From positions 62,001 to 126,000 of the forward strand of contig NZ_SDHW01000008.1 in the NCBI RefSeq assembly GCF_004118265.1: 64,000 nucleotides of DNA. The letters are read 5' to 3'. This DNA is from Lacibacter luteus (lineage in GTDB: Bacteria > Bacteroidota > Bacteroidia > Chitinophagales > Chitinophagaceae). Shown here one piece after another: positions 1-64,000 of this stretch. Both the position numbers and the translations under genes were made by a program. The notes below the pieces were generated by a model. That model worked only from the letters and a program-made list of their open reading frames with translations. It was not told where the DNA came from and ran no database searches. Every line of letters begins with the position of its first letter. Within the stretch, counting starts at the first letter, position 1.

Positions 1-882
1 GCAAAACTTATCAAAAAAGAAAAGGCTTTGCACTTTATTGCCATGGGCGATTGGGGGCGTAATGGCGCCGATCATCAATTGCAGGTAGCAAAGCAAATGA
101 GCATTACTGCCAATGAAATAATGTCGCAGTTTACGATTGCCACAGGTGATAATTTTTATCCAAAAGGTGTCATCAGCGAGTTTGATCCGTTATGGAAATA
201 TTCTTTCGAAGATATTTATACCGATTTCCGTTTACAATGGGATTGGTACCCGGTACTCGGCAATCATGATTATATCAGTAGTCCGGATGCACAGGTAAGA
301 TATTCGGGCATCAGCAGGCGATGGAAAATGACTGCACGTTATTACAGCAAAACATTTGCGATCAATGGTGATACTACAAATCAGGTATTGCTTCTGTTCA
401 TTGATACCAATCCGTTCATACCGGAGTTTTATAAAAATGCCGAGTATGGTCCGAATGTAAAAGGACAGGATACAACAAACCAAAAACGCTGGATGGAAAA
501 ACTTCTCAGCACAACATCACCCAACATTAAATGGAAAATAGTTGTAGGACATCATCCCATGTACACCGGTGGCAGCCGAACTGAAGGCTATGATACAAAA
601 GCCATCCGCAATACATTGAAACCGATGTTCGATAAATATAAAGTGGATGTGTACCTGGCAGGTCATGAGCATAGTTTGCAACACATGCAAAGTGCCGGTA
701 ACATGCACCACATTATTTCCGGTGCAGCATCAGAAAAAACACCTGCACGTTTAATTGAAAACAGTTTATTGTCAGCATCAGAATATGGGTTCTTTGTTTT
801 TTCAGTTACCGGCAATGAATTGTTATTGCAGGCTGTGAACGATACCGGGAAAATTATTTACACGTACACGATCAAAAAATAA
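1..882 (+). CDS. Metallophosphoesterase, acid-phosphatase-like (5' end cut by window)
   Basis: The reading frame is open from base 1, so the gene probably begins before the window and the TTG at 28 is not a convincing start. The metallophosphoesterase metal-binding blocks appear in order: GDWG, GDNFYPKG, GNHDY, GHHPMYTGG and GHEH. This spacing matches the tartrate-resistant (purple) acid phosphatase branch, which hydrolyses phosphomonoesters with a dinuclear metal centre. A signal peptide would be expected upstream and is not visible. The next gene begins 7 bp after the stop, which suggests co-transcription with the glycan-degradation genes; removal of phosphate from glycans or phospho-sugars is an inference. 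Confidence 0.85.
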   Translation, partial: AKLIKKEKALHFIAMGDWGRNGADHQLQVAKQMSITANEIMSQFTIATGDNFYPKGVISEFDPLWKYSFEDIYTDFRLQWDWYPVLGNHDYISSPDAQVRYSGISRRWKMTARYYSKTFAINGDTTNQVLLLFIDTNPFIPEFYKNAEYGPNVKGQDTTNQKRWMEKLLSTTSPNIKWKIVVGHHPMYTGGSRTEGYDTKAIRNTLKPMFDKYKVDVYLAGHEHSLQHMQSAGNMHHIISGAASEKTPARLIENSLLSASEYGFFVFSVTGNELLLQAVNDTGKIIYTYTIKK

Positions 883-889
883 TTTCTGT

Positions 890-2098
890 TTGAATCAAGC
901 CACAACATATCACCAACCACCAACAACTGCAAACAACAGGCTTTTATCGCTTGATGCATTGCGTGGTTTTGATATGTTCTGGATCGTAAGCGGCGAAGGA
1001 ATTTTTCATGGACTGGCTGCTGCCATCAAAAACAAATATGGACTTGTACAGGATAAAACAAGCTGGCAGATTGCTGTAACCGATCAGTTGAGTTTTTTTG
1101 AACGCCTGCTTGTTGGCATCAGTAATCAATTGCATCACACAGTCTGGAATGGTTTTACATTTTACGATCTCATTTTTCCACTGTTCATTTTTATTGCCGG
1201 TGTAAGCATGCCTTTTTCTTACAGCAAACAATTGAACGGATTGCCCGATGCAAAAAAGAAGATCTATCGTTCACTCATTAAGCGAACCATTCTTTTATTG
1301 TTGTTAGGTATGATCGTAAATGGTTTGCTGCAATTTAAACCTTATGATGAAACACGTTTTGCAAGTGTACTGGGTCGCATTGCCTTGAGTTGTTTTTTTG
1401 CAGCCATCATTTATCTCAATGCTTCTTTCCGTTGGCGCATTGTGTGGATAGTCGTGTTACTTGTTGGTTATTGGTTGCTCTTAACGTTGATTCCTGTTCC
1501 CGGTTTTGGTGCAGGTAATTTAGCAGCAGAAGGAAATTTTGCAGCATATATCGATCGGTTATTCTTGCCGGGTAAACTGCACCGCAGCGTGTACGATCCT
1601 GAAGGACTACTCTCAACTATTCCTGCCATTGCAACAGCACTGCTGGGCATTTTCACCGGAGAGTTTTTGCGTTTGCAAAAGTATTCAGCAAAAACAAAAG
1701 CGTTGTATTTGACGATAGCAGGAGTGCTGTTATTGCTTGTTGGCTGGCTTTGGGGTTTAGCGTTGCCCATCAATAAAAATATGTGGACCGGTTCTTTTGT
1801 ACTTTACACCGGTGGTTGGAGTTTATTATTACTTGCGCTCTTTTATTTTGTGATCGATGTACTGGGGTATAAGACATGGAGCTTGCCTTTTGTTTGGATG
1901 GGTTGCAATTCTATCTTAATTTATATGGCGGCACATGGAGTGGTGGACTTCCTGTCAACCTCTGAATTTGTATTCGGAGGCATCATCAAACAATTTTCTC
2001 CGCAATGGAGCGAAGCGTTATTATGGACAGGTGTTGCACTCATTCAATTTGCTGCTTTGTATTTTCTTTATAAACGAAAGCTGTTTCTAAAATTGTAA
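890..2098 (+). CDS. Multipass membrane acetyltransferase-like protein (HGSNAT/DUF5009 type)
   Basis: A polytopic membrane protein of 402 residues with about ten hydrophobic segments. It opens with the motif LSLDALRGFDMFWI, typical of the DUF5009 group related to heparan-alpha-glucosaminide N-acetyltransferase. Relatives move acetyl groups from cytoplasmic acetyl-CoA to amino sugars across the membrane, or are uncharacterised neighbours of glycan-utilisation loci. The start is TTG at 890; no in-frame ATG precedes the conserved motif, so TTG is accepted. It sits 7 bp after the phosphatase and 21 bp before the symporter, consistent with one operon. The family call is firm; the substrate is unknown. 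Confidence 0.8.
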   Translation: MNQATTYHQPPTTANNRLLSLDALRGFDMFWIVSGEGIFHGLAAAIKNKYGLVQDKTSWQIAVTDQLSFFERLLVGISNQLHHTVWNGFTFYDLIFPLFIFIAGVSMPFSYSKQLNGLPDAKKKIYRSLIKRTILLLLLGMIVNGLLQFKPYDETRFASVLGRIALSCFFAAIIYLNASFRWRIVWIVVLLVGYWLLLTLIPVPGFGAGNLAAEGNFAAYIDRLFLPGKLHRSVYDPEGLLSTIPAIATALLGIFTGEFLRLQKYSAKTKALYLTIAGVLLLLVGWLWGLALPINKNMWTGSFVLYTGGWSLLLLALFYFVIDVLGYKTWSLPFVWMGCNSILIYMAAHGVVDFLSTSEFVFGGIIKQFSPQWSEALLWTGVALIQFAALYFLYKRKLFLKL

Positions 2099-2119
2099 AA
2101 CGATTAACGTACTTGCCAA

Positions 2120-3754
2120 ATGCACAAACTATTACCAGCCGATTACATTGTCTTTTTTATCTACTTCATTGCTGTGTCTGCTTATGGATATTATATCTAC
2201 CATAAGAAGAAATCGGCAACGATGAACTCCAATGATTTTTTTCTTGCTGAAGGTTCGCTCACCTGGTGGGCCATTGGTGCCTCACTCATTGCATCGAATA
2301 TTTCTGCCGAACATTTTATTGGCATGAGTGGTTCGGGCTTTGCATTGGGGCTTGCCATTTCAACCTACGAGTGGGCATCGGCAGCAACGCTCATCATTGT
2401 TGCGGTGTTCATCATTCCGTTGTATCTCAAGAATAAGATCTACACTATGCCGCAGTTTTTGGCAAAGCGGTATAACGATAGTGTAAGCACTATCATGGCC
2501 GTGTTCTGGTTACTGGTGTATGTGTTTGTAAATCTCACTTCCATTATTTATCTCGGTGCATTAGCCATTTCTTCTATTTCACCCATCAGTTTTGAATGGA
2601 GCATTGTTGGCTTGAGTGTGTTCTCCATTATTGTAACACTCGGTGGTATGAAAGTAATTGGTTATACCGATGTGATACAGGTGTTGGTGTTGCTCATCGG
2701 TGGATTGGTGACAACTTACTTGGCACTTTCATTGCTGGCAGATAAGTTTGGCTTTGATGGAAATATCCTGGAAGCATTAGGTGTATTACGCAAAGAAGCA
2801 CCCGATCATTTTCATATGATCTTTGATAAATCAAGTCCGCATTACAAAGAGTTGCCTGGCTTGTCGGTATTGATTGGCGGTATGTTGATCAACAACCTGG
2901 CGTATTGGGGATGCAATCAATACATTGTGCAGCGTGCATTGGGTGCTGATCTGAAAACTGCACGCAATGGAATTTTATTTGCGGCCTTTTTAAAATTGTT
3001 GATTCCTGTTATTGCAGTGCTGCCCGGTATTACCATGTATGTAATGCATCAGAACGGAATGTTTCAACAGGAGATGATGGATGCAGCAACAGGCACCATC
3101 AAACCCGATCATGCTTATCCAACCTTAATGAATTTATTGCCGGCTGGTTTAAAAGGTGTGGCCTTTGCTGCATTAACGGCTGCTATTGTTGCATCGCTTG
3201 CAGGTAAGGCCAACAGCATCTCTACTATTTTTTCACTCGATATTTATAAAAAGTATTTTGATAAAGACGCATCCGATAAGAAAGTGGTGCGTGTGGGTCG
3301 TTGGGCCGTGATCATTTCGATGTTGATCGCAGCCATTGTAACGCCTGCATTAAAATCACTCGACCAGGCTTATCAATTCATACAGGAGTATGTTGGTTTC
3401 TTTTCGCCCGGCGTATTGGCCATCTTTTTATTGGGTATGTTCTGGAAACGCACAACAGCAGCAGCTGCATTGGCAGGCGCAGTGTTAACCATTCCAATTT
3501 CAACGGTGTTGAAATTTTTACCAACATGGACAAACGGTGCATTCCCTGATTATCCATTCCTCGATCGTATGACCATCACCTTCTTTGTAATTGCCATCAT
3601 TATGATCATGATGAGTTTATTGAAACCAAACAAACCCGGCGATACACATTCAATTGAAGTGGATAAGAGCTGGTTCAAAGTATCAACAGAGTTTATCATT
3701 GGCTCTGTAATTATTTGTGGTGTGCTTGTAGCATTGTACACGGTGTTCTGGTAA
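2120..3754 (+). CDS. Sodium/sugar symporter, SSS family (vSGLT-like)
   Basis: A protein of 544 residues with about 14 hydrophobic segments. The N-terminal region (ASLIASNISAEHFIGMSGSG, roughly residues 54-73) closely resembles the sodium- and substrate-binding first helix of bacterial SGLT transporters such as the Vibrio galactose symporter. Family members couple inward sodium flow to uptake of sugars. Here it would import monosaccharides released by the neighbouring hydrolases, plausibly galactose given the GH2-GH53 enzyme downstream, though galacturonate or mannose are alternatives. It lies 21 bp after the acetyltransferase-like gene and 4 bp before the next one. Confidence 0.9.
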   Translation: MHKLLPADYIVFFIYFIAVSAYGYYIYHKKKSATMNSNDFFLAEGSLTWWAIGASLIASNISAEHFIGMSGSGFALGLAISTYEWASAATLIIVAVFIIPLYLKNKIYTMPQFLAKRYNDSVSTIMAVFWLLVYVFVNLTSIIYLGALAISSISPISFEWSIVGLSVFSIIVTLGGMKVIGYTDVIQVLVLLIGGLVTTYLALSLLADKFGFDGNILEALGVLRKEAPDHFHMIFDKSSPHYKELPGLSVLIGGMLINNLAYWGCNQYIVQRALGADLKTARNGILFAAFLKLLIPVIAVLPGITMYVMHQNGMFQQEMMDAATGTIKPDHAYPTLMNLLPAGLKGVAFAALTAAIVASLAGKANSISTIFSLDIYKKYFDKDASDKKVVRVGRWAVIISMLIAAIVTPALKSLDQAYQFIQEYVGFFSPGVLAIFLLGMFWKRTTAAAALAGAVLTIPISTVLKFLPTWTNGAFPDYPFLDRMTITFFVIAIIMIMMSLLKPNKPGDTHSIEVDKSWFKVSTEFIIGSVIICGVLVALYTVFW

Positions 3755-3758
3755 TGTT

Positions 3759-5546
3759 ATGCATGCATTAAATGAAATGAAGATGAACAGAAATGATTTT
3801 TTGAAATTAGGAACAATGGCGGCATTGAGTCCGTTGTTTGTAAAAGCAACTGCTGCAGATTTTTCAGCACCAGTTGATACTGAGTTGATGAATCGTTTGC
3901 TTACAGCAAATAATCAACAGGCATCGTTGCTGATGACTTCTGTGAAAGAAGGCAACCTGCGTTTCAGTCGCATGATCGCTTATGATATTGCGGTGCTTAC
4001 AGCTGCTTATTGTGCAAAAGGATCGACTTATTATCATAATGCTGAAGTGGTGAGCAAGATCGATCTGCTTGTGAAGTTTTTGGCAAGTGCACAATCGGCA
4101 GATGGTACTGTGAATGTGGGTAATCTTGAATCGCCACCTGATACAGCATTTCTGATCGAGATACTTGGTCCGGCTGCATCCATCATGCGGAAAGACAACA
4201 GCAACGATTTAAAAGATGTGCAGCAACAGTTAAAAGAAATTTTATTGAAAGCTGGTGAAGGACTTGTCACTGGAGGTATTCATACGCCCAATCATCGCTG
4301 GGTTATTTGTGCGGCATTGGCGCAGATCAATCATTTGTATCCGCATCAGAAATACATCAACCGCATCAACGATTGGTTAGGTGAAGGAGTTTATATTGAT
4401 GCTGATGGTCATTACCCCGAACGCAGCGGTATTTATTCCGGTGTAGAGAATACGGCATTTATTACAGTGGCAAGATTGGCGAACAAGCCATCGCTATATG
4501 CACCTGTTCGAAAAAATCTTTCGATGTATTATTATTATATCGAACCGAATGGTGAACTGGTCCGCAATGATTCAAGACGGCAGGATCAGTACGAGTATGC
4601 TGCAAAAACGAGTACGCTGTTTTATCTGCAATACCGTTTTATGGCAGTTCATGAAAAGAACAAACTCTTTGCTGCTATCTGCAAACAGATCGAAGCGACA
4701 AAGGATTTTGAAAAAGATGTGCTTACCCGTTCGTTGTTTTATTTTTTAGAAGATGAAATATTGCAGCAACAACTACCAACAGCAGAAACAGTATCCGATC
4801 GTTACGAAAAACTATTTCCGACATCGCATTTGTTACGAATAAAAGAGAAGAATACAACAATGACGTTGTTTGGCGGCACCGATCAGCCTTTGTTGATTGC
4901 ATCGGGTCGTTCCAACTCGCCTGATTTCTTTTCGTACAGAAGAGGTGATGCAGTACTGAAGTACATGCGTTTGTCTTCCAGCTTTTTCAGCATGGGTTAT
5001 TTCTACAGTGATGGATTAAAGAAAGAAGGAAACAGTTATGTGCTGCGGAAAAAACTGGAGATACCTTACTACCAACCACTCCCCAAAGAGAAACGAAAAG
5101 CAAATGGTGATTATAAATTGTCGCCAAGTGTTGATGATCGTTTCTGGAATAAAATGGATTTCAGCAATCGCCCTGTGAGTAATGTAAAAACATTGGAAAC
5201 AATCATTCGCTTAACAGAAATAAGAGGAACAGTGGAACTGGAATTTGAACTGAAAGGAATGAAAGGGGTGCCGGTTACGATTGAATTGTGTTTTAAAGAA
5301 GGCGGACAATTAACTGGTGTTGCGGCTGCGGATGCAAACGGCAATAGTTTTCTTGAACAGGGCACAGGTGAATATCGTTCGGGTAATGATGTGATCAATT
5401 TTGGCCCCGGTGCAAATACACATAAACAGGTGTTGAATCTCGAAGGCGAACGTTACAGCACCCATTTCGGAACATTACGTACCAAAGGAGAGCATGTGTA
5501 CATTACAGGTACAACGCCTTTCAAACACAAATTGACATTCAGCTGA
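3759..5546 (+). CDS. Secreted protein, heparinase II/III-like alpha/alpha-toroid (putative lyase)
   Basis: 595 residues. Three in-frame ATGs (3759, 3777, 3783) are possible; the last gives the most natural export signal (MNRNDFLKLGTMAALSPLF). The first 330 residues are helical and contain NHRW, an ERSGIYSGVENTAF block and a conserved Tyr/Arg-rich stretch, reminiscent of the alpha/alpha-toroid of heparinase II/III-type polysaccharide lyases. The last 200 residues look beta-rich. I do not recognise a specific family, so lyase activity is inference from fold impression and from lying between a symporter and a GH28 enzyme. It could instead be a non-catalytic or hydrolytic toroid protein. Confidence 0.6.
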   Translation: MHALNEMKMNRNDFLKLGTMAALSPLFVKATAADFSAPVDTELMNRLLTANNQQASLLMTSVKEGNLRFSRMIAYDIAVLTAAYCAKGSTYYHNAEVVSKIDLLVKFLASAQSADGTVNVGNLESPPDTAFLIEILGPAASIMRKDNSNDLKDVQQQLKEILLKAGEGLVTGGIHTPNHRWVICAALAQINHLYPHQKYINRINDWLGEGVYIDADGHYPERSGIYSGVENTAFITVARLANKPSLYAPVRKNLSMYYYYIEPNGELVRNDSRRQDQYEYAAKTSTLFYLQYRFMAVHEKNKLFAAICKQIEATKDFEKDVLTRSLFYFLEDEILQQQLPTAETVSDRYEKLFPTSHLLRIKEKNTTMTLFGGTDQPLLIASGRSNSPDFFSYRRGDAVLKYMRLSSSFFSMGYFYSDGLKKEGNSYVLRKKLEIPYYQPLPKEKRKANGDYKLSPSVDDRFWNKMDFSNRPVSNVKTLETIIRLTEIRGTVELEFELKGMKGVPVTIELCFKEGGQLTGVAAADANGNSFLEQGTGEYRSGNDVINFGPGANTHKQVLNLEGERYSTHFGTLRTKGEHVYITGTTPFKHKLTFS

Positions 5547-5571
5547 TCGCTGAGATTATTTAATAAGAGAA

Positions 5572-7179
5572 ATGAAGAAGATCGTTTTTATAACAGCGAT
5601 GTTATTGGTTGTTGAATTTGTTTTTTGTCAGCAGAAAGAATTTTTAATTACTGCTTTTGCTGCAAAGGCAGATGGCAGAACCAATAATGCAAAATTTATT
5701 CAGGCAGCAATTGATAAAGCTGCAGCAGCTGGTGGCGGCAAAGTAATTGTATCGAGAGGGAAATTTGTAACCGGTCCACTTGTGTTAAAGAGTGGAGTGG
5801 AACTTCATTTGCAGCAGGGAGCTGTATTACTGGGCAGCACCAGCAGAATGGATTACGGAAAAGAAGCAGCACAGGCGCTCATTAGTGCAGTGAATCAAAA
5901 CAACATTGCAATAACAGGCAAAGGTGAAATTGATGGACGAGGTGCTGAACTGGTGGAAGATGTATATCGTTTATTGAAAGCAGGAAAGATCACTGATGCA
6001 GAATGGAAAACAAAACGGCCAACAGAACATAATCGTCCTAAACTTTTGTTGTTTGAATTGTGTAATAATATTCGTGTTACAGGTGTAACAATCAAGAATG
6101 GTTCGGGCTGGGTGCAGGATTATATCCGTTGCAATAATCTTATCATTGATAGTATTACTGTTAACAGCGTCAGTTACTGGAACAACGATGGTATTGATAT
6201 CAGCAATTCAAAAAATGTTACCATCACCAACTGTTATGTAAATGCAGCAGATGATGCCGTATGTTTAAAATCGGATGGAAAAGAACCGGACAGTTGCGTT
6301 AATGTTTACATTGCTAATTGCAAACTCCGCAGCAGCGCCAATGCCGTAAAGTTTGGTACTTCATCAAAAGGCGGTTTCAGAAATATTGTGGTAAAAAATA
6401 TTGAAGTGTCGGATACCTATCGTTCAGCGATTGCACTGGAAGCAGTGGATGGTGGCTTTCTGGAGAATGTAGAAGTACAGCATATAAAAGCAATCAATAC
6501 AGGTAATGCTATTTTCATCAAACTTGGTCACCGGAATAAAGATGCACGTTACAGTGTGGTGCGCAACATTCACATTAAAGACATGTATGTAGAAGTGCCT
6601 GCAACAAAACCCGACAAAGGGTATAACATGGAAGGACCATTGCTGCGTTATCCTCCGGGCGTTTTTCCCGCAAAGCCAGGCGAAGCGCAAAGTGTTTCTC
6701 CATGGAATCATACATTGAATGATAGCACTGCAATCATTTACAAACACAATGTATTTCCTTCTTCTATTTCAGGATTACCCGGTCATGATGTGGAATCGGT
6801 CACATTGGAGAATATTGAAATTGTGTACGAAGGTGGTGCGGATAAACAACGGGCTTATTTTCCCTGGCAATCGTTAACAAAGATCACCGAAGCAGAAACG
6901 GCTTATCCCGAGTTTTCGATGTTTGGTGAATTACCTGCGTGGGGTTTGTATGTGCGACATGCAAAAAACATTCAACTGAAAAATGTAACACTGCGTTATA
7001 AAGAAGAAGATTTTCGTGTGCCTTGTATTTTTGATGATGTAAAAGAATTGCAGATACAGCAACTCACAATTCCGCAAAGCAAAGAAATGCCGGTGTTGCT
7101 GTTAAACAATGTAAAGGGTTACAGTTTCAAGGAACTTCGTTTACCCAAGCCGGAAAGCGAAGCAATTATTGTTCAATAG
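5572..7179 (+). CDS. GH28-family (polygalacturonase-like) beta-helix glycosidase
   Basis: 535 residues with a signal peptide ending near FCQQ (about residue 20). The N-terminus has the pectin-lyase-fold opening (FAAKADGRTNNAKFIQAAID), followed by beta-helix coils. The GH28 acidic pair regions are NNDGIDI (204-210) and ADDAVCLKS (226-234). The classical GHG and RIK motifs of fungal polygalacturonases are replaced by SSANAVKFG and RSAIALE, as in many bacterial GH28 paralogues. The family usually hydrolyses alpha-galacturonosyl linkages in pectins; the exact linkage cannot be read here. It lies 25 bp downstream of the putative lyase and 11 bp before GH92. Confidence 0.88.
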   Translation: MKKIVFITAMLLVVEFVFCQQKEFLITAFAAKADGRTNNAKFIQAAIDKAAAAGGGKVIVSRGKFVTGPLVLKSGVELHLQQGAVLLGSTSRMDYGKEAAQALISAVNQNNIAITGKGEIDGRGAELVEDVYRLLKAGKITDAEWKTKRPTEHNRPKLLLFELCNNIRVTGVTIKNGSGWVQDYIRCNNLIIDSITVNSVSYWNNDGIDISNSKNVTITNCYVNAADDAVCLKSDGKEPDSCVNVYIANCKLRSSANAVKFGTSSKGGFRNIVVKNIEVSDTYRSAIALEAVDGGFLENVEVQHIKAINTGNAIFIKLGHRNKDARYSVVRNIHIKDMYVEVPATKPDKGYNMEGPLLRYPPGVFPAKPGEAQSVSPWNHTLNDSTAIIYKHNVFPSSISGLPGHDVESVTLENIEIVYEGGADKQRAYFPWQSLTKITEAETAYPEFSMFGELPAWGLYVRHAKNIQLKNVTLRYKEEDFRVPCIFDDVKELQIQQLTIPQSKEMPVLLLNNVKGYSFKELRLPKPESEAIIVQ

Positions 7180-7190
7180 AATTACAGGTT

Positions 7191-9518
7191 ATGAAGAGAG
7201 TGACACAACAGAAGATAAATAGTAGCAATGCAGGCGACTACATAAAAAAAATATTCAGCTTACTGTTAGCAATGGCCTCGATGGAATTTGCAACTGCACA
7301 AAATTTAATGCAGTATGTGCAGCCATTATCGGGCACGGCATCATCTACAACCACCGCAGCTATTAAACACAGCGAAGCAGGCGGAACAGAAACAAACGCC
7401 AACACCATTCCGGCAGTCACACTTCCGTTTGCAATGATCCAATGGACAGCTCAAACAAAACAAACAGAGAATAAATGTGTGCCGCCTTACTTCTATAAAG
7501 ATTCGTTACTCACGGGTTTTCGTGGGTCGCATTGGTTGAGTGGTTCCTGCACGCAGGATTACGGAAGCTTTACGGTGATGCCGATTGCCGGCACATTAAA
7601 AACAACAGCGAAAGATTATGCCGTTCGCTTTTCGCATAAAGATGAAATCACTTCGCCAGCTTATTACAAAGTGAAAGCCGGTGCAGTGATAACAGAGATC
7701 ACTTCCACACTTCGTTGTGGCTTGTTGAAGTTTACCATGCAGCAGGATGATAGTTTGTATGTGTTGGTGACACCTAACAGCGATTATGCAAAAGGCTTTG
7801 TAAAAGTGGATGCAGCAAAAGGAGAGATATGGGGTTACAATCCGGCGCATCGTATTTACCAGGGTTGGGGCGAACCAACAGGTTTCAGCGGTTGGTTTTA
7901 TATAAAGATCGAAAAGCGTTTTACAAAGCGTGGCACATTTGCTGGTGCAACTGTTTTTGCCAATGATAGTGTGTTGCAGAAGAAAGAAGGAGGTGCATTT
8001 GCCGGATTCAAGTTGAAGAAAGGTGAGCAGTTGCTGTTGCGTATCGGCACATCGTTCAGCAGTTTGGCAGCAGCAAGGAAAAATTTAGCAACAGAAGTTG
8101 GTGCAAAAGGTTTTGATGCCATACGTGCAGCTTCCACACAGCAATGGGAAAAAGCATTGTCACAGGTGCAGGTGCAAACAAACAATGAAAAAGATAAGCG
8201 TGTGTTTTATACAGCGATGTATCATTCCATGCAACATCCACGTTTGTTCAGCGATGTGGATGGAACGTATCCTTTGTTTGCAGGTCATGCAAAGCTGAAA
8301 AAAATGAATGGTAATTATTACGATGATTTTTCGATGTGGGATATTTACCGTGCACAATTGCCTTTGCTGGAAATTTTGAATCCAACGATGACGAATGATT
8401 TTGTGCGTTCGTTGATCTTGAAAAGTGAGCAGGGTGGTTGGTTACCCATCTTTCCCTGCTGGAACAGTTACACTGCTGCCATGATCGGCGATCATGTAAC
8501 TGCATTCATTGCTTCGGCGTATAACAAAGGCATTCGTAATTATGATGTACATGCTGCTTATGCATTGATGCGGAAGAATGCATTTGAAACACCGGCCAGT
8601 TTTGCTGAGTATAAAAATGGTATGGGACGAAGAGCATTAACCTCGTACCTGCAATATGGTTTTGTGCCAATGGAAGACAGTGTACAGGAAGCCTTTCATA
8701 AAAAAGAACAGGTGAGCCGAACATTGGAATATGCGTTTGATGATTATGCATTAAGTGTTGTGGCAAAGGGATTGAATAAAACAGAAGATCATAGACTGCT
8801 TGCAAAACGTTCGCTCAATTATAAAAATGTGTTTGATTCTTCTGTTGGTATGATGCGTGGCCGGTCATCAACAGGAAAATGGCACGAACCATTCCGTCCC
8901 GATCTGCGTGAACCTTATATCACCGAAGGAACACCACGGCAGTATACGTTTTACGTACCACAGGATATTCCCGGTTTGGCAAAGCTGATGGGTGGAACAA
9001 CAGCATTTGAAAATGCATTGGATAGTTTGTTCAGCAAAAATGAATACTGGCATGGCAATGAACCCGGTCACCAGATACCGTTTTTGTATAACTACACTTC
9101 ATCGCCTTGCAAAACACAAAGCGAAGTACGCAGAATATTGGCAGAAGAATACAGTGATGGCCCCGGTGGATTAAGTGGCAATGATGATGCAGGACAAATG
9201 AGTGCATGGTATGTGTTTGCTGCAATGGGTTTTTATCCTGTCGATCCTGTTTCAAATAATTATCAGCTGAATTCTCCTTTGTTTGATAAGGTAACGATGA
9301 AGTTAAAAGGAAACAAAACATTCACATTGCAAACGCATAAAGCAAATCCGCAATCGCTTTACATTGATAAAGTAAAATGGAACGGAGTGCCCTACAACAA
9401 AAACTATATCACTTATCAAATGATCATGCAGGGCGGTATGCTGGAATTGTGGTTGACTGATAAGCCAACACAATGGGGTGCATTGCCTGCAAACAGACCA
9501 ACAGGTTTAACTCAATAA
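7191..9518 (+). CDS. GH92 exo-alpha-mannosidase
   Basis: 775 residues. The mature N-terminus has YVQPLSGTA and a GGTETNANTIPAVTLPFAM block typical of GH92. The hallmark GNDDAGQMSAWYVFAAMGFYP, including the catalytic-region Asp residues and a calcium-site context, lies near residues 662-683. GH92 enzymes are calcium-dependent inverting exo-mannosidases acting on alpha-1,2, -1,3 or -1,4 mannosides of N-glycans or yeast mannan. A hydrophobic segment near residues 20-37 (FSLLLAMASMEFATAQ) is a probable signal peptide. It sits between two GH28 genes with 10-11 bp gaps. A mannosidase here fits glycoprotein degradation better than pectin, which makes the locus mixed. Confidence 0.92.
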   Translation: MKRVTQQKINSSNAGDYIKKIFSLLLAMASMEFATAQNLMQYVQPLSGTASSTTTAAIKHSEAGGTETNANTIPAVTLPFAMIQWTAQTKQTENKCVPPYFYKDSLLTGFRGSHWLSGSCTQDYGSFTVMPIAGTLKTTAKDYAVRFSHKDEITSPAYYKVKAGAVITEITSTLRCGLLKFTMQQDDSLYVLVTPNSDYAKGFVKVDAAKGEIWGYNPAHRIYQGWGEPTGFSGWFYIKIEKRFTKRGTFAGATVFANDSVLQKKEGGAFAGFKLKKGEQLLLRIGTSFSSLAAARKNLATEVGAKGFDAIRAASTQQWEKALSQVQVQTNNEKDKRVFYTAMYHSMQHPRLFSDVDGTYPLFAGHAKLKKMNGNYYDDFSMWDIYRAQLPLLEILNPTMTNDFVRSLILKSEQGGWLPIFPCWNSYTAAMIGDHVTAFIASAYNKGIRNYDVHAAYALMRKNAFETPASFAEYKNGMGRRALTSYLQYGFVPMEDSVQEAFHKKEQVSRTLEYAFDDYALSVVAKGLNKTEDHRLLAKRSLNYKNVFDSSVGMMRGRSSTGKWHEPFRPDLREPYITEGTPRQYTFYVPQDIPGLAKLMGGTTAFENALDSLFSKNEYWHGNEPGHQIPFLYNYTSSPCKTQSEVRRILAEEYSDGPGGLSGNDDAGQMSAWYVFAAMGFYPVDPVSNNYQLNSPLFDKVTMKLKGNKTFTLQTHKANPQSLYIDKVKWNGVPYNKNYITYQMIMQGGMLELWLTDKPTQWGALPANRPTGLTQ

Positions 9519-9528
9519 AAGAATAGTC

Positions 9529-10989
9529 ATGTCTACATTCAAAACATATTTCATTGTTGTGCTTTCGTTCATTTGTTTTTCTGCAGCAGCACAACAAGGC
9601 AATCGTCAGAAAGTATTTGTGGTAAAAGATTTTGGTGCTGTCGGCGATGGTAAAACAGATGATGCTGTTGCCATTCAAAAAGCAATTGATGCAGCGCATG
9701 CGGCTGGCGGTGGTACGGTGTTGTTCACTGCTCCGTTTGTGTACATGGCAAGCCCGATTACTGTAAAGTCGAATATTGAAATGCATTTTCAGGGAGGTGC
9801 TAAGTTGCTGGCCAATCCTGATGAGAAAGTGTATACGAAGAGTGCATTCCGCAGTAATCCTGGTGAAGGAACGATCTGGATCGGTGGTGAGAACGTAGAA
9901 AATTTTACCATCAGTGGCAACGGTGAAATTGATGGCAACGGTATTTCATTCATGGGTGCAGAGCTGGAAGATTCGTATGAGTTGAAACCATTCAATGTAC
10001 TTGATCCCCGTCCGCATGTGTTGACCATTGTTGGCGGAAAGAATATCCGCATCCGTGATGTGAAGATCGGCAACTCGGCTTACTGGACAGTGCATCTGAT
10101 CGGTTGCGATGATGTGGTGATCAGCGGTATTACATTAATCAACAGTTTAAAAGTGCGTAACAGCGATGGTATTGATCTTGATCACAGTAAGAATGTACGC
10201 ATCAGTGATTGTTATATTGAAAGCGGTGATGATTGTATTTGTTTAAAGAACAGAAGAGAATATGAAGAGTTTGGTGTGTGCGAAAACATTACCGTTACCA
10301 ACTGCACCATGACATCGAGAAGCTGTGCCATCAAGATCGGTTCGGAGAATATGGATACCATCCGCCAGGTACTCATTGATAATTGTATCATTAAAAAAAG
10401 CAACCGTGGTGTAGGTATTCAGCATAGAGATGAGGGTGTGGTGATGGATGTGATCTTTAGTAACATGATTATTGAAGGACATTTGTTCAGCGATGTGTGG
10501 TGGGGTAAAGCTGAACCGATTTACATTACAGCATACCGCCGTGCAAAGATCAATCACAAAGATGCCAACTGGCGTTTTCCCAAAGGAGCAACCGAAGGAA
10601 AAGTGGGTGTGGTGAAGAATATTTATTTCAGCAACATTAAATGTACCAGCGAAAACGGTGTGTATGTAAGCGCCGAATCGCAGGATAAAATTCAGAATGT
10701 GGTATTTGACAATGTGGATGTGTTCATCAATAAAACAACCAGCATACAAGGTGGTATTTATGATCGTCGTCCAACCAATGTGGAAGGCTTTGTAAAAGGA
10801 ACAACTGCCGGTTTTTATTTTGATATGGTGAAGAAAATTGTAATGAGGAATTGTTCGGTAGAATGGGGTGATCAGAAAGTGAATTATTTTTCAAATGCCA
10901 TCCGTAGTATGAATGTCGGTTCGTTGAAAAATTTTGGCTTCAGCGGCACATCCGCATTTCCTAAAACAGTGCCCGCCATCAAACAATGA
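9529..10989 (+). CDS. GH28-family beta-helix glycosidase, second copy
   Basis: 486 residues, signal peptide to about residue 21 (SAAAQQ). The pectin-lyase-fold entry DFGAVGDGKTDDAVAIQKAID is followed by the GH28 regions NSDGIDLDHS (211-220) and SGDDCICLKN (232-241), then SCAIKIGSE and RGVGIQHRD where polygalacturonases would carry GHG and RIK. It differs substantially from the GH28 enzyme at 5572, so the two probably have different linkage specificity rather than being recent duplicates. The stop is followed by about 120 bp before the GH2-GH53 gene, so this may close the first transcription unit. Confidence 0.9.
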   Translation: MSTFKTYFIVVLSFICFSAAAQQGNRQKVFVVKDFGAVGDGKTDDAVAIQKAIDAAHAAGGGTVLFTAPFVYMASPITVKSNIEMHFQGGAKLLANPDEKVYTKSAFRSNPGEGTIWIGGENVENFTISGNGEIDGNGISFMGAELEDSYELKPFNVLDPRPHVLTIVGGKNIRIRDVKIGNSAYWTVHLIGCDDVVISGITLINSLKVRNSDGIDLDHSKNVRISDCYIESGDDCICLKNRREYEEFGVCENITVTNCTMTSRSCAIKIGSENMDTIRQVLIDNCIIKKSNRGVGIQHRDEGVVMDVIFSNMIIEGHLFSDVWWGKAEPIYITAYRRAKINHKDANWRFPKGATEGKVGVVKNIYFSNIKCTSENGVYVSAESQDKIQNVVFDNVDVFINKTTSIQGGIYDRRPTNVEGFVKGTTAGFYFDMVKKIVMRNCSVEWGDQKVNYFSNAIRSMNVGSLKNFGFSGTSAFPKTVPAIKQ

Positions 10990-11066
10990 TGCATATCAGC
11001 AATACAATAGTTAAATAGTGGACTTTGTAAGCCGAAGAGCAATAACTTTACCCTCGTTCAATTTTT

Positions 11067-11096
11067 GCCCGTCCGACCTGGGTCATCCGGGCGGGC
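11067..11096. other. GC-rich stem-loop upstream of the GH2-GH53 gene
   Basis: The arms at 11067-11075 and 11088-11096 pair over nine positions with one G-U. The T run precedes the stem rather than following it, so it does not look like an intrinsic terminator for the upstream gene. It would fall in the 5' untranslated region of the gene starting at 11116. Its function is unknown. Confidence 0.5.
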
Positions 11097-11115
11097 TTAG
11101 CAAAACAATCAAACA

Positions 11116-14100
11116 ATGATGAGGGTATTTTTTCTTGCCATACTAACTGTATGCAGTTTGTTTACTGCTTCTGCTCAACGCAAACAAATTAATTTCGACA
11201 ACAACTGGAAGTTTGCATTTGGTCATGCGGCCAATCCGGAAAAGGATTTCAACTACAGCATTAAAACTATTTTTTCAAAATCAGGAGCAGGAGCTGCTAC
11301 GGCTATCGATCCGAAATTTAACGACAGCAGTTGGCGCTCTCTCAACCTTCCGCACGATTGGGCGGTTGAATTACCTTTTAGTTATGTAGATAATTTTGAT
11401 GTGGAGAGTCATGGATACAAACCTGTTGGTGGATTGTTTCCTGCAACAAGTATTGGCTGGTATCGTAAACAATTCAAACTGGAGAAAGCAGATTCAGGCA
11501 GAAGGTTTCAACTGCAGTTCGATGGCATTTTTCGTGATGCACAGGTGTGGATCAACGGATTTTATTTGGGCAATAACAAGAGCGGTTATGTAGGAGCGAA
11601 TTACGATGTAACGGATTTTCTCAACTTCGACCGCAGCAATGTTATTGTGGTAAGAGTTGATGCAACACAATACGAAGGTTGGTTTTACGAAGGTGCAGGC
11701 ATTTACCGTCATGTGTGGTTGAACAGTTATCCAAGTGCACATATTGCAACAGATGGCGTGTTTGCTTATGCCACTATTAACGGCAACAAAGCAACGTTGA
11801 GTGTGGAGACAAGCCTTATCAATGAATATGGCGGTACAGGAAATTATTCTGTTGCTGCTTATGTAACCGACAGGGCAGGCAATAAAATTGCAGTTGGAAA
11901 AGAACAGTCCATTGCATTGGGTGTACTTGAAGAAAAAACCATCAAGCAAACCATTGCTGTCAACAATCCAACATTATGGTCACTGGAGAATCCTTACCTG
12001 AATCGTGTAGTGGTGGAATTGAAACAGAATGGAATAGTGATCGATCAACAGAAACTGCGTTTTGGTTTCCGTACTGTTGAAATAAAAACAAACGGTGTTT
12101 TTCTCAATGGAAAACAAATCAAACTTTACGGCACAAACAATCACCAGGATCATGCAGGTGTGGGCACTGCATTGCCTGATTATTTGCAATACTACCGCAT
12201 TGGTCTGTTGAAAGAGATGGGTGTGAATGCTTATCGTACCAGTCATAATGCGCCAACACCGGAGCTACTTGATGCATGTGATAGTTTGGGTATGCTGGTG
12301 ATGGATGAACAACGTTTGCTCAACAGCGGTGCTGAATACATGGATCAGTTTGAACGTTTGGTAAAACGTGACCGCAGCCGTACTTCTGTTTTTATGTGGA
12401 GCATTGGTAACGAAGAAGGATGGATCCACACCAACTCATTTGGCAAACGCATTGCCGAAACATTTATCGCTAAACAAAAACAACTCGATCCAACACGTAC
12501 GTGTACGTATGCTGCTGATCTGGCGAATGTTTATAGAGGTGTGAATGAAGTGATTCCTGTACGCAGTTTCAACTATCGTCACTTTGCTGTGGCCGATTAT
12601 CATAAAGATCATCCCAATCAACCGATCATTGGAACAGAAATGGGCAGCACTGTTACAACACGTGGTGCATTGGTAAAAGATTCCATTCGAGCTTATGTGC
12701 CCGACCAGGACATTACTGCTCCGTGGTGGGCAAGCAAAGCAGAAGATTGGTGGACGCTTGCTGCGACAAACGATTTCTGGTTAGGTGGTTTTGTATGGAC
12801 AGGTTTTGATTATCGTGGTGAACCTACTCCGTACAAATGGCCGAACAGCAATTCGCATTTTGGTATTATGGATATGTGTGGCTTTCCAAAAAATATTTAT
12901 TACTACTATCAAAGCTGGTGGACGGATAAAGATGTGTTGCATATTTCTCCGCACTGGAATCATCGTAACGAATGGGGACAACCGAAAAAACAAATTGATG
13001 TGTGGGTGAACAGTAACGCTGATAATGTAGAACTGTTTTTGAATGGAAAAAGCTTAGGCAAGAAAGATATGCCACGCAATAGTCACCTGCAATGGAAAGT
13101 AGAATTTGAGCCCGGCAAATTGGAAGCAGTTGCGTACAAGAAAGGTAAAAGGCTTACATCAAAAGTTGAAACAACGGGAGCGCCTGTTGAAGTATTGTTG
13201 ACTCCGTACAAAACAACCATGCTTGCCGATGGTAAAGATGCAACGGTAATGAATGTAACCGTTGTTGATCGTGAAGGAAGAGAAGTGCCCGATGCCAACA
13301 ACATGATCTATTTTAAAGTTGAAGGCGATGCCAAAATTATTGGTGTAGGCAATGGCGATCCCAGCAGTCATGAAGCAGATAAATGTGCAGATGGTTTGTG
13401 GCAACGCAGTTTGTTCAATGGTAAGTGCCAGGTGATCATTCAATCGGGTACAAAAGCCGGTATGTTTAAAGTAGAAGCCAGTGCGAATAATTTATTTACC
13501 GGTTCAACGGATGTGATCACGGTTGATCCTGCGAAAACAGGAACGATTACGATTGATGAAAAATATAAACTGAAAGGCGAAGAAGCAAAGTCAAGAGTGG
13601 TTGATCAAATGATCGGTGCAGATATTTCTTTCTTACCGGAGCTTGAAGCAAGAGGGATGAAATTTTCTGATAAAGCTGTAACGAAAGATGCGATCGAGAT
13701 CATCAAAGATCATGGCATTAACTATGTGCGCCTGCGCATTTTTCATGATCCTGCACAAGACAGTGGTTATTCACCAAAGAAAGGTTTCTGCAATCTTGAT
13801 TACACCAAACAAATGGCGAAGCGTGTGAAAGCTGCCGGATTAAAACTCTTGCTTGATTTTCATTATAGCGATTATTGGGCTGATCCGGGAAAACAATATA
13901 AGCCTAAGGCATGGAAAGGTCTTTCGTTTGAAGAGTTGAAGAAAGCCTTGTACGATTATACAAAGATGGTGATGGAAGAATTGAAAGCACAGGGCACATT
14001 GCCCGATATGGTGCAGGTAGGCAACGAGATCAATCATGGTATTGTGTGGCCCGATGGTAACGTGGCGAACATTGATCAACTGGCACAACTACTTTGTGCA

Positions 14101-14514
14101 GGTACGGCCGCAGTAAAAGCGGTTGAACCAAAAACACAAATGATGCTGCATGTGGCATTGGGTGGACAAAATAACGAATCGGTTTTCTTTATTGATAACA
14201 TGGTTGCACGTGGCGTTCATTTTGATGTGATCGGTCAATCGTATTATCCAAAATGGCATGGCACATTGGCTGATCTTGAAAATAATCTGAATGATCTTGT
14301 TCGTCGCTACAACAAAGATGTGATCGTTGTTGAGTATTCAGCCTTGAAAGAAGAAGTGAACAAAATTGCGTTCAGTTTGCCCAATGGAAAAGGGAAGGGT
14401 ACCTGTATTTGGGAACCACTCAGCACATGGGAAAAGTTTTTTGATAACGATAGGAAGTCGAATAAGTATTTACTGTTGTACGATGAGATGAGTAAGCAAT
14501 ATCTCAACAAATAA
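11116..14514 (+). CDS. GH2 beta-galactosidase fused to GH53 endo-beta-1,4-galactanase
   Basis: 1132 residues with a signal peptide (to about residue 21). Residues ~25-620 are a GH2 enzyme: jelly-roll and immunoglobulin-like domains, then a TIM barrel with the acid/base in WSIGNEEGW (Glu433) and the nucleophile in IIGTEMGS (Glu508). Residues ~625-805 look like the DUF4982 and Ig-like domains common in Bacteroidota GH2 proteins. Residues ~826-1130 are a complete GH53 barrel: GADISFLPELE, YVRLRIFHDP, DFHYSDYWADPGKQ, acid/base in QVGNEI (Glu971) and nucleophile in VVEYS (Glu1073). GH53 cleaves beta-1,4-galactan internally; GH2 would trim the galacto-oligosaccharides. The substrate is probably pectic galactan or arabinogalactan. 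All four catalytic glutamates are present. Confidence 0.92.
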   Translation: MMRVFFLAILTVCSLFTASAQRKQINFDNNWKFAFGHAANPEKDFNYSIKTIFSKSGAGAATAIDPKFNDSSWRSLNLPHDWAVELPFSYVDNFDVESHGYKPVGGLFPATSIGWYRKQFKLEKADSGRRFQLQFDGIFRDAQVWINGFYLGNNKSGYVGANYDVTDFLNFDRSNVIVVRVDATQYEGWFYEGAGIYRHVWLNSYPSAHIATDGVFAYATINGNKATLSVETSLINEYGGTGNYSVAAYVTDRAGNKIAVGKEQSIALGVLEEKTIKQTIAVNNPTLWSLENPYLNRVVVELKQNGIVIDQQKLRFGFRTVEIKTNGVFLNGKQIKLYGTNNHQDHAGVGTALPDYLQYYRIGLLKEMGVNAYRTSHNAPTPELLDACDSLGMLVMDEQRLLNSGAEYMDQFERLVKRDRSRTSVFMWSIGNEEGWIHTNSFGKRIAETFIAKQKQLDPTRTCTYAADLANVYRGVNEVIPVRSFNYRHFAVADYHKDHPNQPIIGTEMGSTVTTRGALVKDSIRAYVPDQDITAPWWASKAEDWWTLAATNDFWLGGFVWTGFDYRGEPTPYKWPNSNSHFGIMDMCGFPKNIYYYYQSWWTDKDVLHISPHWNHRNEWGQPKKQIDVWVNSNADNVELFLNGKSLGKKDMPRNSHLQWKVEFEPGKLEAVAYKKGKRLTSKVETTGAPVEVLLTPYKTTMLADGKDATVMNVTVVDREGREVPDANNMIYFKVEGDAKIIGVGNGDPSSHEADKCADGLWQRSLFNGKCQVIIQSGTKAGMFKVEASANNLFTGSTDVITVDPAKTGTITIDEKYKLKGEEAKSRVVDQMIGADISFLPELEARGMKFSDKAVTKDAIEIIKDHGINYVRLRIFHDPAQDSGYSPKKGFCNLDYTKQMAKRVKAAGLKLLLDFHYSDYWADPGKQYKPKAWKGLSFEELKKALYDYTKMVMEELKAQGTLPDMVQVGNEINHGIVWPDGNVANIDQLAQLLCAGTAAVKAVEPKTQMMLHVALGGQNNESVFFIDNMVARGVHFDVIGQSYYPKWHGTLADLENNLNDLVRRYNKDVIVVEYSALKEEVNKIAFSLPNGKGKGTCIWEPLSTWEKFFDNDRKSNKYLLLYDEMSKQYLNK

Positions 14515-14529
14515 ATTGTAGCAATTGAT

Positions 14530-14567
14530 AAATACAAACGGGCAACAATTGTTGCCCGTTTGTATTT
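14530..14567. terminator. Bidirectional intrinsic terminator
   Basis: A perfect 17 bp stem (14530-14546 with 14551-14567) around a four-base AATT loop, rich in A on the left and T on the right. It lies between the convergent GH2-GH53 and GntR genes and can end transcripts from both sides. Confidence 0.9.
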
Positions 14568-14575
14568 TAAGCATG

Positions 14576-15283
14576 TTATTCAAATATCCTTGAAAAATGA
14601 TTTTCCAAATGGTTACGCATACCATTGCGGAATTGTTCGGGTGTTCCTTTTTCTAATATCTCCACCAGTTCCTTATGCGAAACGAATGTTTTTAATGCAG
14701 GTTGTTTTTTCAATAGGCCGCTGTTGTGTACATAATCAAATACAGGTAGCAACATGCGCTGGAACTTTTTCATCGTTTCATTTCCTGTTATCTCGTACAG
14801 CTTTCCATGAAAAGCAATTTCATGTTGCACATTAAATAAATGATCCTGTGCTGCTGGTGGTTCATTAGCTACGATTTGTTTTAATTCTTTGATATCATCT
14901 TTAGTAACACGATGAAAAAGAAAATCGGCCATACCAATTTCCAGCACCAATCGTATTTCGAAAACTTCTTTTAAAGTTTCCGGCGAAAGGATATGCGGAT
15001 TCATACTCTTGTCAAGATTTCCAAACAGATCCGGACTGGTAATAACAGCACCTTTCTTCTTTTTCGATTCGATCAAACCCATCAATCGTAAGCGCAACAA
15101 CGCTTCACGTATAACCGTACGACTAACACCCAACGCTTCCGCCAGTTCAATTTCTTTGGGAATACTGTCGCCCACTTTCAGCTTTTGCTGCTGCAGTAAC
15201 TCCACCAGGTTGGCTTCAACTTTATCCACCAGGCTGCTGGTTTCAATGGTCTTCAGGTGTCCGTTCAAGAGTGTTTTCGTCAT
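14576..15283 (-). CDS. GntR-family transcriptional regulator with FCD (FadR-type) ligand domain
   Basis: 235 residues. Residues ~17-85 form the GntR winged helix (IPKEIELAEALGVSRTVIREALLRLRLMGLIESKKKKGAVI); residues ~105-230 are an all-helical FCD domain of the kind that binds organic acids or sugar acids. NanR of E. coli, the sialic-acid regulator, belongs to this same FCD group, so a sialic acid or uronic acid effector is plausible but unproven. The gene is divergent from susC. An imperfect palindrome directly abuts its start codon and a perfect one precedes susC, which suggests autoregulation and control of the downstream locus. Confidence 0.9.
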   Translation of the reverse strand: MTKTLLNGHLKTIETSSLVDKVEANLVELLQQQKLKVGDSIPKEIELAEALGVSRTVIREALLRLRLMGLIESKKKKGAVITSPDLFGNLDKSMNPHILSPETLKEVFEIRLVLEIGMADFLFHRVTKDDIKELKQIVANEPPAAQDHLFNVQHEIAFHGKLYEITGNETMKKFQRMLLPVFDYVHNSGLLKKQPALKTFVSHKELVEILEKGTPEQFRNGMRNHLENHFSRIFE

Positions 15284-15300
15284 ATTATGTAATACTTAAT
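15284..15300. promoter_or_regulatory. Candidate GntR operator, imperfect copy at the regulator's own start
   Basis: ATTATGTAATACTTAAT directly precedes the gntR start codon and resembles the perfect palindrome at 15414-15432 (TTATGT, 3 bp spacer, ACATAA), with one mismatch in the right arm (ACTTAA). Its position is consistent with negative autoregulation. This is inference from similarity and place. Confidence 0.45.
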
Positions 15301-15382
15301 TATTCAAAATTAGGAAAATCGGCCCATTGGCTTTCAAAATCTGCATTGATTCTTAATTACTTAATATAATCTAAAAAATTTA

Positions 15383-15415
15383 TTTGGCAATAAGATAGAA
15401 TCTTCGTTAACTTTA
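15383..15415 (+). promoter_or_regulatory. Bacteroidota-type promoter for susC
   Basis: TTTG at 15383-15386 and TAACTTTA at 15408-15415 are separated by 21 bp, close to the Bacteroidota consensus TTTG-N19/21-TAnnTTTG (one mismatch in the -7 box). The susC ATG follows 40 bp later. The -7 box overlaps the left edge of the palindrome at 15414, as expected for a repressed promoter. Confidence 0.6.
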
Positions 15416-15432
15416 TTATGTCATACATAATA
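15414..15432. promoter_or_regulatory. Perfect palindromic operator candidate before susC
   Basis: TATTATGTCATACATAATA is a perfect 8-3-8 palindrome, at about the expected transcription start and 24 bp before the susC ATG. Dyads of this size are typical targets for FadR-type GntR dimers, and the divergent neighbour encodes exactly such a regulator. A related sequence lies at 15284-15300. Binding is inferred. Confidence 0.6.
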
Positions 15433-15455
15433 CAAAAATAAACAAAATCTGCTGT

Positions 15456-18400
15456 ATGAGATCTTTATTGCTGCTTGGGTTTATGCTGATCACGAGCCTC
15501 TTTTCAATAGAGGCATCAGCGCAAACTGTAAAAATTTCCGGGTTGGTATTATCAAAGGATGATAATGCGGCTGTACCCGATGTTTCGGTAACTGTAAAAG
15601 GAAAAGGAGCCGGAACAAAAACAGATGCTGAAGGCCGGTTCAGCATTAGTGCTGCTATCGGCGATGTGCTTGTTTTTTCAGGCGTAAGTTTTATTGCGCA
15701 GGAAGTAAAAATTGAAACTGCGAACGATCTCACTGTTACGCTTGCTCCATCTGCAACAAAAATGGATGAAGTGGTAGTGGTGGGTTTTGGTACGCAAAAG
15801 AAATCGAAGATCACGGGGTCGGTTAGCAAGCTTGATCCAAAAGTGTTGCAAACCGGTGTGCGTTCAAACCCGGCTTCTGCATTGGCAGGAACTATTCCGG
15901 GTTTGCGTGTGCAACAAACATCGGGTCGTCCCGGTGCTGTGCCCAGCATTGTATTGCGTGGCGGTACCAACTATAATGGTACGGGCTCGCCATTGATTCT
16001 TGTTGATGGTTTGGTGCGTGCTGGTTTCTTTGAAGTAAACCAGGAAGATATTGAGTCGATGGAAGTATTGAAAGATGCATCGGCTACAGCTATCTATGGT
16101 GCACGTGCAAACAATGGTGTAATTCTTATCACCACGAAAAAAGGAAAAGCAGGTACATCAAAAATTACCGTGGGTTCAAAAGTGGGTGTTAACCGTTTGA
16201 ATCTTCCGTTTGAATTTTTGAATGCAAGAGATTATCTCTACTACTCCCGTAATGCAGTAAAGACTTCCGGTATTTATGATGCATCACGTTTATCACAATT
16301 AACTGCTGCCGGTCCTTTTGGTACAGGTAACCGTTATCTCGATGGAAGCGGGAATGTAATTGATGGTAACGCCAACTCATTGGGTGTTTGGAGTACCATG
16401 AAACTCGATAACACAAACCGTCATAAGCTGAATGATGGTTGGGAAACCATGATCGATCCCGTCAACGGAACAGACACACTCATCTTCCGCAATTTTAATT
16501 ATAAAGATTACGCATTGCGTGATTACAGTTTAACACAGGATCACAACGTATCGATGAGTGGCGGTAACGATAAAGGAAAATATTATGCAGGCTTTGGTAT
16601 GTACGATGAAAAAGGTTTGCCCATCAATACATTCTATCGCCGTTACACATTTGTGTTGAACAGTGAATACAAGATACGTCCTTGGTTGACTTCTACTTCT
16701 AACTTAAACTTTGCCAATGCAAAATGGCGTGATCCTGTTACTAATTCAGAAGGTAACTATCTCTCACGTTCATTAGGTGCACCTCCAACCATGCGTGGCT
16801 GGAACGAGAAAGGTGAATTGCTTGTTGGTAGAGACAGAGGCGATGGTAACCCATTGGTGAACGATGCAAAATTTATCCGTAACAATAACAGCGATAAGTT
16901 CACGATCTCACAAGGGTTTAAAATTGATCTGTTGAAAAACCTGTATTTAAAAACAAGTGCCAACCTGTTTTACGATGAAGGTTTTAACGAAAGCTTTGAC
17001 AGAGATTTTCTGCAAAGCCCCGGTAACATTAATCGTACACGTTCATCATCTGCATCGTTTGGCCGCAGTTTAAGTCAAACTTATAATGCAGTGATCGATT
17101 ACAATAAAAGTTTTGGTGATCATGACCTTGATGTAATGGCCGGTTCGGAATACTATGATATTTATACCTATGGTCTTTCTGCATCAGGCTCACAGGCACC
17201 GTCAGACGATTTTCTTGATCTGCAATATGTTCGTCGTGATGCAACAACACAACCATCGGTTGATTCATACCACGAACGTCAACGCATTCTTTCATTCTTT
17301 GGTCGTGCTACTTACGATTACAAAGAAAAATACCTGGTAACAGGAACAGTTCGTAGCGATGGTTATTCAAAACTCATCAACAACCGTTGGGGTACATTCC
17401 CGGGTGTGTCTGTTGGTTGGAATTTGCACAAAGAAGATTTCTTCAATGTAAAATGGATCAACGCACTCAAGTTGCGTGCAAGCTATGGACAGAATGGTAA
17501 CGTAAGCGGCATCAGTGCGTATGGTTTGCAAGGTGGTTATAGTGTTAACCGTTATAACACATCAACAGGTTATTTGTTTTCAACACCACCATTTCCTGAT
17601 CTGTTGTGGGAACGTTCTTCTACTTACGAAGCAGGTGCAGAAGGAAATATTCTTGGTAAGATCGATTTCACCATCGCATTTTACAAGCGTATTACATCAA
17701 ACAAAATCTCAAGCTTCAACTTACCTGCAACTTCTGGTATTACCAGTTTAACAACCAACAACGGTAGTATGCAGAACCAGGGTGTGGAAGTGGATGTAAA
17801 CTATTCCATCATCCGTAAAAGAGATTTCCAGGTTGATGTTGCTGCAAACTTTGCATACAATGCCAACAAAGTATTGAAGCTTCCTAACAATGGATTAGAG
17901 AACAACAGACAAGGTGGTTTCCAGGTTTGGGATCCATCACAAAAGAAAATGATCTGGGTTGGCGGTACACAGCAAGGACAGGATCCAAACGTTGCGTATG
18001 CTTATGTGGCTGATGGATTGTACCGTACACAAGCGGAGTTGGATGCACATGGTAACCGTGTTGATCTGAACGGTGCAAAAATTTTATTAGGTACTGCAAA
18101 ATGGGCTGCATTAACACCAGCACAACGTGCAAACTATTACAACATTGCTTTGGGTGATGTGCGTTGGAAAGATGTTGATCAGAATGATACCATTGATTTT
18201 CGTGATCGTGTTTACATGGGTCGTACTGTTCCCCGTTTCACAGGTGGTTTCTCTGCCTCTGCACGTTGGAAAGGTTTGTCAGTAAGTGCACGTTTCGATT
18301 ATGCGTTGGGCTTTGTAGCGTATGATGGTCCACGTGCCTGGTTCATGGGTAATGCACAAGGTACATTCAACACCATTAAAGATGTGTACGATACATGGAC

Positions 18401-18731
18401 TCCAACAAATGTGAATGCAAAGTATCCAACGTACTATTGGGCCGATCAGTTGTTTAAGAACAACGTATTGCGTGAGTCAAGCATGTTCTATAAAAAAGGC
18501 GATTACCTCGCATTGCGTGAGATCAACATCAACTATGCATTGCCGTTACAGTGGGCAAATGCTATCAAAAGCCAGGGCATTAACTTTTCTGTTACCATGC
18601 AGAATGTTGCTTACTTAAGTAAAGCAACGTTGTACTCTCCTGAATCGGGAAGTATAGCCAACTCAGCAGCAGGCGCAGGTGGTTATCCGCTTCCACGCAT
18701 TATCATTTTTGGTGCACAGGTAACATTTTAA
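15456..18731 (+). CDS. SusC/RagA-family TonB-dependent outer-membrane transporter
   Basis: 1091 residues. It has a signal peptide (to about residue 22, ASAQ), a carboxypeptidase-regulatory-like domain (KISGLVLSKDDNAAVPDVSVTVKG, ~25-100), the conserved MDEVVVVGFGTQKKSKITGSV segment, then plug (LRGG, YGARANNGVILITTKKG) and a 22-strand beta-barrel to the C-terminus. SusC proteins import oligosaccharides using TonB energy with a SusD lid. No STN domain is present, so it probably does not signal to a FecR/ECF pair. It is paired with the SusD gene 21 bp downstream and probably regulated by the divergent GntR protein. Confidence 0.95.
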   Translation: MRSLLLLGFMLITSLFSIEASAQTVKISGLVLSKDDNAAVPDVSVTVKGKGAGTKTDAEGRFSISAAIGDVLVFSGVSFIAQEVKIETANDLTVTLAPSATKMDEVVVVGFGTQKKSKITGSVSKLDPKVLQTGVRSNPASALAGTIPGLRVQQTSGRPGAVPSIVLRGGTNYNGTGSPLILVDGLVRAGFFEVNQEDIESMEVLKDASATAIYGARANNGVILITTKKGKAGTSKITVGSKVGVNRLNLPFEFLNARDYLYYSRNAVKTSGIYDASRLSQLTAAGPFGTGNRYLDGSGNVIDGNANSLGVWSTMKLDNTNRHKLNDGWETMIDPVNGTDTLIFRNFNYKDYALRDYSLTQDHNVSMSGGNDKGKYYAGFGMYDEKGLPINTFYRRYTFVLNSEYKIRPWLTSTSNLNFANAKWRDPVTNSEGNYLSRSLGAPPTMRGWNEKGELLVGRDRGDGNPLVNDAKFIRNNNSDKFTISQGFKIDLLKNLYLKTSANLFYDEGFNESFDRDFLQSPGNINRTRSSSASFGRSLSQTYNAVIDYNKSFGDHDLDVMAGSEYYDIYTYGLSASGSQAPSDDFLDLQYVRRDATTQPSVDSYHERQRILSFFGRATYDYKEKYLVTGTVRSDGYSKLINNRWGTFPGVSVGWNLHKEDFFNVKWINALKLRASYGQNGNVSGISAYGLQGGYSVNRYNTSTGYLFSTPPFPDLLWERSSTYEAGAEGNILGKIDFTIAFYKRITSNKISSFNLPATSGITSLTTNNGSMQNQGVEVDVNYSIIRKRDFQVDVAANFAYNANKVLKLPNNGLENNRQGGFQVWDPSQKKMIWVGGTQQGQDPNVAYAYVADGLYRTQAELDAHGNRVDLNGAKILLGTAKWAALTPAQRANYYNIALGDVRWKDVDQNDTIDFRDRVYMGRTVPRFTGGFSASARWKGLSVSARFDYALGFVAYDGPRAWFMGNAQGTFNTIKDVYDTWTPTNVNAKYPTYYWADQLFKNNVLRESSMFYKKGDYLALREININYALPLQWANAIKSQGINFSVTMQNVAYLSKATLYSPESGSIANSAAGAGGYPLPRIIIFGAQVTF

Positions 18732-18752
18732 TTCATTTCAATAGTTATAAAG

Positions 18753-20345
18753 ATGAAAAAGATATTCAATGGTTTGTTTCTGCTGGCAATGATCGTTTCG
18801 ATGAATGCCTGCAAAAAATTAGAACTGGCGCCGGAAGATTATTATGCCAGTGGAAACTTCTGGAAAACCGCTGCTCAGGTAGACGGTGCTATGGTTGGTT
18901 TACATAATCAACTGAGAGGTTTTCAATTTACATTTTTCACACTTGCTGAATTACGTGGAGGTGTGTTTAAAGATGCAACAGGTGCAACCGGAACATCATC
19001 ACTCAACTCTGCAAATATTATTCGCCAGGATTTGCGTGAATCAAGTTCAGGCGTGAGCAGTTGGGCAGGTTTGTATGGTCCTATCTTCCAGGTAAATCTG
19101 TTTATTTACAATGTAGAGAAAGCAGATTTCTTAGCTGAAGCAGATAAGAAATATTATCTCGGACAGGCTTATGGCATCCGTGCCTATTATTACTTTCATC
19201 TGTATCGAACCTACGGTCGTGTGCCATTGGCAACAGAACCAAAAGTGTTGACCAATACACCAACATCTGCAGAGCAGGCATATTTAGCTCGTACAAAAAC
19301 AGAAAAGGAATCATTGGATTTTATTAAGGCAGATGTTGAACGTTCGGCTACCAACTTCGGTACAAACTATACAGTGAAATTCAGCAAAGCCATGTGGTCG
19401 TTACTGGCAACACAAATGCTGAAAGCAGAAGTGTATTTGTGGAGTGCGAAAGTAAAGATCGATGGAGCTGCACCAACAACTACCACTGCCGATCTTGCAA
19501 CAGCACGTACAGCTGTAGAAGATGTAATTGCACGTACTGCTAAACTCAACAGCTTTGCCGATGTGTTTAAGTATGGCAACAAAGGCAACAACGAAGTGAT
19601 CTTTGCGATGCGTTACCAGGTTGGTGAAGCAACAAATAACTATGGACAGTTTATCTATGCACAAACCGATCCGATGAGCAGTTTTGTAACAGTTGGTGGT
19701 GCGCCTTTAACATCCGATCAGGCAGGTGCATCTGCAGCTGATCCGTTGAAAATTGCAGGTGGCGGTACCATTATCCGTTACGAATACAAATACGATCTGT
19801 TTACGAAGTACGATACTGCAACCGACTTGCGTGCACGATCAACCTTCTTCGATTTTTATCGCACACCAACAGCAACTGCATCAAACAAATTTGTGAACCT
19901 GCGTAAATTCTTAGGCACGATAGATGGTACCAACAGAAGTTTTGCAGATGATGTACCGGTATATCGTTGGGCAGAAGCATTGTTGATCTTAGCTGAGATC
20001 AAGAACAAGCAAGGACAAGATCCTTCTGTTGAGATCAATGCAGTTCGTCAGCGTGCTTATGGCAGCAATCCATATCCTGTTTATGTAAACGGAAGTTTTG
20101 AAGCAAATGAAATTACCATCTTCGAAGAGAGAGGAAAAGAATTTGTTGCAGAAGGAAAACGTTGGTACGATCTGCGCCGCATGCAGGATGCAACAGGCGA
20201 TCCGCTTGCATTCCGTACCGATCTGCCATTGATTGGTGTGTTGGATAAAGCAACACAATCGTACAAATTGTTATGGCCTATCGACCGGTCAACATTAAAC
20301 CAGGATCCAACGCTTGAACAAAACATTGGTTATCCCGGAACATAA
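18753..20345 (+). CDS. SusD/RagB-family glycan-binding lipoprotein
   Basis: 530 residues. The lipobox SMNAC places the lipidated cysteine at residue 20, giving an outer-membrane surface lipoprotein. The N-terminal segment LAPEDYYASGNFWKT, the TPR-like helices (YYLGQAYGIRAYYYFHLYRTYG) and the C-terminal ERGKEFVAEGKRWYDLRRM motif are standard SusD features. It should cap the SusC barrel and select the glycan. A strong terminator follows at 20382, so the susCD message may be partly separated from the sialic acid genes. Confidence 0.95.
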   Translation: MKKIFNGLFLLAMIVSMNACKKLELAPEDYYASGNFWKTAAQVDGAMVGLHNQLRGFQFTFFTLAELRGGVFKDATGATGTSSLNSANIIRQDLRESSSGVSSWAGLYGPIFQVNLFIYNVEKADFLAEADKKYYLGQAYGIRAYYYFHLYRTYGRVPLATEPKVLTNTPTSAEQAYLARTKTEKESLDFIKADVERSATNFGTNYTVKFSKAMWSLLATQMLKAEVYLWSAKVKIDGAAPTTTTADLATARTAVEDVIARTAKLNSFADVFKYGNKGNNEVIFAMRYQVGEATNNYGQFIYAQTDPMSSFVTVGGAPLTSDQAGASAADPLKIAGGGTIIRYEYKYDLFTKYDTATDLRARSTFFDFYRTPTATASNKFVNLRKFLGTIDGTNRSFADDVPVYRWAEALLILAEIKNKQGQDPSVEINAVRQRAYGSNPYPVYVNGSFEANEITIFEERGKEFVAEGKRWYDLRRMQDATGDPLAFRTDLPLIGVLDKATQSYKLLWPIDRSTLNQDPTLEQNIGYPGT

Positions 20346-20381
20346 ATCAGTAATCGTTAGTTAATAATCAGCAGTTAGTTT

Positions 20382-20408
20382 ACCGGGAGTAGTCTTACTC
20401 CCGGTTTT
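20382..20408 (+). terminator. Intrinsic terminator after susD
   Basis: A perfect 10 bp stem, ACCGGGAGTA (20382-20391) pairing with 20396-20405, with loop GTCT and a short T run. It would limit read-through from susCD into the downstream nan-type genes and so set their relative expression. Confidence 0.85.
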
Positions 20409-20442
20409 AAAAAGTATTACCTAAATTTTAGAACTTGTGAAT

Positions 20443-21384
20443 ATGAACAGAAAATATTTAGAAGGATTGATTGCCGCACCATTTACACCCATGCATAAAG
20501 ATGGTTCACTCAATCTTACCATTATACCGGCGTATTATGAAATGTTGAAAGCAAACGGCGTGAAAGGTGCGTTTATTTGCGGATCAACAGGAGAGGGTGT
20601 TTCGTTATCGTTAAACGAAAAGAAAGCAGTAGCTGAAGCATGGGCTGCTGTTACAAAAGATGATGCCGGTTTTATTGTGATGCCTTTGCTGGGCGGCACT
20701 TGTTTAACTGATTGTAAAGAACTGGCCTTGCATGCAAAAGAGATCGGGCTTGATGCTATTTCGTTTACAGCACCATTTTATTTTAAACCTGCTTCGGTAG
20801 AAATGCTGGCGAAGGCTTGCAGTGAAGTTGCATCGGTAGTACCTGATATGCCGTTCTATTATTATCATATTCCGGTGTTAACAGGTGTAGGTTTCCCGAT
20901 GATTGAATTACTAAAAGCAGTGGATGATCTTATTCCCAATTTTGCAGGTATAAAATACACACATGAAGATTTTATGGATTTTCTTTCCTGCATGAATTTC
21001 AAAGATGGGAAGTATGATATGCTGTGGGGACGGGATGAAAACATGTTGCCGGCATTGGCATTGGGTACAAAAGCAGCAGTTGGCAGTACCTTTAACTATG
21101 CAGCGCCGTTGTATTACGATTTGATCGATGCATTTAACAACGGCGAATTAAAAACAGCGAATGCTTTACAGCAAAAGTCAATCGATATGATTACTTTGTT
21201 GGGTAAGTACGGCGGTATTGCAACAGGTAAAGCATATATGAAATTGCTGGGCATCGATTGTGGTGAGTTCCGTTTGCCTGTAAAGAATATGACAGTAACG
21301 GAATTTGAATTATTTAAGAAAGACGTGGAAGCAGTTGGCTTCAATACATTTTCATCACGCTTACAATCCGCAGTGAATGCATAA
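20443..21384 (+). CDS. nanA: N-acetylneuraminate lyase (DHDPS/NAL family)
   Basis: 313 residues from ATG 20443 (a GTG two codons earlier is less likely). A cytoplasmic class I aldolase that splits N-acetylneuraminate to N-acetylmannosamine and pyruvate. Visible family residues are the GSTGE carboxylate-binding loop (47-51), YYYHIP with the catalytic Tyr (about 141) and the Schiff-base Lys in AGIKYTHEDF (Lys171). The GIKYT sequence and the length match sialate lyases rather than dihydrodipicolinate synthase. Neighbours are the neuraminate epimerase, transporter, sialidase and AGE epimerase, which together form a complete Nan pathway. A 2-keto-3-deoxy-sugar acid aldolase is a less likely alternative. 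Confidence 0.88.
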   Translation: MNRKYLEGLIAAPFTPMHKDGSLNLTIIPAYYEMLKANGVKGAFICGSTGEGVSLSLNEKKAVAEAWAAVTKDDAGFIVMPLLGGTCLTDCKELALHAKEIGLDAISFTAPFYFKPASVEMLAKACSEVASVVPDMPFYYYHIPVLTGVGFPMIELLKAVDDLIPNFAGIKYTHEDFMDFLSCMNFKDGKYDMLWGRDENMLPALALGTKAAVGSTFNYAAPLYYDLIDAFNNGELKTANALQQKSIDMITLLGKYGGIATGKAYMKLLGIDCGEFRLPVKNMTVTEFELFKKDVEAVGFNTFSSRLQSAVNA

Positions 21385-21390
21385 ACAGTA

Positions 21391-22530
21391 ATGATCCGTT
21401 TATACATATCGTTTCTTTCACTTCTCATGTTTTTTACTACAGCTATACAAGCACAGAAAAAACAGGAGCTGAAACTGCAATGGAGTATTGCAGCAGAGCT
21501 TCCTGTTACCACAAACGGACAAACTGCATTAGGTTTTGCCGGAATGGTTGCTGCTGTGCACAACAATAAATTAATAATTGCCGGTGGTGCAAACTTTCCG
21601 GATGCCATGCCTTGGAACGGCGGCAAGAAAAAATATTACGATGATGTGTATGTGTATGCAAAGAAGGGAAGCCGCTTTGTTTTGCAACAGCAAACAAAAT
21701 TAACCGAGGCCATTGCGTATGCTGCAAGTGGTTCCACAACAAAAGGAATTGTAGTTGCAGGTGGTGAAAATGAACATGGTCTCAGCAAAAAAGTGTACCT
21801 GCTTACCATAAACAACACAACGGTTGCAACAACATCGTTGCCCGATCTTCCATTTGCTGTTACCAATGCATCGTTGACTGTTGTCGATTCGAAAATTTAT
21901 TTGGGTGGAGGTGAAACAGCAACAGAAACAAGCAACCAGTTCATCGTACTTGATCTCAATAACATTGCAAGTGGCTGGCAACAGTTACCTCAATTGTCCA
22001 AGCCAACGTCGCATGCAGTATTGCTTGCAATTAACAATGAAATTTATCTCGCAGGTGGCCGTAAGAAAAACAGCAACGGCATCAGCGATTTGTACAGCTC
22101 CGTTTATACATTCAATACCTTAACCAATCAGTGGACAGAAAAAGCAGCACTGCCTTATGCATTAAGTGCTGGCAGTGGTGTTGTTTATCAAAACAAAATC
22201 TTGTTGTTTGGTGGTGATAAAGGTGCAACCTTTCATCGCACAGAAGAATTAATTGCAGCCATCAACAACAGCAAAGACGAAAACGAAAAGCAACGGTTGA
22301 CCGAAGAGAAAGCAAAACTGCAAACCAATCATCCGGGGTTCAGTAAAGAAATATTAGCATACGATATTATTGCTGATTCGTGGCAAATGATCGGCAACAT
22401 TCCTTACGATACACCTGTTACTACTACAGCAGTGAAATGGAATGATTGTTTTATTCTTCCAAGCGGAGAAATAAAAGCAGGGATTCGTTCTTCGTTTATT
22501 TTATCAGTTAAAACAACAACTCGAAAATGA
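21391..22530 (+). CDS. nanM: N-acetylneuraminate epimerase-like Kelch protein (cyclically permuted mutarotase)
   Basis: 379 residues with a signal peptide (to about residue 22, AIQAQ). Kelch-type blades are visible: GGANFPDAMPWNGGKK, AGGENEHG, GGGETATET, AGGRKKNSNG and FGGDKGATFHR. The PDAMPWNGG segment is characteristic of the NanM/permuted mutarotase group, which converts alpha- to beta-N-acetylneuraminate. The enzyme is periplasmic and speeds use of sialic acid released by the sialidase. The gene starts 6 bp after nanA and its stop overlaps the transporter start by 4 bp (ATGA), indicating translational coupling. Confidence 0.85.
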   Translation: MIRLYISFLSLLMFFTTAIQAQKKQELKLQWSIAAELPVTTNGQTALGFAGMVAAVHNNKLIIAGGANFPDAMPWNGGKKKYYDDVYVYAKKGSRFVLQQQTKLTEAIAYAASGSTTKGIVVAGGENEHGLSKKVYLLTINNTTVATTSLPDLPFAVTNASLTVVDSKIYLGGGETATETSNQFIVLDLNNIASGWQQLPQLSKPTSHAVLLAINNEIYLAGGRKKNSNGISDLYSSVYTFNTLTNQWTEKAALPYALSAGSGVVYQNKILLFGGDKGATFHRTEELIAAINNSKDENEKQRLTEEKAKLQTNHPGFSKEILAYDIIADSWQMIGNIPYDTPVTTTAVKWNDCFILPSGEIKAGIRSSFILSVKTTTRK

Positions 22531-23747
22531 GTAGTTCGAAATCATATCCCTGGATCGTTGTTGGTTTACTCTGGGTAGTGGCCCTGCTCAATTATATGGA
22601 CAGGCAAATGCTCAGCACCATGAAACCATCCATGATGCTGGATATTGCCGAGCTGCAAACAGCTACCAATTTCGGCAGACTCATGGCCATCTTTTTATGG
22701 ATCTATGGTTTTATGAGTCCCGTTGCAGGTATGATCGCTGATCGCATCAACCGTAAATGGCTCATTGTTGTCAGTCTGTTTGTATGGAGTGCAGTTACAT
22801 GGACGATGGGCTATGCACAAAACTTCACACAACTTTACTGGCTGCGTGCTGTCATGGGCGTTAGTGAGGCGTTGTACATTCCTGCAGGTTTATCACTCAT
22901 TGCCGATTACCATAGCGATAAAACAAGGTCACTGGCAGTTGGTATTCACATGACAGGTTTGTATATGGGGCAAGCGCTTGGTGGCTTTGGTGCAACCATT
23001 GCATCAGCTTTCTCTTGGAAAACTGCTTTTCATACATTTGGTTTGATCGGTATTTGTTATGCTGTTGTGCTGATGGTTTTCCTGCGGGAGAAAAAAGCAA
23101 CAACAATTGAAACAACACAAACAGAAAAGCCATCTATTACAAAAGGTCTTGCATTACTCTTCAGCAATATTTCTTTCTGGATCATCTTACTGTATTTCGC
23201 AGTACCAAGTTTGCCTGGCTGGGGCGTAAAGAACTGGCTGCCGACATTGTTTGCCGATAGCTTACAAATTGATATGTCGAAAGCAGGTCCATTATCAACC
23301 ATCACCATTGCAGCATCATCTTTTATCGGTGTCATCTTCGGTGGTATTTTGTCCGATCGCTGGGTGCAGAAAAATATTCGTGGAAGAATTTATACCAGTG
23401 CCATAGGTTTGGGTTTAACCATCCCTTCGTTGTTGTTTGTTGGTTTCGGAAGTTCGTTGTTCAGTGTAATTGGTGCAGCATTCTGTTTTGGTTTCGGCTT
23501 TGGTATGTTCGATGCGAACAATATGCCCATCCTTTGCCAGTTTGTTTCATCAAAGTACAGAGCAACAGCATATGGACTGATGAACATGGTTGGTGTGTTT
23601 GCGGGTGCATTCATCACCGATTGGTTAGGCAAATCAACTGATGCCGGAAACCTGGGAAGAGATTTTGCCATGTTGGCCGGTATTGTATTGGTGGCTTTGG
23701 TTGTGCAATTGTTATTTCTTAAACCTAAATCAACAAGTGTTGATTAA
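22527..23747 (+). CDS. MFS transporter, probable sialic acid permease
   Basis: 406 residues with 12 hydrophobic segments. The MFS signature between TM2 and TM3 (GMIADRINRKWL) and the N-terminal NYMDRQML motif match the anion/sugar-acid (ACS) branch. Bacteroidota use an MFS permease (NanT type) to move N-acetylneuraminate across the inner membrane, and the position between epimerase and sialidase points to that substrate. The start codon overlaps the preceding stop. Substrate is inferred from context; hexuronate transport is the main alternative in this branch. Confidence 0.85.
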   Translation: MSSSKSYPWIVVGLLWVVALLNYMDRQMLSTMKPSMMLDIAELQTATNFGRLMAIFLWIYGFMSPVAGMIADRINRKWLIVVSLFVWSAVTWTMGYAQNFTQLYWLRAVMGVSEALYIPAGLSLIADYHSDKTRSLAVGIHMTGLYMGQALGGFGATIASAFSWKTAFHTFGLIGICYAVVLMVFLREKKATTIETTQTEKPSITKGLALLFSNISFWIILLYFAVPSLPGWGVKNWLPTLFADSLQIDMSKAGPLSTITIAASSFIGVIFGGILSDRWVQKNIRGRIYTSAIGLGLTIPSLLFVGFGSSLFSVIGAAFCFGFGFGMFDANNMPILCQFVSSKYRATAYGLMNMVGVFAGAFITDWLGKSTDAGNLGRDFAMLAGIVLVALVVQLLFLKPKSTSVD

Positions 23748-23770
23748 TCAGTAAAGTGTAAACGATTGAT

Positions 23771-25357
23771 ATGAACAAAAAGAGATTTTATTTTTTAGTG
23801 TGGTGTTTGTTAATAGCTGCACCAGTTGTATTTGCACAAAGCAAATCAATTATTAAAATTACTGCTATATCGCCGGTAGTTCCTGCTGTAAAAAGAGTTG
23901 ATCAGAATTTACTGATGCAGATACGCATTTATGTGCCCGCAGGTAAAACAGTTACGTATAAGCAACTGCAGCTGAGTTTTGATAAAGCGGCAGTGGCTGC
24001 TATCAGCAAAATTGAATTGTACAATGCAAACACCGAGGCAGTATTGAACAAATCGGCGGTATTACTGACATCGTCCGAAAAAATAACAGCAACAACTGTA
24101 TTGCCGATCGATCTTACTGTCAATCCTGGCATCATCAATTTACTTGTCTCTGTAACGCTTAATGAAAATGCAATCGTAGGCAGTAAGTTTTTTGCAAAAG
24201 CAACACAGTTAGTTACAACAAAAAACGAAAAGCACTTGGTTGTTGAAAAAGCAAGCACAGCTACGGTGAAAACTTCTAATGTGCATCGTGTAGCAGAAGC
24301 AGTGCGTTTGGCTGCTGAAGACAATGTACATTCTTATCGCATACCAGGTATGATCACTACCAATAAAGGAACATTGATTACTGTGTATGATGTGCGTTAT
24401 AAAAACAGTGCTGATCTTCCCGGTAATATTGATGTGGGTATGAGTCGTAGTACCGATGGCGGACAAACATGGCAGCCAATGAAAATTATTATGGACATGG
24501 GCGAGCCGCATGAAAACAATGGCATTGGTGATCCTTGTATTCTTTTCGATCCTGTTACAAAAAAATTATGGGTAGCTGCATTGTGGAGCAAAGGCAATCG
24601 TTCCATTGCAGGTTCAAAGCCGGGACTTTCACCCGATACAACAGGACAGTTTGTGTTCGTGAGCAGCGATGATGATGGTGTTACATGGAGCAAGCCGTAC
24701 AGCATTACCGAACAGGTAAAAAATCCTGCGTGGCATTTGTATTTCAATGGTCCGGGTAATGGTATTGCTATGCAAAACGGCACATTGGTTTTTCCATCGC
24801 AGTATTGGGATGAAACAACAAAACCTTCTTCCGTTGGTATTCCGCATTCATCGATTATCTACAGCAACGATCATGGTAAAACATGGAAGAGTGGCGTGGG
24901 TGCAAAAAGCAACACAACAGAAGCGCAGGTAGTAGAAACAACTCCCGGCACATTAATGCTGAACATGCGTGATAACCGTGGACGTTACAGAAGTGTGGCA
25001 ACAACAAAAGATATGGGACAAACATGGACAGAGCATGCAACTTCTTATGAAGCATTGATCGATCCTGTTTGCCAGGCCAGCATTATTAAAGCAAGAGTAA
25101 ATGTAAAAGGACAAATGAAAGATGTGTTGTTCTTCAGCAACGTTAATTCCGATCGTGCAAGGATCAATACTACTGTGAAAGCAAGTCTTGATATGGGAGA
25201 AACATGGTTGCCTGCCAATGAATTGCTGATCGATGCAAGAGGAAGTTGGGGTTATTCTGTTTTGTCGAGGATCGATGACCATCATCTCGGATTGTTTTAC
25301 GAAGGCACAGGTGCCATGTATTTTATCCGTATTCCTGTAAATGATATCATTAAATAA
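23771..25357 (+). CDS. Exo-alpha-sialidase (GH33)
   Basis: 528 residues with a signal peptide (to about residue 22, VFAQ). Residues ~25-165 form a beta-rich N-terminal sialidase domain as in Bacteroides sialidases. The catalytic propeller starts with the arginine-triad motif YRIP (189-192) and carries five Asp boxes: STDGGQTW, SDDDGVTW, SNDHGKTW, TKDMGQTW and SLDMGETW. A GSWGYS segment near the C-terminus holds the probable nucleophilic Tyr. The enzyme removes terminal sialic acid from glycans outside the inner membrane and supplies the epimerase, permease and lyase encoded beside it. Confidence 0.93.
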   Translation: MNKKRFYFLVWCLLIAAPVVFAQSKSIIKITAISPVVPAVKRVDQNLLMQIRIYVPAGKTVTYKQLQLSFDKAAVAAISKIELYNANTEAVLNKSAVLLTSSEKITATTVLPIDLTVNPGIINLLVSVTLNENAIVGSKFFAKATQLVTTKNEKHLVVEKASTATVKTSNVHRVAEAVRLAAEDNVHSYRIPGMITTNKGTLITVYDVRYKNSADLPGNIDVGMSRSTDGGQTWQPMKIIMDMGEPHENNGIGDPCILFDPVTKKLWVAALWSKGNRSIAGSKPGLSPDTTGQFVFVSSDDDGVTWSKPYSITEQVKNPAWHLYFNGPGNGIAMQNGTLVFPSQYWDETTKPSSVGIPHSSIIYSNDHGKTWKSGVGAKSNTTEAQVVETTPGTLMLNMRDNRGRYRSVATTKDMGQTWTEHATSYEALIDPVCQASIIKARVNVKGQMKDVLFFSNVNSDRARINTTVKASLDMGETWLPANELLIDARGSWGYSVLSRIDDHHLGLFYEGTGAMYFIRIPVNDIIK

Positions 25358-25365
25358 ATCAGTTG

Positions 25366-26550
25366 ATGGCTTATACAAGAGAAGACCTGGTTGCTTTGCA
25401 GCAATTTTACAGCAACCAGTTGTTGAATGATACCGTTCCGTTTTGGTTTCCCGGTTCGTTCGATACAGAACATGGTGGTTTTTTATTAATGCGTGATGCA
25501 GATGGTTCATTGATCGATGATGACAAAGCAGTGTGGATACAGGGAAGAGCTACATGGCTTTTATCAACCTTGTACAACACCGTTGAGCAAAAACAGGAAT
25601 GGCTGGATGGTGCAAAGTTGGGTTATGAATTTCTCAACAAACATTGCTTTGACAGTGACGGTCAAATGTTCTTTCATGTAACACGTGATGGGCAGCCAAT
25701 CCGTAAGCGTCGTTATTATTTCTCCGAAACATTTTATGTAATTGCTGCTGCGGCTTATGCAAAAGCAAGCGGCAGTGAAGAAGCAGCTGCCAATGCAAGA
25801 AGAGTATTTGGCGAATGTATTGCCTACGCAAGTGGTGAAAAAACATTGCCTGCAAAGTTTACCGGCACCCGACCAACACGTGGTATTGGTGTGCCCATGA
25901 TCATGACTAATACAGCGCAACAGTTAAGAGAGGTGATTGGTGATGATCGTTGCGATGAATGGATAACAAAATGGATTAGCGATATTGAAACTTACTTTGT
26001 AAAAGATGATATCAAATGTGTGATGGAACAGGTGGCGCCTGATGGAAGCATCATCGATCATATTGATGGGCGCACACTCAATCCCGGTCATGCTATTGAA
26101 GGTGCATGGTTTATTCTGCACGAAGCAAAACACCGTAACAACGATCCGCACCTGATTGAACTTGGTTGCAAAATGCTCGACTATATGTGGGAGCGTGGAT
26201 GGGATAAAGAGCATGGAGGCATTTTGTATTTCCGTGATGTGTATAATAAACCTGTGCAGGAATACTGGCAGGATATGAAATTTTGGTGGCCGCACAACGA
26301 AGTGATCATTGCTACTTTGCTTGCGTATTTAATGACAGGTAACGAAAAATATGCACAATGGCATAAACAGGTGCATGAATATGCGTACAGTCATTTTCAC
26401 GATAAAGAAAACGGTGAGTGGTTTGGTTACCTGCATCGTGATGGTAGTATTGCACAAACAGCAAAAGGAAATTTATTCAAAGGGCCATTTCATTTGCCAC
26501 GACAGGAATGGTATTGTATGCAGACACTGAAGGAACATTTGCTGAAATGA
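25366..26550 (+). CDS. AGE-family N-acylglucosamine 2-epimerase
   Basis: 394 residues from ATG 25366, one codon after a TTG. An alpha/alpha-barrel protein without a signal peptide, so cytoplasmic. Family features are ERGWDKEHGGILYFRD, FWWPHNEVIIATL and NPGHAIEGAWF, the last two holding the catalytic His residues. In Bacteroidota sialic acid catabolism (the NanLET-type route) this enzyme converts N-acetylmannosamine, the NanA product, to N-acetylglucosamine before phosphorylation. The gene lies 8 bp after the sialidase stop. Cellobiose 2-epimerase is a family alternative but fits the context less well. Confidence 0.88.
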   Translation: MAYTREDLVALQQFYSNQLLNDTVPFWFPGSFDTEHGGFLLMRDADGSLIDDDKAVWIQGRATWLLSTLYNTVEQKQEWLDGAKLGYEFLNKHCFDSDGQMFFHVTRDGQPIRKRRYYFSETFYVIAAAAYAKASGSEEAAANARRVFGECIAYASGEKTLPAKFTGTRPTRGIGVPMIMTNTAQQLREVIGDDRCDEWITKWISDIETYFVKDDIKCVMEQVAPDGSIIDHIDGRTLNPGHAIEGAWFILHEAKHRNNDPHLIELGCKMLDYMWERGWDKEHGGILYFRDVYNKPVQEYWQDMKFWWPHNEVIIATLLAYLMTGNEKYAQWHKQVHEYAYSHFHDKENGEWFGYLHRDGSIAQTAKGNLFKGPFHLPRQEWYCMQTLKEHLLK

Positions 26551-26627
26551 TTTTTGCGCATACGGTTGAGCGTTCGTAGAAGAATTATTTTATGTTATTT
26601 ACAGGAGCATATTTACTTGTTAAGACA

Positions 26628-28115
26628 ATGAAATACTTGTCATTTGGTTTACTTTTTTTTCCCATTGTTGCCACCGCTCAGTTTTCGGTGGCAACTGTTT
26701 TTTCGGGCAATATGGTTTTGCAAAGAGAAAAGCCAATTGCTGTTTGGGGAAAAGCCATTCCCGGAAATACTGTTGAAGTAAGATTGGGCAGAAATAGGAG
26801 TACCACTGTCACAAAAAGCGATTCATCCTGGATCGTTTATTTACCAAAGCAAAAAGCAAACACAGAAAGTCAAACGCTTTATGTGAGCAGTGCTGATACC
26901 GCTGTTCTGTTTTCGAATATTTTGATTGGTGATGTATGGATATGTTCGGGACAAAGTAATATGGAGTGGGCAATGAAAAAGGAAATGCATTGGAATGAAG
27001 AGAAGCTCAAAGCAAATCAACCAATGATCCGTTTTATGAATCCGCCTCCTGCCGGTCGTTATGTGTATGGCGTGGCTTATACCGATTCACTCACACGTCG
27101 TTTAAATGAAGACAGTTTTTATTTATGGAACGGATGGGAGCTTTGCGATTCAAGTACCGTACAAACCATGAGTGCGGTAGCTTATTATTTTGCCAAAAGC
27201 ATAGTTGCAAATGAACATGTTCCAATCGGTTTGATCAATCTTTCTATTGGCGGCGCACCTGCTGAAACGTTTATACGTGTTGATGCAATGCGTAACAGTA
27301 AACAGTTTGCAGAGAAAGTAAAAGGTAATTGGTTAAGCAATGATGCATTGCCGAAATGGATGCGTCAACGTGGTAGTGAAAATGTAGGCAATCTATCTTT
27401 TGTACCTGCAGATGAACTTGGTCCCAATCATGCATACAAACCGGGCTTTGCTTACACGGCAGGTATCGAGCCATTGCTTCAGTTTCCGGTAAGAGGCGTG
27501 CTTTGGTACCAGGGCGAAACGAATGCAGAAGAGATTGAACGTGTAAACGAATACCGGTCGTTAATAAAGTTGTTGATCGATGATTATCGGCTGCAATGGA
27601 AACAAGCAGATATGCCTTTTTATTGGGTGCAGTTATCTTCTATTGAACGCCCACTGTGGCACATGTTCAGAGATGAGCAACGTAAATTACTGGCTGATGT
27701 AAAGAATGGCGGTATGGCAGTTTGTAGTGATGTTGGTGCTAAGAATGATGTACATCCCACCAATAAAAAAGCAGTAGGTGAACGTTTGGCAAGATGGGCT
27801 TTATATACTACTTATGGCAAAAAGGAAATTGTTCCTTCCGGCCCACTACCTGTGAAAGCTGTTTATACGAACGGGCAGGTAATTATTTCTTTCCGTTATG
27901 CAGATGGTTTGCAAACAAAAAATAACGAATTGTTGCAGGGTTTTTCTATTGATGGTGAAGAAGTAACTGAGGCTTTCATTCAGAATAAACATGTGTTAGT
28001 GAAAACGAAACAAAAGCCTGCCTATATTTATTATGGCTGGCAACCATTCAGTAAAGGTAATTTGCTGAATGCTGAACAATTGCCGGCTTCCACCTTTAAA
28101 CTAAAAGTTGAATGA
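26628..28115 (+). CDS. Sialate O-acetylesterase (SGNH hydrolase)
   Basis: 495 residues from ATG 26628, chosen over 26592 because it starts a clean signal peptide (MKYLSFGLLFFPIVATAQF). SGNH blocks are CSGQSNMEW (nucleophilic Ser about 110), NLSIGGAPAETF (Gly block), WYQGETNA and DVHPTNK (Asp/His). This combination is the sialate O-acetylesterase family, which removes 9-O- or 4-O-acetyl groups from sialic acid so that sialidase and lyase can act. It is coupled to the fucosidase gene by a 4 bp overlap. Confidence 0.9.
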   Translation: MKYLSFGLLFFPIVATAQFSVATVFSGNMVLQREKPIAVWGKAIPGNTVEVRLGRNRSTTVTKSDSSWIVYLPKQKANTESQTLYVSSADTAVLFSNILIGDVWICSGQSNMEWAMKKEMHWNEEKLKANQPMIRFMNPPPAGRYVYGVAYTDSLTRRLNEDSFYLWNGWELCDSSTVQTMSAVAYYFAKSIVANEHVPIGLINLSIGGAPAETFIRVDAMRNSKQFAEKVKGNWLSNDALPKWMRQRGSENVGNLSFVPADELGPNHAYKPGFAYTAGIEPLLQFPVRGVLWYQGETNAEEIERVNEYRSLIKLLIDDYRLQWKQADMPFYWVQLSSIERPLWHMFRDEQRKLLADVKNGGMAVCSDVGAKNDVHPTNKKAVGERLARWALYTTYGKKEIVPSGPLPVKAVYTNGQVIISFRYADGLQTKNNELLQGFSIDGEEVTEAFIQNKHVLVKTKQKPAYIYYGWQPFSKGNLLNAEQLPASTFKLKVE

Positions 28116-30490
28116 ATAAGTATTTGATTGCTTCCGTTGTTTTTCTTTTCTCAGTAGTTGTAAGCACTGCTCAACGCAACGATGTAACACTTCGTTTTAA
28201 TGCACCTGCCACACATTTCACCGAAAGTTTGCCGTTAGGTAATGGCCGCTTAGGTGCAATGATGTTTGGCGATATAAAAAAAGAACGCATTGCTCTCAAC
28301 GAAATTTCATTGTGGAGTGGTGGTCCGCAGGATGCAGATGATGAAACAGCTTTTCAATACCTGAAACCGATACAGGATCATTTGCTGGCAGGTAATAACA
28401 AAGCCGCACAGGATATTTTACAACAACATTTTATTTCAAAAGGAAAGGGATCGGGACACGGCAGAGGTGCAAATGAAAAGTATGGTGCTTATCAAACCAT
28501 GGGCGATCTGTTCATCAGTTGGAAAGACAGTAATGCAGTTGTGACAAACTATAACCGTGTACTCGATCTGGAGAAAGCAATTGCTACCACAACATTCACA
28601 CGCAATGCTGCAACATATACAGAAGAAATATTTACCGATTTTGTAAATGATATTACATGGGTGCGTTTATCAACTACAAAAAAAGGCAGCATCAACGTTG
28701 TGCTTTCTTTGTACAGAAAGGAAAATGCACAGATCAAAACAAAGAAGAATACGATTGCCATGATGGGGCAACTGCCATCGGGAACTGATAAAGGAATGGA
28801 GTTTGTAACGGTTGCTCAACCTTCAGTAAAAGACGGAACAATTAAACAGGAAGGAAATGAATTGGTAATCGAAAATGCAACTGAATGCCTGATACGTATT
28901 TCATCGGTTACAAATTACGATAACAAAACCGGTAGTCTTACAACAGAAGATATTATTGAAAGAGCATTTCAGTATATCGAAAAATCGAAACAGACTTCGT
29001 ATGCTGCGGCACAACAAAAAAGTACAGCAGCTTTTCAGCAGCTTTTTAATCGTTGTCGCTGGACTATGCCTGACACAAAAAAGATAGCAGCATTAACCAC
29101 CAATCAACGTCTCATTAATTATAACAAAGGCGAAGAAGATCTGCAACTGCCTGTATTGTATTTCAACTTCGGACGATACCTGCTCATCTCTTCTTCCCGT
29201 CCCGGTTTGTTACCTGCAAACCTGCAGGGCTTGTGGGCTGTTGAATATCAAACTCCGTGGAATGGCGATTATCATCTCAACATCAACATACAAATGAATT
29301 ACTGGCCGGCAGAGTTAACCAACTTAAGTTCACTTGCCGAGCCGATGCATCGTTTTACATCTTCATTGGTAAATAACGGAACTAAAACGGCGAAGGCTTA
29401 TTACAATGCAAATGGTTGGGTAGCGCATGTCATCAGTAATCCCTGGTTCTTTACATCACCAGGTGAAGGCGCAGCATGGGGATCAACATTAACAGGTGGT
29501 GCATGGTTGTGCGAACATATCTGGGAGCATTATCGTTTCACCAAAGACACGGCCTTCTTAAAAAAATATTACCAAGTCTTGAAAGGAGCAGCACAGTTTT
29601 TACAATCCATCTTAATAAAAGAGCCAACACATGGCTGGTTGGTAACAGCGCCATCCAATTCACCTGAGCATGCCTATAAAATGCCGAATGGTTTTGTAGG
29701 CAACACATGCATGGGGCCAACAATGGATATGCAGATATGCAGGGAGTTGTTCAACGCATGTATTACAGCATCAACGGTATTAAAAACAGATGCACAATGG
29801 CGTAACGAATTAACCACAACTGTAAAACAGTTAGCGCCAAATCAAATTGGTGCAAAAGGTGATTTGAATGAATGGGTGAATGATTGGGAAGATGGTGAAC
29901 CGCATCATCGCCATGTATCGCATTTGTATGGTTTGCATCCTTACGACGAAATTTCGGTTAACAAAACACCTTCACTTGCAGAAGCAGCAAAGCAAACATT
30001 GTTGCAACGTGGCGATGCAGGTACAGGTTGGAGTATGGCATGGAAACTCAACTTTTGGGCACGTCTGCATGATGGTGAACATGCATTGCAGATGTTTAAG
30101 CAATTGGTGAAACCTGTTGTGAGCGGCGATGGTATTAAGATGAGTGGCGGTGGTACTTATCCGAATTTATTCTGTGCACATCCGCCGTTTCAGATCGATG
30201 GGAATTTTGGTGCAACTGCCGGTCTAGCAGAAATGTTGTTGCAGAGCAATGAAGAAGAAATTGAGTTGTTGCCCGCACTGCCTGCTGGATGGCATACAGG
30301 ATCAGTAAAAGGCTTGTGTGCAAGAAACGGGTTTAATATCAGTATAGATTGGAAAAATGGAAAGCTTGTGAACTGTTGGGTGCTTGCAAACAATAATGCA
30401 GATTGTACACTGCTTTATGCAGGAAAGAAAATAAAACTAAAAACAGTGAAAGGTAAAACTTACCGCTTCGCATGGAGTGATTTTAAATAG
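28112..30490 (+). CDS. GH95 alpha-L-fucosidase
   Basis: 792 residues with a signal peptide (to about residue 20, VSTAQ). The N-terminal motif FTESLPLGNGRLGAMMFG and ALNEISLWSGGP are diagnostic of GH95. The (alpha/alpha)6 barrel shows WNGDYHLNINIQMNYWPAE and HRHVSHLYGLHP, the conserved active-site environment. GH95 enzymes are inverting 1,2-alpha-L-fucosidases (some act on alpha-L-galactosides) that uncap fucosylated glycans. The start overlaps the esterase stop by 4 bp and the next gene starts 3 bp after its own stop. Confidence 0.93.
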   Translation: MNKYLIASVVFLFSVVVSTAQRNDVTLRFNAPATHFTESLPLGNGRLGAMMFGDIKKERIALNEISLWSGGPQDADDETAFQYLKPIQDHLLAGNNKAAQDILQQHFISKGKGSGHGRGANEKYGAYQTMGDLFISWKDSNAVVTNYNRVLDLEKAIATTTFTRNAATYTEEIFTDFVNDITWVRLSTTKKGSINVVLSLYRKENAQIKTKKNTIAMMGQLPSGTDKGMEFVTVAQPSVKDGTIKQEGNELVIENATECLIRISSVTNYDNKTGSLTTEDIIERAFQYIEKSKQTSYAAAQQKSTAAFQQLFNRCRWTMPDTKKIAALTTNQRLINYNKGEEDLQLPVLYFNFGRYLLISSSRPGLLPANLQGLWAVEYQTPWNGDYHLNINIQMNYWPAELTNLSSLAEPMHRFTSSLVNNGTKTAKAYYNANGWVAHVISNPWFFTSPGEGAAWGSTLTGGAWLCEHIWEHYRFTKDTAFLKKYYQVLKGAAQFLQSILIKEPTHGWLVTAPSNSPEHAYKMPNGFVGNTCMGPTMDMQICRELFNACITASTVLKTDAQWRNELTTTVKQLAPNQIGAKGDLNEWVNDWEDGEPHHRHVSHLYGLHPYDEISVNKTPSLAEAAKQTLLQRGDAGTGWSMAWKLNFWARLHDGEHALQMFKQLVKPVVSGDGIKMSGGGTYPNLFCAHPPFQIDGNFGATAGLAEMLLQSNEEEIELLPALPAGWHTGSVKGLCARNGFNISIDWKNGKLVNCWVLANNNADCTLLYAGKKIKLKTVKGKTYRFAWSDFK

Positions 30491-30493
30491 AAC

Positions 30494-33091
30494 ATGAATA
30501 TTTTTTTCAGAAAGATATCGTTGCTGTTGCTTACAGCTTTGTTATTGATTGTTGCCAATGGAAAAGCACAGGTAAAACTGCCACTGCTACACGATAGTAT
30601 GTTTTCAACTTACTATCATCAACGTGTAACTTTTTTTCAATCGATGCCGCAAACGAAAGATGAAATTATTTTTCTGGGCAACAGTATTACCGATGGATCA
30701 GAGTGGGCACAACTGTTTAATGATCTGCGGATGAAGAACCACGGCATCAGCGGTGATGTAACAGCGGGTGTCTTGCATCGTCTGCCCGTTGTTACAAACA
30801 GGAAACCATCAAAGATATTTTTACTCATTGGTACAAACGATCTGGCAAGAGGTGTTAGTGCCGACAGTGTGTTGAAGAACATGTTACTGATCGCTGATTA
30901 CATAAAGCAACAATCGCCCAAAACAAAATTATATGTGCAGAGTATTTTACCGGTGAATGAATTGTATGGCAAGTTTGCAGGTCATACAAAAAATACTGAG
31001 CTCATTAAAAAAGTAAACGAGCAGTTAAAAGCAAATGCTGTGGCCCATCGCTACCAGTATGTTGATCTGTATAATTCATTCAGTAATGAAAACGGTAAAC
31101 TGAAACCGGAGTTAAGCAACGATGGGTTGCATTTAATGGGAAGAGCTTATTTGTTGTGGAAGCATGTCATCTACCCCTATGTGTACGATCTGCAACCCAA
31201 AGCAGCACTGATTCCGCAACCTCAGCAACTGAAATGGAAGCAGGGCGCATTTGCAATGTACAATTGCAAAACGATTGTGGTAAACGATAATAGCCTGTCG
31301 AACGAAGCATCACAGTTGCAACGATACCTGCAATCGATCGGATGGGAAATGAAGTTGACTGATAAAGCAGCTGCAGGCGAATCGTTTATTGAAATTGGAT
31401 TGGGTAACGTGAAATCAGCACAAAATGAAAGTGAAGCCTATCAGCTTGATGTAAATACTTCTTATGTAAAACTGGTTGCCAATACTGCACACGGCATTTT
31501 CAATGCTACACAAACATTGAAACAGTTGTTGCGTTCTGAAACGATGATCGATGCGGTGAGTATTACTGACTGGCCTGCCTTCAGCTGGCGTGGGTATATG
31601 ATCGATGTGGGAAGAAATTATATGTCGATGCCGTTGCTGAAACAACAGATCGATGTAATGGCAGCCAACAAACTCAACATCTTTCATTTCCATGCAACAG
31701 AAGATATTGCATGGCGCATTGCCATCAAGAAATACCCGCAACTCACTGCACTCGAACACATGCTCCGCAACAAAGGCATGTATTACAATGAAGCAGAGAT
31801 CAAAGAACTGATCGCTTATTGTAAAGAACGGCATATCACATTTGTGCCTGAAATTGATATGCCCGGTCATAGTGCAGCTTTTAAGCGTGCCATGAAAACC
31901 GATATGCAGAGTGACAGCGGTTTAATCATCGTTAAAAATATTCTCAAAGAGTTTATTAGAACTTATGATGTGCCTTATATCCATATTGGTGCAGATGAAG
32001 TAAAGATCACCAACAAAAACTTTGTCCCGGAAGTAACAGCATTCATCGAAAGCATGGGTAAGAAAGTGATCGGCTGGCAACCGGGTGGTAATTTCAGCAA
32101 CAGTACTATCCGTCAGTTATGGATGGATGATAATGCACATCACACATCCAACAATCAAATTCAGTTTATTGATTCACGGCATTTGTATTTGAATCACATG
32201 GATCCGCTGGAAGCAGTCACAACAATTTTCAACCGCAAAATTGCAGACAAAGAAAAAGGCGATGCAACAACTCTCGGCGGCACCATTTGTATGTGGCATG
32301 ACAGAGCTGTGAGTAAAGAAGAAGATGTCCTCAACATGAATCCTGTTTATCCCGGCATGCTGGCTTTTGCAGAACGCAGCTGGCAGGGTGGCGGTGTTGA
32401 TGGCTGGGTGGCAAACATCGGCGAACCGAATACAACAAGAGCAAATGCTTTTGCTGCATTTGAAAAACGCTTGCTCGATCACAAACAACAATTCTATTCT
32501 AAGCTGCCATTTCCTTATACTAATCAATCTGATCTTGTTTGGAAATTGTATGGTCCGTTTGCAAACAATGGTGATCTTGCAAAACAATTTTCACCGGAGC
32601 AAAAAAGTTTTGATGCAGATAAAACAAAACCAACACTTGAACAGGTTGGTGCAACAGTGATGCTGCGCCATTGGTGGGCGCCGTTGATTAAAGGAGCAAT
32701 TGCTAATGCAGAAGACAGTACTACCTGGTATGCAGTAACAAAGATCTGGAGCGATGAAGATGAAACGAAACAGTTCTGGATCGGTTTTAATAATCTTTCA
32801 CGCTCACCTGCAACTGATCCACCTCCGGCAAATGCATGGGATGCTAAACAAAGTGCAGTGTGGGTGAACGGAAAATTAATTCCCGCTCCAGAATGGAAAC
32901 ATGCAGGTCAAAAAGGAAACAGCGAATTGCCATTGGCGGATGAAGGTTATCAGTATCGTATGCCAACAAGCATTCCGTTAAAAAAAGGATGGAACACGGT
33001 GTTGCTAAAAGCACCTGTTGGTAGTTTCAAAGGAAAAGACTGGCAAAACCCTGTGAAGTGGATGTTTACATTTGCACCAGTACAATTTTAA
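30494..33091 (+). CDS. SGNH esterase - GH20 beta-N-acetylhexosaminidase fusion
   Basis: 865 residues with a signal peptide (to about residue 25). Residues ~55-230 are an SGNH/GDSL hydrolase with all blocks intact: LGNSITDG (Ser64), IGTNDL (113-117) and the Asp/His pair in SNDGLHL (Asp210, His213). Residues ~238-355 resemble the GH20b N-terminal domain (IPQPQQLKWKQG), and ~365-690 the GH20 barrel: RGYMIDVGRNYM, NIFHFHATEDIAWRI, EIDMPGHSAA and HIGADEV with the catalytic Asp501-Glu502. It probably combines deacetylation with removal of terminal GlcNAc or GalNAc. The C-terminal ~150 residues are beta-rich. Confidence 0.9.
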   Translation: MNIFFRKISLLLLTALLLIVANGKAQVKLPLLHDSMFSTYYHQRVTFFQSMPQTKDEIIFLGNSITDGSEWAQLFNDLRMKNHGISGDVTAGVLHRLPVVTNRKPSKIFLLIGTNDLARGVSADSVLKNMLLIADYIKQQSPKTKLYVQSILPVNELYGKFAGHTKNTELIKKVNEQLKANAVAHRYQYVDLYNSFSNENGKLKPELSNDGLHLMGRAYLLWKHVIYPYVYDLQPKAALIPQPQQLKWKQGAFAMYNCKTIVVNDNSLSNEASQLQRYLQSIGWEMKLTDKAAAGESFIEIGLGNVKSAQNESEAYQLDVNTSYVKLVANTAHGIFNATQTLKQLLRSETMIDAVSITDWPAFSWRGYMIDVGRNYMSMPLLKQQIDVMAANKLNIFHFHATEDIAWRIAIKKYPQLTALEHMLRNKGMYYNEAEIKELIAYCKERHITFVPEIDMPGHSAAFKRAMKTDMQSDSGLIIVKNILKEFIRTYDVPYIHIGADEVKITNKNFVPEVTAFIESMGKKVIGWQPGGNFSNSTIRQLWMDDNAHHTSNNQIQFIDSRHLYLNHMDPLEAVTTIFNRKIADKEKGDATTLGGTICMWHDRAVSKEEDVLNMNPVYPGMLAFAERSWQGGGVDGWVANIGEPNTTRANAFAAFEKRLLDHKQQFYSKLPFPYTNQSDLVWKLYGPFANNGDLAKQFSPEQKSFDADKTKPTLEQVGATVMLRHWWAPLIKGAIANAEDSTTWYAVTKIWSDEDETKQFWIGFNNLSRSPATDPPPANAWDAKQSAVWVNGKLIPAPEWKHAGQKGNSELPLADEGYQYRMPTSIPLKKGWNTVLLKAPVGSFKGKDWQNPVKWMFTFAPVQF

Positions 33092-33115
33092 ATTCTCAAT
33101 AAATCATCATCGATC

Positions 33116-35422
33116 ATGCCATTAAAATTTGTAAAGTTTTTATTGTTGCTTGCTTGTCCATTAGCGTTATTCTCTCAACAACAGGTATCTATTATTCCGC
33201 AACCCGTGGAGTTAAAACTGAACGAAGGGTACTTTATCATCGATAAAAATACTTCACTGCAATACAATGCAACACAAACAGCATTAAGACCTGCTGTTGA
33301 TTTTTTTGTGAACGCTGTAAAAGATGTTTCAGGCATTTCGTTACAACAGAATAAAGCTGCGTCTAAAAAAATCGAACTGATCCTTTCTGCTGATAAAGCA
33401 ATGAAACAGGAAGCATACAGCTTAAACGTTACTCCTTCGCTTATTCAGATCCAAGCAAGCAGCTATGCCGGTATTTTTTACGGTATGCAATCTGTTTTGC
33501 AAACATTACCACAAGTGCGTACGAATGCTGTATTGCAAGTGCCTTGTATGCAGATCAACGATGAGCCAAGTTTTAAATGGAGAGGTATGCATTTAGATGT
33601 AAGCCGTCATTTCTTTTCAGCAGATGTGGTGAAGCAATACATTGATCTGATGGCGATGTATAAGATGAATACATTTCATTGGCATTTGGTTGATGACCAG
33701 GGCTGGCGTATTGAAATAAAAAAATATCCAAAGCTTACGTCAACAGGTGCATGGCGTGTTGATCAGAACGATAAAGTGTGGGGCAGTCGTCCGCAGGCAA
33801 AACCCGGCGAAGCCGCTACTTACGGTGGCTACTACACGCAGGAACAGGTGAAGGAAATTGTGGCGTATGCTAAAACAAGAAATGTAACTGTTGTTCCTGA
33901 AATTGAAATGCCCGGTCATGTGGCATCGGCTATTGCTGCTTATCCGCAGTTGAGTTGTACACAGCAACCACAATTGCCATTAACAGGTGGCAATTACAAC
34001 AACATGTCATCAAACTATTGCGCCGGTAACGAAGAAGTGTTTTCATTTCTGCAGGATGTGTTAAGCGAAGTGATCGCTCTTTTCCCATCAACTTATATTC
34101 ATATTGGCGGCGATGAAGTGGATAAAGGTCCATGGAAAAAATGCGAGCGTTGCCAGGCACGTATGAAAAAAGAAGGATTGAAGAACGAAGAAGAACTACA
34201 GAGTTATTTTATTAAGCGCATGGAGAAATTCATCATCAGCAAAAAAAGAAAGATGATCGGTTGGGATGAAATACTCGAAGGTGGATTGGCGCCTGAAGCA
34301 ACCGTAATGAGCTGGCGTGGTGAAGCAGGTGGTATTGAAGCAGCGAAGATGAATCATGATGTGGTGATGACACCGGGCTCTCCTTGTTACTTTGATCATT
34401 ACCAGGCAGGACCGGAAGGTGAACCGTTGGCCATCGGTGGTTTCAATACAGTGAAGAAAGTGTATGATTACGAACCGATACCAAAAGAGTTAACAGCAGA
34501 GCAACACAAATATGTGTTGGGTGCGCAAGGTAATGTTTGGACAGAATATATTTCAACAGCGGAGCATTTAGAGTACATGGTGTTGCCTCGTATGTTGGCG
34601 CTGGCCGAAACAGTTTGGTCGCCTGCTGCAAATAAAAACTGGAACAGTTTCAGTGAGCGTTTGCAGTTTCATTTCAAAGCATTTGATGCAAAGGGTTTGC
34701 ATTATTCGCCGGGCAATTTCACCGTAGATATTAAACCGGCGGCAAAGAATGGAAAACTGGAAGTGGCTTTGTTCTCCGAAGTGCCAACTGCTTCTATTCT
34801 TTATACAACCGATGGAACAGCGCCCACAGTATCAAGTGCAGTTTACACACAACCTATTGCAGTATCAAGCACACAAACCATTCGTGCTGTCACCATGCAA
34901 AATGGAAAGATCATGAACCTGCAACCTGTTGAGCAACGTTTTGTCATGCACAAAGCAGTTGCTGCAAATGTGCAGTATGTTCATCAGCCTTCAAGATCTT
35001 ACATGGCCGATGGCATCAACTCATTAACCGATGGTGTGCGTGGAAAATCAGCGGTGAATAAATTCTGGCATGGGTTCAGTAAAAACAATCTTATTGCAAC
35101 AGTTGATCTTGGTACAGAAAAAAACATCAGTCGTATTTCGCTTGGTTGTTTGCAACATTACCGTGACTGGATATTCCTGCCAACTGCAGTAAAGTTTGAA
35201 ATCTCACTTGATGGAAAAACATTTACCGAAGTAGTAACTGTGCAGAATGATGTATCGGTTAATACCATCGCACTAACCATCAAAGATTTCACTGCAAAGT
35301 TTGTAGCAGCCAACGCACGTTTTGTGCGTGTAACAGCATTTACATTGGAAGCATGTCCCAAAGGCCATCCCGGCGAAGGAAAACCTGCATGGACATTTGC
35401 AGATGAATTGGAAGTGGAATAG
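33116..35422 (+). CDS. GH20 beta-N-acetylhexosaminidase with C-terminal discoidin-like domain
   Basis: 768 residues with a signal peptide (to about residue 21). GH20b domain ~25-150, then the barrel: FKWRGMHLDVSRHF, FHWHLVDDQGWRIEIKKYP, EIEMPGHVASA and HIGGDEVDKGPW with the catalytic Asp333-Glu334. After the barrel come a chitobiase-type C-terminal segment (TDGTAPTVSSAVYTQPI) and an F5/8 type C (discoidin-like) carbohydrate-binding domain (LTDGVRG, ISRISLGCLQ, FEISLDGKTF). It releases terminal beta-linked GlcNAc or GalNAc from glycans. It is the last gene of the sialoglycan operon and is followed by a strong terminator. Confidence 0.93.
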   Translation: MPLKFVKFLLLLACPLALFSQQQVSIIPQPVELKLNEGYFIIDKNTSLQYNATQTALRPAVDFFVNAVKDVSGISLQQNKAASKKIELILSADKAMKQEAYSLNVTPSLIQIQASSYAGIFYGMQSVLQTLPQVRTNAVLQVPCMQINDEPSFKWRGMHLDVSRHFFSADVVKQYIDLMAMYKMNTFHWHLVDDQGWRIEIKKYPKLTSTGAWRVDQNDKVWGSRPQAKPGEAATYGGYYTQEQVKEIVAYAKTRNVTVVPEIEMPGHVASAIAAYPQLSCTQQPQLPLTGGNYNNMSSNYCAGNEEVFSFLQDVLSEVIALFPSTYIHIGGDEVDKGPWKKCERCQARMKKEGLKNEEELQSYFIKRMEKFIISKKRKMIGWDEILEGGLAPEATVMSWRGEAGGIEAAKMNHDVVMTPGSPCYFDHYQAGPEGEPLAIGGFNTVKKVYDYEPIPKELTAEQHKYVLGAQGNVWTEYISTAEHLEYMVLPRMLALAETVWSPAANKNWNSFSERLQFHFKAFDAKGLHYSPGNFTVDIKPAAKNGKLEVALFSEVPTASILYTTDGTAPTVSSAVYTQPIAVSSTQTIRAVTMQNGKIMNLQPVEQRFVMHKAVAANVQYVHQPSRSYMADGINSLTDGVRGKSAVNKFWHGFSKNNLIATVDLGTEKNISRISLGCLQHYRDWIFLPTAVKFEISLDGKTFTEVVTVQNDVSVNTIALTIKDFTAKFVAANARFVRVTAFTLEACPKGHPGEGKPAWTFADELEVE

Positions 35423-35428
35423 GAACAT

Positions 35429-35467
35429 AAACAAAAAAGGAAGATTTCAGATCTTCCTTTTTTGTTT
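35429..35467. terminator. Intrinsic terminator closing the sialoglycan operon
   Basis: A 17 bp perfect stem (35429-35445 with 35451-35467), loop TTCAG, with an A-rich left arm and T-rich right arm. It begins 7 bp after the GH20 stop. Confidence 0.9.
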
Positions 35468-35581
35468 ATACAACAATGCATTTGTAAAGACAAGTAGTTT
35501 AAAAAACTATGAAATACGGTGCAGAATAATTTCTAAAAGTTCAAACTGATGATGTAGTATTGCTTTCTTAATTCCTGTAAT

Positions 35582-36601
35582 ATGTACACAGCTGCATCTA
35601 ACCGATACGATTCCATGAAGTACAACCGCTGCGGTAAAAGCGGTTTGTTGTTGCCTGCCATTTCGCTGGGTCTTTGGCAAAACTTTGGTAATGCTAATGA
35701 ACTGAAAGGCATGCAGGCTATTTTAGTGGCTGCTTTTGATAAAGGCATTACACATTTCGACCTTGCAAATAACTATGGCCCGCCTGCAGGTGAAGCAGAA
35801 CGCAATTTTGGAAAAATACTCAGCAGCGAATTAAGTGCTTATCGTGATGAACTCATCATTTCAACGAAAGCCGGTTATTATATGTGGCCCGGTCCGTATG
35901 GCGATTGGGGTTCAAAAAAATATTTAACTGCAAGTATCGATCAGAGTTTGAAACGGATGGGTTTGGAATATGTTGATATTTTTTATTCGCATCGTCCCGA
36001 TCCAAATACTGCAATTGAAGAAACAATGCAGGCGCTGGATCAGATCGTTCGCAGTGGTAAAGCATTGTATGCAGGTATTTCTAATTACAGCGCCGCACAA
36101 ACAAAGCAGGCTGCAGCAGTATTAAAAACCTTGGGTACGCCTTGTGTTATTCATCAACCACGTTATTCGTTGCTCGACCGTTGGGTGGAAAAGAAAACAA
36201 CATCGCAAAACGAATCGTTATTGGATGTTGTAGGTAACGAAGGAATGGGTTGTATTGTGTTTTCGCCATTGGCACAGGGAAGGTTGACTGATAAATATCT
36301 CAATGGAATTCCTGCAGATTCGAGAGTGGGGCGTTCTTTACCTAATGGTGCAATATTGCCTAAAGATCTCAATGAAGAAATGCTTGGAAAGATCAGTCAA
36401 TTGAATGCATTGGCAGTGCAACGTAATCAGTCATTGGCGCAAATGGCCATTGCATGGTTGTTGAAAGATGAACGTGTAACATCGGTGCTGATGGGTGCAA
36501 GCTCAGTTGCGCAATTGCATAATAGTTTGGATGCACTCACGAATCTTTCTTTTACAGCAGAAGAACTTTTACGCATTGAAGAAATTCTGGAAAGTAAATA
36601 A
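35582..36601 (+). CDS. Aldo/keto reductase (YghZ / L-glyceraldehyde-3-phosphate reductase-like)
   Basis: 339 residues. The ATG at 35582 is supported because the N-terminus (NRYDSMKYNRCGKSGLLLPAISLGLW) matches the opening of the YghZ-type reductases. AKR catalytic residues are visible in DLANNYGPP (Asp, Tyr), STKAGY (Lys) and YSHRPDP (His). The enzyme uses NADPH to reduce aldehydes such as glyceraldehyde derivatives or methylglyoxal. It is a single gene between two terminators, so apparently not part of the glycan operon. Confidence 0.9.
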   Translation: MYTAASNRYDSMKYNRCGKSGLLLPAISLGLWQNFGNANELKGMQAILVAAFDKGITHFDLANNYGPPAGEAERNFGKILSSELSAYRDELIISTKAGYYMWPGPYGDWGSKKYLTASIDQSLKRMGLEYVDIFYSHRPDPNTAIEETMQALDQIVRSGKALYAGISNYSAAQTKQAAAVLKTLGTPCVIHQPRYSLLDRWVEKKTTSQNESLLDVVGNEGMGCIVFSPLAQGRLTDKYLNGIPADSRVGRSLPNGAILPKDLNEEMLGKISQLNALAVQRNQSLAQMAIAWLLKDERVTSVLMGASSVAQLHNSLDALTNLSFTAEELLRIEEILESK

Positions 36602-36674
36602 AAGATAGTTAAGTCCTGAGCGGAGTCGAAGTGTGGCGACTTGCTCCCCGGAACGAAGGGAAGAAGAGGGTTAG

Positions 36675-36716
36675 AATAAGAGCGAATCGGATTAGTATCT
36701 GGTTCGCTCTTATTCT
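36675..36716. terminator. Bidirectional intrinsic terminator
   Basis: A 12 bp stem (AATAAGAGCGAA at 36675-36686 with 36703-36714) between the convergent reductase and YdiJ-like genes. Confidence 0.8.
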
Positions 36717-36729
36717 TTCAATAAACTTT

Positions 36730-39687
36730 TTATTTCAACGCTTCCCACAACACTTCCACCGGGTGCAACGCTTTTTTACCTGTACCATCTTTCACCTGGT
36801 GGCGACAACTTGTTCCCGGCGCTGCAATAATTACATCATCGGCTGCATTACGCACAGCAGGGAAGAGTACCATTTCGCCGATCTTCATTGAGAGTTCATA
36901 ATGTTCTTCTTCGTAACCAAACGAACCAGCCATACCGCAACAACCTGAAGGAATGGTTTCTACTTTATAGTTTTCGGGAAACGATAATATTTTCACTGTT
37001 GCTGCTGTACCCACCAATGCTTTTTGCTGACAATGACCATGCAACTTAATTTTCTTTTCAGCTGAAGTGAATTGTTCTTTGCTGATATTGCCTTTGTCGA
37101 TCTCGTTTGCAATAAACTCATCGATCATGTATGTGTTTGCTGCAAGTTGCTTTGCTTTCTCAAAGTTTCCATCCGTTGCCAGATCAACATATTCATCACG
37201 GAAGGTAAGGATAGCTGATGGTTCAATACCGATCAGCGGCGTATCTGTTGTTACAATTGGATGTAACAATTCAATATTCTTATTCGCAATTTCTTTTCCT
37301 TTCCGTATCAATCCTTTCGACAACCAGGAGCGGCCGCTTTCAATATGTTCAGGTATCACTACTTCGTAACCAAGCTTGTTGAGTAACTCAATTGCTTTGA
37401 TGCCAATTGTTGTATCGTTGTAGTTGGTGAATTCATCGCAGAAGAGGTAAACGGTGGAGGGTTTAGGGTGTAGGGAACATGTTTCTTCCTTTTGCCCTAC
37501 AGCTTTTGCCTTTAACCTTTTTTTGCTTTCAACCTTAAACCATTTACTCAACGTCGTGCTATGCATCGTAGGCATTGAACGTTTGGTTGCAAAGCCCGAT
37601 GCTTTTTTCACCAATGAACTGATGGCTCTGTTCGTCATTACAAAATTGTATAACGATGGTGCAATGGAACCGAGCTTTGATGAATTGGTAAAGTTGGCAA
37701 TGAGTTTTGAACGAAGGGGCACACCATTGGCATCGTAATAATGCTGCATGAACTCTGCTTTCAGTTTCGCCATATCCACATTACTCGGGCATTCCGATTT
37801 ACATCCCTTGCAACTCAAACAAAGATCCATCACTTCATAGATCTCTTTATGATCGAAACGGTTTGCTTTGGTTGAGTTGGTTAAAAACTCACGGAGAATA
37901 TTGGCTCTTGCTCTCGTCGTTTCTTTTTCGTTGCGTGTAGCCATGAAGGATGGACACATTGTTCCACCTGATAAATGTGTTTTACGGCAATCACCACTGC
38001 CATTACATTGCTCCGCATGTTGCAATATATCCTGGTTGTGAAAACGGAACACTGTTTTAAACTCCGGTGTTTGCTGACCGGGCACATACCGCAGCATGGT
38101 ATCCATTGGCGGTGTGTCAACAATTTTATTGGGATTGAAAATATTTTCGGGGTCCCATGTTTTCTTCACCTCTTTCAACAACTGGTAATTCTTTTCACCC
38201 ACCATTTGCTTAATGAACTCACCACGCAAACGACCATCGCCATGTTCACCACTCAACGAGCCCTTGTATTTATTTACCAGCGTTGCAATCTCTTCTGCAA
38301 TTACACGGAAAAGACGGTTGCCTTCTTCTGTTTTTAAATTGATGATGGGACGTAAATGAATTTCACCCGAACCTGCATGCGCATAATGCACCGAGTACAG
38401 ATTATGTTGCTTTAGTATTTCATTAAAGTCACGGATGAAATCAGGAAGATCATTTACATCAACAGCCGTGTCCTCAATCACCGGCACTGCTTTTTCATCG
38501 CCGGGTAAATTACTCAGCAAACCAAGTCCGGCTTTGCGAAGCGTCCATATCTTTTTAGTATCATCACCAAACAGGAGAGGGAAATGATAACCCAAACCTG
38601 CTGCACGCATTTCTTCTTCCACCTGTTTACAAAGCGCAACAATTTCTTCTCTTGTCTCCCTTGCAAATTCAATCACAAGAATAGCACCGGGGTCGCCCTG
38701 CACAAAGAAACGGTTCTTGATCTGCTCTTTATTTTCTTTGGTGCATTCAAGAATGTAGTGATCAATTAGTTCACTTGCACCGGGATTGTATTTTAAACCA
38801 ATGAGGTTTGCTTTCAACGATTCATCAATGCTGTTAAAGTGCACACAAAGCAAACCCACTTCCTTCGGCGGCAGCGGGATCACATTCAGTTTTATTTCAG
38901 TGATGAATGCAAGTGTACCTTCTGAACCTGCAATGAGTTTACAGAAATTGAAATCTATTTCACCTGCAGTGAATGGTGCTGTTTCCAATAACAGATCAAT
39001 GGCATAACCGGTGTTACGACGTTCCACCGTTTTCTTGGGAAACTCTTTGCGTATCTCCACCTGGTTATCGTAATTGCTCAACATGCTGCGGAGCGAACGA
39101 TAGATGGTTGCTTCCAGTCCTTCACCTTCACACTTGCTATGAAACTCATCAATGTTCAATGCTTTAAAGCTAGTCTCCGTTCCATCGCTCAGCAAACAAT
39201 CCACTTCCAGCAAATGTTCTCTTGTGCTGCGGTACAACACCGAATTACTGCCGCAGGAATTATTACCCACCATACCGCCAATCATGGCACGGTTGGCCGT
39301 TGATGTTTCAGGACCAAAGAACAAACCATGTGGTTTTAGGAACATGTTCAACTCATCACGGATCACACCGGGTTGCACACGCACCCATTTTTGTTCTTTG
39401 TTGAGCTCAATAATGTTTGTAAAGTATTTCGATACATCCACAATAATCCCATTGCCCACTACCTGACCGGCAAGCGAAGTACCGGCCGTACGTGGAATCA
39501 ATGATGTTTTGTTGGTATGTGCAAAAGCGATGAGCTTTTTAATATCGTCTTTTGATTTGGGAAGGGCAACGGCCAATGGTAACTCACGGTATGCCGACGC
39601 ATCGGTGGCATACAGGGTACGTATGGTTTTATCGAAATAAAATTCTCCTTCCAGTTGTTGGGCCAGTTGTTGTAATCGTTCGTTCAT
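36730..39687 (-). CDS. ydiJ: YdiJ-like FAD/Fe-S 2-hydroxyacid dehydrogenase
   Basis: 985 residues, close to the ~1018 of E. coli YdiJ. Order of domains: FAD-binding PCMH domain (PRTAGTSLAGQVVGNGIIVDV, about residues 60-85), FAD-oxidase C-terminal domain with GEHGDGRLRGEF, a ferredoxin-like segment (CLSCKGCKSECP, about 618-630), and a CCG-type domain (SGCCGMAGSFGYE, about 915-927). Proteins of this type oxidise D-2-hydroxyacids such as D-2-hydroxyglutarate or D-lactate at the membrane. The linker at about residues 713-746 is encoded by a repeat-like sequence. Monocistronic. Confidence 0.88.
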   Translation of the reverse strand: MNERLQQLAQQLEGEFYFDKTIRTLYATDASAYRELPLAVALPKSKDDIKKLIAFAHTNKTSLIPRTAGTSLAGQVVGNGIIVDVSKYFTNIIELNKEQKWVRVQPGVIRDELNMFLKPHGLFFGPETSTANRAMIGGMVGNNSCGSNSVLYRSTREHLLEVDCLLSDGTETSFKALNIDEFHSKCEGEGLEATIYRSLRSMLSNYDNQVEIRKEFPKKTVERRNTGYAIDLLLETAPFTAGEIDFNFCKLIAGSEGTLAFITEIKLNVIPLPPKEVGLLCVHFNSIDESLKANLIGLKYNPGASELIDHYILECTKENKEQIKNRFFVQGDPGAILVIEFARETREEIVALCKQVEEEMRAAGLGYHFPLLFGDDTKKIWTLRKAGLGLLSNLPGDEKAVPVIEDTAVDVNDLPDFIRDFNEILKQHNLYSVHYAHAGSGEIHLRPIINLKTEEGNRLFRVIAEEIATLVNKYKGSLSGEHGDGRLRGEFIKQMVGEKNYQLLKEVKKTWDPENIFNPNKIVDTPPMDTMLRYVPGQQTPEFKTVFRFHNQDILQHAEQCNGSGDCRKTHLSGGTMCPSFMATRNEKETTRARANILREFLTNSTKANRFDHKEIYEVMDLCLSCKGCKSECPSNVDMAKLKAEFMQHYYDANGVPLRSKLIANFTNSSKLGSIAPSLYNFVMTNRAISSLVKKASGFATKRSMPTMHSTTLSKWFKVESKKRLKAKAVGQKEETCSLHPKPSTVYLFCDEFTNYNDTTIGIKAIELLNKLGYEVVIPEHIESGRSWLSKGLIRKGKEIANKNIELLHPIVTTDTPLIGIEPSAILTFRDEYVDLATDGNFEKAKQLAANTYMIDEFIANEIDKGNISKEQFTSAEKKIKLHGHCQQKALVGTAATVKILSFPENYKVETIPSGCCGMAGSFGYEEEHYELSMKIGEMVLFPAVRNAADDVIIAAPGTSCRHQVKDGTGKKALHPVEVLWEALK
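37450..37550. repeat. Two-armed purine/pyrimidine repeat inside the ydiJ-like coding region
   Basis: On the + strand a G/A-rich arm (GGTGGAGGGTTTAGGGTG and following) is followed by a C/T-rich arm (GCCTTTAACC and CTTTCAACCTTAAACC). The arrangement and heptamer-like words resemble the intergenic element at 58132-58205. In the coding strand it stays in frame and encodes a Lys-rich linker. Boundaries are approximate. Confidence 0.5.
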
Positions 39688-39849
39688 GTTTGCTGCCTGC
39701 AGATGGGCTGCCCAAATTTACGCTGTTTGAAACTTGCAGCTGTTAGTTGATAGGAGAAGGGTGGGAACGATTGCGGGGATGTGACGTTTTGTTGATAGAA
39801 TATATGCTGTTGAACCATTGTAGTTCATAGGCAATGTCTGGCGTAAGCC

Positions 39850-39922
39850 GACTCGCCGTGATAGATGTATTGCAGTAAGAGATTTGTTACGGATGACGGC
39901 GAGTCCTCTGCAGGAGACTCGC
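39850..39922. repeat. Inverted-repeat cluster with three alternative arms
   Basis: GACTCGCCGT (39850-39859) is the exact reverse complement of 39896-39905, while GCGAGTC inside that second arm (39899-39905) also pairs with 39916-39922. The two hairpins are mutually exclusive. It lies just past the 3' end of the three-gene cassette. No T run follows in either direction, so it is not a standard terminator. The remaining intergenic bases, 39688-39849, show nothing I recognise. Confidence 0.55.
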
Positions 39923-39942
39923 CTCCGAAGAAAGAAGTTAGA

Positions 39943-40431
39943 TTATAGTTTTGCTCTAAGGGTTTCTTTTAGATCATTTTTTTGGAGAATTCCTTTCGCT
40001 ATTGCATCAAGAAGAATTTTCTTTAGTGAGGCTACTGTGTAACGTTTTAACTTGTCATGTCTTATTCTTTCAATTATATGTTCTTTAACCTGACCTAATT
40101 TTGTAAATGTCAACTCCGCAATGTCTCTGTGGGCATTTATTAAACTGCTAACTGGTGTTTCTCCTGGAGAGACAACGACATCTAAACTGTATTTCTGTAA
40201 AGAGTTCTCATCGAGTATTACCACATCTATTGTATCAAGATGTTCTTGATTTGCTACTATCGCAAGTGCAGCATTGTCCAAATCGTCCTCTGATTCTATA
40301 TGCCAAACAGAGAGGGTGTTTCTTGTAGTTTTTAAGCAGTTAGTTATTGCATCAGCAGAAACTTCGTCTGACTTAGTTATATCTAACTGAAACCATTTTG
40401 CTCTATTTATTTTTCGTACAAGAAAGGGCAT
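39943..40431 (-). CDS. Hypothetical protein, third gene of AT-rich cassette
   Basis: 162 residues from the ATG at 40431 (MPFLVRKINRAKW); an upstream in-frame ATG at 40446 would add five residues and lengthen the overlap with the preceding gene. No signal peptide or membrane segment. The N-terminal half is mixed alpha/beta with DAITNCLKTTRNTLSVWHIES; the C-terminal third is helical and charged (VKEHIIERIRHDKLKRYT). I do not recognise the family. It overlaps the preceding gene by about 29 bp, so the two are translationally coupled and probably act together. Confidence 0.7.
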   Translation of the reverse strand: MPFLVRKINRAKWFQLDITKSDEVSADAITNCLKTTRNTLSVWHIESEDDLDNAALAIVANQEHLDTIDVVILDENSLQKYSLDVVVSPGETPVSSLINAHRDIAELTFTKLGQVKEHIIERIRHDKLKRYTVASLKKILLDAIAKGILQKNDLKETLRAKL

Positions 40432-41098
40432 ATAATTCTTCTTCAATGTCTTGAATAACTTCTTTTACATAATCTTGAAGCCAAGTAGTTTCGAAATTTA
40501 TATTTCGAAGTATGCGAAGACTTTCGTTTGAACACCATTTTTCAAAAGCCCTGACTCCTAATTCTTTTATTTCATTATTGGAATGTGATAAGGCTGCCAG
40601 TGCAATTGTTTGTCCTTGAGGGAAGATTTGTGTTTCATCAAACCGACTAATAATGAGAAGTATTCCCATTACAATTACTTCGTTCTCAAAATTTGTAATA
40701 AATATTTCATTAATCCAATTTCTTGTTGCAAGGGCATTAATATTTAACTGTTCTCTTACTAATTCTTCACTTCTTGAAATATATCCAAATTCGAAATCTT
40801 CATCTTTTATTAAAGAGATCAATTTAGGCGTTATATATTTTTTTAAATGTTCATCTCTTCTTTGGTTAATTAAATTTTCTGAGGAACTAATATTGTCAAA
40901 TGGAATAGATATTGGGCTCTCATAGTCAATTCCAATGTTAGTCATGCTTTTTTCGACTAGCATGTCATAAATATATCTCGACAGGCCTCTTTTTTTACTT
41001 TTAGGTCTCTCCCAAGAGAAGTCTGATATGTAACTTGAAATATCATCTTCAGTACTTTGAGATGAAAAATCAATTATTTGTTGTTTGGATTCTTCCAT
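40403..41098 (-). CDS. Hypothetical protein, second gene of AT-rich cassette
   Basis: 231 residues, cytoplasmic by appearance. The first ~75 residues are acidic and Ser-rich with a basic patch (WERPKSKKRGLSRYIYDML). The C-terminal ~90 residues contain paired amphipathic helices (QTIALAALSHSNNEIKELGVRAFEKWC) suggestive of one or two HEAT-like repeats, a protein-interaction fold. No enzyme motif is visible. The start lies 3 bp after the stop of the first cassette gene and the end overlaps the third. Base composition is clearly lower in GC than the flanking metabolic genes, suggesting transfer. Confidence 0.75.
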   Translation of the reverse strand: MEESKQQIIDFSSQSTEDDISSYISDFSWERPKSKKRGLSRYIYDMLVEKSMTNIGIDYESPISIPFDNISSSENLINQRRDEHLKKYITPKLISLIKDEDFEFGYISRSEELVREQLNINALATRNWINEIFITNFENEVIVMGILLIISRFDETQIFPQGQTIALAALSHSNNEIKELGVRAFEKWCSNESLRILRNINFETTWLQDYVKEVIQDIEEELYALSCTKNK

Positions 41099-41101
41099 GA
41101 T

Positions 41102-41836
41102 TTAGTTTAGCATTTTTTCGTATTGATCTTTTAAATCACTTTCTAGAGACAGGGCGAAATCTAGAAACTTTATTAATTCTGTAATAGTAAATCTAAACTC
41201 AGTCGAACCTTGAAAAGTGTTTATGTCGAACTTTAATTCCACTCTGTCTATTTCTTGATTTTGTGAATTTATTTTTAGGTTTCCTATAATTCTATTTATT
41301 TCAGAAATTACATTTATATTTTCTTCGTCTTGAATTGTAATCGGAATTCTTGTTACAACTCTATTCTTCCATTCAACCGGTTCATATTCTTTAAAGAAAT
41401 TAATGGTATTACAGTTTTTATGAAAAATAGCTGCAATACTATCTTTTGTCATTTCTGGTAATAAATATCTTGTCACAAGTGAAAGCCGGTTGAATTTTTT
41501 TGGAAATCGTGTATTAATAACATCGACTATTTTTTTTGCTTCTTCCAAAAAAATGTCTAGGGTATTCATGTCAACTACACCTACATCTTTATTACTTTTA
41601 ATAATATCAATTCTACTACTGCTAAACTCAATACTCCATACTTCATCGGTGGATTTTAGACTTAACCGATTAATTGGATTGGTTGGGTTTAATAAATTTA
41701 TTTCCTGGGCTGTAACGGGAATAAGCTCTTTATCAGAAAAGGAATCAATAAAATACTTTAAGGTGTCCGGTTTAGGGCTAATATCCTCAAAGCTCCCAAA
41801 TATGGCAACTTGGTATCTTATGCTTAAGTCTATCAT
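41102..41836 (-). CDS. Hypothetical protein, first gene of AT-rich cassette (possibly TIGR04255-like)
   Basis: 244 residues, no signal peptide or transmembrane segment. The layout resembles the sporadically distributed TIGR04255 family in size and in alternating beta-strands with a central helix, but this comparison is only an impression. Segments worth searching with are EVWSIEFSSSRIDIIKS and RVELKFDINTFQGSTEFRF. It leads a three-gene unit (41836 down to 39943) with 3 bp spacing to the next gene. Codon use is AT-rich like the other two. Confidence 0.7.
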   Translation of the reverse strand: MIDLSIRYQVAIFGSFEDISPKPDTLKYFIDSFSDKELIPVTAQEINLLNPTNPINRLSLKSTDEVWSIEFSSSRIDIIKSNKDVGVVDMNTLDIFLEEAKKIVDVINTRFPKKFNRLSLVTRYLLPEMTKDSIAAIFHKNCNTINFFKEYEPVEWKNRVVTRIPITIQDEENINVISEINRIIGNLKINSQNQEIDRVELKFDINTFQGSTEFRFTITELIKFLDFALSLESDLKDQYEKMLN

Positions 41837-42022
41837 ATAGCAAAAGTAGGTGTTACTGTTTTAACATGGTTTCTAGCCTAACATAAAACTCTAATATATG
41901 TTATAAAGCGAAATACTTTAAGTAATATTTATTTAAAAATCCTGCCTTTAAATATGATAAGCTATAGTAATTGCCAATACACAAACCGTCCTCGCTGTTG
42001 GAAGTCAGCACTTTTTTACATT

Positions 42023-42120
42023 TTGTTAAAACCCCGTTAACGCCGCATTTTCTACCCAACCCTTTGTGCCCTTGTGGGGTATCTCTATTAAACCGCACAA
42101 AAGCGGCATTTATAAACCTT
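42023..42120. repeat. 98 bp direct repeat, copy A
   Basis: Matches 46195-46293 with five differences in 99 aligned positions, in the same orientation. It contains GTTAACGCCGCATTTT near the left and CACAAAAGCGGCATTTATAA near the right, which can pair partly with each other. It lies in the 466 bp gap between the AT-rich cassette and the M4 peptidase; 41837-42022 is AT-rich and probably carries the cassette promoter, but I cannot place it. Short ORFs across the repeat look spurious. Confidence 0.85.
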
Positions 42121-42126
42121 CGTGCC

Positions 42127-42197
42127 CATGTTGACGTCTTCGCCAACATGCAGATAGGCATTTACAAAAAATATTTATTCGTTGGCGGGCCGCCAAC
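42127..42197. other. Two hairpins sharing complementary arms
   Basis: CATGTTGACG (42127-42136) pairs with CGCCAACATG (42141-42150) over a TCTT loop with one mismatch, and GTTGGCG (42181-42187) pairs perfectly with CGCCAAC (42191-42197). The right arm of the first hairpin can also pair with the left arm of the second. The block directly follows repeat copy A and is absent after copy B. Confidence 0.5.
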
Positions 42198-42246
42198 AAC
42201 AGCGGAAAAATATCTGCACATAAAAATGGAGTAAAATTTATTCTCC

Positions 42247-42280
42247 CAAAAAAGAAGCAGCCCCTTTTGGGAGCTGCTCT
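42247..42280. terminator. Intrinsic terminator after the M4 peptidase gene
   Basis: AGCAGC (42256-42261) pairs with GCTGCT (42273-42278), extended inside by CC/GG. The A run at 42248-42253 becomes a U tract in the minus-strand transcript of the peptidase gene. Confidence 0.75.
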
Positions 42281-42302
42281 TTTTCATTTTTATCACCTTG
42301 CA

Positions 42303-45300
42303 TTAATGCTGCACAACAACCCGTTGTGTCCAGGTATTTTCAGCGTTTTTAACCTGTAGCAGGTAAGTGCCTGCCGGCAGATAGCTAACATCAATTCTTG
42401 TATTAAATCGTCCGTTTTCAACAGCTGTCGATTTATTATAAACCTGTTTGCCATTTATATCAAACATTGTCATAACAAGCGATCCTTTTGAAACAGCATC
42501 TACATTTACCTGCAATGAGAAAACTGCCGGATTTGGATAAACTCCCAGTGTTGCAATACTTTCTCCGTTTGCACTCAATCTTGCAGCACCTGTTGGTTTA
42601 TAGAGGTAGAATTTGCCAAAACCATCAGCTGTAACAGTTACAGAATAATACTTACCGTTGTTGTTGCTGATAACCGGTGTAAGTATCTGTGAGTTTTTGT
42701 TGTTCAGCAGCGTAAGTGTTGGTGAAGTGGTGCGTAATACTTTTAAGTTTGACAGATCTGCACCCCATGCTGCCAGCTCTTCATTGGTAAAAAACATGGT
42801 TACTTCATAACTTACTTTTTTGGCGGTTGTAGCTGATGCTACTTCAAACGTTTTATCGGAACGTGTGCCGTACACAAAACTACTGGTGCCGTTTCCTCCC
42901 TGTGAAATATTCATACGTGTACAACCAAGCTCAGTATTGTTACTCTTGATTTTGCCCACTACTTTACCATCTTCAACACTGTACTGCCATGCTTCGGTGT
43001 TTTTATCAATGCTTGTTTCTGCAAAGCGTCCGGCTGTAGTCTGTATAGATTTTGGCGATGCTTTCACCACAATATCATCTACAACAAATGCAGGTGCAGG
43101 TATGAAAGCAGCGTTGGCATCATTCAACCAACGGAAGCCCAGGTAAAACTCTTTGCCGTTTAAAATTGCAGGAAGTGCAACAGTTTTACTTTGTTTCTGC
43201 GGTAGCAATAATAATGGATCACTGCAATCAAAGTATTGTACACCATCAAATGAATATACCAGTATGCCATAATCAAACGGACGGCCGCTGTTTGGAAGTT
43301 GTACAATTTCATCAGCAGTAACAGCTCCATCACCATTCAGATCAGGATTTAAACCAACCGGAACATCACGCTCGCCACCAACAGCAAACGTAAAGCTTAC
43401 GGTAACGCCGCTAACTGTTCTTGCATCAAGTTTGTTTGTACTCAACACTACATCAGTAGGTGTTGCGGATTCGTAAGCAGGAACACCGGTTCCTAATACA
43501 CTGATGAAGGCTGCATTACCATTACCGAAGTTTGATGCATCACCCACCATCCAGACGTTGGTTGCATTTGGAGCAATACCTTTTGCAGCATTCCAACCTG
43601 CCGGCATTACACCTGCATCAAAATTTTCGGAAAGAAGTGTTACAGGAGTTGTACCTATCTGTGGTGCATAATCATCATCTGCAATGGTAAGCGTGTGCGA
43701 TGAGATGCCCGCACTGAAACCGGCAGGAGCAGTAAAGCTCAACACGACTGTTTCGTCGCCTTCAATATAATTATCACCGTTAATAAGCAGGGTAATTGGT
43801 TTCAAACCTTTTTCCGTTGCACTCCAGCTTACTGTTGATGATTGTAAAACATAGTCACTTCCATTAACGGCTGTACCGGCAGCAGTAATTGAAACGCTTG
43901 CGGCCAAACCATTATCAACAGGTTTACCAATAAAGACGGTGTAGGTTTTTTGTGAACCGCAACCATTTGCTCCTGTACTTTCGGATGTGGCAGAACTTGC
44001 TGCAGCAAAAGTGATAGATGGTGCACATTCACTCACAAATGCATTACCAACACCAACTGCATGCCATGCATTGGTGGTACTTTGATGTTGTGGTGAACAA
44101 AGGCCGAACAATTCAACTGCAGCCTGGATAGAAATCATTCTTGCTTCTGCAAATGTTGCAGTAGGAGATAAACGCAGTTCGGTGAGATAAGCGATCTTTT
44201 CTGCATCAGCAAAACCTATTCCTTTAACACGAAACGTTTGGCCAATATCATTCATTTGCGATAGATCATTACCTGCAACCAGTTGATAGAACCAATGATT
44301 CAGTACACCACTGTTATTGTGTACACCACAATAATCATTTACAAGTGTAGGATCGCAATCAGGATTGCTCCAGAACATTCCACCATATGTATCGGGGTTG
44401 CCTTCCGCATTCGGATTATCCATGCGGCGCAAAGCACGACCTGCACGTAAATCAATTTGCTCGCCAATGCCCCATACATCATACGGAAGAGTAGGATCAA
44501 CATGACTTAACACATAATGCTCAACACAGGCTGCCCATATATCACTAAAGCCTTCGTTCATGGCACCCGACTCTTTTTCATAAACAAGATTGGCGGTGAA
44601 TTCACAAACACCATGACCAATTTCATGTCCGCATACATCAAGCGATGTTAGTGGTTTAAACCCAACTAATGCCGGGTTATCATCACCTGATCCATCGCCA
44701 TAGGTCATTACTTCACCATTCCAGAAAGCATTATCATATGCAGGGCCATAGTGTACAAAACTTTTTATTGCTGAGTTATTATTATCGAAACTCAAACGGC
44801 CATGAATGATCTTCCAATAGTCATACACCATTTCGGCGCCCCAATGTGCATCAAACGCAATATCATCGTTCTCTGCTTCGCCAACGCCACCGGCGCCGGG
44901 TCCGTTTACATCAACACCACGTTTATGATCGTTATAAGTTAATGCATCGCCATCACCCCAATTATTATCAGGATCAGTAAATGAAGTGGCCTGACTGTAT
45001 AATGCAGGTATGCTTAATGGCAATCCACCAACGGCATTCATATCAAACGTCATTACACCATTGCCCCTGGTTTCATCGTGCAGGATAAAGAATGACGAAT
45101 TGATAATTGGCGGACGAAGACTATTGCCTGTCCATGCATAAGGAAGAAAACTATTTGCAGGATCGGTTAAACCCAGCAAACCCGCTGTTACTTGTTTTGT
45201 TTTAACTGTGCGTTGTCCTGCATATCGTGTTTGTACAATACCATCAGCATGTTTAATAATCATATCCTGCAACAGAATACGACCGTCTTTTGCATCAACA

Positions 45301-45980
45301 TATACATTAGCTCTGTATAATGGTTCTGCTGCATAAATGTTGAATTTGTAAGCAAGACGTAATTGATTTGATTTGCCAATAAAATCTTTAACGATCACTA
45401 ATTCGCCTTTTGGTTTGTATTGTTCCATTTGCATACGTAAGGCTTCTGCATGCTGTGGTTGTTTCTTCATCATTTCTTCAACTGCCTGCCATGCCATTTT
45501 TTGTGGCTTTACAAATGCGATGGCTTTTTGAACCGCAGTTGCTTCGCTGATGCCCGGCTTGGTTGTAAATGAAGATGCAATTTCATAGTAAGCACCGTTC
45601 AGTGATTGCAATCTGCCGCTAACAGCACTGGCCATATACTGACCATGTTCAACTTTAATACCACGGTAGTATTGTTGAAATTTCTGAATGGTTATGCCGG
45701 TGGCGTGTTTTGTTAACGATGTTTGTTTCCAATCGTCAATTGCTGTACGGCTTGCAAAGGTTGTTCTTAAAGTTGCGTTTGCTTCATTTTGAGAAATAAC
45801 TGAAGTGGTTTTGAAGGAAAGGAAGGAGGGGGTGTTTCTTACGGGGTCGATTTCAAACTGTCTTACACGGGTGTCTTTGCGGAGGTTTTCTTTTATTTGA
45901 TTCTGCCGGAGATTCTCCTGGCTAAAAGCTGCGGTTACTATTACTAAATAAGATACCGCTAAAAGCATGCGCTTTCGCAT
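42303..45980 (-). CDS. Secreted M4-family metallopeptidase with Calx-beta domain and T9SS sorting tail
   Basis: About 1225 residues; the ATG at 45980 (MRKRMLLAVSYLVIVTAAFSQ) gives the better signal peptide than the ATG at 46001. Numbered from 46001: an FTP-like propeptide and PepSY region (~30-250), then the thermolysin-type catalytic domain with HEIGH (His459, Glu460, His463) and the third zinc ligand in SGAMNEGFSD (Glu483). A Calx-beta domain follows (VNGSDYVLQSSTVSW, DNYIEGDETVVLSF, ~680-770), then a beta-sandwich module and a T9SS type A sorting domain (LGVYPNPAVFSLQV ... LPAGTYLLQVKN). It should be exported by type IX secretion as an extracellular protease. Flanked by direct repeats. Confidence 0.92.
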   Translation of the reverse strand: MRKRMLLAVSYLVIVTAAFSQENLRQNQIKENLRKDTRVRQFEIDPVRNTPSFLSFKTTSVISQNEANATLRTTFASRTAIDDWKQTSLTKHATGITIQKFQQYYRGIKVEHGQYMASAVSGRLQSLNGAYYEIASSFTTKPGISEATAVQKAIAFVKPQKMAWQAVEEMMKKQPQHAEALRMQMEQYKPKGELVIVKDFIGKSNQLRLAYKFNIYAAEPLYRANVYVDAKDGRILLQDMIIKHADGIVQTRYAGQRTVKTKQVTAGLLGLTDPANSFLPYAWTGNSLRPPIINSSFFILHDETRGNGVMTFDMNAVGGLPLSIPALYSQATSFTDPDNNWGDGDALTYNDHKRGVDVNGPGAGGVGEAENDDIAFDAHWGAEMVYDYWKIIHGRLSFDNNNSAIKSFVHYGPAYDNAFWNGEVMTYGDGSGDDNPALVGFKPLTSLDVCGHEIGHGVCEFTANLVYEKESGAMNEGFSDIWAACVEHYVLSHVDPTLPYDVWGIGEQIDLRAGRALRRMDNPNAEGNPDTYGGMFWSNPDCDPTLVNDYCGVHNNSGVLNHWFYQLVAGNDLSQMNDIGQTFRVKGIGFADAEKIAYLTELRLSPTATFAEARMISIQAAVELFGLCSPQHQSTTNAWHAVGVGNAFVSECAPSITFAAASSATSESTGANGCGSQKTYTVFIGKPVDNGLAASVSITAAGTAVNGSDYVLQSSTVSWSATEKGLKPITLLINGDNYIEGDETVVLSFTAPAGFSAGISSHTLTIADDDYAPQIGTTPVTLLSENFDAGVMPAGWNAAKGIAPNATNVWMVGDASNFGNGNAAFISVLGTGVPAYESATPTDVVLSTNKLDARTVSGVTVSFTFAVGGERDVPVGLNPDLNGDGAVTADEIVQLPNSGRPFDYGILVYSFDGVQYFDCSDPLLLLPQKQSKTVALPAILNGKEFYLGFRWLNDANAAFIPAPAFVVDDIVVKASPKSIQTTAGRFAETSIDKNTEAWQYSVEDGKVVGKIKSNNTELGCTRMNISQGGNGTSSFVYGTRSDKTFEVASATTAKKVSYEVTMFFTNEELAAWGADLSNLKVLRTTSPTLTLLNNKNSQILTPVISNNNGKYYSVTVTADGFGKFYLYKPTGAARLSANGESIATLGVYPNPAVFSLQVNVDAVSKGSLVMTMFDINGKQVYNKSTAVENGRFNTRIDVSYLPAGTYLLQVKNAENTWTQRVVVQH

Positions 45981-46194
45981 CACAAAATGTAAGCTGAACA
46001 TAGCAGGTTGTTTAGGTAATAAAAAATTGGGAACACGCTATGTACGAAAGTGAAAAGCTAACGGTTTTTAGTTTTGTCTGTTTCTTACAAATATTTTTTT
46101 CTGTAATCTGAAAAAGCGTAGCTGGCCTAATTCATTATTTATCAACAATTTGATTGCTGCTGTTTTTTTGCTCCGCCCTTGCTTTTCCACCAGG

Positions 46195-46293
46195 TTGTTA
46201 AAATCCCGTTAACGCCGCATTTTCTACCCAACCCTTTTGAGCCCGTGTGGGGTATCTCTATTATACCGCACAAAAGCGGCATTTATAAACCTT
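46195..46293. repeat. 99 bp direct repeat, copy B
   Basis: Same orientation as copy A at 42023-42120, with one inserted base and four substitutions. It ends 13 bp before the ATG of the lipoprotein gene at 46307, so it forms that gene's 5' untranslated region or promoter. The rest of the gap (45981-46194) shows no further feature I can support. Confidence 0.85.
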
Positions 46294-46306
46294 ATAATCA
46301 AAGAAT

Positions 46307-47857
46307 ATGAAACACACATTCCGCAGCGTATTTACGCTTTTCATGGCCAGCCTTCTTTTCCTCGTTTCCTGCAAGAAACCGGTAGAGCCTCAGCAGCCCG
46401 GTGGCGATCCCGGTCCAATGCCCGGTCTTTCCCACAAATACAGAATTACGGCCGATGCATTGCCCGGCTTACCCAATCAACCCATCGCCAACATTTTTGC
46501 AAAGTTCGATGTAAAGAATGCGCAGGACGAACTGGTGGTTAACAACAAACTCGTTGCCATCAGCTACAACGGAAAATTTGTAACCGAAGAAATGGAATTG
46601 CCTGCAGGTTCGTACCGCATCAGCAAACTCATGATCGTATCGGGCACAGGTAATGTATTGTACGCCGTGCCTGTAACCAACTCGGCGAAAGCAGCAGGAG
46701 TAAGCAAACCACTGGCTTATCCAATGGTATTACCTGCAGCTACATCATTGGATATTGCTTCCGAATTTCTGAAAGTGGAAGCAAGCGATAAAGCGGTTGA
46801 TTTTGGTTATGCAGCGGATGAATTCGGCACTGGTTCAACTCCTGTTGAAGAAGCACTCAGTATCAAAATAAAAACAAGTATTAAAGTTGGTGATGTATTG
46901 TACGACAGTATTCCATCTTCTTTGGTCTATCGTACGTTCAGCGCAACAAATGAATTGCTGAGTGTAAAGTTTATCAGTCTTGCTGCCGGTACAAACATTG
47001 TACAGTTAGATAAAACTGCAGCACAACACGATTTCATTGTACAAAAGTGGGGCAGGGATTATACCAAGCGTATTGCAAAAACAGACATTCGTACCGATGC
47101 AGTATATGTTTTCGGCGAAGAGAAAGAAGCAAAAAAACTTAGATCAGAAATTACTTCACGTTGGGATGGAAACCAGTACAAAGCTGAATCAAAAAATAGT
47201 TATCTCTACAATGGTAAAGGACAATTGTTGAAGATCGAATACATGCTGAAAAAAGCAAGCGATGGCAGTCCGTTTATTGCTAAAAGCGAAATGTTTGAAT
47301 ATGCAAACGATAAAGTAGAAAAGATCAATGCGTATGGAGAGAACAATGTGTTTACAGGCGCAACACTCTTTGGCTACAATGCAGCAGGAAAAGTAAACCG
47401 TATAACAGAAGATATTCTGAACGGCACAAAAACAGATGTAGCAGTTACTTATCATGGTGCAAATGCAGATGGCATTTCAGAGATCAGCCTGCGTTATAGT
47501 TATTCGCACACTTCTATCATCATGAATTATTATCAGCGTTGGAATACTGCAGGTAATCGTTTTTCTGAAAACAGCCAGACAAGTAACGGAAATAATGAGG
47601 GTGGGGAATATAGTTATGATCACAACATCAACCCTTATGCACACATGAACTGGCCTAACCTGTTTTTATCAAACACTTCAAAAAACAATCTAGTTGCACA
47701 GCAACGCAGCTACTACGGCAGCTATCCAACAAATGTGGCTTACAGTTTCGAATACAAATACGATAACGAAGGGTATCCCATCGAGTTAGTCCGCCGTTAC
47801 AAATCGTATTTAACCGGACAACATTTGTTTACCACAAAGACTGTTTACAACTATTAG
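46307..47857 (+). CDS. Hypothetical lipoprotein
   Basis: 516 residues. Signal peptide with lipobox LFLVSC (Cys about 22), then a Pro/Gly-rich spacer (PVEPQQPGGDPGPMPG), so surface-anchored lipoprotein. The first part (residues ~45-180) looks like a beta-sandwich domain (FVTEEMELPAGSYRISKLMIV). The C-terminal half has Tyr/Asn-rich repeating strands (SYLYNGKGQLLKIEYML, FGYNAAGKVNRITED) reminiscent of YD/RHS-like repeats common in Bacteroidota surface lipoproteins. No enzymatic motif. It precedes another lipoprotein gene by 36 bp. Confidence 0.8.
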   Translation: MKHTFRSVFTLFMASLLFLVSCKKPVEPQQPGGDPGPMPGLSHKYRITADALPGLPNQPIANIFAKFDVKNAQDELVVNNKLVAISYNGKFVTEEMELPAGSYRISKLMIVSGTGNVLYAVPVTNSAKAAGVSKPLAYPMVLPAATSLDIASEFLKVEASDKAVDFGYAADEFGTGSTPVEEALSIKIKTSIKVGDVLYDSIPSSLVYRTFSATNELLSVKFISLAAGTNIVQLDKTAAQHDFIVQKWGRDYTKRIAKTDIRTDAVYVFGEEKEAKKLRSEITSRWDGNQYKAESKNSYLYNGKGQLLKIEYMLKKASDGSPFIAKSEMFEYANDKVEKINAYGENNVFTGATLFGYNAAGKVNRITEDILNGTKTDVAVTYHGANADGISEISLRYSYSHTSIIMNYYQRWNTAGNRFSENSQTSNGNNEGGEYSYDHNINPYAHMNWPNLFLSNTSKNNLVAQQRSYYGSYPTNVAYSFEYKYDNEGYPIELVRRYKSYLTGQHLFTTKTVYNY

Positions 47858-47893
47858 AAAAACACATTTCTTATTATTTTCAAAGCTGATTAT

Positions 47894-48736
47894 ATGTTAC
47901 ACAAAATATCATTCATAGCGCTGCTGTTCCTGGTTTCCTGCACAGCGGCCAAGGTATCGGTACCTGCGGGCTTCAGCTCGCAGGCCACCAACATGAAAGT
48001 AAAAGGATTGAATGGCTGGATGATCAATCAACGGTTGAGCTTTGGTGAATTCACTACATCGGCTGTAAAGCGTGGATGGGATTTCAGCAGCTCGGTACAG
48101 TACACAAAATTCAGTCTCGATCCGCAAACGATGTTGCTGCGTGTGTTCAATGTTGATACCGATGTTCGCAACCTGAAACAGCGCAACAAATTTCAATACA
48201 CAATACAGGATGGAAATTTAGTAGCTGAAGTGTTTGCAACTGAAAAGTTCAGCGAACATCAACTCGTGTACAAAAGCAATAATGCTTTTCTGGGTCAGGT
48301 GAATGCCACGCAGCGTTATGAATATGCATTTACTGCAGCGGTGCTTCCGCTCATGGCAAAAGAAAACGATCCGTGGTCGGTGGTGTTGATGAATAAATAT
48401 GATGCAAAGAAAGATACCGCACGGCGTTTATTCGATCGTCCGTATGTAGAAGAAGAAGGTTATGCGACCAATGGAAAGGAAAATATTATCATCAGACCGT
48501 TGCGACTGGAGAAACTCACCACTAAAAAAGGAAAAGAAACAAAAGTAATGGGCGGCGCTATCCTCACGGGTTACGAATTACGTTGGGATGATGGAGTAGT
48601 AGCTATTATTGATATACTTGATAACAGCATCTGGTTTGCCAACAATCTTGATGCAAGAGATAAATTGATTCTGTCAGCCGTTTCATCGGCCATTCTGTTG
48701 AAACGAATGCAGGATGTGGAGAATAGGGGCGAGTAG
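47894..48736 (+). CDS. Hypothetical lipoprotein
   Basis: 280 residues with lipobox LFLVSC (Cys about 16) followed by TAAKVSVPAGFS. The mature protein is mixed alpha/beta with no recognised motif. The sequence after the stop (48737-48852) contains degenerate tandem words (AATCTGAAATCTGAAATA) and leads to an ECF sigma gene, so it may belong to a lipoprotein/sigma transcription unit. Function unknown. Confidence 0.75.
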   Translation: MLHKISFIALLFLVSCTAAKVSVPAGFSSQATNMKVKGLNGWMINQRLSFGEFTTSAVKRGWDFSSSVQYTKFSLDPQTMLLRVFNVDTDVRNLKQRNKFQYTIQDGNLVAEVFATEKFSEHQLVYKSNNAFLGQVNATQRYEYAFTAAVLPLMAKENDPWSVVLMNKYDAKKDTARRLFDRPYVEEEGYATNGKENIIIRPLRLEKLTTKKGKETKVMGGAILTGYELRWDDGVVAIIDILDNSIWFANNLDARDKLILSAVSSAILLKRMQDVENRGE

Positions 48737-48852
48737 TTAGTGTTAAGAAGAAAGCCAATAGCCGATAGTTGTTAGTGGATAGTAAAATGCAATCTGAAAT
48801 CTGAAATAAGCAATTTAGCAGCAGTAAAAAAAAGCAGCAGTAACGAAACGAA

Positions 48853-49398
48853 GTGATAGCCGAGGCATACGATATTGATCAGTTGGTGGAAGATTGCAAA
48901 CGCAATAACCGCAGGGCACAGGAACAGTTGTACCGTCAGTTCTACAACTATGCGATGACCATTGCCCTGCGCTATTCCCGTGATGAAGCAGATGCTGCCG
49001 ATATCATGAGTCATGCGTTTGTGAAGATCTTTAAAAGCATGCATACGTTTGATAAAAACAAAGGCGCTTTGCAGACATGGATCAAACGGATTGTGATGAA
49101 CGAAGGGCTCGATCATCTGAAAGCAAGAGAACGTTTCAGTAAAGACATGGAGTTGGAAACCGTGGAAGAGCCGCAGATCAGTAATACCGTTTTGGAACGG
49201 ATGGGTGCCGATGAAATTATGAAACTCATTCACCAGTTGCCACCTGCCACACATGCCGTGTTTGTATTGTATGCAGTGGAAGGCTATAATCACCGGGAGA
49301 TAGCCGGGAAACTCAACATCAGCGAGGGTACATCGAAATGGCACCTAAGCGAAGCCCGGAAAACATTACAACAACAACTCAGCCGTTTTACCGGATGA
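48853..49398 (+). CDS. ECF-type RNA polymerase sigma factor
   Basis: 181 residues from GTG 48853; no ATG is positioned to include the conserved region 2. Region 2 (LVEDCKRNNRRAQEQLYRQFYNYA through ADAADIMSHAFVKIFKS) and region 4 helix-turn-helix (NHREIAGKLNISEGTSKWHLSEARKTL) are both visible. ECF sigma factors redirect RNA polymerase in response to envelope signals and are usually held by a membrane anti-sigma factor. The stop overlaps the start of the next gene (ATGA), which encodes a single-pass membrane protein suited to that role. Confidence 0.92.
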   Translation: MIAEAYDIDQLVEDCKRNNRRAQEQLYRQFYNYAMTIALRYSRDEADAADIMSHAFVKIFKSMHTFDKNKGALQTWIKRIVMNEGLDHLKARERFSKDMELETVEEPQISNTVLERMGADEIMKLIHQLPPATHAVFVLYAVEGYNHREIAGKLNISEGTSKWHLSEARKTLQQQLSRFTG

Positions 49399-50012
49399 AT
49401 GAAAAGTCAACATACGAATTAACCATTACCGAAAAGCTGGAGCAGTTAACGGCACCGGATATGGTGGATGCTATCTGGGCACGCATTGAAGCACAGCTCG
49501 ATATGGATCTTCCGACAGATGAAGGTCCAACCAATCCACCTGCTGCACCAACAAGTGGTCCACGCAAATGGCTCAACCGTGGATTCATCATTGCTGCTGT
49601 TGCTATTATACTCATTTATTTATTCAACAACCGTAAACAAACAATTACTTCCAACGATCAACCAACCATTACTGCACCTGTAACAACACCCAACAACAAC
49701 GATAACCCGGTACGGAATAACTCGCCGGGTACAACCAATGCACAAACGCCGCAGAATCATTCATCTGCTCCAACAAATTCATCCACTGTATTGCCTGTTG
49801 ACAGCAATGCCATTGCTCCTGTAACGGGGCCTGTGTTATTACAACCCGATACGGCTGCTGTTAAAACAAATGCAGCGCCGGTATTTACACCGCCGGTTGT
49901 TACGCCGCAAAAAAATAATGCACCTGATAGTACCAAGAAGGGCAGGGGTGTAAAGGGTATTACCGATGCGGATTATAAAATTGTACCGAAGAAGGATAGC
50001 AGTAAGAATTGA
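49395..50012 (+). CDS. Single-pass membrane protein, probable anti-sigma factor
   Basis: 205 residues from ATG 49395, which overlaps the sigma stop codon; a longer reading frame from 49338 is less likely. About 60 cytoplasmic residues (LEQLTAPDMVDAIWARIEAQLDMDLP) are followed by one transmembrane segment (residues 63-78) and a ~125-residue periplasmic tail rich in Pro, Thr and Asn. The DAIWARIEAQL helix is typical of Bacteroidota anti-sigma partners. Anti-sigma function is inferred from topology and overlap. Confidence 0.8.
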   Translation: MNEKSTYELTITEKLEQLTAPDMVDAIWARIEAQLDMDLPTDEGPTNPPAAPTSGPRKWLNRGFIIAAVAIILIYLFNNRKQTITSNDQPTITAPVTTPNNNDNPVRNNSPGTTNAQTPQNHSSAPTNSSTVLPVDSNAIAPVTGPVLLQPDTAAVKTNAAPVFTPPVVTPQKNNAPDSTKKGRGVKGITDADYKIVPKKDSSKN

Positions 50013-50081
50013 TTTGCAGAGTAGCTACTGCCGAAAATTTTTGTTGAGCAGATCCTTTCCCGCAAAGCGGGACAAGCTGTG

Positions 50082-50173
50082 CCTCAGGATGACATGAAGG
50101 TTGGGCTTAGTAAAAGTGATGAGCAATTGTACAAAGCTCAAAAGTGTTGTCTTTCCGACGAAGGAGGAATCTG
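50082..50173. repeat. 92 bp repeat (MITE-like), copy 1
   Basis: Shares 80 of 92 positions with 50895-50986 in the same orientation, from CCTCAGGATGACA to CGACGAAGGAGGAATCTG. It lies in the 257 bp gap between the anti-sigma gene and the small gene at 50270; a short CCCGC/GCGGG hairpin sits just to its left (50060-50072). Confidence 0.85.
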
Positions 50174-50269
50174 TTGGGCGTCGATGCTAATTTTTCAGGA
50201 ACGTCAACTACATCTACACTTTTCTTTACTTTGTAAATTGTTAAACATTGGAATATCAATAAGGACAAG

Positions 50270-50518
50270 ATGGATAATGTTGTAAATAATTTTGAAGTCT
50301 GTAATGCGATTAGTAGCCTTCTAAAAGAATTTGAGAGCAGGGGCTTCAAATTAGAAGACCAAGACCTTCGAGATTACCATTTTAAAGAGATGTATTTTAA
50401 AATGTCAGGGAATCTTAATTTAATAGAAAATTTCTCACCATCCGGAGTTAAAAGAATTAAGAATAAATTTATTTGTGAATGTCATTGGTCAACAATAGAA
50501 ATTGTTGACTATCATTAA
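50270..50518 (+). CDS. Small protein with HigB-like C-terminal tail
   Basis: 82 residues. Most of the protein is unrecognised (EVCNAISSLLKEFESRGFKL, YHFKEMYFKMSGNLNLIENF), but the last residues, ending IEIVDYH, match the usual C-terminus of HigB/RelE-type toxins encoded before higA. The start lies 97 bp after a repeat copy and the stop 9 bp before higA. Options are a chimeric or degraded toxin, or a different small toxin that converged on the position. The normal HigB length is about 92 residues. Confidence 0.6.
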   Translation: MDNVVNNFEVCNAISSLLKEFESRGFKLEDQDLRDYHFKEMYFKMSGNLNLIENFSPSGVKRIKNKFICECHWSTIEIVDYH

Positions 50519-50527
50519 ACATCGTAT

Positions 50528-50827
50528 ATGAAACGATTAAAGAATATACACCCCGGCGAAGTTTTGCTGGAAGAGTTTTTGAAATCGATGGGAGTGTCGG
50601 CTTATAAACTGTCCAAGGATACCGGTATTCCCCAAACACGTATATATGCTATCATTAAAGGTAACAGGGCTATTACGGCAGATACAGCATTGCGCTTGTC
50701 AAAATATTTTGGTGTATCTGCGAAGTTCTGGTTGGGCCTGCAGGATGATTTTGATATTGAAGAAGGAAGCCGCCAATTAAAAAGTACATTGAATTCTATT
50801 CAGCGGTTTGAAGGTAACGCTGCTTGA
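50528..50827 (+). CDS. higA: HigA-family antitoxin (XRE helix-turn-helix)
   Basis: 99 residues. It opens with the HigA signature IHPGEVLLEEFLKSMGVS, followed by the helix-turn-helix (AYKLSKDTGIPQTRIYAIIKG) and NRAITADTALRLSKYFGVSAKFWLGLQ, all typical of HigA. HigA neutralises HigB and represses the operon. The upstream partner retains only a HigB-like C-terminal end, so the pair may be non-standard. The module lies between two copies of a 92 bp repeat. Confidence 0.9.
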   Translation: MKRLKNIHPGEVLLEEFLKSMGVSAYKLSKDTGIPQTRIYAIIKGNRAITADTALRLSKYFGVSAKFWLGLQDDFDIEEGSRQLKSTLNSIQRFEGNAA

Positions 50828-50881
50828 TATACAAGACTCTTTTCGTATTCCTTTACATGTTGTAGTACAAGATTTTTCCGG

Positions 50882-50986
50882 CAGACGCTTCGTTCCTCAG
50901 GATGACAGGAAAGTTGGGCTTAGTGAAAGTGATGAACTGTTGTACAATGTTCAATAAAGCTGTCTTTCCGACGAAGGAGGAATCTG
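50882..50986. repeat. 92 bp repeat (MITE-like), copy 2, with imperfect terminal inverted repeats
   Basis: The core 50895-50986 matches copy 1. The left end (CAGACGCTTCGTTCC at 50882) and the reverse complement of the right end (CAGATTCCTCCTTCG) agree at 17 of 25 positions, suggesting imperfect terminal inverted repeats of a non-autonomous element. It separates higA from the hypothetical gene at 51008. Confidence 0.75.
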
Positions 50987-51007
50987 CTTATATAAGGAAA
51001 CTAATAC

Positions 51008-51787
51008 TTAGTGGAACTTATAAGTTTTTATGCTTGTTATTTGTGAGTAATTAATAGAACCTTGGAAAGATTTGCTATGATATGTAGTTCCATTTATTGT
51101 TATCTTGACTCTCAGCAAAGTTTGAAAATCACCTTTATAGTTATAAATGCTTGAGACCAATATTTCTCCAGGCTTCAGTGGGGTTACTCCATAATAATTT
51201 GCCGGTACGGAAATCTGAAGTGGTGAAAAAAGAGTTTCGATAGGCTTCCATGATCCGGTTGAATCTATTGCCTCCTGCACAATAGGGACATTATATTTTC
51301 GATGACGAATTGTAACTGCCGTATCAGATAAATTAATCAGATAGACTGAGTAACCTTTGAAGATTGCTTGATTTGTGTTTTTTGCATCCATTGTAGTGTA
51401 ACGATCTTTTTCAATATATCCGACCCTTCTTTCGGGGTAATACTTTTTGTCATTCTTAATCCAAAAAAAGTATTCATAACAATCTAAATTTTGTACGGTG
51501 TCGACTATGATTATAAAATTGGAGTGTATGGAGTCTCTTAATTTACTGAGCAGAGATTCGTTAGGATAATACAAAGGAATAGAAGGCCATAGTATCAAAG
51601 AATCATAAGGTTGACCAATTGAAATAACTCCCCACATCGCTGACTTGGAAATAGGTTTATTAACCGGCGAGTAATATTTAGAAGATGTTTTAAATGAATC
51701 TGGAAAGTTAACACTTATACTTTGGCAATTACAAAAAGTATGGAGCAATAGAAAACTTAGTAACATTATTGATTTTCGAATGCTCAT
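51008..51787 (-). CDS. Hypothetical secreted protein
   Basis: 259 residues with a signal peptide (MSIRKSIMLLSFLLLHTFCNCQ). The mature part is beta-rich with many Tyr, Ser and Ile residues and no motif I know. Codon use is AT-rich compared with the next gene, suggesting recent acquisition along with the neighbouring repeat-bounded higA locus. The stop is about 20 bp from repeat copy 2. Confidence 0.7.
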   Translation of the reverse strand: MSIRKSIMLLSFLLLHTFCNCQSISVNFPDSFKTSSKYYSPVNKPISKSAMWGVISIGQPYDSLILWPSIPLYYPNESLLSKLRDSIHSNFIIIVDTVQNLDCYEYFFWIKNDKKYYPERRVGYIEKDRYTTMDAKNTNQAIFKGYSVYLINLSDTAVTIRHRKYNVPIVQEAIDSTGSWKPIETLFSPLQISVPANYYGVTPLKPGEILVSSIYNYKGDFQTLLRVKITINGTTYHSKSFQGSINYSQITSIKTYKFH

Positions 51788-51898
51788 AAATTATCCTTTA
51801 TATCCGAATTTATATCATTTTACTCATGTTAAAGTCCGCAATGGCAATGAAAGATAGTCGGTTTATGCCGTTGTTGGTTGCCTGACCAGTCAACAAAC

Positions 51899-53959
51899 TT
51901 ATAACATTATCCCCCCCGGCCAATAAACCCTCTCTGCCATCTTATACACTTCTTCCTTCTTTAACGTCATGCGTTTTGTTTTTTGTTGAAGGTATAATTC
52001 CACTTGGTCATCAAAATGTTTGTTGCCCGGTTTTGCAGAAGCACCATACATGTTTACACTTTCAATCAACGGCAATGCATTTTTTTGAAAACGTACAAAC
52101 ATGATCAATCCATCACCACCAACAGATTTTAGTTTACCTTCTTTATAATTACCTGTCCATTGCGGTGAAAGCAGATCAGGAAAACCCCAGAGTGGCCATT
52201 CTTTATCGCCACGCACCAGTTTTTGAATATCGCCCAATGTAAGATCGGTTGTTTTAAAATGCGAGATCATATAACTGTGTACATAGGCAAGTGTTTCTTC
52301 CGCTTCCGGTTGGGTGAGTGTGTGTGCAGGACCATAACCCAGTTTTTTTGCGAGGTACAAATAGCTGAGCAGAAATACTCCGGCTCCTTTACTGTCGGCA
52401 GTTCCCTGCTTATCCCATGATTTTAGATTGTTGATGAGTGAAGCATATTGCGGATACGCAGATTCATTTAATAAGAACAACGTATCAATATTATGCGGGT
52501 AATGCAATGTTGCAGGCAGTTGCTTATCGAATTTTATTTTCTTAAAACGTTCGTAATCCAATTGTGCGGCAGGCATTTGTTCAACTACACGCATGCTGCG
52601 GTTGTTATGCCATGTTTCCCAACCATCGGCTACAGGAAATTGTTCTGCTTTTAAATTGTTGGCTTCGTCGGTTGCATAAAACGAAGAATGATTGGTGTTG
52701 AACACATAACAATTCGTTGGATTTAGATATTGTGGATGTTCATTCATTTTCCGAAACTCAGTCCACAATGTTTTGGATGTATTGCCGGGTACAGTCGACT
52801 TCCAGTTGTATTGCGGCGAAGTATTGCGCACCGGCACCAATCCGTTGTTGATATAAAAAATAGTATCGTACTTATCAGCATAGGTAATATTGAACATTGA
52901 CAGATGCTGATCTTTAATAGCTGCATAAAACTCTGTGAAGTTTTTTGCCTTATCCATATTATACCATTGTTCCAGCACACGTATGTCCATATTGGCACCA
53001 AGACGGATAGAAAAGAATCCCTGTTTGTTCTTCATCGTTGCTCCATACTTACTCCAATACAGTTTTCGTTTTACGCCAATGGGAATTCCTTTAATGTGAA
53101 GTGTAATCGTTTTCTCTTCCAGTTTTATCCATTCACCATCAAATTTGTATTGCTTACTGTTTGCAGGATTCATCTCCAATTGAAACACATCTACACGATC
53201 GACATAGTTCACTGTATGTGCCCAACCTAAATGTTCGTTCACACCATGAAGTATACATGGGCCACCTGCCAGCAAACCGCCATGTATGTTCAATCCTTCT
53301 TCACTGTTGATATGTGCTTCATAAAATGCCTGCGATCCCGTATTGGGCTGGTGTGCATTGATCAACAAAAACGCTTCACCTGTATTTGTTTTGTTTGGAT
53401 GCACAGCAATCGCATTGCTGCCTTTTTTATTCAACTCAGGATCGGTTTCAACCGTATTGTTGAAGATCGCCATCAACGCTTTGTCAGCGCCATTGAAAGC
53501 TGTTAATGCCAATACTGATGATGCAATGTATTCTTTGGCCGTAACAGGAAATATGTTTTTGTGCAGCACTTCTTTCGGATGCGCTTTTGCATAATCGTTA
53601 ATGCCCTGCACATAACCATTAATGAGTTTCAGAAAAGCAGGGGAGAGTGTATGCCATTTCTCTTCGGTAATTTCCATGCAACGGAATAAGGCAAATGCAT
53701 AATCGGCTGCTGCGCCGGCTTTGCCCTGCACTTTACCCATTAGTCCCTTCGCAGGTAACACAACATCTTGTATACTGTTGAAATCATCTTCTGCATGTGC
53801 CCATGCAAGACCGTAAGCGACTTCTGCGTCAGTCTTCGCAAAAATGTGTGGCACACCAAAACTGTCACGAACGATTTCTATTTTTTTCGGATCGATCGAT
53901 TGTGCATTTCCATAAAAGAAAAGAAAAGCAAAAAATAATAAGGCAAGTGTATATTTCAT
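51899..53959 (-). CDS. Penicillin-acylase-family Ntn hydrolase (periplasmic)
   Basis: 686 residues from the ATG at 53959, which starts a clear signal peptide (MKYTLALLFFAFLFFYGNAQ) and avoids overlap with the upstream gene; a longer frame from 54049 exists. The alpha chain has VRDSFGVPHIFAKTDAEVAYGLAWAHAEDDF. Self-cleavage should occur in KKGSNAIAVHP, exposing Ser181 as the N-terminal nucleophile of the beta chain. Relatives include penicillin G acylase, acyl-homoserine lactone acylases and aculeacin acylases. The substrate cannot be read from sequence; signal degradation or amide hydrolysis are possibilities. Confidence 0.9.
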   Translation of the reverse strand: MKYTLALLFFAFLFFYGNAQSIDPKKIEIVRDSFGVPHIFAKTDAEVAYGLAWAHAEDDFNSIQDVVLPAKGLMGKVQGKAGAAADYAFALFRCMEITEEKWHTLSPAFLKLINGYVQGINDYAKAHPKEVLHKNIFPVTAKEYIASSVLALTAFNGADKALMAIFNNTVETDPELNKKGSNAIAVHPNKTNTGEAFLLINAHQPNTGSQAFYEAHINSEEGLNIHGGLLAGGPCILHGVNEHLGWAHTVNYVDRVDVFQLEMNPANSKQYKFDGEWIKLEEKTITLHIKGIPIGVKRKLYWSKYGATMKNKQGFFSIRLGANMDIRVLEQWYNMDKAKNFTEFYAAIKDQHLSMFNITYADKYDTIFYINNGLVPVRNTSPQYNWKSTVPGNTSKTLWTEFRKMNEHPQYLNPTNCYVFNTNHSSFYATDEANNLKAEQFPVADGWETWHNNRSMRVVEQMPAAQLDYERFKKIKFDKQLPATLHYPHNIDTLFLLNESAYPQYASLINNLKSWDKQGTADSKGAGVFLLSYLYLAKKLGYGPAHTLTQPEAEETLAYVHSYMISHFKTTDLTLGDIQKLVRGDKEWPLWGFPDLLSPQWTGNYKEGKLKSVGGDGLIMFVRFQKNALPLIESVNMYGASAKPGNKHFDDQVELYLQQKTKRMTLKKEEVYKMAERVYWPGGIML

Positions 53960-53975
53960 AAGTAAGTGAGGAGTA

Positions 53976-55535
53976 TTATGGATGTACAGCTGTTTTTTTC
54001 TTTCGCTTGTATTTGTGGTGAATGATATCCTGCACCGGTACATTTTCAATTTTACTTTCCAGCCAGCTGATCACATCGAGGTACACAAACGCTCTTGTTT
54101 CAAAGCGGTTGCCTTCGTATTGCCGTATACTTTCTAACAGTTTCTGAAAAGCGGGTTTAATTTTTCCCGGCGATAATTGTAGTGCATTCCGTAAGAAGCG
54201 GAACATCTCTTCTTCCACCGCACTCAGGTTTTCCATTTTACCCATGAAGCGGTACACCGATTTAATGAGGTATTCCAGCAGATCGTAATTGCCCAACTCA
54301 AAGTGTGCAATTAAATGCAGCAAACGTGCGTAGCATTGCAGATCGGTACGCAGATCAACTTTCCAGTTAATGATCTTGTTGAGGTATTCAATTGCTTTTT
54401 CATTGTTACCACTGCCAAAATACAAACAGGCAATTTTATAATAGAAGGTAAGTACACGATGGCGGTCGAGGAAGAGTTCGTACTCATCCAGCTTTTCTTC
54501 AATGCCGGGTATTAAACGAAGCCCCTGCGAAAATGTTCCTTCCAGGAAATGTTTATTGATCTTGGCAATGGATAGATACACAAAACAAAGAATACGATAG
54601 TTCTCATTTTGCTGCGCCACTTTCCGATGTGAAAATTTTTCAAGTTGATCAATCGCTTCAATCAACTTTGCTTCATTGCTCAAATCAAAATGTGCACTCA
54701 TCAAATTGTGCATGCCTTTAATGTAGTGAGCTGTTTCTGCTTCCAGCATCCCCGGATATTTATCAAACAGATCAACCCATTTTTGCGTGTAGCGATAAAA
54801 CAACAAATAATCCTGGCGGATGAACGCTACCCAGCAATGCGATTGAAAGAGGTACAACTGCTCGTAAAAACCGTTGAGCTTTTCTGCATTTTTGGGTAAA
54901 TGCGTTTCAAAATATAGTTTGGCTTCATCGCCTTCTTTCTCATTTCTTGCCACCCCATTTTTAATGTACCAGCTGTACAACTGCAACGATAAGTTGGAGA
55001 GTTGCGATACACTGGTCAGCTGTTCTTCCACAGCCGCCGACTCTTTCGATAGTTTATCGGCACGGTCCTGCATACTGCGGGTGATGTACAATGCCTCGAT
55101 CTTCTTTTCAAAAAACAGGATCTGTTGCAGGTAGGTGATCTGTTCGTATTGTTTGGCCAGCTCCTTCATTTTATCCAGCACCTTCAGGCTTTGGAGGTAA
55201 AGGCCTTTGTTGTAAAGAATACGGGCAAAATCCATCTGCTCGTTCAGCTGGATGGTGATATTGTCTTCCTGCTTAATTAATCGTAAACTGCTGAGGATCG
55301 ATTTGTACAGGTGGGCCTTGAGGTTGCTCAGTTGCTGTTTGGCAATGCTTTGGTTTTTGCGCAAAAGGGCCGCTTCGTCATAGTCATCCATCTTATCCAT
55401 GGCATCGAAGAGCTGGATGATCTTCAGGTTCGGATCGGCCGAGTTTCGCTTCACATAAAGCTTGAAATTCCTCTTTTCGCTCTTTTCCAGCGACTTTACC
55501 AATTGAAAGGTCGTATCGGTCGATCTGTTGGGCAT
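53976..55535 (-). CDS. Hypothetical all-helical (TPR-like) protein
   Basis: 519 residues from the ATG at 55535 (MPNRSTDTTFQLVKSLEKSEKR); a start at 55580 would add 15 residues. Almost entirely amphipathic helices (LYLQSLKVLDKMKELAKQYEQI, ITYLQQILFFEKKIEALY), consistent with TPR-like solenoid repeats, and a basic C-terminus (HKYKRKKKTAVHP). No signal peptide. I do not recognise a specific family. Transcribed divergently from leuA and 16 bp upstream of the acylase gene. Confidence 0.75.
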   Translation of the reverse strand: MPNRSTDTTFQLVKSLEKSEKRNFKLYVKRNSADPNLKIIQLFDAMDKMDDYDEAALLRKNQSIAKQQLSNLKAHLYKSILSSLRLIKQEDNITIQLNEQMDFARILYNKGLYLQSLKVLDKMKELAKQYEQITYLQQILFFEKKIEALYITRSMQDRADKLSKESAAVEEQLTSVSQLSNLSLQLYSWYIKNGVARNEKEGDEAKLYFETHLPKNAEKLNGFYEQLYLFQSHCWVAFIRQDYLLFYRYTQKWVDLFDKYPGMLEAETAHYIKGMHNLMSAHFDLSNEAKLIEAIDQLEKFSHRKVAQQNENYRILCFVYLSIAKINKHFLEGTFSQGLRLIPGIEEKLDEYELFLDRHRVLTFYYKIACLYFGSGNNEKAIEYLNKIINWKVDLRTDLQCYARLLHLIAHFELGNYDLLEYLIKSVYRFMGKMENLSAVEEEMFRFLRNALQLSPGKIKPAFQKLLESIRQYEGNRFETRAFVYLDVISWLESKIENVPVQDIIHHKYKRKKKTAVHP

Positions 55536-55657
55536 CGTAATTCGTTTCTCCTGAAACCCTTGCCAGTCAAGGGTTTTCAATTTAAGGGTCGTACTTATCT
55601 GTCGTAAAATACATGAAATAAGGTTTGCCTGACCCTTCCTTAAGAAATAATTTTATG

Positions 55658-55717
55658 AAGCAGGTAGGGTACTTCAAAACTTCAGACAAAGTCAGAAGGA
55701 ATTCAACCTGCTTTTTT
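55658..55717 (+). terminator. Terminator-like hairpin in the leuA leader (possible attenuator)
   Basis: AAGCAGGT (55658-55665) pairs with ACCTGCTT (55706-55713), enclosing an inner hairpin (CTTCAGAC with GTCAGAAG, one mismatch), and a run of six T follows at 55712-55717. The leuA ATG is 20 bp further on. The upstream gene is divergent, so no transcript from the left needs ending here. A regulatory, attenuator-like role for leuA is therefore likely. No leader peptide was found. Confidence 0.55.
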
Positions 55718-55736
55718 ACAACTATTAAAGATTATT

Positions 55737-56897
55737 ATGGCCGACAAACAAGTGTTCATTTTTGATACCACTCTCAGAGACGGGGAGCAGGTACCGGGTT
55801 GCAAGTTAAACACGAAAGAGAAAATTGAGCTTGCACTGAAATTAGAAACCTTAGGTGTTGACATTATTGAAGCCGGCTTTCCTATCTCCAGTCCGGGCGA
55901 CTTTGAAAGCGTAAACCAAATATCGAAAGTTATCAAAAACGCAACTGTATGTGGTTTAACCCGTGCAGTGCAAAAGGATATTGAAGTGGCGGCGGAAGCA
56001 TTAAAGCCTGCAGTTCGTCCACGTATCCACACCGGTATCGGTTCATCCGATAACCACATCAAATACAAATTCAACTCCACAAGAGAAGAGATATTAGAAC
56101 GTGCCGTTAAAGCGGTTAAGCTTGCCCGTAATTATGTGCCCGATGTAGAGTTTTATGCCGAAGACGCAGGTCGTGCCGACCTGCAGTTTTTGGCGCAGTT
56201 GACCGAAGCGGTTATTGCAGCAGGCGCAACAGTGGTAAACGTTCCCGATACAACAGGTTTTTGTTTACCGCATCAATATGCAGAAAAGATGGCTTACTTA
56301 ATGAACAATGTAAGCAATATTGATAAAGCGATTCTTTCCTGTCATTGCCATAACGATCTTGGTTTAGCAACTGCTAACTCTATTGCAGGTGCAATTGCGG
56401 GTGCACGCCAGATCGAGTGTACCATCAACGGTATTGGCGAACGTGCAGGTAATACGTCATTGGAAGAAGTGGTGATGGCTATTCGTAAACATCCGGAACT
56501 TGGTCTTTACACCAATGTTGATCCGAAACAATTATTGCCGATGAGTCGTTTGGTGAGCGAAACCATGCGTATGGTCGTACAACCAAACAAAGCAGTTGTT
56601 GGTGATAATGCATTCTCTCATTCATCAGGTATTCACCAGGATGGATTTTTGAAAGAAGCAACAACATACGAGATCATTGCTCCTGAAGAAGTAGGTGCCG
56701 ATACATCGAAGATTGTATTAACAGCACGCAGCGGACGAAGTGCATTGGCCTATCGTTTCAAAAATCTTGGTTACAGTTTTGATCGTAACCAGGTAGATGA
56801 ATTGTACGAACGCTTTTTGCAATTGGCCGACTCGAAGAAGGAAGTAGAAGATGCTGATTTGAAAACATTGGCGGAACAGGTTGTTGTTACCGCATAA
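55737..56897 (+). CDS. leuA: 2-isopropylmalate synthase (short form)
   Basis: 386 residues. The catalytic TIM barrel is complete: [12 protein letters not shown] (metal- and substrate-binding), [13 protein letters not shown] (metal His pair) and [15 protein letters not shown]. It condenses acetyl-CoA with 2-oxoisovalerate in the first step of leucine synthesis. The usual C-terminal LeuA dimer/allosteric domain of ~510-residue enzymes is missing; only a short helical tail follows the barrel. Homocitrate or citramalate synthase are alternatives for such short proteins, but leuB lies directly downstream. Confidence 0.85.
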
Positions 56898-56901
56898 AAT
56901 A

Positions 56902-56935
56902 AATGCTCATTCTTTTTAAAAGGGATGAGCATTTT
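56902..56935 (+). terminator. Intrinsic terminator after leuA
   Basis: AATGCTCAT (56902-56910) pairs with ATGAGCATT (56925-56933) and is followed by TT. It lies between leuA and leuB, so leuB may be partly separated from leuA transcription. Confidence 0.75.
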
Positions 56936-57011
56936 ACATAACGGCCATCAGAAAACGAACAAAGATTCATTAATAACGATAAAGCGAGAGCCAAGAAAAC
57001 ACGACCTGATC

Positions 57012-58127
57012 ATGGAAAAGAAAATAGCCATATTAAATGGAGACGGAATTGGTCCTGAGGTAACAGCACAATCCATTAAAGTGTTAAATGCCATAGCACA
57101 GGAATATGGTCATGTATTTCATTTCAGAGAAGCGTTGGTTGGTGCCGATGCAATTGAAAAAACCGGAACGGCTTTACCTTCTGAAACGATTGATATTTGT
57201 TTAGATAGCGATGCGGTTTTGTTCGGTGCCGTTGGTCATCCAAAATATGATAACGATCCTACTGCAAAAGTTCGTCCTGAACAGGGATTGTTTGGCATTC
57301 GCAAAGCATTGGGCTTGTTTGCCAATATCCGCCCGGTAATTACGTATAGCGGTTTACAACATTTATCTCCGTTTAAAGCATCACACCTTGAAGGCGTTGA
57401 CCTGGTGATCTTCCGTGAGTTGACCGGCGGTATTTATTTCGGTGAAAAATATACGAGTGAAGATGGAAACAAAGCAAGTGATGAATGTGTGTACACCCGC
57501 CCGGAAATTGAACGCATTGCACACCTTGCATTTAAACTTGCGCAGGGAAGAAAGAAAAAAGTAACACTGTTCGATAAATCAAACGTTCTTGAAACATCAC
57601 GTCTGTGGCGTAAAGTGGTGCAGGAAATTGCAACACAATATCCTGATGTAACTGCAGAGTATATGTATGTAGATAATGCAGCTGTGCAGGTGATCTTAAA
57701 TCCCAAACAGTTTGATGTGATCTTAACAGAAAATATGTTTGGTGACATCATCAGCGATGAAGCAAGTGTACTTAATGGATCAATGGGAATGTTGCCATCA
57801 GCATCAGTTGGTAACGGTACAGCTTTGTTTGAACCTATTCACGGAACATTTCCAAAGGCAGCAGGGAAAGATATTGCCAACCCCATCGGTTCCATTTTAT
57901 CCACTGCATTGATGCTTGAATACTTTGGACTGAAAGAAGAAGCACAGATCATTCGTGATGCTATCGACTGGACATTGCAGCACAACTTTGTTACAAAAGA
58001 TATTGATCCGATGAATTTTTATTTCACCAGCACCATTGGTGATTTAGTGAGTGAATATGTGGCTGGTAAAATTCCGGGCACAATTAAGAAAGAGAATATT
58101 GAGTTGCGTAAGTCAACGATAATATAA
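57012..58127 (+). CDS. leuB: 3-isopropylmalate dehydrogenase
   Basis: 371 residues from ATG 57012 (MEKKIAILNGDGIGPEV); the frame is open upstream but a start there would add non-conserved residues across the terminator. Family landmarks: the GDGIGPEV opening, ELTGGIYFGEKY, KSNVLETSRLWR and ENMFGDIISDEASVLNGSMGMLPSAS. It oxidises and decarboxylates 3-isopropylmalate with NAD in the third step of leucine synthesis. leuC and leuD are not in the window. Confidence 0.93.
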   Translation: MEKKIAILNGDGIGPEVTAQSIKVLNAIAQEYGHVFHFREALVGADAIEKTGTALPSETIDICLDSDAVLFGAVGHPKYDNDPTAKVRPEQGLFGIRKALGLFANIRPVITYSGLQHLSPFKASHLEGVDLVIFRELTGGIYFGEKYTSEDGNKASDECVYTRPEIERIAHLAFKLAQGRKKKVTLFDKSNVLETSRLWRKVVQEIATQYPDVTAEYMYVDNAAVQVILNPKQFDVILTENMFGDIISDEASVLNGSMGMLPSASVGNGTALFEPIHGTFPKAAGKDIANPIGSILSTALMLEYFGLKEEAQIIRDAIDWTLQHNFVTKDIDPMNFYFTSTIGDLVSEYVAGKIPGTIKKENIELRKSTII

Positions 58128-58131
58128 AAGG

Positions 58132-58205
58132 TATAAGGCGTAAGGTATAGGGAAGAAGGAAGGCAGTGAAGACCTTAAACCTTATACCCTAAACCCTCAA
58201 CCTTC
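58132..58205. repeat. Two-armed degenerate heptamer repeat between leuB and the ilv leader
   Basis: A purine-rich arm (AAGGTATAAGGCGTAAGGTA) is followed by a pyrimidine-rich arm built from ACCYTAA-like words (ACCTTAAACCTTATACCCTA and following). The arms are imperfectly complementary. A similar arrangement occurs inside the ydiJ-like gene at 37450-37550 and, with other words, at 62932-63020. Confidence 0.55.
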
Positions 58206-58214
58206 AAAAAGTTC

Positions 58215-58245
58215 TTTGTTTATTTTCAATAAGGCGGTATATTCG
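58215..58245 (+). promoter_or_regulatory. Bacteroidota-type promoter of the ilv operon
   Basis: TTTG at 58215-58218 and TATATTCG at 58238-58245 are exactly 19 bp apart, matching the TTTG-N19-TAnnTTTG consensus with one mismatch. The expected start near 58251 leaves only about a dozen bases before the leader-peptide ATG at 58264, as in classical attenuation leaders. Confidence 0.7.
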
Positions 58246-58263
58246 TTCCTCGAACAACGCACT

Positions 58264-58365
58264 ATGTTGAAAAGCAAATTAAATAATCTACTACTAGCAA
58301 ACACAATTGTCATTGTGGTAGTCATTATTATTCCTGCTCTCAACGGAGGTGTTAGTTGTATGTAA
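58264..58365 (+). CDS. Branched-chain amino acid leader peptide (attenuator)
   Basis: 33 codons, of which 16 encode Leu, Ile or Val. Three consecutive CTA leucine codons (codons 9-11) precede the run IVIVVVIIIP (codons 15-24). The VVVIIIP stretch is also present in the E. coli ilvGMEDA leader peptide as I recall it. The peptide acts by its translation: ribosomes stalling on Leu, Val or Ile codons change folding of the downstream RNA. It starts just after a near-consensus promoter and ends 27 bp before a strong terminator preceding ilvE. Confidence 0.85.
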   Translation: MLKSKLNNLLLANTIVIVVVIIIPALNGGVSCM

Positions 58366-58401
58366 AACGAATTTTAAAATTAAACATAACGACCCGCCTC
58401 C
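58345..58401 (+). promoter_or_regulatory. Candidate antiterminator of the ilv attenuator
   Basis: GGAGGTG (58345-58351, inside the last codons of the leader peptide) can pair with CGCCTCC (58395-58401), the 5' arm of the terminator, over seven bases with one G-U. A ribosome stalled in the Ile/Val run (codons up to 58332) would leave GGAGGTG free; one reaching the stop codon would cover it. The two structures are mutually exclusive. Confidence 0.65.
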
Positions 58402-58419
58402 AAAAGAGGCGGGTTTTTT
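58393..58419 (+). terminator. Attenuator terminator before ilvE
   Basis: CCCGCCTC (58393-58400) pairs perfectly with GAGGCGGG (58406-58413), loop CAAAA, followed by six T. It lies 27 bp after the leader-peptide stop and 26 bp before the ilvE ATG, so it controls read-through into the ilv operon. Confidence 0.92.
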
Positions 58420-58445
58420 ATTACCGCAAAAAAACGAAACAGCGT

Positions 58446-59372
58446 ATGGCGTCTTATTACAACAACGAAACAATTCTGTATCTCAACGGAGAGTTTGTAA
58501 AAGCTGCTGAAGCAAAAATGGATTACTACAGTCAGAGTTTTCATTATGGCTACAGCGTGTTTGAAGGCATCCGTTCTTACAGAACAGTGAATGGTGAAAC
58601 GAAAATTTTTAAAGCCAAAGAGCATTACGATCGTTTACAACGTTCGGCTGAGTTGGTGAACCTTCCTTATCACTGGACAACCGAGGAGTTAACGGAAGTA
58701 ACCTACGAAGTGTTGAAGCGCAATGATCTGCAGGATGCTTATATCCGTCCCGTAGTATTTGCACCGGCCAACATGAGTTTTGTGCAGAATGAAAAATCGT
58801 TTTTAGTAATTGAAGTATGGGCCATGCAACCATTTCTCGGCGATAAGTTGTTGCGCATTATGACCAGCTCGTTTGAACGTCCGAATCCAAAAGCGTTCAA
58901 GATCGAAGCAAAAGCAGCAGGTCATTATGTAAACTCATTGCTCGCCAGTCATGAAGCAAAAGCAAAGGGATACGATGAAGCATTGTTACTCGATATGAAT
59001 GGCAATGCAGCAGAAGCACCCGGTGCTAATTTGTTTTATGAAAAGGATGGCAAACTGTTTACACCCGCAAAAGGAAATATTCTGCCGGGTATTACAAGAG
59101 CAACCGTGTTTGAAATATGTGAGGAGTTAGGAATAGAAGTGCAAGAAAAGTTCTTTACAGTGGATGAGTTGAAACAGGCAGATGCTGCTTTCTATTGTGG
59201 CACTGCAGCAGAAGTGATCGGCTTTGACAGTTTGGATGATTACAAGTTTCCGTTAAAGTGGGAAGAGAGTGTGAGCAGGAAAATTCAACAGGCGTATAAA
59301 AACCTGGTAGTTGAAAAAGCAATTGAACCACAAATACAGGAAGACGCAAAGAAGCACGAAGTGGTAGCATAA
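58446..59372 (+). CDS. ilvE: Branched-chain amino acid aminotransferase
   Basis: 308 residues from ATG 58446 (MASYYNNETILYLNGEFV); earlier in-frame starts would overlap the attenuator terminator. A fold-type IV PLP enzyme: YGYSVFEGIRSY, the PLP Lys region in FKIEAKAAGHYVNSLLAS, EAPGANLFYEKDGKL and the C-terminal CGTAAEVIGFDSLDDYKF. It interconverts Leu, Ile and Val with their 2-oxoacids. It is the first structural gene behind the attenuator and 83 bp before ilvD. Confidence 0.92.
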   Translation: MASYYNNETILYLNGEFVKAAEAKMDYYSQSFHYGYSVFEGIRSYRTVNGETKIFKAKEHYDRLQRSAELVNLPYHWTTEELTEVTYEVLKRNDLQDAYIRPVVFAPANMSFVQNEKSFLVIEVWAMQPFLGDKLLRIMTSSFERPNPKAFKIEAKAAGHYVNSLLASHEAKAKGYDEALLLDMNGNAAEAPGANLFYEKDGKLFTPAKGNILPGITRATVFEICEELGIEVQEKFFTVDELKQADAAFYCGTAAEVIGFDSLDDYKFPLKWEESVSRKIQQAYKNLVVEKAIEPQIQEDAKKHEVVA

Positions 59373-59397
59373 AGCAGAATAGAATTAAAAACGTACA

Positions 59398-59413
59398 AGA
59401 GTGCGACGCAACA
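59398..59413. repeat. 16 bp motif upstream of ilvD (copy 1)
   Basis: AGAGTGCGACGCAACA is identical to 63696-63711 upstream of ilvC. It sits in the 83 bp ilvE-ilvD gap. Function unknown; it could be a regulatory site or part of a dispersed repeat. Confidence 0.6.
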
Positions 59414-59455
59414 AAAGCTAAATAGAATAATAACTGACGACAACAAAAAAATACA

Positions 59456-61138
59456 ATGGCTGAATTAAACAAGTATTCGAAAGTATTAACGCAAGATGAA
59501 ACACAACCGGCTGCACAGGCTATGTTGTATGGTATTGGCTTAACAGAAGAAGATCTCAAAAAAGCGCAGGTGGGTATTGCAAGTATGGGTTACGATGGTA
59601 ACACTTGTAACATGCACCTGAACGATCTGGCAAAAGTGGTGAAAGAAGGTGTGTGGCAAAATGAATTGGTTGGTTTGATCTTTAATACAATCGGCATCAG
59701 CGATGGTATCAGCAATGGTACCGATGGTATGCGTTATTCATTGGTGAGTCGTGATTTAATTGCAGACAGTATTGAAAGCGTGTGCGGTGGTTTTTATTAC
59801 GATGGTTTAATTGCATTACCTGGTTGCGATAAAAATATGCCTGGTGCTATTATGGCAATGGGTCGTTTGAACCGTCCTTCCATTATGGTGTACGGTGGAA
59901 CTATTGCTCCCGGTCATCATAAAGGCGAAGAACTCAACATCATTTCTGCATTTGAAGCGTTGGGTAAAAAATTAGCAGGTGCAATTACACCTGAAGATTT
60001 TAAAGAAGTGGTGAAGCATAGTTGTCCGGGTGCAGGTGCATGCGGTGGTATGTACACAGCAAACACCATGGCTTCTGCAATTGAAGCATTGGGTATGAGT
60101 TTGCCTTACTCATCATCAAACCCTGCTATTAGTGATGATAAAAAGAATGAGTGTTTAGATGCAGGAAGAGCAATAAAAGTGTTGTTAGAAAAAGATATTA
60201 AGCCAAGAGATATCATGACGAAGAAAGCATTTGAAAATGCCATCGTCACCATCATGATCTTTGGCGGAAGTACAAATGCCGTATTGCATTTGATCGCTAT
60301 GGCGAAAAGTGTTGGAGTTGAATTAACTCAGGACGATTTCCAACGCATCAGCGACAAAACACCGGTGCTTGCTGATTTTAAACCAAGCGGTAAATTTTTG
60401 ATGCAGGAATTACATGCACATGGTGGTGTACCTGCTGTAATGAAATATTTGCTGGATAAAGGTTTGTTGTATGGTGATTGTATAACCGTAACTGGTAAAA
60501 CAATTGCAGAAAATTTAGCGGACATCGAACCGATCAACTTCGAAACACAAAAAATTATATTCCCGTTAGAGCAACCATTGAAAGTAACAGGTCACTTGCA
60601 AATTCTTTACGGCAATCTTGCTGAGAAAGGAAGTGTAGCAAAGATCAGTGGTAAAGAAGGCGAACGTTTTGAAGGACCAGCACGTGTGTTTGATGGAGAG
60701 AAAGACCTGGTAGCAGGTATTGCAAACGGAAGAGTAAAGAAAGGTGATGTTGTAGTGATCAGGTACGAAGGACCAAAAGGTGCACCGGGTATGCCCGAGA
60801 TGTTGAAACCAACTTCAGCAATTATGGGTGCAGGTTTGGGCAAAGATGTGGCGTTGATCACTGATGGAAGATTCAGCGGTGGTTCACATGGTTTCGTCGT
60901 CGGTCACATCACTCCGGAAGCATTTGAAGGTGGCTTGATTGCATTGGTACAAGACGATGATGTGATTGAACTGGATGCAAGTAATAACAAGATCACGCTT
61001 AAAGTAGCTGACGAAGTGATTGCAGAAAGACGTAAGAGTTGGAAACAACCTGCATTAAAAGTGAACAAAGGTGTATTGTATAAATATGCCATGTGCGTGA
61101 AAGATGCTTCACAAGGTTGTGTAACAGACGAAGCATAA
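59456..61138 (+). CDS. ilvD: Dihydroxy-acid dehydratase
   Basis: 560 residues. Iron-sulfur cluster cysteines are in [19 protein letters not shown] and [18 protein letters not shown]; the C-terminal [22 protein letters not shown] motif is standard. The enzyme dehydrates 2,3-dihydroxy-isovalerate and -methylvalerate to the 2-oxoacid precursors of Val, Leu and Ile. Length and motifs match the family. The gene lies inside the ilvEDBNC operon, 20 bp before ilvB. Confidence 0.96.
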
Positions 61139-61158
61139 GAACAACAAGCAAAAAAGCA

Positions 61159-62925
61159 ATGATTAAAATAAGTGAAATGGAAACACTCACAATAAAAGAA
61201 ACGAAAAAGCAAGTGGAAGAAAAAAAATCCATTAGTGGTAGCGTAGCAGTGTTAGATGCGTTACTCAACGAAAACGTAAACACAGTATTCGGTTATCCGG
61301 GTGGTGCAATCATGCCTATCTACGATGCATTGTATGATTACAATGATCGTTTGGAACATATTCTTGTTCGTCATGAGCAAGGTGCAATTCATGCAGCACA
61401 GGGTTATGCAAGAGCAAGTGGTAAAACAGGTGTTGTGTTTGCAACAAGTGGTCCCGGTGCAACAAATCTTGTAACAGGATTGGCAGATGCAATGATCGAT
61501 TCAACACCGGTTGTATGTATAACCGGACAAGTGTTTGCACACTTACTTGGTACTGATGCATTCCAGGAAACTGATGTGATCAACATTACAACTCCTGTTA
61601 CAAAATGGAATCACCAGGTAACAGATGCAAGTGAAATTCCTGCTGCATTGGCAAAAGCATTTTATATCGCAGGCAGTGGTCGTCCCGGTCCTGTGTTGAT
61701 CGATATTACCAAGAATGCACAAATGCAGTTGTTCGAATATGAAGGTTACAAGAAGTGTGAACATATCCGCAGCTATCGTCCAAAGCCGATCGTTCGTAAA
61801 GAATATGTGGAAGAAGCTGCAAAGCTTATTAACGCAGCAGAACGTCCTTTTGTGATCTTCGGACAAGGTGTGATACTTGGGAAAGCAGAAAAAGAATTCA
61901 AAGCTTTTATTGAAAAAGCTGGTATTCCTGCTGCATGGACCATCATGGGTATGAGTGCTATTCCAACCGATCATCCGTTGGGTGTTGGTATGTTGGGTAT
62001 GCATGGTAACTACGGCCCCAACTTGTTGACGAATGAATGTGATGTGTTGATCGCTATTGGTATGCGTTTCGATGATCGTGTAACCGGCCGTTTAGATAAA
62101 TATGCCAAGCAGGCGAAAGTGATTCATCTCGATATTGATCCTGCAGAAATTGATAAGAATGTAAAATCAACCGTTCCTGTTTGGGGCGATTGTAAAGAAA
62201 CATTACCACTGCTCACTGCATTAGTGGAAAGCAAAGTGTATCCGCAATGGTTACAGAAATTCCACGACTGCATGGAAAAAGAAAAGTCAACCTGTATTGA
62301 ACCTGAGATGAATCCTGCAGGCGATATCTTAACCATGGGTGAAGTAATTAAAACACTCAACGAGTTAACAGATGGTAATGCCATTGTTGTAACGGATGTT
62401 GGTCAGCACCAGATGGTGGCCTGCCGTTATGCAAAAATGAATCACAGCAAAAGCAATATCACCAGTGGTGGTTTAGGAACGATGGGTTATGCATTGCCTG
62501 CAGCTATTGGTGCAGCGTATGGCGATCCAACACGTACAACTGTTGCAGTAATTGGTGATGGTGGTTTCCAGATGACGTTGCAGGAGTTGGGAACGATCAT
62601 GCAGTTTAAACCAAACGTAAAAATTTTAATTCTGAATAACCAGTTCTTAGGAATGGTGCGCCAGTGGCAGCAATTGTTCCATGAAAAACGTTATTCGTTT
62701 GTTGATATCACAAGTCCTGATTTTGTGCAGGTGGCGAAAGGTTATTATATCGATGGACAACGTATCAGTGAACGTTCACAATTAAAAGCTGCATTGAAAA
62801 CAATGCTCGATCATGAAGGCAGCTATCTGCTGGAAGTGATGGTTGGTAAAGAAAACAATGTATTCCCGATGGTGCCACAGGGCAGGGGCGTTGCAGAAAT
62901 TGTATTAAGTAAAGAAGAAATCTAA
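61159..62925 (+). CDS. ilvB: Acetohydroxyacid synthase, large (catalytic) subunit
   Basis: 588 residues from ATG 61159; a second ATG at 61177 is possible, and the longer open frame into ilvD is spurious. It binds thiamin diphosphate: VRHEQGAIHAAQGYARASG with the catalytic Glu and GDGGFQMTLQELGTIMQF followed by NN. It joins two pyruvates, or pyruvate and 2-oxobutyrate, in the first common step of Val/Ile synthesis. It works with the regulatory subunit encoded next. A structured spacer (62932-63020) separates them. Confidence 0.95.
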   Translation: MIKISEMETLTIKETKKQVEEKKSISGSVAVLDALLNENVNTVFGYPGGAIMPIYDALYDYNDRLEHILVRHEQGAIHAAQGYARASGKTGVVFATSGPGATNLVTGLADAMIDSTPVVCITGQVFAHLLGTDAFQETDVINITTPVTKWNHQVTDASEIPAALAKAFYIAGSGRPGPVLIDITKNAQMQLFEYEGYKKCEHIRSYRPKPIVRKEYVEEAAKLINAAERPFVIFGQGVILGKAEKEFKAFIEKAGIPAAWTIMGMSAIPTDHPLGVGMLGMHGNYGPNLLTNECDVLIAIGMRFDDRVTGRLDKYAKQAKVIHLDIDPAEIDKNVKSTVPVWGDCKETLPLLTALVESKVYPQWLQKFHDCMEKEKSTCIEPEMNPAGDILTMGEVIKTLNELTDGNAIVVTDVGQHQMVACRYAKMNHSKSNITSGGLGTMGYALPAAIGAAYGDPTRTTVAVIGDGGFQMTLQELGTIMQFKPNVKILILNNQFLGMVRQWQQLFHEKRYSFVDITSPDFVQVAKGYYIDGQRISERSQLKAALKTMLDHEGSYLLEVMVGKENNVFPMVPQGRGVAEIVLSKEEI

Positions 62926-62931
62926 AACAAG

Positions 62932-63020
62932 TCAGGAAAGTCGGAAAGTCAATAGACAGAAAGACGATTCTGAAAACATAAACACACTTCCGGACTTCGG
63001 TCTTGCCGACTTCCGGACTA
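62932..63020. repeat. Two-armed AGTCGGAA-type repeat between ilvB and ilvN
   Basis: A purine-rich arm (AGGAAAGTCGGAAAGTC) is followed after about 40 bp by a complementary pyrimidine-rich arm (CTTCCGGACTTCGG and GCCGACTTCCGGACT). The arms form an imperfect long hairpin in the ilv transcript. It may tune the ratio of the two subunits or be a neutral repeat. Confidence 0.6.
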
Positions 63021-63031
63021 ATTTGAGAGTT

Positions 63032-63622
63032 ATGCAAAAACAGGAATTTACCATAACGGTATATACAGAGAACCAGATCGGTTTATTGAACCGTATCGCT
63101 ATTCTCTTTTCCAAACGAAAGATCAATATCGACAGTTTAAATACATCACCAAGTGAAGTAGACAGTGTGCATCGTTTCACCATTGTGATCAACGAAACAG
63201 AAGAAGTGGTGCGTAAACTCTGTCGCCAAATTGAAAAACAAGTGGAAGTGTTGAAAGCGTATTACAACACCAATGAAGAAATCATCTGGCAGGAACTGGC
63301 TTTATACAAAGTGCCAACAGAGGTCATTGCTGAAGAAGTGAAAGTTGAACGTTTGTTGAGTCAGTATGGTGCAAAGGCTGTAGTGATCCGTAAAGATTAT
63401 ACTGTGTTTGAGGTAAGCGGGCAACGTGATGAAACAGATGCGTTCATTAAAGTATTGGAGCCGTACGGATTAATTGAATTTGTACGCAGCGCAAGAGTAG
63501 CGATCATTAAAGCAAGTGATGGCTTCCACAAAAAACTGAAAGAGTTTGAATACCGTGAGCCAAGTGAAGAAGTGATCGAGAACGAATATTTAGATAAGAA
63601 CGAAGAGGTGTTTGAAATGTAA
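63032..63622 (+). CDS. ilvN: Acetohydroxyacid synthase, small (regulatory) subunit
   Basis: 196 residues from ATG 63032 (a TTG three codons earlier is less likely). The N-terminal ACT domain is clear (FTITVYTENQIGLLNRIAILFSKRKINIDSLN), followed by the C-terminal AHAS small-subunit domain (ELALYKVPTE, VFEVSGQRDETDAFIKVLEPYGLIEFVRSARVAI). The subunit activates the catalytic subunit and gives valine feedback. It lies between ilvB and ilvC. Confidence 0.95.
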   Translation: MQKQEFTITVYTENQIGLLNRIAILFSKRKINIDSLNTSPSEVDSVHRFTIVINETEEVVRKLCRQIEKQVEVLKAYYNTNEEIIWQELALYKVPTEVIAEEVKVERLLSQYGAKAVVIRKDYTVFEVSGQRDETDAFIKVLEPYGLIEFVRSARVAIIKASDGFHKKLKEFEYREPSEEVIENEYLDKNEEVFEM

Positions 63623-63695
63623 AGCCCCCTCGTCTGAACCATGATTTATGTGATTGGTTGGATGAAAGGATGATGAATAAAGTTGATGTAGTAGA

Positions 63696-63711
63696 AGAGT
63701 GCGACGCAACA
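63696..63711. repeat. 16 bp motif upstream of ilvC (copy 2)
   Basis: Identical to 59398-59413. It lies in the 194 bp ilvN-ilvC gap, which also holds a short CTTTGCT/AGCAAAG inverted repeat near 63772-63792 but no recognisable terminator. Confidence 0.6.
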
Positions 63712-63816
63712 GAGGATGATGAGCGTTGATGTCGCTGGTAACATAAAAATTAAATTTTTAAATCTAAACTTTCTTTGCTTGTTGTGAGCAAAGGCAAAAC
63801 AAAAAAGAGAAACGAA

Positions 63817-64000
63817 AATGGCAAATTACTTTAACACACTTCCGCTCAGGGAACAGCTTGCACAGCTTGGTGTATGTGAATTTATGGACCGTAGTGAGTT
63901 TGCGGATGGTGTGAATGCGTTATTGGGAAAAAAGATCGTCATCGTTGGTTGCGGTGCACAAGGTTTGAACCAGGGTTTAAACATGCGTGATTCAGGATTG
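63817..64000 (+). CDS. ilvC: Ketol-acid reductoisomerase (3' part beyond window)
   Basis: The first 61 codons are visible from ATG 63817: [52 protein letters not shown]. The GCGAQG nucleotide-binding loop and the N-terminus match the long, class II (E. coli-like) IlvC enzymes. It isomerises and reduces acetohydroxyacids with NADPH, completing the steps between AHAS and IlvD. It is the fifth ilv gene of the operon and continues past the window end. Confidence 0.93.

Follow-up and report, generated by a model that had tools for sequence, protein, structure and literature searches.

A putative Ile/Val-sensing transcription attenuator ahead of the ilvEDBN genes of Lacibacter luteus and its relatives

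The gap between leuB and ilvE of Lacibacter luteus very probably holds a classical, ribosome-mediated transcription attenuator of ilvEDBN that senses charged tRNA-Ile and tRNA-Val. It lies in a 64,000-nt stretch of DNA analysed here as a whole (the window), where NCBIfam matches give the gene order leuA, leuB, ilvE, ilvD, ilvB, ilvN and the attenuator parts stand between leuB and ilvE. As far as sequence can tell, the element is well supported as a functional-looking classical attenuator. The attenuation reading of this gap, put forward in an earlier note, is supported in silico by modelled folds, by co-conservation of the parts and by covariation. The mechanism is a textbook one; its reach is not.

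Results

Layout of the leuB–ilvE gap

The earlier note had read a promoter, a leader ORF, an antiterminator arm, a terminator and a T tract from this gap, and on re-reading the sequence we find all of them where it had put them (Table 1). We take TTTG and TATATTCG to match the promoter consensus of the Bacteroidota type. The leader ORF is short (33 codons), is predicted to be translated and carries repeated codons for the end products of the pathway in its Ile/Val run. An intrinsic terminator stands between the leader ORF and the first structural gene, and its stem (58391–58400 with 58406–58415) has 10 base pairs, all of them perfect. The arm can pair with CGCCTCC (58395–58401) on the 5′ side of the terminator, forming a duplex of −13.4 kcal/mol. 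From the leader stop codon to the ilvE start is 80 nt in the window, with the terminator in between. An attenuator would explain the presence here of a short ORF that gene callers may overlook.

Table 1. Coordinates of the leader elements and ilv genes in the window
Feature	Position	Strand	Basis or remark
Promoter, presumed Bacteroidota type: TTTG, 19-nt spacer, TATATTCG	58215–58218 (TTTG); 58238–58245 (TATATTCG)	+	sequence
Possible protector (segment 1), at the leader start, can pair with the arm region	58254–58270	+	MFE fold
Leader ORF, 33 codons: MLKSKLNNLLLANTIVIVVVIIIPALNGGVSCM	58264–58365	+	ATG 58264, TAA 58363–58365
CTA-CTA-CTA, three Leu codons, lineage-specific	58288–58296	+	sequence
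IVIVVVIII control codons (Ile/Val run)	58306–58332	+	Ile and Val kept across 73/73 loci
GGAGGTG, antiterminator 5′ arm (segment 2), within the last codons of the leader	58345–58351	+	
Intrinsic terminator hairpin (segments 3 and 4), GC-rich	58391–58415	+	−19.1 kcal/mol
Six-T tract	58414–58419	+	sequence
ilvE, first controlled gene (predicted control)	58446–59372	+	NCBIfam branched-chain amino acid transaminase
ilvD	59456–61138	+	NCBIfam
ilvB, acetolactate synthase large subunit	61159–62925	+	NCBIfam match 61171–62922; ATG 61159 or 61177
ilvN, acetolactate synthase small subunit	63032–63622	+	NCBIfam; ATG 63032 assumed start

This layout suggests a course of events. In it we infer that the leader is translated, where transcription starts, that ribosome and polymerase are coupled and that the switch responds to Ile and Val. 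Going by the promoter box, RNA polymerase would start some 10–15 nt ahead of the leader ORF, and a ribosome would start translating it. With Ile and Val ample, the ribosome would reach the stop codon just behind GGAGGTG and mask the arm; the two sides of the terminator would then be free to close into the hairpin, ending transcription ahead of ilvE. With Ile or Val scarce, the ribosome would stall at the IVIVVVIII codons and its leading edge would halt just before the arm. Because the edge would fall short of the arm, the arm could capture the 5′ side of the terminator once that is made, and transcription would proceed into ilvEDBN. When the leader is not translated, it would fold on itself and the terminator would form.

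Conservation at ilvE loci

Of 14 genus genomes, 11 have a close ilvE homologue (threshold 1e-120), as do 71 of 195 family genomes (threshold 1e-100), the family set having been drawn from a larger group. Together these are 79 distinct genomes (11 + 71, 3 shared), of which 78 were examined, G060 being left out because of a contig edge. A branched-chain leader ORF followed by a GC-rich terminator is found in 73 of the 78 ilvE upstream regions, genus and family taken together. At the remaining five loci (L014, which belongs to G012 of the same genus, L059, L063, L076 and L078) the scan found neither leader nor terminator; the outcome that the earlier note had named as speaking against attenuation, a terminator kept after the codon run is lost, was not seen. 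In G017, the genome of L078, the element is present elsewhere, before an ACT-domain gene (L101). A covariance model built on the 73 leader sequences (R1) gave no match at E ≤ 0.01 anywhere in the genomes G012, G070, G090 and G151, nor in the genus genomes that have no close ilvE (G005, G006 and G013).

All 73 loci have at least two Ile and at least two Val codons among the 20 codons before the arm, with means of 6.6 Ile, 4.5 Val and 1.4 Leu. Leu is missing from these 20 codons at 29 of the 73 loci, so that Leu control can be local at most. Leucine as a conserved sensed signal, which the earlier note had placed alongside Ile and Val, was rejected on these counts. A Leu triplet like that of the window is also present in L005 and L006. 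Within the codon run, column entropy is lowest at the second codon position (0.13 bits), higher at the first (0.63 bits) and highest at the third (1.19 bits), a codon-periodic pattern that points to interchange of Ile, Val and Leu and to selection on the protein sequence. Where the coding part of alignment A1 (73 sequences, 72 of them distinct) has gaps, they span 3 bases in 76 of 77 cells, although the cells stem from few events. GGAGG is almost invariant across the family leaders. A promoter pattern of TTT(N), 17–22 nt and TANNTTNG occurs at most 90 nt upstream of the leader start at 46 of the 73 loci versus 32 of 1460 shuffles, with a median of 17 nt from promoter box to leader start at the 46; within the same 90 nt it is missing at 27 of the 73.

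Detection against chance

The pairing of leader and terminator at ilvE exceeds chance. We used a detector that calls a short ORF with a terminator close behind when 7 or more of 12 codons are for Ile, Leu or Val, a threshold looser than the 8/12 of the leader scan of the 78 ilvE loci. The named ilvE set comprised 77 loci, 76 of them with upstream sequence (L243, which has none, was left out). Positive calls were obtained for 51 of the 76 upstream regions (50 with a sister script). Of their reverse complements 1 of 76 was positive, and ten block shuffles of these regions gave 0–1 positives in 76 each; at thresholds of 8 and 9 the shuffle positives were 0–2 and 0 (of 76). Within the window, the detector reached 10/12 twice among 255 plus-strand tiles, each time in a tile that overlaps the ilv element, and never among 255 minus-strand tiles. 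At threshold 7, two further plus-strand tiles (39751 and 40001) and three minus-strand tiles (14751, 46251 and 46501) were positive; their ORFs lack an ATG start or a run of Ile/Val codons, and these tiles were set aside as chance-like.

A search of the L. luteus genome with R1 returned 46 matches at E ≤ 5, the ilv element at 2.5e-18 and the next best at 0.0013, and ten of the other matches inspected by eye (L084–L092 and L094) had no Ile/Val leader. Separately, a His-run pattern gave 129 matches in this genome.

Covariation

Compensatory changes, proposed in the earlier note as a check on the paired arms, are clear in the terminator and modest in the antiterminator. In A1, 6 of 9 terminator pairs are changed on both sides, giving 25 such cells; shuffles give 2.6, and slid versions no more than 5. 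For the antiterminator, 91.6% of cells are paired versus at most 62.6% in slid versions, and the covariation score is 0.080 versus at most 0.047 when slid, with none of 500 shuffles reaching 0.080. Its both-side-changed cells number 6 versus 1.1 in shuffles, with two slid controls higher (12 and 7), and its pairs changed on both sides number 2, a count reached by 105 of 500 shuffles. When arms and terminators were swapped among loci, own combinations paired with a mean of −16.14 kcal/mol versus −15.16 kcal/mol for foreign ones, and 0 of 10,000 permutations did as well; the exceptions are L033, L050 and L071, where canonical arms pair better with the terminator than the locus's own arm does. 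By its paired cells and the swap test, the antiterminator is a conserved helix that would exclude the terminator. Since kinship remains after such shuffles, we grade the covariation support for it, drawn from the aligned leaders, as moderate.

Departures of the arm that are matched by departures of the terminator occur in L066 (CAGAGGAGC with GCTTCTCTG), L046 (GGCGGG with CCCGCC), L023 (AGAGGTGG with CCGCCTCT) and L065 (TGCAGGAGG with CCTCCTGCA). The apparently compensatory changes in L066, L046 and L065 are convincing by eye and, as single loci go, telling.

For the possible protector hairpin between leader start and arm, 83% of cells are paired versus at most 55.3% in slid versions, and no covariation was seen in the 10 genus sequences on which these values rest. 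RNAalifold on full leaders returned the terminator alone and no structure in the ORF part, where the alignment is gappy.

Spacing and competing folds

The last codon of the run ends 11–12 nt before the arm at 51 of the 73 loci, and the leader stop codon starts 0–11 nt behind the arm at 70. A ribosome covers 15 nt on either side of its P-site codon. With this footprint and the last run codon in the A site, the arm is wholly free at 60 of the 73 loci, and with the stop codon in the A site at least 75% of it is covered at 71; such spacing would free the arm at the control codons and cover it at the stop, as expected of an attenuator. At nine of the 73 loci less than 75% of the arm is free at the last run codon, and in L041 under half of it is covered with the ribosome at the stop.

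The earlier note had proposed computing the two competing folds, and in our model the outcome depends on ribosome position as attenuation demands. For the window transcript ending before the 3′ arm of the terminator, a ribosome with codons 9–23 in the A site leaves 7.0 expected antiterminator pairs, codon 24 leaves 6.0 and codon 25 leaves 2.4; from codon 26 onward there are no antiterminator pairs and the terminator forms. Across the family, the modelled antiterminator dominates at all 73 loci for a mid-run stall before the 3′ arm is synthesized, and the terminator dominates at all 73 with the ribosome at the stop. Naked leader RNA is predicted to form the terminator at 72 of the 73 loci, with the arm paired upstream at 59. 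For full-length RNA at equilibrium, a stalled ribosome favours the antiterminator at just 22 of the 73 loci, and in the window the antiterminator is not favoured when the ribosome stalls at any of the last three codons for Ile. With so few loci favouring the antiterminator at equilibrium, the switch would have to act through the order of synthesis, like its textbook relatives.

Reach in the family

At E ≤ 1e-5, R1 gives exactly one match in each of 107 of the 195 family genomes, 66 of them in the training set and 41 outside it. All 41 matches outside the training set (including L099, L101 and L102) have an Ile/Val leader. The alignment of relatives that the earlier note had suggested thus finds leader, arm and terminator kept together, at 73 of 78 ilvE loci and in the 107 genomes matched by R1. 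IlvD is present in 130 of the 195 genomes: 103 have R1 too and 27 have IlvD alone, while 4 have R1 alone and 61 have neither. The Fisher p value for this co-occurrence, 3.6e-24, is a guide only because the genomes are related. In 101 of the 103 genomes with both, ilvD lies at most 5 kb downstream on the same strand. The element precedes whichever gene comes first: ilvE, ilvD or an ACT-domain gene.

For the genomes with IlvD alone, upstream regions were inspected in all but G202 (26 of 27). In 12 of the 26 the end of a leuB match lies 4–261 nt ahead of the match to ilvD or ilvE, and the detector found no leader at these 12 loci; there the leu and ilv genes look as if fused into one unit. Exceptions among the genomes with IlvD alone are L269, which has a leader missed by R1, and L278, which is doubtful.

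Leaders elsewhere in the Bacteroidia

At E ≤ 0.01, R1 has matches in 62 of the 198 genomes searched for the order and in 99 of the 395 for the class. The class matches were read in part, at 30 loci, of which five are strong family ilv elements and 25 (L109–L133) were assessed by eye. A leader run matched to the pathway is present at 24 of these 25, L114 being without one. The genes downstream of the 24 are ilv genes including ilvA (14), hisG (4), thrA-like genes (3), hydroxylase genes (2) and pheA (1). Pfam was used to check nine of these genes, and the other names are based on resemblance of the translated gene starts. The ACT score of L109 (25.7) is just under the Pfam cut-off of 27. Before his, thr and pheA genes the anatomy is the same and His, Thr/Ile and Phe/Tyr codons replace the Ile/Val codons, so that the coded residue follows the pathway. 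Tyrosine-codon leaders precede phenylalanine hydroxylase.

The detector-positive ilvE loci include those of Flavobacterium, Chryseobacterium, Pedobacter, Aequorivita and Fulvivirga, and 26 of the 76 named ilvE loci are detector-negative, among them those of other Flavobacterium, Chryseobacterium and Pedobacter species. Judged by these sequences, such leaders are spread through the class Bacteroidia. The earlier note held that leaders of this kind are best documented in Proteobacteria; this needs correcting to the extent that several Bacteroidia families carry the leader type too, so that it is not confined to Proteobacteria.

Discussion

An ordinary leuB terminator followed by a constitutive ilv promoter, with a short ORF between them by chance, would account for a terminator where one is expected, since leuB lies upstream, and for the promoter that is present. 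We consider this highly improbable. With the terminator downstream of it, a constitutive ilv promoter would be cut off; moreover, the Ile/Val ORF, the arm and their spacing are kept at 73 of 78 loci, at most 2 of 76 regions are detector-positive in any shuffle, and ilvD directly follows the element in other family genomes. A small hydrophobic membrane peptide with a function of its own, to which any effect on ilv would be secondary, has a similarly slender chance of being what the ORF encodes: IVIVVVIIIP is strongly hydrophobic and the second codon positions are almost fixed, but the run is just ~10–12 residues long with V, I and L interchanging, the stop codon keeps to within 0–11 nt behind the arm at 70 of 73 loci, and the leaders before his, thr and pheA genes carry His, Thr/Ile and Phe/Tyr instead.

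The near-invariance of GGAGG would also suit a Shine-Dalgarno-like pause site, or a leader that controls translation of ilvE, with GGAGG then not acting as an antiterminator arm. Such readings are barely credible given that the arm departs alongside departures of the terminator from CCTCC (L066, L046 and L023), that Bacteroidota make little use of Shine-Dalgarno pairing, and that the leader stop lies 80 nt before the ilvE start with the terminator in between. Attenuation could also be real and yet, in this species, respond above all to leucine, or to each of the three branched-chain amino acids alike, which we regard as unlikely. The CTA triplet, its counterparts in L005 and L006 and the fold model, in which a stall at the triplet also frees the arm, are consistent with a part for leucine; the absence of Leu before the arm at 29 of 73 loci, the presence of Ile and Val at all 73 and the position of leuAB upstream of the attenuator argue against it.

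The putative attenuator resembles the leader of the E. coli ilvXGMEDA operon (ilvL, MG1655 b3766), a 32-residue peptide that contains VVVIIIP as the window leader does; the earlier note had named this heptamer, and comparison with MG1655 bears it out. As in the window, the last codons of ilvL contain an arm (GTGCGGGG) that, by eye, is able to pair with the 5′ half of a GC-rich terminator, and a U tract and ilv genes follow. It differs in that its arm begins ~5 nt past the Ile codons (judged by eye), the family mode being 11–12 nt, and in that ilvX/ilvG come first in the operon, in place of ilvE. Of the 73 family leaders, 31 have VVVIIIP exactly; comparing the heptamer alone, we tentatively read the likeness to E. 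coli as convergence from common composition. The Rfam families Thr_leader (RF00506), Phe_leader (RF01859), Leu_leader (RF00512) and Trp_leader (RF00513) are devices of the same type and align weakly with the window, scoring 20.4, 20, 16.3 and 16 bits versus gathering scores of 55, 55, 50 and 41, so that the window element is a member of none. At gathering score, Rfam gave no match in the whole window, neither a riboswitch nor another known structured RNA. The Bacteroid-trp RNA (RF01692), which we take to be a Trp leader, likewise has no match in the window. This RNA is described as a Bacteroidetes cis-regulatory candidate from comparative genomics (PMC2864571).

For Flavobacterium psychrophilum, of the same phylum as the window, the main text of one study gives strong clues for leader-peptide attenuators upstream of amino-acid operons and lists conserved structured 5′ elements that include those of pheA and hisG (PMC9723704). 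That main text contains neither 'ilv' nor 'isoleucine', and the supplement may hold an ilv entry. In Bacteroides, short ORFs reminiscent of attenuation leaders are mentioned in PMC7366714, and comparative attenuation work cited in PMC4833913 may cover part of the ilv leader findings. By title or abstract, none of the matches listed in our search concerns an ilv attenuator in Bacteroidota; amino-acid-operon attenuation in a flavobacterium has already been published (PMC9723704).

A family-wide ilv attenuator with measurable geometry would offer a system in which to ask about transcription–translation coupling in Bacteroidota, and the covariance model can be used to annotate the family and points to similar leaders, including the Tyr leaders. 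For the specialist, interest lies more in this reach and in the tyrosine leaders than in the single locus. A literature search found no report of tyrosine leaders before phenylalanine hydroxylase. We lean towards the view that the Bacteroidia run a broad suite of ribosome-mediated attenuators, covering ilv, his, thr and pheA genes and including a Tyr leader before phenylalanine hydroxylase. Bacteroidota start translation mostly without Shine-Dalgarno pairing, and their start signals differ from those of E. coli. If such a suite exists, the first ribosome would be tightly coupled to RNA polymerase in a phylum of this kind, and phenylalanine hydroxylase would be a biosynthetic enzyme induced by tyrosine starvation in Bacteroidota.

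As to neighbouring genes and close relatives, ilvE of L. cauensis (locus L172) is 92% identical to ilvE of the window, and, for the leuA hairpin, eight genus loci were taken and leuA was located in five.

Leader ORFs before other biosynthesis genes

Among 20 genes for biopterin-dependent aromatic amino acid hydroxylase (PF00351), taken from 149 Bacteroidia genomes, nine are preceded by a tyrosine-rich leader ORF (at least three Tyr within 8 codons, as in MTSALRNAYYYYPSSVYHGVAGVCKR) that is itself followed by a terminator. The same combination was found in none of the 20 reverse complements and in 1 of 100 shuffled sequences used as controls. At one of the nine loci, L306, the leader is mixed and carries both His and Tyr codons. 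These leaders suggest a role for phenylalanine hydroxylase in tyrosine biosynthesis, under the control of tyrosine attenuation.

Elsewhere in the Bacteroidia, leader ORFs with a run of His, Thr/Ile, Phe/Tyr or Ile codons, each with a terminator, are found 5' of the matching biosynthesis gene, and the identity of the downstream gene was checked against Pfam at L117, L121, L124 and L125. The Ile/Val attenuator of the Chitinophagaceae is also found away from its usual gene: in genome G017 it precedes an ACT-domain gene of 98 residues (locus L101), ~0.5 Mb from ilvE on the same contig.

Loci of attenuator-type leaders, close leuB-ilv loci and further features of the window
Feature	Window position	Loci
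Hairpin GCAGGT...ACCTGC, then six T, directly 5' of leuA	55660-55717	
GGTATAAGG...CCTTATACCC, an imperfect inverted repeat 3' of leuB and 5' of the ilv promoter	58128-58206	
AGTTCTTT...GGCGG(G)TGTATATTCG, 5' of the leader	58210-58245	
Tyr leader before hydroxylase		L297, L302, L304, L305, L306, L311, L312, L314, L315 (L312 and L130 are one gene, as are L315 and L132)
hisG leader		L117, L120, L128, L129
Aspartokinase/thrA-like leader		L121, L126, L133
pheA leader		L125
ilvA leader		L124
leuB close to ilv gene		L262, L264, L265, L267, L270, L274, L277, L281, L283-L286

The leu-ilv junction

In 12 of 26 family genomes that encode IlvD and lack a match to R1, the covariance model of the ilv attenuator, leuB ends 4-261 nt 5' of an ilv gene and no leader was detected between the two. 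The same holds for L287, from a genome of the same genus as the window (G012), where the distance is 70 nt. The leu and ilv units are apparently fused in these genomes.

Within the window, the inverted repeat looks like an inserted repeat element, and other sequence occupies its position in L006 and L007. The hairpin before leuA is kept in four of six aligned sequences, the window counted among them; it has no evident leader peptide and no outstanding Rfam match, and is possibly a second attenuator of a different kind. The segment 5' of the ilv leader, in the window and in the promoter regions of the family, seems by eye to be conserved beyond what a bare promoter would show.
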